A stretch of 35,321 nt of DNA from Terriglobales bacterium (lineage in GTDB: Bacteria; Acidobacteriota; Terriglobia; Terriglobales; Acidobacteriaceae): positions 1 to 35,321 of the forward strand of contig DASPRM010000017.1 in NCBI GenBank assembly GCA_035624455.1, given 5' to 3'. Positions within the stretch are counted from its first letter, which is position 1, and every line of letters begins with the position of its first letter. Position numbers and translations under genes: made by a program. Below, one piece after another: positions 1 to 35,321 of the stretch. Below the pieces are notes generated by a model. That model ran no database searches, was not told the DNA's origin, and worked only from the letters and a program-made list of their open reading frames with translations.

Positions 1-10
1 CGTTTCTCTT

Positions 11-55
11 GTCATCACGAGTCCGCCGCAGGCGGACGAGGGATCTGCAGTTTGT
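11..55. repeat. REP-like intergenic palindromic element
   Basis: The core is a 7-bp stem, GTCCGCC-gca-GGCGGAC (21-37), flanked by GTCATCACGAG on the left and GAGGGATCTGCAG on the right. This flank pattern resembles the short dispersed intergenic elements of the form GTCATCC-GAG...GGATCT found in several soil bacteria; that comparison is from memory. Only one copy lies in the window, so its repetitive nature cannot be shown here. Confidence 0.35.
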
Positions 56-80
56 CTTCGAACTTCCCGATTGCCCGATG

Positions 81-107
81 AAAAAGGCGCCGGAGACCGG
101 CGCCTTT
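81..107 (-). terminator. Intrinsic terminator of the minor pilin operon
   Basis: An 11-bp perfect stem (AAAGGCGCCGG at 83-93 with CCGGCGCCTTT at 97-107) closes a 3-base loop. Read on the minus strand it is followed by a T run made by the A run at 81-85. It lies 24 bases after the stop of the PilX-like gene, as expected for the end of the minus-strand pilin operon. Confidence 0.8.
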
Positions 108-130
108 GCTTTGTTGGGTTGTGAGTTGAC

Positions 131-2725
131 CTACTGTGGACGGAAGTCCTGTGCGTAACCAAGATTGTCGATATCCTCGAATCGCGGTGTTCCCGGCGGC
201 AACTTCGCAGGATCGAGGAACTCGGTATCGAACGAGTAGTTGCGGTTGGGGGCTCCGTACACCCTCAAGCAACACTTGAACGTGCCCACGCCCTGCCGCG
301 AGTAGTAGAAGCTGATCAAGGAGCCCATGTAGTTTGAGTCTATGCCGCCCCAGTTCTCGACGTAACGCAGGAAATTGTGCACCCCGCCGTCGGTTCCGAA
401 GTCGTCAAAATTGCTGCCGCAACACGCAGGCGCCCATGCCGGATGAGGGAATGGGACGTTCTTCCCGGCGGCAATTGCCAGGCGGAAATAGGTCCGGGCC
501 GCGCCGCGATTGCCCAACTGAGTGGGCTGCTGCAGACTCCGTAAATCCGTATAGTTCAGGGACAGTAGAGTCACGGCATCTGCAATCACGCCCGATGCAA
601 CGTGAACGGCGCCGAAACCGCTCGCCGTATTAGAGTTCCAGTTACCCTGCACGTACACTGGGTTTTCACTTGCAACGGTGACTCCGCCGCCGCTGCCGGT
701 GCTAGGCAGATGGCTGGAACTTCCGTTCACGAGTTTCAGGGCATGGCGAGCACCGGTCACGCGATTGGCTTGTCCGGTGGTGTCGCAGCTGGCGATACGA
801 GTGGTAGGGTTATTGGCCGCCGCTCCAGCCACCCCGAAACCTGTTCCTTCGCCATTGGCGCCCACGTTGTAAAACACACCGTCGCCACGAATATCTTCGC
901 CGGCATCCAGCACCCCATTGGGCGCTCCCGCAGCATCGTTAGGATTTACCACGTCCTGATAGTTGTATTCGCCATTCAGCGTGCTCTGGGTGCCATCGGT
1001 ACCGACGGCACTGCGGCGATCGGAGAAATAGACTACGTAACCGTTCTGAGTGGTGGACTCGACATTAGCCCCATTCTTGCCTGCCATCCCCGCACCGCCG
1101 GCAAGCCAGATGCGCAGATTATCCATGTTCAACTCGACCACATTCATTATCCCGCCGATGGCGCAACTGGTATTTCCATTTGCCAATGGGTTGGCATCCC
1201 GGATTTCACCTTCACGCGGGTCATATAGATTGATCGGGAAGTACTTGTAATGATTGTTGGTTTCACCGTTGAGGTAAGCGACGGTCGGAATCATCTGGAA
1301 ATGCAGAATGGCATGAACGTGCACAGTGTTGGCAACCCCCGCCTCCGCATTAGGCACGGCGCTCCCCTGCCGCGCAAATCCCTCATTCAGCCACTCCCCG
1401 GTCACGTTATTCCAATTTCCCAAAGCGTCGTGATATTCCACCCGCAACCAGCCGGTGACCAGAGGCCAATCATTAGCGGCGCAATACGCCGCGGCTCCGT
1501 TGGGATTCACCCACGCGGGCGCAACATAGGCAGGCGGTCCCGCCGGCTTTAGACAAGTCGTGGTGTTGTAAAGGATTCCGCGGGCAAAGTACTGGTTGGC
1601 GCCCACGCCATCCACGGTGTAATTCGTGCCGGCCGCCAGATTGACGTCTCCCGCCTGGGCTCCGCCCGGCAGATTCGCCTGCACATCATCCAGCAGAATG
1701 CGGACCTGGGCCTCGTTATACAGGCGCGAGTCATAGGCCGGGCTGGAAGAAGTTTCTCCCCCAGGAGGCCGCCGCACAATCTCGAAAGTATCAGGCACAC
1801 CCGCGGAGACGAATGGCAACTTCAGCGTCTTGGCGCCAGTGACGCCGTTCTGCAGCATCAGGTTGTAGAAGGTGCCGGAGATCTTCGTCCAGGAGTTGGG
1901 GCTGGTAGTCGCAGCGCTGCCCGGACCCGCTACCACACTGCCCTCGTTCTCGCCCAGCCCGCGGCAGTGTGGTTTAGACCCATCGCAGCCCGCAGCCTGG
2001 GTGGGAACACTGACGGCGGCGTTGCGACTAGTGGCATCCAGACCATTGACCAGCACCGCGCGCACCACATCTTTCACCGCTTGCACCTTGGCGTGAAACG
2101 TCAAGCCTCCGGAGGACGCCAAAAAGAGATTCCCGTTGGTAAAGACTCTCCCGTTAAAGTCAAAAGCGGGACCAGGGAAGAAACTCAAATCGCTGTCGGA
2201 AAAAATACCAAATTGGAATACGGGAATCAGCGCCACTTCGACGTTGCGCAGCATGCGAACCTGCGCACCCGAGGGCCGCTGAGCCACCGCTTGCAGCTGA
2301 ATGCTCACCAGCTGCGCGTAAAGCCCGGTATTCGACCCCGAACTGATGTTCTGCGTGGTGGAGGCCGGCATGGCGGGATTCAGCGCGTCGGCAGCCATCA
2401 CATACTGGTAGGTTCCACTAGGATAGCTGATATTGCTCAAGTTGGGCTGGTTCGCAGCCGTCTGCAGTGCTTGAATCTGGGCGATAGTTGGGGACTTCTG
2501 CGTCTGATAGAGCCCGCCAAGATCGGCGGTCATCTTTTCCATGGCTGCTTCTGCGCCGTAGAAAGCCAGGTTGCGCTCTTCGTCATTGGCGCTGACGGAC
2601 TTTTCCGTGCCCACCGAATAGACCACGGCTACCGCGACCGCCGACACGATGATCATCAGCAGAATTGCGGCAACTAGCGCGAACCCTGCCTGCTTACGAG
2701 TGGACGCTATTGCTTTTTGCACCAT
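131..2725 (-). CDS. Giant PilX-like type IV pilus minor pilin/assembly protein
   Basis: An 864-residue protein with a PilX-type N-terminus: a short basic leader ending in KQAG, then FALVAAILLMIIVSAVAVA (about residues 15-36) as the membrane/pilin helix. As in PilX proteins the pattern is GFAL rather than GFTLxE, so the usual Glu5 of pilins is absent. Classic PilX is about 200 residues; this one adds some 650 residues of Gly/Asn-rich, presumably extracellular, sequence. About residues 592-616 form an Asp/Asn-rich loop (NPNDAAG...NGVLDAGEDIRGDG) resembling Ca2+-binding loops. Adjacent Cys pairs (CCGSN, KCCLR) near the C-terminus could form disulfides. It is the last gene of the minor pilin operon, 31 bases after the PilW-like gene. 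It probably helps prime pilus assembly or carries an adhesive domain, as PilX/PilY1 do; the adhesive role is inference. Confidence 0.75.
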   Translation of the reverse strand: MVQKAIASTRKQAGFALVAAILLMIIVSAVAVAVVYSVGTEKSVSANDEERNLAFYGAEAAMEKMTADLGGLYQTQKSPTIAQIQALQTAANQPNLSNISYPSGTYQYVMAADALNPAMPASTTQNISSGSNTGLYAQLVSIQLQAVAQRPSGAQVRMLRNVEVALIPVFQFGIFSDSDLSFFPGPAFDFNGRVFTNGNLFLASSGGLTFHAKVQAVKDVVRAVLVNGLDATSRNAAVSVPTQAAGCDGSKPHCRGLGENEGSVVAGPGSAATTSPNSWTKISGTFYNLMLQNGVTGAKTLKLPFVSAGVPDTFEIVRRPPGGETSSSPAYDSRLYNEAQVRILLDDVQANLPGGAQAGDVNLAAGTNYTVDGVGANQYFARGILYNTTTCLKPAGPPAYVAPAWVNPNGAAAYCAANDWPLVTGWLRVEYHDALGNWNNVTGEWLNEGFARQGSAVPNAEAGVANTVHVHAILHFQMIPTVAYLNGETNNHYKYFPINLYDPREGEIRDANPLANGNTSCAIGGIMNVVELNMDNLRIWLAGGAGMAGKNGANVESTTQNGYVVYFSDRRSAVGTDGTQSTLNGEYNYQDVVNPNDAAGAPNGVLDAGEDIRGDGVFYNVGANGEGTGFGVAGAAANNPTTRIASCDTTGQANRVTGARHALKLVNGSSSHLPSTGSGGGVTVASENPVYVQGNWNSNTASGFGAVHVASGVIADAVTLLSLNYTDLRSLQQPTQLGNRGAARTYFRLAIAAGKNVPFPHPAWAPACCGSNFDDFGTDGGVHNFLRYVENWGGIDSNYMGSLISFYYSRQGVGTFKCCLRVYGAPNRNYSFDTEFLDPAKLPPGTPRFEDIDNLGYAQDFRPQ

Positions 2726-2756
2726 ACCTTGTGTTCCCCTTCTTGCCTGTCAGACC

Positions 2757-3872
2757 TCAGTGATATCGATCTTTGAAAGATAAGTCCCGCGGGCTGACCG
2801 AACCCGTCACCTGCACCACGTCGAAATTGCTTCCCTTGATCGGCTGCGGGGAGCGAATCTGCAGCGTGATCGTGATCTTGCGGATCTGCGTTGAATCGGT
2901 CACGCTTCCCCCGTTCAGCTGCGTTTGCAGAGTCGAGGTGGAATCGTTAAAGGTGTCATACGTAATCTGGAAATTTTGCACATAGTCCGCCACCGGTACC
3001 GCCGCCTGGCCATTCACCTGCCGCATCAGTACCGGGATATCGTCTGCTGTTCCCGAGACGCCGTCCGGGCCCGGCATATTCTGAATGAAATAGGTCACCA
3101 CCCTGATGCGTTTGGCAGAAGTGGGATTGGGATAGACACCCGTCTTGTTTCCGAGGCTATCGACGTTCTGCAGCCAGGAGATGTTTCCCGCGGGTGCTGA
3201 GGTCTGGTTGACGTGCAAGGGATCGCTGGTTCCCGAGGAAAGACTCAGGACTCCTCCACCACCTACTGTAGTCACATAGCCGACGGCATATCCATTGCTG
3301 TTGTAAACCATCATGATGTCGCCGACCGCGGAGCCGTAAACCGAATCGTTGTATTTGCGCAACACGCCATTAGGGTCTGCAAAATTGGCGGTGCTGACGG
3401 TGATCGAACTGCCGTCGCTGGCGGGGGTCACCGCTTGTGCGGTGGGCGGCCAGGTGGGATCGTTATAGGCCACCGTGATGGTATCTGTAGTCCCATTGGT
3501 GGCTTTGCTGTCCCCCGGGTTCACCGGTGCCATCACATTGTTGGGATAGGTATTGCTTCCCGCGACGCAGCCGCTGCAACCAAACAGCGTGGAAGTTCCA
3601 GTTCCCGACGGCAGAGGAACTCCGGCTTGCGGGAAGCTATTCGCCGCCTGTCCCAGGTCGCGTAGCACGACGTTCAGTGCCGCGCGTGCGCTCTGTTGGC
3701 TGTTGGAACGGGTCACGCTGAACTGGCCAGCATCCGTGGCATTCTTGAATGCCATGAAGGCGACGCCGACCACGATGGTGCCCACTGCCAGCGCAATGGT
3801 ACCCTCGATGAGTGTGAAACCCCGTTGCCTTTGGTCTCTGCCCGTATTGTTAAGCTTGAAACTCATCTTCAT
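2757..3872 (-). CDS. PilW-like minor pseudopilin
   Basis: A 371-residue protein with a type III prepilin signal: basic leader RDQRQRG, then FTLIEGTIALAVGTIVVGVAF. Cleavage should fall after Gly18, leaving the methylated Phe and Glu5. The length and the position between PilV-like and PilX-like genes fit PilW. A CxxC (GCSGC) sits near residue 99. Residues 268-278 read GPDGVSGTADD, an Asp-rich loop also present in the neighbouring PilV-like protein and similar to the Ca2+ loops of type II secretion pseudopilins. ATG at 3872 is followed by a second ATG two codons later; an AGGAAGA stretch precedes both, and the second has better spacing. Only 5 bases separate it from the PilV-like stop, so translation is likely coupled. 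Confidence 0.8.
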   Translation of the reverse strand: MKMSFKLNNTGRDQRQRGFTLIEGTIALAVGTIVVGVAFMAFKNATDAGQFSVTRSNSQQSARAALNVVLRDLGQAANSFPQAGVPLPSGTGTSTLFGCSGCVAGSNTYPNNVMAPVNPGDSKATNGTTDTITVAYNDPTWPPTAQAVTPASDGSSITVSTANFADPNGVLRKYNDSVYGSAVGDIMMVYNSNGYAVGYVTTVGGGGVLSLSSGTSDPLHVNQTSAPAGNISWLQNVDSLGNKTGVYPNPTSAKRIRVVTYFIQNMPGPDGVSGTADDIPVLMRQVNGQAAVPVADYVQNFQITYDTFNDSTSTLQTQLNGGSVTDSTQIRKITITLQIRSPQPIKGSNFDVVQVTGSVSPRDLSFKDRYH

Positions 3873-3877
3873 TCTTC

Positions 3878-4417
3878 CTACCGGTAGGTCGAGATGTAAC
3901 TCTGTTGCGAGTAGGTGCGTGTTCTGTTCCCCGTCTGATATTGGATGGTTACGGTGACTGCGCGCACATTGCCGTCCACGGTGACGCCGTCGGAAAGGTA
4001 GACCGGCGCGAACGCTATCGAGCGCTGAAAATTGCTTAGCGGCTGCCCATTGGGCCCGATCTCTATGCTGGAAAGATCGTCGGAGGTGTTGGGAAGCCCG
4101 TCCGGTCCGTAGTCGTTCATGGACTGCAAACCGTCCAGGAACATACCGTTGGTGGCATCCTGAGAAACATTCTGGAAGCGGATGAATGCCACTTGTGCAG
4201 TGTTGCGCGCGGAATAGATGGACTCAATCATCCTCTGCGCTTCCGCCCGCGCGATCGATTCTTCCTGAGCCAACTGGGCGGTTGCCACGGCTTGCGAGAA
4301 CACGGCCAGGAGCGTGAGCAAGCCCACCGCCGTGATCAAGGTGGCAAAGATTACTTCCAGCAGCGTGAATCCTGAACTTGTTGTCTTCCCGTCTGTCTTC
4401 TTGATTTTTATTGCCAT
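3878..4417 (-). CDS. PilV-like minor pseudopilin
   Basis: A 179-residue protein with a prepilin peptidase site: leader KTTSSG, then FTLLEVIFATLITAVGLLTLLAVF, with Glu5 present. The LLEVxxA pattern and small size fit PilV/GspI-type minor pilins that sit in the pilus-tip priming complex with PilW, PilX and FimU. Residues 104-114 read GPDGLPNTSDD, nearly the same as the PilW-like loop. Its start overlaps the end of the FimT-like gene by 10 bases, so translation is probably coupled; no strong Shine-Dalgarno is visible. No truncation or frameshift is seen. Confidence 0.8.
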   Translation of the reverse strand: MAIKIKKTDGKTTSSGFTLLEVIFATLITAVGLLTLLAVFSQAVATAQLAQEESIARAEAQRMIESIYSARNTAQVAFIRFQNVSQDATNGMFLDGLQSMNDYGPDGLPNTSDDLSSIEIGPNGQPLSNFQRSIAFAPVYLSDGVTVDGNVRAVTVTIQYQTGNRTRTYSQQSYISTYR

Positions 4418-4995
4418 GAGATCCCCGATCCGCTTCCCGCAATGCGATAGGTCTTCACTCGGCCAGTGGCGCCGTACAGTGTCACCGCCCTGGAGGTATT
4501 CAGATAGGAAGGATTCGCAACGTAGACAATTCCATTATTCAGGTTCCCGTTCACATCGACAGCCGTGCCGTCCGGCTGAAAGTAAATTTCATTTGCCACC
4601 CCACCCGTAACGCCCAGATCGAAATCAATGGCGATTATCCCGTCTCCAAAACCGTCTGGCAGCTTGTTAAAGGTCTTGGGAAATTGAGACAAGGTGGTGA
4701 ATTGCATGTCGGTTGGAATCTGTACCGTGCTCACGGTCGTAGTCACTCCGCCAGCGATACGGTCCGTCTGAATCGTGCGTGGGGCGGTGAAGGTTAGGTG
4801 ATACGTCGCCCGGTCCGCCACCGCCAGATCATGTCCGTTACGCAACGCGTTCTGTGTCATCTGCGCCGCAGTGTCAGCGTGGGCATTGCGCACTGCAGGG
4901 GGAAACTGAATCATGGCGAAGGTCAGGCCGACGAAGGCGATTGCCAGTACGACCATCATTTCCACCAAACTGAAGCCGGTTTGCCGAGGCCGCAC
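4408..4995 (-). CDS. FimT/GspH-like pseudopilin
   Basis: A 195-residue protein, first in the minus-strand pilin operon. The N-terminus has a short leader (RPRQTG), then FSLVEMMVVLAIAFVGLTFAM with Glu5, a prepilin peptidase substrate. Length and position match FimT/FimU/GspH, which with PilV, PilW and PilX nucleate type IV pili. The start is GTG at 4995, chosen because AGGAGG (plus-strand 5001-5006) sits 5 bases upstream. The C-terminal part has alternating short beta segments typical of pseudopilin globular domains. A possible sigma-54 promoter lies about 60-75 bases upstream. Confidence 0.8.
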   Translation of the reverse strand: MRPRQTGFSLVEMMVVLAIAFVGLTFAMIQFPPAVRNAHADTAAQMTQNALRNGHDLAVADRATYHLTFTAPRTIQTDRIAGGVTTTVSTVQIPTDMQFTTLSQFPKTFNKLPDGFGDGIIAIDFDLGVTGGVANEIYFQPDGTAVDVNGNLNNGIVYVANPSYLNTSRAVTLYGATGRVKTYRIAGSGSGISWQ

Positions 4996-5053
4996 ACTTC
5001 CCTCCTGCGGGTATAGGCCACCCTGGACCGCTCCCGGTGGCTAGACCACAAAT

Positions 5054-5071
5054 CTGCGTCTTCACTGCCAA
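5054..5071 (-). promoter_or_regulatory. Possible sigma-54 promoter for pilin operon
   Basis: On the minus strand, TTGGCAGTGAAGACGCAG keeps the GG-N10-GC spacing of -24/-12 promoters. TGGCA and GCA agree with the consensus; four positions do not. Transcription would begin near 5043, leaving about 48 bases before the GTG start of the FimT-like gene. Sigma-54 control of pilin genes through PilR-type activators is established in other bacteria; its use here is inference. Confidence 0.35.
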
Positions 5072-5224
5072 GATTTCAACGCGAATTGCGTATCGCCTCG
5101 TTACCAGGGTGTGGGATGGAAAAGGGACCTAAGGGCAACTCGCCAGGTCATACCCCAGAAACGAAATCTCTTGGAAGGACAAAGCCATTTGCGTTCAATG
5201 ACTAAGAGGAAAATCTCAAGGAGG

Positions 5225-5242
5225 CAATTGGCATGCCAATTG
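5225..5242. promoter_or_regulatory. Perfect 18-bp palindrome, operator candidate
   Basis: CAATTGGCATGCCAATTG is identical to its own reverse complement over all 18 bases, with no spacer. It lies 230 bases upstream of the pilin operon and about 460 bases upstream of the GcvH-like gene. Lack of a loop argues against an RNA hairpin role and for binding a dimeric protein. The regulator is unknown. Confidence 0.4.
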
Positions 5243-5501
5243 TCGGTAATCCAAGGATAGCGATTACCCAACGCTTGTAGGCCTCTCCCTCGCTCCGGCA
5301 TAGTTTAGTAATGGTTACGCATGATTACGGTGGCCAACCCAGGGTGAACTGACCAACGTGTGATTCCTTCACTGGCTTGACCGAGTAATCGGAGATCATG
5401 GACTCCTCTCTCAAATAGCCTTCCTGAAAAGCCGAGGCCGAGAATCATTCCGGCCGTGTCGAATGTATCTGCCTGCGGTGTCTAGGGTCACAGTAAAGGC
5501 C

Positions 5502-5517
5502 GGTGATGTTCGTCACA
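5502..5517. promoter_or_regulatory. CRP/FNR-family binding site upstream of redox operon
   Basis: GGTGATGTTCGTCACA has perfect GGTGA/TCACA-type half-sites (GTGA-N6-TCAC) as in CRP operators, not the TTGAT-N4-ATCAA of FNR. It lies 185 bases before the GcvH-like start codon. If TACGCT at 5543-5548 is the -10 element, the site is centred near -45, typical for activation. The Crp/Fnr protein at 8396-9154 has a recognition helix of the CRP type and is the obvious candidate regulator. Confidence 0.6.
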
Positions 5518-5701
5518 TCCGGAACTCTTTGCAGCGCTGCGATACGCTAATCACACTTGCAAAATGCAGCGGTAAGTTCCCTTCTATTTCTCAAACTCTT
5601 AACTAACTTCTCTGTTTTCAGCAGCACCTCCTTGGGAGTGAGTTTTGTCCCATGCGTGCATTTCGAATGGATGAATACGGTTGCGGAAACATGGAGGACT
5701 T

Positions 5702-6370
5702 ATGTCCATTCTCTTCGTATTGCTCACGTTCCTGGTGATCATGACCGTTACTTATTTCACGCGCAGAGGGATTCAACCCACGGTGACCGCACACCGGTCC
5801 AAGGAACTCGAGGTGGCTGCCTCACCCGTATTGATCAAAGAGGGTGGCTTCGAGATTCCCAAGGGCTACTGCTTCCATCCGGGTCACACTTGGGTCTATG
5901 ACGAAGGACGTCAGAATGCCCGTGTTGGAATCGACAGTTTTGCCGCTAATTTGTTCGGCAAACTTGACGGGGTTGAGATAGCAGGCATGAATCGCTGGGT
6001 CCGCCAGGGCCAAAAGATCTGCACTCTCACCAGCGGCGAGGTCACAGCCGACCTGCTTTCTCCCATTGAGGGAGTTGTGGTCTCCATCAATCACGAAGTT
6101 CAAAAGGACCCGCAATTAATCACCAATGACCCTTACAAAGATGGCTGGCTGTGCGTAATCAAGTCGCCGGAGATGAATGTGAATCTTAAGAATCTCCTGC
6201 AGGGCAGCCTGATTTCCAGTTGGCTGCAGAACAGCACGCGCCGTCTGCAGAGCTTTGCAGCGCCGCTGGGAGCCGCTACTGCTGATGGTGGGTTGCCTGT
6301 CGCTGGGATTTTGGCCCGGGTTAAACCTGAAACGCGGCAGAAGATGATTCACGAATTCCTGCTGAGCTAG
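5702..6370 (+). CDS. Membrane-anchored GcvH-like protein lacking lipoyl lysine
   Basis: About 222 residues. An N-terminal transmembrane helix (MSILFVLLTFLVIMTVTYF) is followed by RR, which by the positive-inside rule puts the rest in the cytoplasm. About residues 45-170 match the H protein of the glycine cleavage system (GHTWVYDEG; GKLDGVEIAGMNRWVRQG; NDPYKDGW). At the lipoyl site, where H proteins have ESVKAASDLYSP, this one has TSGEVTADLLSP. The lysine is replaced by Glu113, so it should not be lipoylated. ATG at 5702 is chosen because GGAGGA lies just upstream; an in-frame TTG seven codons earlier is less likely. No glycine cleavage genes are nearby. It leads the operon with the HybA-like and HybB/NrfD-like genes, so it is probably an accessory or structural subunit of that redox complex. 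Confidence 0.75.
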   Translation: MSILFVLLTFLVIMTVTYFTRRGIQPTVTAHRSKELEVAASPVLIKEGGFEIPKGYCFHPGHTWVYDEGRQNARVGIDSFAANLFGKLDGVEIAGMNRWVRQGQKICTLTSGEVTADLLSPIEGVVVSINHEVQKDPQLITNDPYKDGWLCVIKSPEMNVNLKNLLQGSLISSWLQNSTRRLQSFAAPLGAATADGGLPVAGILARVKPETRQKMIHEFLLS

Positions 6371-6392
6371 CCCAGGCAAATGAGGAGGCATT

Positions 6393-7136
6393 ATGGACGG
6401 CAGAAAAGCACTTCTGATCGACATTACAAAGTGCATTGGATGCCAGGCGTGCGAGAGCACTTGCAAGCAGATCCACGGATTTCCGGCGGAACACGAGCCC
6501 AGCCTGACAGCTACCGCGCTGACCGTCGTTCAGGATCACGACGGCAAATTTGTCCGCCGCCTGTGCATGCATTGTGAAGAGCCGGCATGTGCCTCCGCCT
6601 GCCTGGTCGGGGCGATCAGGAAGACTGCCTTGGGACCGGTGGTCTATGACGCCGCCAAGTGCATCGGCTGCCGCTATTGCATGCTTGCCTGCCCCAACAG
6701 CGTTCCCAAGTACCAGTGGAGCAAACTCGCTCCCTACATGAAGAAATGCGATATGTGCGCTGAGCGACTGGCGGCCGGCAAGATGACGGCTTGCGCCGAG
6801 GTCTGCCCGACGGGCGCTACCACCTTCGGAGAGCGTAGCCAGATTCTGCGCGAAGCGCGCCGCCGGCTTCTCGAAGATCCCCATTACGTGCAGAAGATTT
6901 ACGGCGAGCAGGAATTTGGCGGTGCCTCGGTTTTCTTCATCTCCGACGTGCCGTTTGAGAAATTAGGTTTTGTCGCCCCAAGCCCGGAGCCGCTCCCGTC
7001 GGTAACAGCTGCGGCCTTAGGTGAGGTGCCAACAGTAGTGCTGGTCGGAGGCAGTCTGCTCGCAGGACTGTATTGGATCACCCAGCGGCGGCGCGAAGTC
7101 GCGTTGGCGGAGCAAAAGGAAAGAGAAAGGAGCTAG
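6393..7136 (+). CDS. HybA-like 4x[4Fe-4S] electron-transfer subunit, no Tat signal
   Basis: A 247-residue protein with four cysteine clusters: CIGCQACESTC (near residue 14), CMHCEEPACASAC (near 57), CIGCRYCMLAC (near 90) and CDMC-x11-CAEVC (near 120). This is the arrangement of HybA/PsrB/NrfC-type subunits binding four [4Fe-4S] clusters. Closest resemblance is HybA, including TTFGERSQIL and YGEQEFGGASVFFISDVPFEKLGF. A C-terminal membrane anchor (VPTVVLVGGSLLAGLYWI) is followed by QRRR. Unlike E. coli HybA it begins directly at the first cluster and has no twin-arginine signal. An in-frame stop just upstream (6381-6383) rules out a missed extension. The start has AGGAGG 4 bases upstream. The partner HybB-like gene begins 3 bases after the stop. 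It probably passes electrons to or from the quinone pool through that protein. Confidence 0.85.
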   Translation: MDGRKALLIDITKCIGCQACESTCKQIHGFPAEHEPSLTATALTVVQDHDGKFVRRLCMHCEEPACASACLVGAIRKTALGPVVYDAAKCIGCRYCMLACPNSVPKYQWSKLAPYMKKCDMCAERLAAGKMTACAEVCPTGATTFGERSQILREARRRLLEDPHYVQKIYGEQEFGGASVFFISDVPFEKLGFVAPSPEPLPSVTAAALGEVPTVVLVGGSLLAGLYWITQRRREVALAEQKERERS

Positions 7137-7139
7137 ACC

Positions 7140-8312
7140 ATGAGGGAAAACAAACCCTTCTTTACGCTCTGGCGGTTCATCACCGCAGCTATCTTTGCCG
7201 TTGGTCTGTGGGCGACCTACTTGAGGTTCGGAGTAGGCTGGCGTGCGGCGACCAACCTGAGCGATGCTCAGCCGTGGGGAATCTGGGTAGGTCTGGCTAC
7301 GCTCTGCGGCGTCGGCTTATCGGCTGGTGGATTTGCCACTGCAGCCATCGTTTATCTGCTGGGCATGGAACGCTACCGTCCGGTCGTGCGCACATCCATT
7401 ATGATCGCCTTCCTCGGATATCTTTCCGTGTGCCTGGGCTATGCCTATGAACTGGGATTGCCCTGGAGATTCTGGCACCCCATCGTCTATTGGAATCGAA
7501 AATCGGTGCTGTTTGAGGTCTCCTGGTGCATCATGCTCTACACGACGGTGCTGGCAATTGAGTTTTCACCCGCCCTGGTTGAAAAACTGCGCTGGAAGCG
7601 CATTCGCGACGGGTACCTGCATTGGCATCACCGTTTGGTCATCGCCGTCGTCCTGGCAGGAGTATTGCTCTCCTCGCTGCATCAGTCCTTCCTGGGGGGC
7701 TTATTTCTGATTACCAAGGGGAAGGAATACCCGTTGTGGTTCAGCACTCATCTGACAACCTTGTTCTATCTGTCAGCAATTCCAGCCGGCCTCGCCATGG
7801 TGATCCTGGCACTCTATCTCTCCATGCGCTCTCTGGGTGTGCGCATCGATCCCGGCATTCTCCAGGAAATCAGTGCAGTGATCCCTCCGCTGCTGGCCAT
7901 CTTTGCCATATTCCGCTTTGTCGATCTGGCGCATGAGGGCGGCTTGCCTTACCTGTTTTTGCGGCGTCCGGAAACTGCTTACTTCTGGCTGGAAATCCTG
8001 CTATTTATCCTCGCGCCGCTGGTGCTGTTCAACCTGAATCGCGTGCGCCACACCCCGATGGGTCTCTACTGGGCCAGTGTCGTCACCATCATGGGGTTCA
8101 TCACCAACCGCATTAATGTTTCGATAACCGCTCTGGAATACAGCACGAAGGCTGGTTACGTTCCTAAGTGGCCGGAAATGGCTATCACCGTGATGCTGGT
8201 TACCGCAGCTGTACTGGCGTTTCGCTATTCCGTGCTTTACCTGGACATCCTGCCGAGAACGCGGACGAGCAAAGTCTGGCTCGCCAATGCTGGAGTCGTA
8301 GCCAACGCATAG
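7140..8312 (+). CDS. HybB/NrfD family membrane quinone-interacting subunit
   Basis: A 390-residue polytopic membrane protein with about ten hydrophobic segments. It belongs to the NrfD/PsrC superfamily and is closest to HybB (MERYRPVVRTSIMIAFLGYLSVCLG; QPWGIWVGLATLCGVGLSAGGFATAAIVYLLG). Family members bind menaquinone without heme and exchange electrons with a four-cluster ferredoxin subunit, here the gene 3 bases upstream. In E. coli HybB serves hydrogenase 2, but no hydrogenase large or small subunit is encoded in this window, so the electron donor or acceptor is unknown. The gene ends 25 bases before an intrinsic terminator, so the operon is GcvH-like, HybA-like, HybB-like. Confidence 0.85.
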   Translation: MRENKPFFTLWRFITAAIFAVGLWATYLRFGVGWRAATNLSDAQPWGIWVGLATLCGVGLSAGGFATAAIVYLLGMERYRPVVRTSIMIAFLGYLSVCLGYAYELGLPWRFWHPIVYWNRKSVLFEVSWCIMLYTTVLAIEFSPALVEKLRWKRIRDGYLHWHHRLVIAVVLAGVLLSSLHQSFLGGLFLITKGKEYPLWFSTHLTTLFYLSAIPAGLAMVILALYLSMRSLGVRIDPGILQEISAVIPPLLAIFAIFRFVDLAHEGGLPYLFLRRPETAYFWLEILLFILAPLVLFNLNRVRHTPMGLYWASVVTIMGFITNRINVSITALEYSTKAGYVPKWPEMAITVMLVTAAVLAFRYSVLYLDILPRTRTSKVWLANAGVVANA

Positions 8313-8337
8313 CTCGTCCGCAAGAGTGTGGTCTGAT

Positions 8338-8371
8338 CGCATCGCGGCGAACCTGCTGCGATGCGCTTTTT
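8338..8371 (+). terminator. Intrinsic terminator of redox operon
   Basis: An 8-bp perfect stem (CGCATCGC at 8338-8345, GCGATGCG at 8358-8365) with a 12-base loop is followed by CTTTTTG. It sits 25 bases after the HybB-like stop and before the convergent regulator gene. Confidence 0.75.
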
Positions 8372-8395
8372 GTGAGGGCTTACCAGAGGCTGATG

Positions 8396-9154
8396 CTAGG
8401 CACCAATCAGTTTTTCCAGGGCTGGCCGGTCGTGAATTAGTAAGGTTGAACCTTTCAGGGTGGCATAATGCTTCCGCTTAAACTCGGCTAGTAAGCGCGT
8501 AACCGTCTCTCTTGAGGTTCCGATAATCTGCGCAATCTCCTCATGCGTTAATCCCAGCTTGGCGCGCGCACCCTCGCGCGTGTTCTCGGCATCGGCGGTA
8601 AGCTCGAGGAGGAAACGGGCTAACTTCTCGCCGGCCGAATGTGACAATCCGAGGGAACGAATCAGGTCGTAAGCGCTGTGGCAGTTGTCGCTCAGATGTT
8701 GAGCGGCCTGCAGGCAGGCGGCACCGTTTTGTTCGAGAAATTTGAGAAAGTCGTCGCGTTTGACAAAATTGACTTGAGCCGGCTGGATGGTCTCAGCCGT
8801 AAGTTCGTACGGGCTGCCTGAAACACAGGCGTGCAAACCCAGAACCTCTCCTGGTTCCACTAGCTTGAGAATGAGAGTCTTGCCCTCCGCGGAATTGACG
8901 GACAGCTTTACTCGCCCGCGGCACAGCATGTAAATGCCGCGCGGAGACTGGCCCTCTATAAACAGAACTGCGCCACGTGGATATGCGGTAGGAAATTTGA
9001 TCTTTTCGAAGGCCTCAAGTACCTCACGGGGAAGCGCACAGAAGAAGTTGTCACTCCTAAGCTTGCAAATCAGGCAGTTTTCAACCAGTTGTAAACCGTA
9101 AGGAGCACCCACGGCTTCCTCCATCCCCCTTGGCCAGTCCAATCGCGCAAACAC
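8396..9154 (-). CDS. Crp/Fnr family regulator with N-terminal cysteine cluster
   Basis: A 252-residue regulator: cyclic-nucleotide-type beta-roll (about 45-155), dimerisation helix, C-terminal winged helix (about 190-245). The helix reads TSRETVTRLLAEF; RE-x3-R is the CRP pattern (R180, E181, R185 in E. coli CRP) that reads GTGA, whereas FNR has V-E-x2-SR. Near the N-terminus are three cysteines, CLIC-x8-C, and a fourth lies in GLHACVSG. This layout resembles, without matching, the FNR Fe-S ligands (CX2CX5C plus one), so redox or oxygen sensing is possible but unproven. Start is GTG at 9154 with a weak AGG upstream; ATG at 9124 is an alternative that keeps all cysteines. Convergent to the redox operon. 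GTGA-N6-TCAC sites at 5502 and 13384 suggest it controls that operon and the ferredoxin. Confidence 0.85.
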   Translation of the reverse strand: MFARLDWPRGMEEAVGAPYGLQLVENCLICKLRSDNFFCALPREVLEAFEKIKFPTAYPRGAVLFIEGQSPRGIYMLCRGRVKLSVNSAEGKTLILKLVEPGEVLGLHACVSGSPYELTAETIQPAQVNFVKRDDFLKFLEQNGAACLQAAQHLSDNCHSAYDLIRSLGLSHSAGEKLARFLLELTADAENTREGARAKLGLTHEEIAQIIGTSRETVTRLLAEFKRKHYATLKGSTLLIHDRPALEKLIGA

Positions 9155-9381
9155 TACCTGTCAGGAGCTGATGTGCGGCTTAAGAATACCACTTTGTCGA
9201 GCAAGGGTGATCCGACGACCTCAGCCTGGCGGTAACTCTAGAACAGGTTGCAAAACTCGGCCCTCTACCTTATGGTGTACCTCCCTCTGCTGGAACACGA
9301 GCGCCTCAATCATTCGATCGGCTCAGAACTAAAGCTATGCGAGCGCTGGACCGGAATTGATAAGACATGCTAGCCGTATGA

Positions 9382-10923
9382 GTGCCCCCGGACTCGGACA
9401 TGCCCACGTTTGCCGCTGTTGATATCGGAGCGAATTCCGTTCGCCTGAAGATTGCTCGTCTAACCGGACGCAAGCTCGAAGTCCTGCATGAAGATCGCGA
9501 GGTAACCCGGCTTGGTGCCCCGGTGTTTCGCTCCGGCCTGCTTTCGCCGCAGGCCATGGCCAACACCATAAAGGTACTGCAGCGATTCCATCGTGCTACT
9601 CAAGACCACGGGGCGGAGTTGGTGCGCGTAGTGAGCACCAGCCCGCTGCGGGATGCACGCAACGCTTCGGCCTTCATCGACTGGGTGCGGTCGGCTACAG
9701 GATGGCGGGTAGAAGTCATTTCTGGGCTTGAAGAAGGGCGTCTGATCCACTTGGGGGTGGTCTCAAACCTGCGTGTCGGCCGTGGGAATCTCTTGCTCAT
9801 CGATTTGGGCGGCGGCAGTTGTGAGCTGACTACCTCCCGCGAAGGTCAGATCGAGCGAATGTTCAGCCTTCCATTGGGAGCGGTACGGCTGACACAGGAA
9901 TTTCTGCCCCATGATCCACCCAAGAAGAAAGAACTGGAGCGGCTGCAGGAATATATTCAGCGAGAGATCAGCCGCATTGAGAGGAAGGTTCTGGACCATC
10001 GAACCCGAGTCTGTATTGCCACCTCCGGGACGGCAGCCGCACTCGCCGGCCTGTATTCGGCCACTCATTCCAAGGAGCAGAACTCGAATCTCGTGCCACG
10101 CTCGGGGGTAATTCGTCTAACCACAACCCTGGCTGGCTACGATCTCCAGCAACGCACTGCTCTGAGAGGAATTGGTCCCAGGCGCGCGGAGATTATCGTT
10201 GCTGGAACGATGGTGTTTTCCGAGCTGTTGACTCGCCTGAAGCTTCCCGGCTTTCGATATTCCGAGTTGGGCCTCAGGGACGGGCTGCTCGATCAAATGG
10301 TCGCCGACTACGACGCCGGCACGCGCTACCGCAAACAGGTTGAGTCAGAGCGGCAGAGTGCTTTGCTGGCGGCGGCCAGACACTTTGGCGTGGACTTGCA
10401 GTTCGCCGCTCGTGTGAAGAGGCTGGCCATCATGCTTTTCCACGGCATGAGGAAGGTCCACCGTCTGCCTGCCGAATATGAAGAGTGGCTGGCAGCTGCC
10501 TGCATGCTGCAAGAAGTGGGGTCGTTTATCAATCGAGCGGGCCGGCATCGACATACCTATTACATCATCGCGAACTCTGAGATTTTCGGCTTCACCATCC
10601 AGCAACGGCGTATCATCGCGGCCGTTGCCCGCTACATCGGGAAGTCCCGACCCACGCCTGGGGACCGGATCGTCCGGATGGTGGGATTTGGCGACCGCGA
10701 CCAGATTGCGAAAGCGGTTATGCTATTGCGTCTGGCCCGTGCACTCGACCAATCCCGCCGCGGGGCAGTACAAAACCTGAGGGTTCGCGTACAGTCGGAC
10801 CGTGTAATCCTTAAGCTGTCAACCAGGCGATCCGGTGCGGATCTCGAATTGTGGGCACTGGAAAAAGAGCGCAACTATTTCCGCGATGTCTTCGGCCGCG
10901 AACTGGTTCCCATGCTTTCCTGA
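9382..10923 (+). CDS. Ppx/GppA exopolyphosphatase family protein
   Basis: A 513-residue ASKHA-fold phosphatase of the Ppx/GppA family, which hydrolyses polyphosphate or pppGpp. The N-terminal domain has VDIGANSVRLKIARL and the second phosphate loop IDLGGGSCELTT (near residue 140). The C-terminal HD-like helical domain is recognisable (INRAGRHRHTYYIIANSEIFGF), but the usual LHEVG reads LQEVG, so one expected His is Gln. It could therefore differ in metal binding there. Start may be GTG at 9382 or ATG at 9400 (MPTFAAVDIG); neither has a strong Shine-Dalgarno. Its 3' end overlaps the convergent sixA gene by 49 bases. The pairing of Ppx with SixA is often seen near polyphosphate genes, though no CHAD or ppk gene is in the window. 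Confidence 0.85.
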   Translation: MPPDSDMPTFAAVDIGANSVRLKIARLTGRKLEVLHEDREVTRLGAPVFRSGLLSPQAMANTIKVLQRFHRATQDHGAELVRVVSTSPLRDARNASAFIDWVRSATGWRVEVISGLEEGRLIHLGVVSNLRVGRGNLLLIDLGGGSCELTTSREGQIERMFSLPLGAVRLTQEFLPHDPPKKKELERLQEYIQREISRIERKVLDHRTRVCIATSGTAAALAGLYSATHSKEQNSNLVPRSGVIRLTTTLAGYDLQQRTALRGIGPRRAEIIVAGTMVFSELLTRLKLPGFRYSELGLRDGLLDQMVADYDAGTRYRKQVESERQSALLAAARHFGVDLQFAARVKRLAIMLFHGMRKVHRLPAEYEEWLAAACMLQEVGSFINRAGRHRHTYYIIANSEIFGFTIQQRRIIAAVARYIGKSRPTPGDRIVRMVGFGDRDQIAKAVMLLRLARALDQSRRGAVQNLRVRVQSDRVILKLSTRRSGADLELWALEKERNYFRDVFGRELVPMLS

Positions 10924-11405
10924 ATCTTGCGAACCAACTTGGGCGTGAGGCACCAGTTCAGCAGCGGAGCTCCCCTGCCTTCCAGCTCTACTCTCGCCAG
11001 TCCGCCTTTCTTCAGATAAATCGATGTGTCGGCGGATCCGTCCGAGATTAGAAGGCTTAAGAATTCGCTGAGATTGGGATTATGTCCGACCACCATCAGA
11101 GACTCGGCCTTGGCGTGGCGGCGAAGTAGCTGACGGAAACTGTCATAGGTGGCTTCCGGCCGCAGAGCTTCGTCGGTTTGTATCTGGTCCTTGAATTTGA
11201 TCTCTCGAGCAACCAGCGTAGCGGTCTGCAGTGCGCGCTCCAGGGGACTCGTGATGATTCTGTCGAACTCAGCTCCAAGCGAGATCAGCATCCGCCCTAC
11301 CAGCCCGCATTGCTCGATCCCATCATTGTCCAGCGGCCGCTTGTCGTCGTCCGCGGTGAGTTGCCTTTGGCCCGCACTTGCGTGACGCAAGAAGTACAAG
11401 ATCAT
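10875..11405 (-). CDS. sixA: SixA-type phosphohistidine phosphatase
   Basis: A 176-residue histidine phosphatase superfamily protein. The N-terminal catalytic motif is LRHASAG (RH at residues 7-8), and the second His lies in VVGHNPNLSEF. E. coli SixA (161 residues) dephosphorylates the HPt domain of ArcB and NPr. The length here is slightly greater, with a basic C-terminal tail. The last 49 bases overlap the 3' end of the convergent Ppx gene, so the tail and the Ppx C-terminus share DNA. An AAGG stretch precedes the ATG. The actual substrate here is unknown; no HPt protein is encoded nearby. Confidence 0.8.
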   Translation of the reverse strand: MILYFLRHASAGQRQLTADDDKRPLDNDGIEQCGLVGRMLISLGAEFDRIITSPLERALQTATLVAREIKFKDQIQTDEALRPEATYDSFRQLLRRHAKAESLMVVGHNPNLSEFLSLLISDGSADTSIYLKKGGLARVELEGRGAPLLNWCLTPKLVRKIQESMGTSSRPKTSRK

Positions 11406-11606
11406 GACCGATGCCTTTCCAGAAAATTGCCCTCGTCATTCATCATTCTAAATGGTGCTTGTACCCTCCCGGGAAAACACAGACTGCCGCTTTCAACGCA
11501 ATGGATGCCGACTTCCGCTGACAGGAGTACGATATTGGCTTCCGGCGGGCAGCCTTTTCTTCCACACTCCCAGGTCCGGGGAAACCCGCGGGGCGAGAGG
11601 GAATAA

Positions 11607-12929
11607 ATGACGAAGGAAGAGATCATCCGTAAGTACAGGAAGTATCTGTTTTCATCCGTTACAACTTACTACTCCGATCCTCTGGTCACCGATCACGCCA
11701 AAATGCAGCACGTGTGGGATGTCGATGGAAACCAGTATCTGGATTTTTTCGGCGGCATCGTCACCATCTCTGTGGGCCACTGCAATCCCCGTGTCACCTC
11801 TAAGGTGAAGGAGCAGGTAGACAAGCTTCAGCACGGTTCCACGCTGTTTCCCAACGAGACGATCGTCGCGATTGCCGAGAAGTTGGCCAGTATCACCCCG
11901 GGGGAAATCTCCAAGACGTATTTCACCAACAGCGGTACAGAAGCCAATGAAACTGCGATCCAGCTGGCGCGCGTCTCGACTGGCCACTACGAGATCGTAG
12001 CCCTCCGGCACGGATACAGCGGCCGCTCTCAACTGGCGCAATCGCTCACCGGCCAGTACACCTGGCGCAAGTCGCTACCCACGGGTTTCGGTGTGGTGCA
12101 TGCCCTCAATCCTTACTGCTATCGCTGCCCCCTCGGACTCAAATACCCAGATTGCGGCGTGGCTTGCGCCAATGATGTGGAGAATCTGATCCAGACCTCA
12201 ACCTCGGGACGCATCGCTGCTTTCATCGCAGAACCGATTCAGGGTCTTGGCGGCTTCATTACGCCGCCCCCGGAGTATTTCAAGATTGTCTTCAACATGG
12301 TGAAGAAATATGACGGCTTATTCATCGCGGATGAGGTTCAAACCGCGTGGGGCCGCACCGGAAAAAAATGGTTTGGTATTGAGCACTGGCAAGTCGTGCC
12401 CGACATGATTACCAGCGCTAAGGGGCTGGCCAATGGCGCTCCTGTTGGCGTCACAATGACCACGGAGAAAATCGCTGAAGGCTTCCAGGGGCTCCAGATC
12501 TCAACCTTTGGCGGCAATCCCGTCAGCTGCGTGGCAGCCAAAGCCACCATCGATCTCATTGAGGAAGACCACCTGATGGACAATGCAGAGACTGTCGGGA
12601 ATTATTTCCGCCAAGGACTGGAATCACTAAAATCGAAGCATCCGTTCATCGGGGATGTTCGTGGAATGGGCCTTTTGCAGGCCATCGAACTGGTCAAGGA
12701 TGGTTCCACCAAAGAACCCGCCCCACAAGAGACCAATCGTCTGATGGAGGAAGCGCGAAAACGGGGATTGCTGATCGGCAAGGGCGGCCTCTATGCAAAC
12801 GTGATCCGCATGTCACCCCCTCTGAACATCAGCAAGGCGGATGTGGATGAGGCGATTCGTATTCTCGATGAGTCCTTGGCTGCTGTTAGCGGGGAAGTAA
12901 GAGAAGCGGCAGGCGCCAGCGTTAGATAA
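11607..12929 (+). CDS. Class III PLP aminotransferase (AGXT2-like)
   Basis: A 440-residue aminotransferase of subgroup III (ornithine/GABA/AGXT2 type). Seen: YFTNSGTEANETAIQLAR for the PLP phosphate, FIAEPIQG, LFIADEVQTAWGRTG with the PLP-ring Asp, and SAKGLANG with the Schiff-base lysine at about K272. The overall pattern is closest to alanine-glyoxylate or beta-alanine/3-aminoisobutyrate-pyruvate transaminases; the amino donor cannot be fixed from sequence. Four cysteines cluster at CYRC-x8-CGVAC (about residues 172-188), possibly a disulfide or metal site. Start ATG follows GAGAGGGAATAA. It is divergent from sixA with 201 bases between and appears monocistronic. Confidence 0.8.
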   Translation: MTKEEIIRKYRKYLFSSVTTYYSDPLVTDHAKMQHVWDVDGNQYLDFFGGIVTISVGHCNPRVTSKVKEQVDKLQHGSTLFPNETIVAIAEKLASITPGEISKTYFTNSGTEANETAIQLARVSTGHYEIVALRHGYSGRSQLAQSLTGQYTWRKSLPTGFGVVHALNPYCYRCPLGLKYPDCGVACANDVENLIQTSTSGRIAAFIAEPIQGLGGFITPPPEYFKIVFNMVKKYDGLFIADEVQTAWGRTGKKWFGIEHWQVVPDMITSAKGLANGAPVGVTMTTEKIAEGFQGLQISTFGGNPVSCVAAKATIDLIEEDHLMDNAETVGNYFRQGLESLKSKHPFIGDVRGMGLLQAIELVKDGSTKEPAPQETNRLMEEARKRGLLIGKGGLYANVIRMSPPLNISKADVDEAIRILDESLAAVSGEVREAAGASVR

Positions 12930-13062
12930 CCGTGCGTGAGTCTACAAGCGACCCGCCAGATCATGGCCTCGGAAACCGGTAAGCGCCGCGGCTTCCCCGC
13001 ACCGGAAAGCGCTAGGCACTAAGCACGCGAGGACTTGGTCACAACATAGAGGCTGCACTTGC

Positions 13063-13314
13063 TCAGTTGTAGTACGCCGCGTTCTTCTCCACGAATGCCT
13101 TTAGCTCCTCAGGCAGCTCATCAGCCGGGTGAATCGAGCTGGAGGTGCAGACCGGTACGCAAGCTCCGCAATCAATGCAGCCGGCAGGATCAACGTATAG
13201 CTGGGTGGCAGCTTCGAAGCCGGGCTCGTCCTTTTTGGGGTGGATACAGTCGGTAGGACAAGCCTCGACGCAGAGTTCGTCTTTGATGCAAGCATCAGTT
13301 ATGACGTAAGCCAT
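13063..13314 (-). CDS. 7Fe-type ferredoxin ([3Fe-4S][4Fe-4S])
   Basis: An 83-residue soluble ferredoxin. The first cluster region is C9-x5-C15-x3-C19-x3-C23, lacking the second Cys of a CxxC as in seven-iron ferredoxins (Azotobacter FdI, mycobacterial FdxC). The second is CIDCGACVPVC. The usual Pro after the last Cys is Thr (CTSS). The C-terminal tail (DELPEELKAFVEKNAAYYN) also matches this family. Start ATG is preceded by AAGGGAG 8 bases upstream. Such ferredoxins are low-potential cytoplasmic carriers. A GGTGA-N6-TCACA palindrome 70 bases upstream is the same type as the one before the HybA/HybB-like operon, suggesting shared control and possibly a shared electron path. Confidence 0.9.
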   Translation of the reverse strand: MAYVITDACIKDELCVEACPTDCIHPKKDEPGFEAATQLYVDPAGCIDCGACVPVCTSSSIHPADELPEELKAFVEKNAAYYN

Positions 13315-13383
13315 GAAAAAGACTCCCTTATTTCATCGATTAAGTAGTCTGAAACTAAAGTAAAGGCCGCTGTCATCAGCGGC

Positions 13384-13399
13384 GGTGACTGCAATCACA
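13384..13399. promoter_or_regulatory. CRP/FNR-family site upstream of ferredoxin
   Basis: GGTGACTGCAATCACA has the same half-sites, GGTGA and TCACA, and the same 6-base spacer as the site at 5502-5517. It is centred 77 bases upstream of the ferredoxin ATG and about 80 bases upstream of the predicted aroF transcription start. A hairpin GCCGCTG-tcat-CAGCGGC (13366-13383) abuts it on the ferredoxin side. Confidence 0.6.
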
Positions 13400-13434
13400 G
13401 CTGGGCGTGAGACGGCATCCAGGGACAGGGCCGT

Positions 13435-13463
13435 TTGACATAGAGGAGGAATCAAGATAAAGT
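13435..13463 (+). promoter_or_regulatory. Sigma-70-type promoter of the aroF leader
   Basis: A consensus -35 TTGACA (13435-13440), a 17-base spacer, then TAAAGT (13458-13463, 4 of 6 to TATAAT). Transcription would start near 13470, only about 6 bases before the ATG of the leader peptide. The AGGAGGA at 13444-13450 lies inside the spacer, so it would not be in the transcript. Confidence 0.65.
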
Positions 13464-13475
13464 CACCCCACTCGC

Positions 13476-13577
13476 ATGCTTCTGGCGTACCGATATCGAT
13501 TTACTGGCTCCATTCGCACCTACTTCTTTACGGAAGTAGCGGTGGGAGACGCGGTATCTGCGCCGAGCGGGATGTAA
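13476..13577 (+). CDS. Aromatic leader peptide of aroF attenuator
   Basis: A 33-codon ORF (ATG at 13476, TAA ending at 13577), between the promoter and the terminator-like hairpin before the DAHP synthase gene. Tyr5, Tyr7 and Phe9 are followed by a run Tyr16-Phe17-Phe18 (RTYFFTEVAV), codons 13521-13529: 6 aromatic residues in the first 18. The end products Tyr and Phe of the downstream pathway are the residues enriched, as in PheL/TrpL-type leaders. No Shine-Dalgarno is placed correctly, and the predicted transcription start is about 6 bases upstream, so translation would be nearly leaderless. The Tyr-Phe-Phe codons lie in the 5' arm and loop of a hairpin (CTACTTC 13520-13526 with GAAGTAG 13533-13539), which a stalled ribosome would open. 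Inferred to be regulatory, not a stable product. Confidence 0.6.
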   Translation: MLLAYRYRFTGSIRTYFFTEVAVGDAVSAPSGM

Positions 13578-13607
13578 TCATCTAGTCGCTTAAGATCCAG
13601 ATTATCG

Positions 13608-13646
13608 AAACCGCGAACTCTCCCAAAGTTCGCGGTTTTCGTTTTT
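13608..13646 (+). terminator. Attenuator terminator in aroF leader
   Basis: A perfect 11-bp stem (AAACCGCGAAC 13608-13618, GTTCGCGGTTT 13628-13638) with a 9-base loop is followed by TCGTTTTT. It lies before the aroF start codon and no other plus-strand gene ends upstream, so it fits an attenuator. The 5' arm ACCGCG (13610-13615) can instead pair with CGCGGT (13550-13555) inside the leader ORF, a possible antiterminator. Confidence 0.7.
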
Positions 13647-13676
13647 GGGGCTGAAGGACGTTGAGGGAGAACTCAC

Positions 13677-14753
13677 ATGATCGTCAACATGGCGGAAGGC
13701 GCCAGCGAACAACAGATCCAGCACGTAATCGACCGGGTGCAGGAGGCAGGTTACAAAGCCCACGTTACGCGCGGGACCACTCGCACCATTGTGGCCGCAG
13801 TCGGCAGCGGAAAACGGCATGAGATTGAGGCGCTCAAGGCCGCTCCCGGCGTGGAAGACGTCGTGCCGATCGCGCAGCCGTTCAAGCTGGTAAGCCGCCA
13901 GATCAAGGCGACCCGCACCCTGGTCGATGTCGGCGGCGTTGCCGTAGGCGGCCCAGAACTGGTGGTCATCGCTGGACCTTGCTCGGTGGAGTCGAGGGAC
14001 CAGATTTTCTCCACTGCCATCGCAGTCAAAAATGCGGGCGCTTCCCTGCTCCGCGGGGGCGCGTACAAGCCTCGGACTTCGCCATATGATTTCCAGGGGT
14101 TGGGTGTAGAAGCGCTGAAGCTGCTGGATGAGGTTCGCCGCGAGGTCGGCCTGCCGGTCGTGACCGAGGTGATGAGCACGGAAGATGTGGACATCATCTG
14201 CGAGCATGCCGACATGTTGCAGGTGGGCGCTCGAAATATGCAGAATTTCGCCCTGCTGCGCCGCCTGGCGACCACCAACAAACCAATTCTGCTCAAGCGC
14301 GGACCGTCGGCGACGATCAAAGAGTGGCTGCTGGCAGCGGAATACTTGTTGAGCGGCGGTAATTCGCAGGTCGTGCTTTGCGAGCGTGGGATCAAGACAT
14401 TCGAGACCGAGACCCGCAACACCATCGATCTGGCGGCGATTGCCCTGGCGCGCGAGCTGTCGCACCTGCCGGTGGTTGCCGATCCATCGCATGGCACCGG
14501 ACGGCCGAGCTTGATCTCTCCCGTTTCGCGCGCCGCGCTGGCGCTCGGAGCCGATGGGATCATAGTGGAAGTCCATCCCTGCCCTGAGCGTGCCTTATCG
14601 GACGGACCTCAGTCGTTGGATTTCGAAGGATTTCGAAAACTCATGGCAAGCCTGAGCGAGCCACTGAAGGCCGTGCGCCTGCCTGCACAGCCTGGCAATG
14701 AGCTTGGATATTCGAACCGCGGCGATCGACCTAGCCTCGCCAGTTTCGACTAG
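13677..14753 (+). CDS. aroF: 3-deoxy-7-phosphoheptulonate (DAHP) synthase, AroF/KDOPS-like type I-beta
   Basis: A 358-residue enzyme condensing phosphoenolpyruvate with erythrose-4-phosphate, the first step of aromatic amino acid synthesis. About residues 1-70 form an N-terminal ferredoxin-like regulatory domain ([19 protein letters not shown]), as in the Thermotoga enzyme, where it mediates Tyr/Phe feedback. The TIM-barrel follows: [73 protein letters not shown]. The metal ligands are the Cys of GPCS, His of DPSH, Glu of VEVH and Asp of LSDG; all are present. GAGGGAG lies 7 bases before the ATG. Preceded by a promoter, aromatic leader ORF and terminator, so it is probably controlled both by attenuation and by allostery. 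It converges on the PNPOx-like gene with 13 bases between stops. Confidence 0.92.
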
Positions 14754-14766
14754 AACCTGTTTGCCC

Positions 14767-15246
14767 TCAGACCGGGGCGCGGCCAGAAGCAGCTTCTGGA
14801 TGCCGCATGATTCGCAGTGGCACGCCAACACCGTAAGTCAGGAACTCGCCTGCCGGGCGAACCCGGATAATACTGATTTCCTTCTTCTGCTCGGCGCTCA
14901 GTTCCAGACCGCGCAGCAGGGTGCGCGGGATATCCTCCGGGACAGCGTCGATGGCGTGGAGGAGAGCTTCTCCCGCAAAAGTAATTGTGGCGTCTGGAAT
15001 GTGTACCCACGGGGCTAACAGGATGCGCTTCGGAATCGTCACTGTCAGAGAGACATGCGGGTTCGAGCCAATGTAGCGGGCTTTCCAGGAATTCCGCCAG
15101 GTCGTGATGTAAAGCTCGTGCTCGCGAACTAGATACACGATCCCAGCGGTTCGTGCCTCGGCTCGCGGCGTAACGAATCCCAGCACCGCGAACGAATGCT
15201 TCTCAACTTCGCGCCAGACCTGCTCGGACGTCAGATTGCCCGGCAT
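14767..15246 (-). CDS. Pyridoxamine 5'-phosphate oxidase-like (split-barrel flavin) protein
   Basis: A 159-residue protein of the PNPOx-like FMN-binding split beta-barrel superfamily. Seen: EVEKHSFAVLGFVTPRAEARTAGIVYLVREHELYITTWRNSWKARYIGSNPHVSLTV, the usual beta-hairpins with W/K/R for flavin phosphate contacts and a helix. True PdxH is about 210 residues and has a C-terminal pyridoxal-contacting segment that is absent here. It is therefore better called a general-stress or F420/FMN-dependent split-barrel protein; cofactor and substrate are unknown. It appears monocistronic, convergent with aroF, and 58 bases downstream of the LytTR regulator stop. Confidence 0.7.
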   Translation of the reverse strand: MPGNLTSEQVWREVEKHSFAVLGFVTPRAEARTAGIVYLVREHELYITTWRNSWKARYIGSNPHVSLTVTIPKRILLAPWVHIPDATITFAGEALLHAIDAVPEDIPRTLLRGLELSAEQKKEISIIRVRPAGEFLTYGVGVPLRIMRHPEAASGRAPV

Positions 15247-15304
15247 GACAGGTCAAGAATACTTGCTGCTCCCTTGTGCCAGCAAGCCGTGCCAGCAGCT
15301 CTGA

Positions 15305-16093
15305 CTAGGCGTAATGTTTCGCGCGGGTAGTTATCAGAGAGCGCTGCAAAAAATCCTGAATTCGTTCACGGAAGCTTCGGCTCAGCGATAGCTCCTTACC
15401 ATTCCGCAGCACCACGATGTACTCCCCATTGTTACAAGGTTGGAGCTCCTTGATTTTCTCCACGTTTACGATAATCGATCGGTGGATGCGCATGAACCGC
15501 TCTCTGTCCAGGCGAGCCTCGAATGAGGTCATAGTCTCGCGCATAAGGTACGCTTCCTGCCCGGTGTGAATGCGAACATAATTGGCAGCGGCTTCGACCC
15601 AATCTATTTCCTCGCTCTTCAGAAATACCACGCGCCCACCGGACTTGATGACGAGACGATCCGACTCGTTTTGCGGCTTGGCCTCGTGCAGTATGGAGAG
15701 CAGTTTCCCCGCCAGTTCTCCACTGCGCGAGTGATCCAGCTGAGTGCGGGCTCGTTGGATGGACTCGTGAAATCTTTCTTCATCAAACGGCTTCAGCAGA
15801 TAATCCAGAGCGTGCGCATCGAAAGCCCGAATCGCGTAATGATCATAGGCCGTCGTGAATATCACGACGGGAATATCCTGCGGTTCGATTGCTTTCAGAA
15901 CCGCAAACCCGTCGGCCTCAGGCATCTCCACGTCGAGGAAGAGGACGTCGGGCTTCAGATCCCGGATCGCGGCGATGGCTTCGTTGCCCTCTCCAAATTC
16001 CCCAATCACCTCGAAATCTTCCTCTTTCGCCAGAAGGCGGCGAATTCGTTTGCGTGCCAAAGGCTCGTCGTCTGCAATGACAGCTCGGATCAT
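15305..16093 (-). CDS. LytTR-type response regulator
   Basis: A 262-residue regulator: CheY-like receiver (about 1-120) with acidic pocket DDE at 8-10, phospho-acceptor D54 (LFLDVEMPEADG), and switch residues T/Y/K (IFTTAYD, LLKPF). The C-terminal LytTR DNA-binding domain covers about 150-250 (VEAAANYVRIHTGQEAYLM, FMRIHRSIIVNVEKI). LytTR proteins (AlgR, AgrA, LytR) bind direct repeats of about 9 bp spaced by two helical turns. The start overlaps the stop of the histidine kinase gene by 4 bases (ATGA), so they are co-translated. Direct repeats at 17321-17351 upstream of the kinase gene are candidate target sites. Confidence 0.9.
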   Translation of the reverse strand: MIRAVIADDEPLARKRIRRLLAKEEDFEVIGEFGEGNEAIAAIRDLKPDVLFLDVEMPEADGFAVLKAIEPQDIPVVIFTTAYDHYAIRAFDAHALDYLLKPFDEERFHESIQRARTQLDHSRSGELAGKLLSILHEAKPQNESDRLVIKSGGRVVFLKSEEIDWVEAAANYVRIHTGQEAYLMRETMTSFEARLDRERFMRIHRSIIVNVEKIKELQPCNNGEYIVVLRNGKELSLSRSFRERIQDFLQRSLITTRAKHYA

Positions 16094-17247
16094 GGTCTGA
16101 CCTCTGCCGGTATTGGACGCACGGAATCCGGGATCGTTACCTCACTTTCTTGGGGTGATGTCTGTGATTCGCCATGGAACGGCAGCGTAATGCGAATTTC
16201 ACAACCACCCTGGGCGGGAGTGCGAATCTCAAAAGTATGCATTTCCGGATAAAGCACCTGAAGGCGGCTGCGGGTATTTGCCAACCCCACTCCCCCATTC
16301 AACTTGGCCAACTTCTCAGCTTGGATACCGGGACCATTGTCCGCCAAAATGAGGTGCAAAAAGTACCCCGTCCGATGACTGCGAATGGTGATGGTCCCCT
16401 TCCCAGCACGCTTCGCGACTCCATGTCTGACGGCGTTCTCCACCAGCGGCTGCAGGAACATGTTGGGAACCCGCGCGTCCAGCGTCTCGGGATCGATATC
16501 AAAAAGCACGCTCAAGCGGTCCTGGAAGCGTGTGCGTTCGATCTCCAGGTAACCCTCCAGGAACTCCAGTTCCTGCTTGAGCGGAATTTCCTGGGCGCCT
16601 CCGGTCTCTAGCGTCAGGCGCAGCAGTTCGCTCAGCCGAATAATCATCCGGTCAGCAGCCGCCAGGTCCTGGTGCATCAGTTCAGAGACCGAATTCAGAG
16701 TGTTGAAGAGGAAATGCGGATGTAGCTGAAACTTAAGCACCTCCAGCTGCGTTCGCGCCAACTTCGTTTCCAGCAGAGAGGCCTTAAGCTCGCGATCCCG
16801 GTACTTCTGGTAGTAGGCCCATCCCAAATTCAAAAGCAGAACCACCCAGTACATCCATATGTCGTCGAACCCGTTAGAGTAAAAATAGGCCCGCCAAAGC
16901 ATGAAACTCACCGGATCGTTAGCCTTGGGATAGACCCAGTGATGAGTCGGCAGGCGAAGCGCTGCGCTGACCGATGCCAGGCCTACACTGAACAACAGAT
17001 GCAAGCCGATCATGTTGGGCCAGTTGCTGCGCTCGATTCGGAATTTTCGTCCCAGCCAAAGCACGATGGGAGTGAATAGAGCTCCCCAAGTCAGATACTC
17101 CACCATGGGGCCGTGAGCAACCTCCCAATACGTAACCTTTTTCCCCCAATCAATTGACATGTGATAGGAGAAGAAAGTTCCGATCGCGCCAATGCTTACC
17201 CAGGCAACGACCCCCAAAATCCATTTAGCGAATGTCTTGGGCTGCAT
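16090..17247 (-). CDS. LytS/YehU-type sensor histidine kinase
   Basis: A 385-residue membrane kinase. Four hydrophobic segments occupy about residues 10-165, then a His_kinase domain (LQLHPHFLFNTLNSV; phospho-acceptor about H178) and an ATPase domain with N-box PLVENAVRHGV, G-box DNGPGI and GGVGLANTRSRLQ. There is no extracellular sensor domain, so the signal is probably sensed within the membrane or by short loops. The start follows GAGGCCAG. It is the first gene of the two-gene operon with the LytTR regulator. Divergent from the P460-like gene with a 221-base gap carrying AlgR-like repeats. Confidence 0.9.
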   Translation of the reverse strand: MQPKTFAKWILGVVAWVSIGAIGTFFSYHMSIDWGKKVTYWEVAHGPMVEYLTWGALFTPIVLWLGRKFRIERSNWPNMIGLHLLFSVGLASVSAALRLPTHHWVYPKANDPVSFMLWRAYFYSNGFDDIWMYWVVLLLNLGWAYYQKYRDRELKASLLETKLARTQLEVLKFQLHPHFLFNTLNSVSELMHQDLAAADRMIIRLSELLRLTLETGGAQEIPLKQELEFLEGYLEIERTRFQDRLSVLFDIDPETLDARVPNMFLQPLVENAVRHGVAKRAGKGTITIRSHRTGYFLHLILADNGPGIQAEKLAKLNGGVGLANTRSRLQVLYPEMHTFEIRTPAQGGCEIRITLPFHGESQTSPQESEVTIPDSVRPIPAEVRP

Positions 17248-17320
17248 CTGGCCTCTTGTCGCGTGAATTTGAACATCAAGTTACAACGAATTGTCGAATA
17301 CAGAGAATGGCACCGCGGCA

Positions 17321-17351
17321 TTCGTCCCAGTCAGTCCCGCGTTTCGTCCCA
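17321..17351 (+). promoter_or_regulatory. Direct repeats, candidate LytTR/AlgR-type binding sites
   Basis: TTCGTCCCA occurs at 17321-17329 and again at 17343-17351, 22 bases start to start, with a third imperfect copy TCAGTCCCG at 17331-17339. Two-turn spacing of 9-bp direct repeats is the hallmark of LytTR operators, and GCATTCGTC and CGTTTCGTC each match 7 of 9 bases of the AlgR site CCGTTCGTC. They lie 74 bases upstream of the kinase start and 118 bases upstream of the P460-like start. Confidence 0.5.
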
Positions 17352-17468
17352 ATGATATTGCCGGAGTCTGGTAAGAAGGAGAAAATCGCCGACAAATATC
17401 GCTTCCCTTCATGGTGGGTGGTCGGCTTTTTCATGATGAGATTTGCCGATTGGCGAAGGAGCAGGCAC

Positions 17469-18002
17469 GTGAAACGTTTTTTCCTCTTTTTCTTCGCAGT
17501 TGCCGCAGCGGTTGGAACTGGGTGGGCACAGCCCCGGATTCATTCCTTCCATCCTCAGTTTACAGATCAAAAAGAATTGCTGCTGCCCGACACCTATCGG
17601 CAATGGGTCTCTGTCCCGGGAGAGACGCGACCTGACTGCGCTCCATCAGCCACCTTCGCCGCTAGAAAACACTCATTCATCGACCATATTTACATTGAGC
17701 CATCTGCTTACAAATATTACCTGGAAAACGGCGATTGGCCCGACAAAGCCGTGATCGTGATGGAAGTCCGCAAACCGCGGCAGGAAAGGTCCACGGCACG
17801 CAGCTCGCCTTCTAAGTTGGTGGCATTGGAAGTCGCGGTGAAGGACGAAACCGATTCCGACCATTGGTCATATTTCGCGCATTTTTCCAAGACCTCGGCA
17901 GAACTGCCTGAGGCCCAGCCCGAGACCATCCTTGCGCACTCCCATCCCACACTCCGGGCAGTGATCGAAGGCCGCGTGCCGATCATGGACACCTTCTTTT
18001 AG
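17469..18002 (+). CDS. Secreted cytochrome P460-like protein lacking the heme motif
   Basis: About 177 residues from GTG at 17469, chosen because AAGGAG lies 7 bases upstream and the start gives a clean signal peptide (KRFFLFFFAVAAAVGTGWAQ). The frame stays open upstream to 17232 but that would overlap the kinase gene. The mature part follows the cytochrome P460 pattern: LLLPDTYRQWVSV, HIYIEPSAYKYYLENGDWPDKAVIVMEVR, LVALEVAVKD, HWSYFAHF. P460 proteins normally have CxxCH near the C-terminus; here that segment reads ELPEAQPETILAHSHPTL and the only Cys is elsewhere (DCAPS). No other reading frame restores CxxCH. It is probably a periplasmic P460-fold protein without covalent c-type heme. Its role is unknown; the LytTR repeats suggest a link to the neighbouring two-component system. 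Confidence 0.6.
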   Translation: MKRFFLFFFAVAAAVGTGWAQPRIHSFHPQFTDQKELLLPDTYRQWVSVPGETRPDCAPSATFAARKHSFIDHIYIEPSAYKYYLENGDWPDKAVIVMEVRKPRQERSTARSSPSKLVALEVAVKDETDSDHWSYFAHFSKTSAELPEAQPETILAHSHPTLRAVIEGRVPIMDTFF

Positions 18003-18061
18003 CCTGCTCTTATTCCCCGCCAGGCGAGCCCGCGATTTGCTGGCAGACCGAGAGTGCTATC

Positions 18062-19912
18062 ATGGGCGCCCCCCGTGGACTACCGTCCTGCGGGGCATTT
18101 TCCTCGATGCGGCAACTCACTTGGCTATTCTTGCTGCTGTCCGCAGTTCTTTCGGCACAACCATCACCTTCGCCTGCTCCCCTGATTGTTAACGTCGAAC
18201 ATCGACGAGCAAACAGCTTAAATGGGCCCTGGCACTACATCGTGGACGCCTACGATACCGGCTTTTTCGGCTATCACGGGGCCACGCGTAAGGATGGCTT
18301 CTTTCGCAATGCCAAGCCGCGAACCCCTGCCGACTTGGTCGAGTACAACTTCGATGATTCTCCCACTCTGGAGGTGCCGGGCGACTGGAACTCACAAAAG
18401 CCGGAACTATTCTTCTACGAAGGTACTGTCTGGTACGAAAAGACCTTCACTCTTCATCTAAATGCGGGCATGCGCGCCTTCGTTTATGTAGGAGCTGCCA
18501 ACTATTTCTCCCGCGTGTATCTGAATGGCGAGCTTGTGTGCGAGCACGAAGGCGGCTTCACTCCCTTCAACTGCGAGGTAACCGGTCGGCTTAAGGACGG
18601 CGCCAACTTCTTCGTGATCTCGGTGAACAACACCCGGCGTCGAGATGGCCTGCCCGCTCTGAATACAGATTGGTGGAACTACGGGGGCATCACGCGCGAC
18701 GTCATGCTGGTCGAGGTACCCAATATCTTCATCGAAGATTACTTCCTGGCGCTCAGCCGGAACATGCAGGAAATTACCGGATGGCTGCGATTGAACGGAG
18801 CCGGGTCCGGCCAAACCGTCAAACTTCGCGTTCCAGAGCTGAAGCTCGAAGAAATTCTCAAGTCCGACAGCAACGGACTGGCGCAGATACGCATTGCCGT
18901 TCCCAAGGACATTCAGCTCTGGTCGCCGGAGAATCCCAAGCTCTATGAAGTGGAATTCTCCAATGACGCTGAAAGTCTCAGAGACTCCATCGGCTTTCGC
19001 ACAATCGAGACGCGAGGGACGGACATTTTGCTTAACCGCAAACCAGTTTTTCTGCGAGGGATCTCCATGCATGAAGAGGCTCCCTATCGCTCAGGCCGCG
19101 CCCACGGAACAAAAGACTCGCAAGTGCTGCTGGGGTGGGTACAGGAGTTGCGGGCGAACTTTGTTCGTCTCGCCCACTATCCGCACGACGAAGCAACGAC
19201 CAGCTTGACTGACCGGCTCGGTATTCTGGTCTGGGAGGAAATCCCTGTCTATTGGAACATCGATTGGAACAATCCGCATACCTTGGCTATTGCCCGCCAG
19301 CAACTGCAGGAGATGATCCAGCGTGACAAAAATAAGGCTTCGGTGATTCTGTGGTCAGTAGGAAACGAGACCCAACTCTCCGAAGAGCGATTACGTTTCA
19401 TGCGTTCTCTGGTTGGCGACGCACGCACAATGGATTCGACGCGGCTCATTACCTCGGCTTTACAACCGCGCTCGGATGTTCACCTGAAAGTCCTCGACGA
19501 TCCTCTGGGAGCCGATCTGGACGTGCTGGGCTGCAACCAATACATCGGCTGGTACGAAGGCAAGCCCGAAGATGCGGACGCGACTGTCTGGCAGTCGCCT
19601 TATAACAAGCCGTTGGTCATGAGTGAGTTCGGCGGGGATGCGAAGTTTGGGCTGCATGGCAAGCCCGACGAGCGATGGACGGAAGAATACCAGGAGAATC
19701 TTTATCGACATCAGTTGCGGATGCTGGATCAGATCGCATTCTTACGTGGAATGAGTCCCTGGATTCTGATGGACTTTCGCTCGCCGCGGCGCCTGCTGGC
19801 TAATATACAGGGTTATTACAATCGCAAAGGCCTCATATCAGACCACGGTGAAAAGAAGAAGGCCTTTTACGTTCTGCGCTCTTACTACGAAACCAAACAA
19901 CAGTCGCACTGA
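18062..19912 (+). CDS. Secreted glycoside hydrolase family 2 (beta-glucuronidase/galactosidase-like)
   Basis: A 616-residue GH2 enzyme with a signal peptide (MRQLTWLFLLLSAVLSAQ). Start may be ATG 18062 or ATG 18107; the latter begins exactly at the signal peptide, but neither has a clear Shine-Dalgarno. Order: N-terminal jelly-roll sugar-binding domain (about 60-215; VWYEKTF, YLNGELVCEHEGGFTPF), immunoglobulin-like domain (about 220-310), TIM barrel (about 320-600). The acid/base Glu is in WSVGNETQ (codon 19367-19369) and the nucleophile Glu in VMSEFGG (19625-19627). The ending (MSPWILMDFRSPRR...NRKGLISD) is like beta-glucuronidase. It probably acts on plant or microbial polysaccharide fragments in the periplasm; the exact sugar is uncertain. 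Confidence 0.85.
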   Translation: MGAPRGLPSCGAFSSMRQLTWLFLLLSAVLSAQPSPSPAPLIVNVEHRRANSLNGPWHYIVDAYDTGFFGYHGATRKDGFFRNAKPRTPADLVEYNFDDSPTLEVPGDWNSQKPELFFYEGTVWYEKTFTLHLNAGMRAFVYVGAANYFSRVYLNGELVCEHEGGFTPFNCEVTGRLKDGANFFVISVNNTRRRDGLPALNTDWWNYGGITRDVMLVEVPNIFIEDYFLALSRNMQEITGWLRLNGAGSGQTVKLRVPELKLEEILKSDSNGLAQIRIAVPKDIQLWSPENPKLYEVEFSNDAESLRDSIGFRTIETRGTDILLNRKPVFLRGISMHEEAPYRSGRAHGTKDSQVLLGWVQELRANFVRLAHYPHDEATTSLTDRLGILVWEEIPVYWNIDWNNPHTLAIARQQLQEMIQRDKNKASVILWSVGNETQLSEERLRFMRSLVGDARTMDSTRLITSALQPRSDVHLKVLDDPLGADLDVLGCNQYIGWYEGKPEDADATVWQSPYNKPLVMSEFGGDAKFGLHGKPDERWTEEYQENLYRHQLRMLDQIAFLRGMSPWILMDFRSPRRLLANIQGYYNRKGLISDHGEKKKAFYVLRSYYETKQQSH

Positions 19913-20064
19913 GCCTGCCGTTTCACTCGCTTCCACGCCCGCAATGTTCAACTTGGCTATTGCAAGCGCGCTCGCCCTTCGTTAGCTTTCCCCCACCAGC
20001 ACAGAACCCGTACACCCCTTAACTCGTTCCGGCGTGTGAGTTCGTGCTCGTGAAGAGGAAAATC

Positions 20065-22299
20065 ATGCCCATTCGCACAATCGCCAGGCGTCATCCACTA
20101 CTTCCTGTCTTTTCAAAAACTCTTTTTGCGGGCATCGCTCTGCTTCTGGCGTTCGTCATGACTGCGCCGCAAGGGTTCGGAGCCGAGAGCAGGTCCAGGA
20201 TCGGTCTGGCACTCAGCGGTGGAGGTGCGCGTGGATTAGCTCACATCGGGGTGTTGAAGTGGATGGAGGAAAATCGCATTCCCGTTGACCGGTTGGCAGG
20301 CACAAGCATGGGCGGCCTGGTAGGAGCCATGTACGCCGAGGGCATGACCCCGGCCGAAATGGAAGCCTTCCTCAAAACCATTGACTGGGACGAAGTCCTG
20401 CTGCCTGAGCCTACCTATGAAAACATCGCATTTCGTCGCAAGCAGGACAAGCGCGACTATACAGTTGATATCCCCTTAGGGCTTCGTCATGGACTCAGCG
20501 TACCTAACGGCTTCAATCCCGGGCATGGCGTCGGACTGCTGTTCGATCGCATTACTCTTCCCTACTCGGCGCTTACCAACTTCGATGAGCTGCCCATACC
20601 CTTTCGCTGCGTAGCTACCGACCTCTTGCAGGCAGAGTCCGTCACGCTGGACGGACGTGGAATGGCGCTGCCCCAGGCACTGCGCGCGACCATGTCGATC
20701 CCCGGCGTGTTCACTCCACTGGAGGCCAAGGGGACGGTGCTGGCAGATGGTTTTCTGATGAAGAACATTCCCACTGACGTAGTACGCGACATGGGGGCGG
20801 ATGTTGTCATCGCCGTTGATGTTGGCACTCCGCTTGCAAACCTGGAATCGCTAAACTCGATCGCTGGCGTGCTGGAGCAGTCCATCACGGTTATGACCAT
20901 CGAGTACGATCGCCGCGCTCTTCGCAGTGCGGACATTGTAATTGCTCCCGATTTGCAGAGTTACACCGTCACCGACTATTTAGCTGCCGAAAAGCTCATT
21001 CAGCTCGGCTATGACGGGGCAGCCCAGAAAGCGGCTGTGCTGCGTCCTTTCGCGCTGTCGGAAGAAGCCTGGAAAGAACATCTCGCCGCCAGGTACGCAC
21101 GCAAGCGTTCTGTCCCGCAGTCGCTGTCGCCAGCCAAGGTGGTCGGAACGGAGGGCCGCGCGCAGCATGAAGTGGAGCTCCGCATTCGCAAGTACACCCG
21201 GGAAAAACTCGATTTGCCCGGACTGGAAACGGAATTAACCAAGATCACCGGCGAAGGCCGCTTTGATCGCCTCGGCTACCAGGAGTTTCTCACCGATAGC
21301 ACTCCCGGACTCGAAATTCGGGCCCATCAAAAAACCTACGCGCCGCCATTGGTGAGTCCCACGCTGGACGTCGAAGGTTCCAACGTCCACGATTTTCGTT
21401 TCACCACTGGGTTTCGTGTGACCGCCATGGACGTACTCACGCTCGGTAGTGAGTGGCGCAACGATGTGCGTGTGGGATCAGATACTTTCCTGCAAACAGA
21501 GTTTTATCAGCCCATTGCACAAAGCAAGTTCTTCTTTGCCCCGCGCGCGTTTTTTCAGAAGACCGCGCGCGATATCATTCTGAGTGACACTCTAAGCTCG
21601 ACATTTACCGACCAGCGCTATGGCGGGGCAGTCGATTTGGGTTACACCTCCCGCTACCGCAACGAGGTGCGGGTCGGATATCAGATTACTCAGGCTCGAC
21701 TCAAGCCTCTGATCGGCAACCTCTCGTTTCCTCCTTTTGAAGGCTATAGCGATCAAGTGCGGCTGGGGTGGATCTTCGATGGTCAGGACAGTGCCACGAT
21801 TCCTTCCCGGGGAAGCAGAATCGATTCTGAAGTAGTGCACATCTTCCGCAGCCCCGATGTCAACTATGCCTTCAATCAGGCGCAGGTGCGATCGTCCCAC
21901 TTTATTCCCATAAGCCCCAAAGGCTCGATTTTTCTGATTGGTTCAATCGGGACCAGCTTTGGCGATGCCGCGGCTCCCCTTCAATTCTTCTCCTTGGGTG
22001 GACCCTACCGCCTGGACGCCTACAATCTCGATGAATTTCTGGGAAGCAACTACCTCCTGGCCGGCGGGGGCTATCGCAGAGAAATCGGCAGACTGCCGCA
22101 GCTCATCGGCAAAAAAGTGTATGCAACCGGCTATTACGAAACCGGCAATACATTCCTGCACTGGGATCAGATTGATTTGAAGCATTCTTTTTCCGGCGGC
22201 GTGATTGCCGATACTATCTTTGGACCCGTTTCTCTCAGCGCCAATGTGAGTGCTGATGGCCGCTTCAAGTTGCGGTTTGCCCTGGGCCGGCCATACTGA
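20065..22299 (+). CDS. Patatin-like phospholipase with POTRA and beta-barrel (type Vd autotransporter)
   Basis: About 744 residues from ATG 20065, chosen for AGAGGA 5 bases upstream; GTG at 20044 is possible. A signal peptide covers about 1-40. The patatin domain (about 46-340) has the oxyanion loop SGGGARG, nucleophile Ser81 in GTSMG, and catalytic Asp228 in ADGF, so the Ser-Asp dyad is complete. A POTRA-like segment (VELRIRKYTREKLDLPGLETELTKI, about 365-425) joins a C-terminal Omp85-type beta-barrel ending in an aromatic residue (GRPY). This matches Pseudomonas PlpD and Fusobacterium FplA, in which the lipase is displayed or released by its own barrel. It acts at the outer membrane on phospholipids. 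It appears monocistronic. Confidence 0.85.
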   Translation: MPIRTIARRHPLLPVFSKTLFAGIALLLAFVMTAPQGFGAESRSRIGLALSGGGARGLAHIGVLKWMEENRIPVDRLAGTSMGGLVGAMYAEGMTPAEMEAFLKTIDWDEVLLPEPTYENIAFRRKQDKRDYTVDIPLGLRHGLSVPNGFNPGHGVGLLFDRITLPYSALTNFDELPIPFRCVATDLLQAESVTLDGRGMALPQALRATMSIPGVFTPLEAKGTVLADGFLMKNIPTDVVRDMGADVVIAVDVGTPLANLESLNSIAGVLEQSITVMTIEYDRRALRSADIVIAPDLQSYTVTDYLAAEKLIQLGYDGAAQKAAVLRPFALSEEAWKEHLAARYARKRSVPQSLSPAKVVGTEGRAQHEVELRIRKYTREKLDLPGLETELTKITGEGRFDRLGYQEFLTDSTPGLEIRAHQKTYAPPLVSPTLDVEGSNVHDFRFTTGFRVTAMDVLTLGSEWRNDVRVGSDTFLQTEFYQPIAQSKFFFAPRAFFQKTARDIILSDTLSSTFTDQRYGGAVDLGYTSRYRNEVRVGYQITQARLKPLIGNLSFPPFEGYSDQVRLGWIFDGQDSATIPSRGSRIDSEVVHIFRSPDVNYAFNQAQVRSSHFIPISPKGSIFLIGSIGTSFGDAAAPLQFFSLGGPYRLDAYNLDEFLGSNYLLAGGGYRREIGRLPQLIGKKVYATGYYETGNTFLHWDQIDLKHSFSGGVIADTIFGPVSLSANVSADGRFKLRFALGRPY

Positions 22300-22438
22300 G
22301 GAAGGTCCAATCACACACTGATTGCACTCCTGGGGGTGTGGGAGTCGAGGCTTCCTAAATGCGATTATTGCATCGACGACCCCGGGTGCAGGTAAAATCA
22401 GGGTTATCGTAGGAATTTGCTTGGGGAGTAGTTTCGAA

Positions 22439-22810
22439 ATGACCTGCAGGATAAGAAACCTGCTATACGCTTGCGTGTTTTCTTCCTTGGTTGCGGTTTC
22501 GCTGGCGCCGTCAGCCTTAGCCCACGCCATCCTGGTCGAGACCAGTCCCGCTATTCATGGCAAGGTTAAAGGGCCAGAAGTGGTGATAAAGCTGCGCTTC
22601 AATGTGCGAGTGGATGCTACCCGCTCACGGCTCAGCCTGGTCCAGCCGGATGGCTCCAGTCGTCCACTGCCGATTGCCAAACAGGACAAGCCGGATTGGC
22701 TCGGCTCCAAGGCTTCAGGTCTGCGCGCCGGTTCCTACCGAATCCGTTGGCAGGTGCTCTCGTCTGATGGGCATATTACGAACGGCGAGATTCCTTTTAC
22801 TGTCGAGTAA
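22439..22810 (+). CDS. copC: CopC-domain periplasmic copper-binding protein
   Basis: 123 residues from ATG 22439, with GGGGAG about 11 bases upstream. The signal peptide ends in SALA, so the mature chain begins HAILVETSPA; an N-terminal His is the first Cu(II) ligand of CopC. The second conserved region, SSDGHITNGEIPFTV, supplies Asp/His ligands. The Met-rich Cu(I) site of Pseudomonas CopC is absent, as in many one-site CopC proteins. The copD-like gene starts 11 bases after the stop, so the two are co-transcribed and probably act together in copper uptake or handling. Confidence 0.85.
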   Translation: MTCRIRNLLYACVFSSLVAVSLAPSALAHAILVETSPAIHGKVKGPEVVIKLRFNVRVDATRSRLSLVQPDGSSRPLPIAKQDKPDWLGSKASGLRAGSYRIRWQVLSSDGHITNGEIPFTVE

Positions 22811-22821
22811 AGCCAGGCGAA

Positions 22822-24465
22822 ATGAATCTGCTGCTCAGCGTATTCGCATTTGCCTCCGTCCTGCTGCGCGGGGCAACCCTGATTTTCCAATCGCTGGTCA
22901 TCGGTGGCGTAGTCTTCGAGGCCAGTGCTATGCGACCGCTGAACTCGGCCTTTCCCAGCCAGGCCGGGGCTGCCAGCCCTCGTCTACATCGAATGATCTT
23001 CTTTTCTGCACTGGGACTCGCCATAACTCAGGCGATTTATTTGTTCATCAATTCAGCGATACTGATGGGAACGGCGGACCTCACCTTCTTGCAGGTAATG
23101 GGCGCGAACTTCTTCCTCGCTGGTTTGGTGATGCTGGTCGCCGCCATTGTTGTTTTGTTCTTGACCAGGCGAAACACGCCCGATTCACAATATGTGACCA
23201 TTTTTCCTGCGCTTGCGATCCTGGCGGGCTCGGTCTTGACGAATCACGCAGCCGCTCGCATTGAGGGACGTGCCTGGCTGCTTCTATTTACCGCACTGCA
23301 CGAGGGCGCAACCGCTGTCTGGATTGGAGGTCTTCCTTACCTGCTGCTCGCGCTCGCACATGTGCGCCAAGAAGCCGCATGCGAATTCCTCAATCTTCGA
23401 TTCTCTCGCACAGCCCTGATCAGTGTCTGCTTTCTCGGCCTTAGTGGCGTGGCAATGTCGCTCAGCTATGTTGGCTCCTGGAGCGCACTGTACGGTACGG
23501 CCTATGGGGTGATGCTGATCGCAAAAATGTTCCTGCTCGGTGTCCTGCTGGTGCTGGGCGGCCTGAACTTCATTATGCTGAGGAAACTCAGCAACGTCGA
23601 AGTTATGCCCAGGTTGCGGCGTTTCGTGGAGTGCGAGATTGGAATCGGCTTCACCGTGGTGCTGGCCGCGGCTTCGCTGACCTCTCAGCCGCCTGCGGCA
23701 GATATGACTACCGATCGTGCAAGCCTGGCTGAGATTGTCACCCGCTTCACTCCTGCCTGGCCGCGGCTGAAGAGTCCCAATGTGAACGAATTATCCGAGC
23801 CTACGTTGCAGGTGTTGCGCAGGGCAGCCAATGCCGGCAGGCAAGAGGCTTTGCAGTCCTACATTCCTGGTACTACCACAACGCACGGCAACACCCCAGC
23901 GGATATTGCGTGGTCGGAATACAACCATAATTGGGTGGGCTTGATCATCGTTCTCATCGGCATTCTGGCTTTGCTGTCCAAGACAGGAAAAGTATCTTGG
24001 GCTCGACACTGGCCCCTTTTGTTTCTGGGCCTGGCGGCATTCATTTTTCTGCGTTCGGATCCTGAAAACTGGCCCTTAGGGCCTAATGGGTTCTGGGAGA
24101 GTTTTGCAACTGCCGAGGTGCTCCAGCATCGGCTTGCTGTAGTTATGGTCATCTGTTTTGCATTCTTCGAATGGAGAGTGCAAACCAAGCGCGCCCGTTC
24201 GAAGTGGGCCAGCCTGGTTTTCCCCGTGGTGTGCGCCGCTGGAGGAACTCTGCTGTTGACCCATTCTCACTCGCTGGGCAACCTCAAGGAAGAGTTGCTG
24301 GTCGAAATCAGCCACACCGGGCTCGCCCTCTTCGCTGTGCTTGCGGGTTGGACACGATGGTTGGAATTGCGTCTTCCCAGCAAGGATGGGCGTATTCCGG
24401 CGTGGATTTGGCCCATCTGTTTCATCTTGATCGGAACCTTGCTGGTCACCTATCGTGAGGCGTAG
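22822..24465 (+). CDS. copD: CopD family copper transport membrane protein
   Basis: A 547-residue polytopic protein with about 12 hydrophobic segments. The CopD signature HEGATAVWIGGLPYLLLALAHV lies near residue 160. The C-terminal part carries LLTHSHSLGNLKEELLVEISHTGLALFAVLAGWTRWLELRL, with further conserved His. Longer CopD proteins of this kind (YcnJ-like without the fused CopC) pair with a separate CopC, as here 11 bases upstream. A segment of about 70 soluble residues (about 295-370) lies between two membrane blocks. Proposed role is moving copper across the inner membrane; direction is not settled for this family. Confidence 0.85.
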   Translation: MNLLLSVFAFASVLLRGATLIFQSLVIGGVVFEASAMRPLNSAFPSQAGAASPRLHRMIFFSALGLAITQAIYLFINSAILMGTADLTFLQVMGANFFLAGLVMLVAAIVVLFLTRRNTPDSQYVTIFPALAILAGSVLTNHAAARIEGRAWLLLFTALHEGATAVWIGGLPYLLLALAHVRQEAACEFLNLRFSRTALISVCFLGLSGVAMSLSYVGSWSALYGTAYGVMLIAKMFLLGVLLVLGGLNFIMLRKLSNVEVMPRLRRFVECEIGIGFTVVLAAASLTSQPPAADMTTDRASLAEIVTRFTPAWPRLKSPNVNELSEPTLQVLRRAANAGRQEALQSYIPGTTTTHGNTPADIAWSEYNHNWVGLIIVLIGILALLSKTGKVSWARHWPLLFLGLAAFIFLRSDPENWPLGPNGFWESFATAEVLQHRLAVVMVICFAFFEWRVQTKRARSKWASLVFPVVCAAGGTLLLTHSHSLGNLKEELLVEISHTGLALFAVLAGWTRWLELRLPSKDGRIPAWIWPICFILIGTLLVTYREA

Positions 24466-24560
24466 AAGCTGACGGAAAGCTCCGGGCCCACTACGCGCCG
24501 ATATCGCATCCTGCCTGAACTGCTGCGAATCCAAGATCGCAGATAGTATTTGAGGAGAGA

Positions 24561-25640
24561 TTGTACAAGCGGAAGGCCACCATCGTTTTCCTGCTGGCGA
24601 TGCTCACCATCTCGCTGGGTTTTTGCTACGTACTTGCGCGGCCATTCCTGGAACCACTGGCATTTGCGGTTGTGCTCGCTATTGCATGCCATCCGCTTTT
24701 CCTGCGCCTCCAGAAACATACAAAAACAACCACCCAGGCGGCACTGCTGGCGACGCTGCTGGTCTTTATCCTTTTCGTCGTGCCTTTGATATTCCTGCTG
24801 TTTGCCGCGAGCGGCCAAGCCATCGGCGTGGCGCAATCGTTCGGCCACAGGAGTGCGCAGGAAGGCGGAATGATGGCGTTCGTGTTGAAGTTTCTGGAGA
24901 GGCCACTGGCTTGGATTGGCCGTTACGTCGACCTTTCGAAGTTTGACCTGAGGTCCGAAATTATTACTCACCTGAACAGCGCGGGAAAATATTTGCTCGG
25001 ACTTGGAGCAGCTCTGCTCGGCAATTTAGCTGGATTCGTGGTGAACGCCATCATCACTTTTTTTACTCTGTTCTTTTTCTTTCGTGAAGGCGGAAAGATC
25101 GTGCGTCGCATCATTTCACTGCTGCCCCTTTCTGAAAAGCAATCCGAGAAGATTCTGCAAGGCATCAGCGACACCGTGATCGGAAATGTCTATGGCATTG
25201 TGGCCGTAGGTGCAGCCCAGGGCCTTTTGACCGGAATCGCCACCAAGATTGTCGGCATGCATTCTTCGATCCTGTTGGGATTAGCTGCGGGAATCTGCTC
25301 GGTAATTCCCATCGTAGGAGCTTCGATTGTGTGGTTCCCCATTGCTGTTTTCCTGCTATTCACTGGTCATCTCTGGAAAGGAATCTTCCTGCTGCTGTGG
25401 GGAACCGTGCTCGTCGCGACCGTCGATAACATAATCCGCCCGTTGGTGGTTGGCGGGAAAGTGGAATTGCATCCCGTGCTGCTGCTGTTCGCGCTGATCG
25501 GTGGCGCCCAGGCGTTTGGATTCCTGGGACTCTTCCTTGGGCCGGTGATTCTCTCCATCACGACCGCACTGATCGAGATTCTGCTACACGAAATGTACGA
25601 CGAACCCCTCCCACAGACGGAAGAGGTGCGGACCGGTTGA
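24561..25640 (+). CDS. AI-2E family (PerM/YdiK-like) membrane transporter
   Basis: A 359-residue protein with about eight membrane segments of the AI-2E transporter family. Typical stretches are NAIITFFTLFFFFREGGKIV, VIGNVYGIVAVGAAQGLLTGI, GICSVIPIVGASIVWFP and DNIIRPLVVGG. The start is TTG at 24561 after GAGGAGA with short spacing; ATG 24600 is an alternative that would cut into the first helix. Family members export varied substrates (autoinducer-2, Na+/H+, auxin), so function here is open. It lies 95 bases downstream of copD on the same strand and ends before a bidirectional terminator. Confidence 0.85.
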   Translation: MYKRKATIVFLLAMLTISLGFCYVLARPFLEPLAFAVVLAIACHPLFLRLQKHTKTTTQAALLATLLVFILFVVPLIFLLFAASGQAIGVAQSFGHRSAQEGGMMAFVLKFLERPLAWIGRYVDLSKFDLRSEIITHLNSAGKYLLGLGAALLGNLAGFVVNAIITFFTLFFFFREGGKIVRRIISLLPLSEKQSEKILQGISDTVIGNVYGIVAVGAAQGLLTGIATKIVGMHSSILLGLAAGICSVIPIVGASIVWFPIAVFLLFTGHLWKGIFLLLWGTVLVATVDNIIRPLVVGGKVELHPVLLLFALIGGAQAFGFLGLFLGPVILSITTALIEILLHEMYDEPLPQTEEVRTG

Positions 25641-25750
25641 TTGCCAGCGGATCCTGCAAGAATCGCGGGCTACTCGCGCGCCCCTTTTCAAAGGTGACGA
25701 GCGGCCCAGCGAACACTTGGGAGTCCCGGCCTGCGACCCTAAGCGCCTGG

Positions 25751-25790
25751 AAAAACATCCGGTGAGCGCGATGCGCCCAACGGATGTTTT
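25751..25790. terminator. Bidirectional intrinsic terminator
   Basis: AAAACATCCG (25752-25761) pairs with CGGATGTTTT (25781-25790), with an inner GCGC/GCGC stem in the loop. The arms supply a T run for each strand. It lies between the convergent AI-2E transporter and HAD phosphatase genes. Confidence 0.7.
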
Positions 25791-25800
25791 CTCAAAGCTT

Positions 25801-26748
25801 TCAGTTTCCGCTGCGATAAGCCGTCGTCGCGGGAGTAGCCCAGGGCGCACCGGCAGTTGGAATGGCGGGCGTAATCGTCAGAAGATCGGTTTGTACTTTG
25901 TCCCATTCCTGGATGAGGAAGCCTTTCTCCTCGAACACTTCGCGGATCTGAGTGCGTTCCCAACCCACAATTTCTTCCAGGATCGGAATTGCGATCGCCA
26001 TCGCGTTCTCGCTGAGAATCGAGCGCTTGGCGATCGGAGCGATGAATTTGTTCTCCGAAACTGCGATCGTGAAACCGTCTCGCCGGTTCACGTGCAACAT
26101 CACGTGGATATCGGAACTGCCATCGCCAACGTAGATGATGCGATCCGGCCCCGTCTTCAACGTGGCCTGCAGGCTGTCCAGCACTGCCACCTTTCCGTAA
26201 CCCGCCGTCACCTGCTGAATGGCTTCGATCTCTCCCGTGGCACTGTATTTGAATTGCGTGCCGTAGATGTGATCCGCGGGAATAATGTTTTCCAGGGCCG
26301 CACGGATCACCTCCACCGGAGCCGCAGATATCACGTAAAAATCGAAGTGATAGCCGTCAACCTCCCGCGAAAGAAACTGGTGAAGCAGATCGATGTTCGG
26401 CTTTAGCCGCACTCGCTTTCCGACTTCGTAGAGATGCTCCTTGCGCACACGCGACCTGAATTCAGGATCATGCAACAGCAGGTAAGCTAATTCTCCACCC
26501 TGCTGCACCAGGTTCAGCTTGGCCATGCCTCCTGCCAGTCGCTCAAATTCAGTCGGAGGGATGCCGATCATTTCGCTTAGCACGTAACCAGAGTCGTTGA
26601 AGCTCAACGTCTGGTCGAAGTCGCTGGCGAGAATGTAGCGCTTCCGATTGTGATTTCTATCGATCATTGGACCCGCACTTTCTAAGTTCGTCTCCGATGA
26701 AAACACTCGTCCTTCAACTGCATTGTCATTACGAATAAAAGTTGTCAT
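25801..26748 (-). CDS. HAD-superfamily phosphatase (HAD-IB/phosphoserine phosphatase-like)
   Basis: About 315 residues if translated from ATG 26748 (MTTFIRND). The frame remains open to a TTG at 26817 and an ATG at 26667 also lies before the first motif. None has a good Shine-Dalgarno, so the start is uncertain. HAD motifs: DFDQT (nucleophile Asp and general acid), VISAAP with Ser, a Lys in AGYGK, and [10 protein letters not shown] with the metal-binding Asp pair. The helical cap between motifs I and II fits the C1 (PSP-like) class. It follows phosphoketolase on the same strand after 341 bases, so a role in sugar-phosphate metabolism is possible but unproven. The C-terminal tail is Ala/Thr/Pro-rich. 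Confidence 0.75.
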
Positions 26749-27089
26749 TAGATTAGACCAATCCAGGTAAATAGATGATGAAGAATCCGCATGGATTCTT
26801 TTGATTGCCGGTATCAATAATGGTTATGCGGTCATCGACAGTGCTAATACTATCGGTAACACAAATATCGCGTCACGACTTATTAATTACGCTTCGTCAT
26901 TCCCATCGACGAAGCACGGTGCCTTGGACCTTCTCATCGGGGCGTTTGATCATGGGATGGTCATGTCCTGCGGCCATTCCACCGCCGTCGCCGACAGCGG
27001 AGCAGGCGGATGCCCCTCGGCTGCCATGAACTGCAAACGAGCGCATTTCTGGCTGCTCGAGCCCGAGTTGAGAACAAGCATCTTCACGG
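26749..27089. other. Intergenic region with two inverted repeats (341 nt)
   Basis: This stretch between phosphoketolase and the HAD gene is visibly more AT-rich near 26680-26900. It contains AAGAATCC-gcat-GGATTCTT (26781-26800), followed on the plus strand by TTTTG, and GCTTCGTC-N9-GACGAAGC (26891-26915). Either could be an operator or an RNA hairpin in the 5' region of the HAD gene. Overlapping short open frames here show no family resemblance. Confidence 0.5.
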
Positions 27090-29498
27090 CTAGTGCGGCC
27101 AGGTCCAATCCTTGATCTCTGGCATATCGTCACCATACTGGGCGATGTACTTCTTGTGTTCCAGCAGCTTATTGCGCAATAACTGCTTGAAGTGTGCTCC
27201 CATGCGTTGCAGGCGTGGCACGCGGTCCACCACGTCGCCTGCCAGGTGAAAGCGATCCAGATCATTGAGCACAGTCATGTCGAAAGGAGTGGTGGTGGTT
27301 CCCTCCTCCTTATATCCACGCACATGCAGATTGTCGTGATTCGTTCGGCGGTAGGTGAGCCGGTGGATAAGCCAGGGATATCCGTGATAGGCGAAGATGA
27401 CCGGCTTGTCGGTCGTAAACAGCGAGTCGAACTCCTTGTCCGAGAGGCCATGCGGATGCTCGCTGGCGGGTTGGATGGTCATGAGGTCGACCACGTTCAC
27501 TACCCGGATCTTAATATCGGGAAAATGCCGACGGAGCAAATCAACGGCGGCGAGAGTTTCCAGCGTAGGAATGTCGCCCGCGCATGCCATTACGACGTCG
27601 GGCTCACCTCCCTGGTCGTTGCTGGCCCACTCCCAAATGCCAATTCCAGTCGTGCAGTGCTCGATGGCCGCGCCCATATCGAGGTATTGCAAAGCTGGTT
27701 GTTTCCCGGCAACGATGACATTGACGTAGTGACGGCTGCGGAGGCAGTGATCCGCCACCGACAGCAGCGTATTGGCGTCCGGCGGGAGGTATATGCGAAC
27801 GATATCCGCCTTCTTATTCACTACATGGTCTATGAACCCCGGATCCTGGTGAGTGAAGCCGTTATGGTCTTGCCGCCAGACATGCGAGGTAAGCAGGTAG
27901 TTGAGCGAAGCGATGGGACGGCGCCAGGGAATATCCCGTGTGACCTTGAGCCACTTGGCATGCTGGTTGAACATCGAGTCCACGATGTGAATGAACGCCT
28001 CGTAGCAGGAAAAGAAACCGTGGCGTCCTGTCAGCAGATATCCTTCCAGCCAGCCCTGGCACATGTGCTCACTTAGGACTTCCATGACACGGCCGTTGGT
28101 GGACAGGTGAACATCCACCGGCAAGCGAGGTTCCATGAAAACCTTATCGGTGACCTCGTATAGCGCACTTAGCCGATTGGAGGAGGTCTCATCGGGACCC
28201 ATCACCCGGAAATTTCGCGAGTCCAGGTTGAGTTTCATCACGTCTCGCAAGAACCCGCCCAGCACGCGCGTAGCTTCGGCGCTTTCCACTCCGGGCCTGT
28301 TTACTGGAACCGCGTAGTCGCGAAAATCCGGCATGTGAAGATCTTTGAGCAGCACACCTCCATTGGCGTGGAGATTGGCTCCCATGCGCCGCTGACCTTT
28401 GGGCGCAAGTTCGCGAAGCTCGGGAATCAGCGTGCCATTCTCATCAAAGAGCTCCTCCGGACGGTAGCTCTTCATCCATTCTTCCAGTTGCCGCAGGTGT
28501 TCCGGATTTGTGGCCAACCCCGACAAGGGGACCTGGTGGGCCCGCCAGGTACCTTCCACCGGCTGTCCGTCCACTATCTTGGGACCGGTCCATCCCTTGG
28601 GAGTGCGCAGCACGATCATCGGCCAGACAGGTGCGGTCTCCGGTGGATGCTCGCGAAATTCTTTCTGAACGGAGTGAATCTCGGCAATCACCGTATCCAG
28701 CGTGGCTGCCATCAGCTGATGCATGGCTTCTGGCTCATAGCCCTCGACGAAATACGGGTTATAACCAAAGCCTCGGAAGACATGGGTAAGGTCCTGGTCA
28801 CTCATGCGACCGAAAATCGTCGGATTATCGATCTTGTAACCATTGAGGTGAAGGATCGGCAGCACCGCGCCATCGCGAGCAGGGTTCAGGAATTTGTTCG
28901 ATAGCCAACTGTTCGCAAGCGGGCCGGTTTCCGCCTCGCCATCGCCGACCACGCAGCAAACCAGCAGGTCGGGATTGTCGAATGCAGCCCCATAAGCATG
29001 CGAGATCGCATACCCAAGCTCACCACCCTCATGTATCGAGCCAGGAGTCTCCGGGGCAACGTGGCTGGGAATTCCTCCGGGGAATGAGAACTGCTTGAAG
29101 AGCCGCTGCATGCCCTCTTCGTCTTGTGAAATTCTGGGATACACTTCGCTGTAAGTGCCTTCCAGGTAGGTATTCGCTACCAAACCCGGACCGCCGTGCC
29201 CCGGACCGGTAATGTAGATCACGTCCAGGTCCAATTTTTTTATCAGCCGGTTGAAGTGCACATAAATGAAATTCAGTCCTGGAGTCGTACCCCAGTGCCC
29301 CAGGAGTCTGGGTTTGATGTGTTCCAGACGGAGTGGCTCGCGCAGTAGCGGATTCTTAAGAAGGTAGATTTGGCCGACGGCGAGATAATTGGCCGCGCTC
29401 CAGTAAGCGTTCATCTTTCGCAGTTCTTCCGGTGAAAGTGGCTGGTGAGCGGGGCTGGCGGCAACTGCAACAGTGCCATTCGCGAGTGCTGTAGTCAT
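27090..29498 (-). CDS. xfp: Xylulose-5-phosphate/fructose-6-phosphate phosphoketolase
   Basis: An 802-residue thiamine diphosphate enzyme that splits xylulose-5-P (or fructose-6-P) with phosphate into acetyl-phosphate plus glyceraldehyde-3-P (or erythrose-4-P). Typical features: [15 protein letters not shown] at the N-terminus, [22 protein letters not shown], the [10 protein letters not shown] loop, and the TPP/Mg motif GDGEAETGP...LNGYKI. The length is normal (about 790-800). The ATG follows GAGGATTTAT. A single enzyme bypasses part of glycolysis to make acetyl-phosphate; erythrose-4-P could feed the DAHP synthase also encoded here. The HAD gene downstream is the only close same-strand neighbour. 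The upstream 289-base gap to the divergent DUF3147-like gene holds its promoter; no strong motif was recognised. Confidence 0.93.
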
Positions 29499-29787
29499 AT
29501 AAATCCTCGGTTCGATCGGTCAGATTGTGTGTCAGGCTAGTGTTTCGAATTCTGATTACAAGAGCGTTAATAGATCTGAGATGGTCAATTTGCCTAACGT
29601 GCCCGAGACGGGCAGCAATCATTCAAAACTTCGCGGCACAACAGTATCTCACTGAAGATGACCAACTTCGACGCTACCACGCGTTCCTACCTGGGGCCTT
29701 CGATCAGGGTTTTCCGGTTTTGGAACAACTCTTTGTGCCAGATCGCAGTCAGAGTAGCTGAGGTGTGAAGGATCTGGCCCGCTCGGA

Positions 29788-30129
29788 ATGACAGATATTC
29801 TAGTTCGGTTTGTTATTGGCGGCGTAGTTGTTTCTTTGTTCGCGGTTCTGGGCGATCTGTTCAAACCGAAAAGCTTTGCAGGGCTCTTTGGGGCCGCTCC
29901 TTCCGTTGCTTTAGCCACGCTGGGCCTCACAGTCGCAAAACAAGGACAATCTTACGTCGCCATCGAAGCTCGCTCAATGGTTTTAGGAGCTGCGGCTTTC
30001 TTCATTTACGCCTCGTGGGTCAGTTGGGGCCTCATGCACTACAAGCCACCCGTGTGGCTGGTTGCTTCTCTGTCCATTCTGTTGTGGCTGGCAACTGCCG
30101 GCTGCCTATGGTGGATCTGGCTGAGGTAG
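29788..30129 (+). CDS. DUF3147-like small membrane protein
   Basis: A 113-residue protein with four hydrophobic segments: VRFVIGGVVVSLFAVLG, FAGLFGAAPSVALATLGL, SMVLGAAAFFIYASWVSW and LVASLSILLWLATAGCLWWIW. The pattern fits the uncharacterised DUF3147 family. A related second gene begins 6 bases after its stop. The shared layout (RF-(V/I)-(I/F)-GG, a short loop, F-(G/L) with small residues, A-G-rich third helix) suggests the pair arose by duplication and may form a heterodimer. No function is known. Confidence 0.65.
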   Translation: MTDILVRFVIGGVVVSLFAVLGDLFKPKSFAGLFGAAPSVALATLGLTVAKQGQSYVAIEARSMVLGAAAFFIYASWVSWGLMHYKPPVWLVASLSILLWLATAGCLWWIWLR

Positions 30130-30135
30130 CAACAG

Positions 30136-30556
30136 ATGAAAGTCACCTTTAACCCTTCCGCTCTAAGACGAACTAAATGGTACGAATATGCGGTGCGATT
30201 CATCTTTGGCGGATCAATCACTGCTGCAGCCGGTATTATCGCCAAGCTATGGGGCCCCACAATTGGGGGCCTGTTTCTGGCATTTCCGGCGATTTTCCCA
30301 GCCAGTGCCACGCTGCTGGAGAAACACCAAAAGCAGAAAAAGCCAGCGCTTGGGCCTCAACGGTATCATTCGGGCGAAAGAGGCAGTCAGTGTCGAAGCT
30401 GCAGGCACCGCAATCGGGACTTTGGGCCTGCTGATATTTGCCGTAATTGTTTGGCTGGGGATGACTCATTCCAGACCTTGGGTGGTCCTGAGCGCTGCAT
30501 TGTTAACTTGGTTGGGGAGTTCGGTTCTGCTCTGGTACCTGCGAAAGCGTCTCTAG
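30136..30556 (+). pseudogene. Second DUF3147-like gene, frameshifted
   Basis: The first part, from ATG 30136, reads MKVTFNPSALRRTKWYEYAV and two membrane helices to SATLLEKHQKQK. The family-like continuation (LGLNGIIRAKEAVSVEAAG, then two helices to WYLRKRL at 30556) is in the +1 frame. The switch falls at or near an A5 run (30337-30341); removing one base there would rejoin them into one protein of about 140 residues with four helices. Left uncorrected, the first frame runs to 30636 with an unrelated Arg/Cys-rich tail. It is either a real recent frameshift, a programmed +1 shift, or a homopolymer sequencing or assembly error. Coding character is kept on both sides, which favours a very recent event or an error. 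Confidence 0.7.
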
Positions 30557-30603
30557 ATTGGACAGGCTTGCATATCGTCAGGCCGCATGCAAACCGCATG
30601 GAA

Positions 30604-31044
30604 TCAGGCCCGCTTCATATCGGATACCGGTCTTGAGATTTCGGCTGCCGAAGCCTGCTCACTACGGAAGAATGTGCCTCCCGCCAATACTGCTTCCACC
30701 GCGTGGATCAGGTCACGCGCGGCGTGCGATTTCAAAACATAACCGCGGGCCCCAGCCTGGCGGATGGCAAGCACCAGGCTATGGGAATCATGCATAGTAA
30801 AAATCAGCACCCGTGACTTCAGATTGAGTTTGGAAATTTTCTGAGCCGCCTCCAGGCCGTTCATCTTCGGCATGGTGATGTCCATGATGATCACATCGGG
30901 GTTCGTCGCTCCGGCGGCGGCGATCGCCTCTTCCCCATCGGAAGCCTCACCGCAAATCTTCCAGTCCTTACGCGACCCCAAAATCATCCGCAATCCCTGG
31001 CGCACCACCTCGTGATCATCGACGATCAGGATTGAAGATGGCAA
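30604..31044 (-). CDS. Single-domain NarL-type receiver protein (no output domain)
   Basis: A 146-residue receiver: acidic residues D9-D10, phospho-acceptor D55 (IIMDITMPKMNG), Thr in IFTMHD, Lys in YVLKSH. It resembles the receiver of NarL/FixJ regulators (DDHEVVRQGLRMIL, ARGYVLKS) but ends about 20 residues after the receiver, with no LuxR helix-turn-helix; no continuation is visible in another frame. The start is TTG at 31044, supported by GGGGAGGAG 7 bases upstream. Downstream (in minus direction) of the full-length NarL-type regulator by 112 bases. It may act as a phosphate sink or a protein-binding output like CheY. No histidine kinase is encoded within several kilobases. Confidence 0.8.
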   Translation of the reverse strand: MPSSILIVDDHEVVRQGLRMILGSRKDWKICGEASDGEEAIAAAGATNPDVIIMDITMPKMNGLEAAQKISKLNLKSRVLIFTMHDSHSLVLAIRQAGARGYVLKSHAARDLIHAVEAVLAGGTFFRSEQASAAEISRPVSDMKRA

Positions 31045-31156
31045 TTGCGGACTCCTCCCCAGATTTCGACAAGAAAGCTGTCAGCAACGCTGCCTGCCTC
31101 GCCCACCGGACTGACAGCCGTCGATCCTCGACGAATCGGATTGAGAATACCCCCGG

Positions 31157-31846
31157 CTAGGCGGCAGAAATACCTGTGCCGTCGCCGGTGGGCTTTGTCG
31201 GAACTATGCCATTCCGCACCGCATAAAGCACCAACTCGCTGACGGAATGGAGCTTGAGCTTTCTCATGAGATTGCCGCGATGGGTTTCTGCCGTCTTCAC
31301 CGACATTCCCAGAGTGGCAGCCACCTCTTTAGAGGTCTTTCCTTCTGCCAACAATTTGACGATTTCCCGTTCGCGCGCAGTCAGGCCGGGAATTGACATT
31401 TCTCTGGAAGCAAGCCGTCCTTTGTTAAGAAAGGAATCCAACACCAATTCGCCCACGCGGGAAGTGAAATAGGTGCGATCGCATTGCAGCGCCTCGACCG
31501 CAGCCGCCAATTCGCGCCCTGCATCTGACTTGAGCACATATCCCCGGGCGCCCGCTTTTAAGACCTCGTGCACTACCTGTTCCGAATCGCTTACCGTGAG
31601 AATCAGAACCTTCTGTGTCGGACGATCCTGCAGAATCTGTCGCGTGGTCTCCAAGCCGTTGACCCTGGGCATGCCGATGTCCAGGATCACTATGTCTGGC
31701 CGCAGTTCGTGGGCCTTTTGTGCCGCTTCCTCCCCATCGCCAGCTTCCCCACAAACCTCCCATCCTGCGTGCCCCCGCAAAATCGCGCACAAACCTCGCC
31801 GTACAATCTCATGGTCATCTGCAACTAGAATGCGAAGCGCGCTCAT
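31157..31846 (-). CDS. NarL/FixJ response regulator
   Basis: About 229 residues from ATG 31846 (MSALRILVADDHE). GGAGG 5 bases upstream fixes this start; an ATG four codons earlier overlaps that Shine-Dalgarno and is unlikely. Receiver about 1-120 with D10-D11, phospho-acceptor D56 (VILDIGMPRVNG), Thr in LILTVSD and Lys in YVLKSD. The LuxR-type helix-turn-helix is at about 160-215 (LTAREREIVKLLAEGKTSKEVAATLGMSVKTAETHRGNLMRKL). It is the first of two adjacent response regulators on the minus strand; the cognate kinase is elsewhere. Confidence 0.9.
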   Translation of the reverse strand: MSALRILVADDHEIVRRGLCAILRGHAGWEVCGEAGDGEEAAQKAHELRPDIVILDIGMPRVNGLETTRQILQDRPTQKVLILTVSDSEQVVHEVLKAGARGYVLKSDAGRELAAAVEALQCDRTYFTSRVGELVLDSFLNKGRLASREMSIPGLTAREREIVKLLAEGKTSKEVAATLGMSVKTAETHRGNLMRKLKLHSVSELVLYAVRNGIVPTKPTGDGTGISAA

Positions 31847-32156
31847 ATCAACCTCCATCTTCGCGCAGGACCAGTGCGACCTGACCGCTCGCCCGGCCAG
31901 CCTCCGACGATAGGGGTATGAACCCCTCCATGATCACCAAAACTGAAGAAAACTCGTACTGAGGCTTATGCAGTTTAGTTTCGGTCGTACCCGAACTGTC
32001 TATACGGTGTTTTCTGTAGCCAATCCTTCGCGCCAATCGGGCAGAGATTACCACAGAACAGTTTTTCAAGGGGTTACACTAACTTTGTAGTCCTCTGGGT
32101 TAAATCTCAGCGGGAGGACTCGAATTTGTAATGATGGGTTTCGGATAGGACATTCT
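31847..32156. other. Divergent intergenic region (310 nt)
   Basis: Lies between the NarL-type regulator and sdaA. It contains a perfect inverted repeat AGGGGT-atga-ACCCCT (31912-31927), about 66 bases upstream of the regulator start, and an imperfect one around 31976-31998 (AGTTTCGG...CCGAACT). Either may be an operator for the regulator gene. No protein or known RNA gene was recognised. Confidence 0.5.
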
Positions 32157-33521
32157 GTGAAGACCAGCATTTTTGAAATTTTCAAGGTCGGCATAGGTCC
32201 TTCCAGTTCGCATACCGTCGGTCCTATGCGCGCCGCCCGGGATTTTGTGGCCGCAATCGACCGCCGGGGAGAACTGTCCCGGCTCCATAGGATTAGCATC
32301 GACCTGTACGGCTCGCTGGCTCTCACAGGCAAGGGTCACGGCACGGATCGGGCCATCATGCTTGGGTTAATGGGGGAGGTGCCGGATGAGATTGACCCCG
32401 AGACCATCGAATCCAGAGTCAGCCAGGTCCAAGAGGATCGTTCGCTCCCCCTGCTGGGCCGCCAGCCGATCCCGTTTCAGCCGCACCTGGACTTGCTGTT
32501 TCGCAAGACCGAGACACACCCCGGCCACTCCAATACCATGCGCTTCACCGCGTTCGATGGCCGTGGCCAGGTCGTCGATACTCAGATCTACTATTCTGTG
32601 GGCGGTGGGTTCATCAGCCGTGAAGGCGACACTACCACTTCGAACGAAGAGCGTCCCGCAGTGCCCCATCCTTTTGCCAGCGCCGCAGACCTGCTTCGTA
32701 TCGGAGAAGAGACGCGGCTGCCCATTTGGCAGATTGCCCTGGCTAATGAAAAGGCTTGGCGGCTGGAGTCCGACATTCGCAATCATGTAACGCGAGTCCA
32801 TCAAACCATGGAGGAGTGCATCGACCGAGGCCTCCGCACTGAGGGCATTCTGCCTGGTGGGCTGAACGTGAAGAGAAGAGCGCCTCAACTGGCTCGTAAG
32901 CTGGCAGCGCATAGCACCAATGATCCGCTGGCACCGCTGGACTGGGTGAACGCCTTCGCCATGGCGGTAAATGAGGAGAATGCGGCGGGTGGCCGTGTGG
33001 TCACGGCGCCCACCAACGGAGCCGCCGGCATTATTCCTGCCGTAGGGCGGTACTATCTTCGCTTTATTCCGGGTGGCTCGCAGGAAGGAATATTCCGCTA
33101 TCTGCTCACGGCGAGTGCCATCGGCATCCTCTACAAGGAAAACGCATCCATCTCGGGTGCCGAGGTAGGCTGTCAGGGAGAAGTAGGAGTTGCCTGTTCG
33201 ATGGCGGCGGGTGGCTTGGTCGCCGCACTGAATGGCACCAACATGCAGGTCGAGTACGCCGCCGAGATCGGGATGGAACACAACCTGGGAATGACTTGCG
33301 ATCCCATCGGCGGGCTGGTACAGATACCGTGTATCGAGCGCAATGCCATGGGCGCGGTGAAAGCGATCAATGCCTGCCGTATTGCTATGCGAGAGACGGG
33401 CGACCACAAAGTCTCACTCGACCAGGTGATACAGACCATGTATCAAACCGGACTTGATATGCAGTCCCGTTACAAGGAGACTTCCCTGGCCGGACTGGCG
33501 CTGAACGTCATTGAATGTTGA
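32157..33521 (+). CDS. sdaA: L-serine ammonia-lyase (Fe-S, single chain)
   Basis: A 454-residue enzyme converting L-serine to pyruvate and ammonia with a [4Fe-4S] cluster. The beta part comes first ([24 protein letters not shown]), then the alpha part with [17 protein letters not shown] and [19 protein letters not shown], which hold the cluster cysteines. The length is that of E. coli SdaA. The start is GTG, with AGGA 6 bases upstream. rpiA starts 114 bases after its stop on the same strand, with a hairpin between. No leader ORF or amino-acid-linked control was noticed. Confidence 0.93.
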
Positions 33522-33576
33522 ATGCTTGATGCGTCTGCAGCCCACTGCAAGGAATTAAAGATAGAGGGGGGTGCCC

Positions 33577-33606
33577 CACCTTTCCGCCCTCTTTTGGCGG
33601 AGGGTG
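33577..33606 (+). repeat. Intercistronic hairpin between sdaA and rpiA
   Basis: CACC (33577-33580) and CCGCC (33584-33588) pair with GGCGG (33596-33600) and GGTG (33603-33606) around a CTCTTTT loop. GTGCCCCACC...GGGTG elements of this kind look like dispersed palindromes in related genomes (from memory). It may insulate or stabilise the rpiA message. There is no T run, so it is a poor terminator. Confidence 0.4.
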
Positions 33607-33635
33607 AGAAAGAGCGCCTTCAGAAAGCGAACCCA

Positions 33636-34376
33636 ATGAGCAACCCAAGTTCTGTCGATGAAACCGACCTCCAGAACAGACTCAAGCAACAGGCAGCCGA
33701 ATATGCAGTCCGCTTTGTGCAGCCGGGCATGGCGGTCGGGCTAGGGACCGGCTCAACCGCGATTTTCGCCACGCGATTGATTGCGCAACTGTTTGCGGGA
33801 GGCAAGTTGAAGGGCTTGGTTGGCTTCGCCACCTCACAGAAAGTTTGGGAGGAAGCTAAGCGGCTGGGTATCCCTATGATGGATGAAGCCATGCCGAACC
33901 AGATGGACGTGACCATTGACGGCGCTGATGAAGTTGATCCCCAACTGAATCTTATAAAGGGCGGCGGTGGCGCTCTGTTGCGCGAAAAGATCGTGGCTCA
34001 GGCGTGCCGCCGGGAGATCATCGTGGTCGATGAAAGTAAGCTCTCTCCCTGCCTCGGCACCAAATTCGTTCTCCCGGTCGAGGTTCTCGCATTCGGTTGG
34101 CGGTCGCAGCAGCGGTTTCTGGAATCATTGGGAGCTCGTGCTTCCGTCCGAAAAAACCAGGATGGCTCGCAATACCTCTCCGACTCTGGGAACCTGATCG
34201 TGGACTGCAATTTTGGTCCTATTCGTAACCCGCATGAATTGGCAGGAAAGCTCAATGCTCAGGCAGGAATCGTCGAGCATGGCTTATTTCTGGGTCTGAC
34301 GACCGATTTGGTGATCGCCGGCCAAGCGGGCATCCGGCACCTCAAAGTGGAGAACGGACAGGTACTGTCCGCCTGA
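33636..34376 (+). CDS. rpiA: Ribose-5-phosphate isomerase A
   Basis: 246 residues from ATG 33636, chosen because family homology begins soon after (QQAAEYAVRFVQPGMAVGLGTGSTA). The frame is open back to 33522 but that part is the hairpin region. No strong Shine-Dalgarno is visible. RpiA motifs: GLGTGSTA, the catalytic DGADEVDPQLNLIKGGGGALLREKIVA and KLSPCLG. It interconverts ribose-5-P and ribulose-5-P. It lies between sdaA and deoC on the same strand, and links with DeoC and phosphoketolase in pentose phosphate flow. Confidence 0.92.
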   Translation: MSNPSSVDETDLQNRLKQQAAEYAVRFVQPGMAVGLGTGSTAIFATRLIAQLFAGGKLKGLVGFATSQKVWEEAKRLGIPMMDEAMPNQMDVTIDGADEVDPQLNLIKGGGGALLREKIVAQACRREIIVVDESKLSPCLGTKFVLPVEVLAFGWRSQQRFLESLGARASVRKNQDGSQYLSDSGNLIVDCNFGPIRNPHELAGKLNAQAGIVEHGLFLGLTTDLVIAGQAGIRHLKVENGQVLSA

Positions 34377-34408
34377 ACCAGGCTGCGCGCCTGACAAAAC
34401 TGCACTAT

Positions 34409-34444
34409 TATTCTTTGTAGATCCATCTATTCTTTGTAGATCCA
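34409..34444 (+). repeat. Tandem 17-bp direct repeat
   Basis: TATTCTTTGTAGATCCA occurs at 34409-34425 and 34428-34444, separated by 2 bases (19-base period), in the gap between rpiA and deoC. It is a recent duplication or a pair of protein-binding sites about two helical turns apart. Confidence 0.7.
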
Positions 34445-34525
34445 ACCGATTTCGGCCACAAGGGGAGCCGGATTCGGAGCGTTCCCCATCGAGAATACGC
34501 ATCCGAACCGCCTCGAGGAAGCGCC

Positions 34526-35321
34526 ATGGCAGTAAAAAATGAACCACGGGAAGGCGTCGGCGGGCGACCAGCCGGCGCTCCGCTAGAGGCCCTGGAGTCG
34601 CGAATCAGTGCTGCCATCGCAACTCTGTCGGGCCGGCCGTTGCACGCCAACATTGGCGTCCCGCTCAATCTCGACTGGCTTCGGGACGTTCGCGTAAACA
34701 CCAGCGCGGTAGAGCGTCGTGCCCAGACACTGGTCACCCGGCGTACGGTCAAGAAGGAGTGGCAGGCTGCCTGGCTGTTACGCGCTATATCCTGCATGGA
34801 CCTCACCACCCTCTCCGGGGATGATACTGATGAGCGTGTGCGCCGGCTCTGCGCCAAGGCGCGCCAGCCCCTCCAGCAGACATTGGTAAACCAACTCGGG
34901 ATCGAGAAACTGGGACTAAAGGTCGCCGCAGTTTGCGTCTACCACTCATTTGTCGAAACCGCATTGCGCGCTCTGGAGGGATCGGGAATTCTAGTGGCCG
35001 CCGTGTCCACAGGTTTTCCCACCGGCCTTTCTCCTCTGGCCGAGCGGGTAGCAGAAATCCGCCGTTCAGTGGAAGCAGGCGCGCAGGAGATCGATGTAGT
35101 CATTACCCGCGCTCACGTCTTTGGGGGAAAATGGCAAGCACTTTACGATGAGATCGCAACCTTCAAAGAAGCGTGCGGCCGGGCTCACATGAAAGTGATC
35201 CTCGGCACCGGCGACCTGCTTACCCTGCGCAATGTGGCGCGCGCCAGCCTGGTTGCGATGATGGCGGGAGCAGACTTCATCAAGACTTCTACCGGTAAGG
35301 AGCCAACGAACGCGACATTGC
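34526..35321 (+). CDS. deoC: Deoxyribose-phosphate aldolase, 3'-truncated by window end
   Basis: The first 265 residues of a class I aldolase that splits 2-deoxyribose-5-P into glyceraldehyde-3-P and acetaldehyde. ATG 34526 follows AGGAA at good spacing. Diagnostic segments: CMDLTTLSGDDTDERVRRLCAKA, AAVCVYHSFV, AAVSTGFPTG, GAQEIDVVITRA and, close to the end, DFIKTSTGKEP, whose Lys forms the Schiff base. The N-terminal stretch of about 70 residues and the LTTLSG form resemble the longer eukaryote-like DERA class rather than short E. coli DeoC. The C-terminus lies beyond the window. It follows rpiA by 149 bases. Confidence 0.9.
   Translation, partial: MAVKNEPREGVGGRPAGAPLEALESRISAAIATLSGRPLHANIGVPLNLDWLRDVRVNTSAVERRAQTLVTRRTVKKEWQAAWLLRAISCMDLTTLSGDDTDERVRRLCAKARQPLQQTLVNQLGIEKLGLKVAAVCVYHSFVETALRALEGSGILVAAVSTGFPTGLSPLAERVAEIRRSVEAGAQEIDVVITRAHVFGGKWQALYDEIATFKEACGRAHMKVILGTGDLLTLRNVARASLVAMMAGADFIKTSTGKEPTNATL

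Follow-up and report, generated by a model that had tools for sequence, protein, structure and literature searches.

Two half-sites of the form TGGGACGAA[A/T], lying 22 bp, or two helix turns, apart beside a LytS-type sensor histidine kinase gene, probably serve the adjacent LytTR response regulator as its operator; the regulator would thereby control its own kinase–regulator operon and perhaps a divergent P460-like gene as well; we put the probability of this reading at about 0.75. Sites of this type are well known, and the window (the whole stretch of 35,321 nucleotides analyzed here, from a Terriglobales bacterium) most likely provides a new example that is ordinary but solid. Because most occurrences of the motif are oriented toward the kinase, the best explanation appears to be autoregulation, exerted by the adjacent LytTR regulator, and given that one site lies between both genes, joint control of the P460-like gene is possible.

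The proposed mechanism would begin with phosphorylation of the LytTR regulator by the LytS-type kinase, after which a dimer of the phosphorylated protein would bind both half-sites, on the same helix face, as a tandem repeat; the dependence on phosphorylation and the dimeric mode of binding are both what the family would lead one to expect. The bound regulator would then control its own kinase–regulator operon, most likely through positive autoregulation, a sign likewise taken from the family, and the regulator HdrR is described as an activator of its own operon (PMC6193735). The divergent P460-like gene, 118 bp off on the other side, may share control from the same site. The repeat, its place in the gap and the return of the half-site with its 21–22-bp spacing before related kinases are observed, whereas we infer binding by this particular regulator, the positions of the promoters, and any effect on the P460-like gene.

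The repeat and the genes around it

The gene calls hold for all three genes. The LytS-type kinase (385 aa; 16090..17247, minus strand) carries His_kinase (PF06580) and HATPase_c domains, and its gene is the likely target of the predicted operator. The LytTR response regulator (262 aa; 15305..16093, minus strand), which joins a receiver domain to a LytTR domain and whose gene has a 4-base overlap with the stop of the kinase gene, is likely to be the protein that binds the candidate operator. Its sequence FMRIHRS agrees with FhRhHRS, a motif described for LytTR domains (PMC4227749). Comparison of the whole regulator with solved structures matched receiver domains, and comparison of its LytTR part gave a weak match to 3d6w, the rest of the list being mostly chance matches to zinc fingers. 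The P460-like gene (177 aa; 17469..18002, plus strand), a possible second target, has a GTG start; its product matches Cytochrome_P460 (Pfam PF16694, 44 bits, cut-off 27) and by eye has a hydrophobic, signal-peptide-like N-terminus.

The gap of 221 bp that separates the kinase ATG (17247) from the P460-like GTG (17469) contains the word TTCGTCCCA twice, at 17321–17329 and 17343–17351, with 22 bp from start to start and 13 bp between the copies, and the 22-base period reported earlier is thus exact. Read on the minus strand, the distal half-site (17342..17351) is TGGGACGAAA toward the kinase (TTTCGTCCCA on the plus strand), and the proximal half-site (17320..17329), 22 bp from it and ending 73 bp from the kinase ATG, is TGGGACGAAT toward the kinase (ATTCGTCCCA on the plus strand). 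When offsets of 10–60 were scanned across the gap, exact 9-mer direct repeats were found at offset 22 alone, and such a repeat with a spacing of 21 or 22 bp arose in 7 of 5000 dinucleotide-shuffled versions of the gap. A LytTR-type operator should directly precede a −35 element; a scan for sigma-70-like promoters over 17200–17520, on both strands, found nothing.

A third, degenerate copy between the outer two had also been described, and it is present (TCAGTCCCG, 17331..17339), at distances of 10 and 12 bp from the copies on either side. Its role as a half-site was rejected, offsets of 10–12 around the motif not being enriched in relatives: partners in the central position number 3 at offset 10 and 1 at offset 12, the window's own included, against about 1.6 expected per absolute offset. 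An exactly paired site in another genome, G121, has no central copy, and the one in the window is probably non-functional as a half-site.

Likeness to known LytTR operators

The site has the build of LytTR-type operators, consisting of two exact 9-bp direct repeats with 13 bp between them (the rule being 11–13), placed 73 bp upstream of a kinase–LytTR operon, in a motif that recurs with relatives of the system (13 of 109 regions, with a peak of partners at 21–22 bp) and is absent in G015. The LytTR rule is elsewhere given as 9-bp repeats with 10–13 bp between (PMC11347149). The AgrA P2/P3 operators and those of HdrR and BrsR in S. mutans are described as two 9-bp direct repeats with 11–13 bp between, upstream of the regulator's own operon (PMC6193735, PMC4227749), and the window resembles them in having paired 9-bp repeats before such an operon. 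In these accounts, however, the half-sites are of an ACC type, for example ACCACTTAT, whereas the window has GGGACGAA[AT] and no promoter found in the scan.

A match to LytTR/AlgR operators had been claimed in the preliminary description, of which the LytTR-type spacing stands, and the AlgR likeness is limited to TTCGTC. The AlgR box of Pseudomonas aeruginosa has the core CCGTTCGTC (PMC4064291), whereas the two copies in the window read GGCATTCGTC and CGTTTCGTC, so that TTCGTC (on the opposite strand, the core GACGAA) is what both have in common; the flanks differ, with CCG before the core in AlgR and GTCCC[AG] after the core in the window. Since AlgR sites are described as not necessarily direct repeats 12 bp apart (PMC4064291), the paired architecture points to LytTR operators in general, not to AlgR.

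Other comparisons concern the proteins. BtsS/BtsR and YpdA/YpdB couple a LytS-type kinase to a LytTR response regulator, as here, but the kinase and the neighboring genes are unlike those of the window, and the likeness rests on the proteins and not on operator sequence. Among NCBIfam models the regulator scored best against BtsR, at 185.1 bits where the equivalog cut-off is 246, and next against LytR (155.8 bits, cut-off 375), both being under the cut-off. RcoM and CoxC are similar in that LytTR domains bind spaced direct repeats, but they are described as one-component CO sensors with three TTCNNGCA-like repeats (PMC11347149). The LytTR Regulatory System (LRS), described as a regulator without a receiver domain together with a non-kinase membrane inhibitor (PMC6193735), was rejected as the identity of the window's system, in which receiver and kinase domains are present.

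The sequence [CT]GGGACGAAT with a period of 21–22 bp offers a testable half-site consensus for LytTR systems of Acidobacteriota and of some Pseudoxanthomonas. Literature searches on LytTR, Acidobacteria and P460 listed no described operator for these groups, and a search with the half-site words gave no LytTR-operator title among the matches listed, a search of this kind being too coarse to exclude the motif in print.

Recurrence of the motif beside related kinases

Kinase relatives with a full N-terminal part numbered 125 and gave 123 upstream regions of usable length, or 109 non-redundant regions once 14 duplicates were dropped; the relatives searched came from genomes outside the window's own genus. 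With no motif set in advance, the commonest 8-mer in these 109 regions was GGGACGAA, the reverse complement of the window word, in 13, followed by CATGCATC in 12 and GGACGAAT in 11. Direct repeats of at least 9/10 were found at offset 21 in 10 regions and at offset 22 in 3, and the other 33 offsets within 11–45 averaged about 1.2, none of them exceeding 4. In an earlier set of 106 regions the counts had been 11 at offset 21 and 4 at offset 22, with lesser peaks at 15 (6) and 39 (5), and the interiors of the kinase genes, taken as a control, gave a codon-period pattern with 4 regions at offset 21 and up to 9 at 36.

The same spacing emerges from the word itself. Twenty GGGACGAA seeds on either strand, picked regardless of spacing, had same-strand partners of at least 6/10 in 13 cases at 21 and 4 cases at 22, compared with 0.82 per signed offset, and as pairs of two seeds count twice these correspond to 12 and 2 distinct pairs. 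An inverted-repeat reading was rejected, inverted partners of these seeds at 21 or 22 numbering none. A refinement by PWM had been trained on spacings of 21/22, which makes its spacing spectrum circular, and it was set aside. The longer word GGGACNAAT was counted 13 times in 27,359 bases of upstream sequence and 3 times in the 534,293 bases elsewhere (111 loci, redundancy kept), and the half-site conserved here has GTCCC[AG] after the core.

An exact GGGACGAA or its complement is present in 16 of the 109 kinase-upstream regions and missing from the other 93, and its carriers, among them three Pseudoxanthomonas records and one Terriglobia MAG, are patchy on the kinase tree (13 changes). In the 16 loci the word reads toward the kinase in 13, the window being one of these, and away from it in 3. 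The autoregulation suggested earlier is thus likely, on the strength of the recurring motif, its partners at 21–22 bp, the pair in G121 and the 13/16 kinase-ward orientation.

Several features of these loci may be recorded alongside. To the eye, the Pseudoxanthomonas loci appear to have a TAGGAT element in common, located downstream of the site. In Myxococcus dinghuensis (L065) a pair of TTCGTCCC words 21 bp apart precedes a kinase relative, one of them inside CCGTTCGTCCC, which includes the AlgR core. In some relatives an N-terminal DUF1272 is fused to the LytS-type kinase (L032 1–1425, minus strand; L008 1186–2658, plus strand), and in G025 two kinase-like matches share one 848-codon open frame (L006 1483–4026, minus strand), possibly a fused or duplicated kinase.

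The preliminary description had proposed a conservation check in which genomes that retain the operon but have lost the repeats would count against the operator, and this check went against it. The nearest kinase relative (L003 of G015, support 100/96) keeps the kinase, the regulator and the P460-like gene, and nothing comparable to the repeat was found at its locus. In other LytTR operons the half-sites are described as diverging readily, with low conservation and conserved spacing (PMC6193735), and divergence of this kind would soften the absence in G015 as counter-evidence, though it would not remove it. The same absence, together with the 155 of 5000 shuffles in which some exact 9-mer repeat arose at offsets of 10–60, is what speaks for the repeat being a functionless coincidence, but motif and spacing recur in relatives and the exact pair is found again in G121, and of the explanations weighed here we give chance the least credence.

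Exact pairs of the form TTCGTCCCA-N11-14-TTCGTCCCA occur in 2 of 200 genomes, namely the window's own, where there is a single such pair, and G121, where the copies have 13 bases between them and are flanked by a divergent kinase relative (E ~1e-69) on one side and by a gene for a LytTR regulator on the other. The search elsewhere in the genome that had been advised returned the window pair as the sole match at spacing 22 with up to 3 mismatches, a reversed control pattern giving 3 matches at spacing 22 and 3 mismatches; at spacing 21 it returned 4 matches with up to 3 mismatches, all inside long open frames. Given that the pair is the only one at spacing 22 and that the matches at spacing 21 fall in open frames, this consensus reveals only a local regulon, and a genome-wide regulon was rejected, the genome being without a second convincing site at 3 mismatches and either spacing.

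The same results bear on whether the repeat is bound by some other transcription factor and not by the adjacent LytTR regulator. The genome has two further LytTR genes (on contigs C52 and C103), and one motif could be common to many LytTR paralogues, but in Acidobacteriota as well as in Pseudoxanthomonas this motif recurs beside this kinase–regulator pair, and the window's own genome yielded no other good site, which makes another binder very unlikely. The adjacent LytTR regulator is preferred.

Beyond the exact pairs, up to 2 mismatches across 160 genomes gave 11 sites, spread over 10 genomes, where the control gave 4. With the window's own site and that of G121 set aside, the other 9 look like chance, because there is no kinase or regulator relative within their 1.5-kb flanks. 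A search of 12 genomes, 11 of them chosen since relatives had already been found in them, most with the motif, gave 22 sites against 9 for the reversed control. Seven of these adjoin a kinase relative, in part a consequence of how the genomes were chosen; 14 fall within long open frames, a criterion of little force where DNA is GC-rich; and one, in an intergenic region, precedes a gene resembling those for outer-membrane receptors (L250, in G009). The last is a degenerate tandem site with 3 mismatches (L250 1432–1462), before a gene for CarboxypepD_reg plus an outer-membrane barrel, and about 6 kb from a kinase-linked site on the same contig (G009:C126).

The P460-like neighbor and a second kinase clade

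A search of 120 genomes gave P460 matches in 42. In 9 of 30 P460 loci, the window's own included, a kinase relative is divergently adjacent (a count that rests on these 30 loci, 13 further matches having been left out), and a tenth divergent case (L227/G384) was found from the kinase side. On the kinase tree 8 of the 10 P460-linked loci group in another part, and the window and G015 account for the remaining two. The linkage of a P460-like family to a two-component system may provide a handle on what these kinases sense. The CXXCH heme attachment motif is kept in 28 of the 30 P460-like relatives and is absent from the proteins of the window (17469–18002) and of G015 (L144 1426–2010).

All eight loci of the second clade have a different repeat, GCAG-N17-GCAG (a 21-bp period), 57–58 bp upstream of an ATACT element, after which the P460-like ATG comes within 9 bases. 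The pattern was chosen once seven of the eight sequences had been seen, and across all loci it has a background of 232 occurrences in 1.0 Mb, a figure that covers both strands and includes overlapping loci. The half-site there, GCAG[CT]GAATCG, resembles GGGACGAATCG and reads toward P460, and we infer that the GCAG repeat is a candidate LytTR operator for P460 in that clade.

It might be asked, then, whether the repeat in the window serves mainly the divergent P460-like gene, with the kinase–regulator operon transcribed from an independent promoter. The divergent P460–kinase arrangement in 9 of 30 loci favors this, as does the GCAG repeat in all eight second-clade loci, whose distance is near the −60 given for AgrA repeats (PMC4227749), and directly downstream of the window repeat a P460-ward hexamer pair can be picked out by eye (TTGCCG-17-GAAAAT, 17358–17386, plus strand, 4/6 and 4/6). 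That pair, however, is below the threshold of the promoter scan, the GCAG pattern was selected after the fact, G015 keeps a P460-like neighbor and has no repeat, and the window motif reads away from P460, and toward the kinase where the same motif occurs without P460. An operator mainly for P460 is accordingly improbable, and autoregulation of the kinase–regulator operon is the preferred reading. The earlier suggestion that the P460-like gene is controlled from this site is plausible; what speaks for it is indirect, namely the repeat before P460 in the second clade, and the kinase-ward direction of the window motif speaks against it.

A broader proposal, which we regard as speculative and unlikely, is that Acidobacteriota possess a conserved divergent module in which LytS/LytTR would be coupled to a secreted P460-like protein via a shared LytTR tandem-repeat operator. 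The partner without a c-type heme motif, in the window and in G015, would now serve the sensor outside the cytoplasm, as an accessory or a signal-binding part, and would no longer be a cytochrome, and the sequence and orientation of the operator would have shifted between clades with the 21–22-bp architecture kept. In the second-clade loci (L130, L133, L139, L140, L141, L143, L145 and L227) the ATACT element stands 4–9 bases before the P460-like ATG, as in leaderless transcripts.
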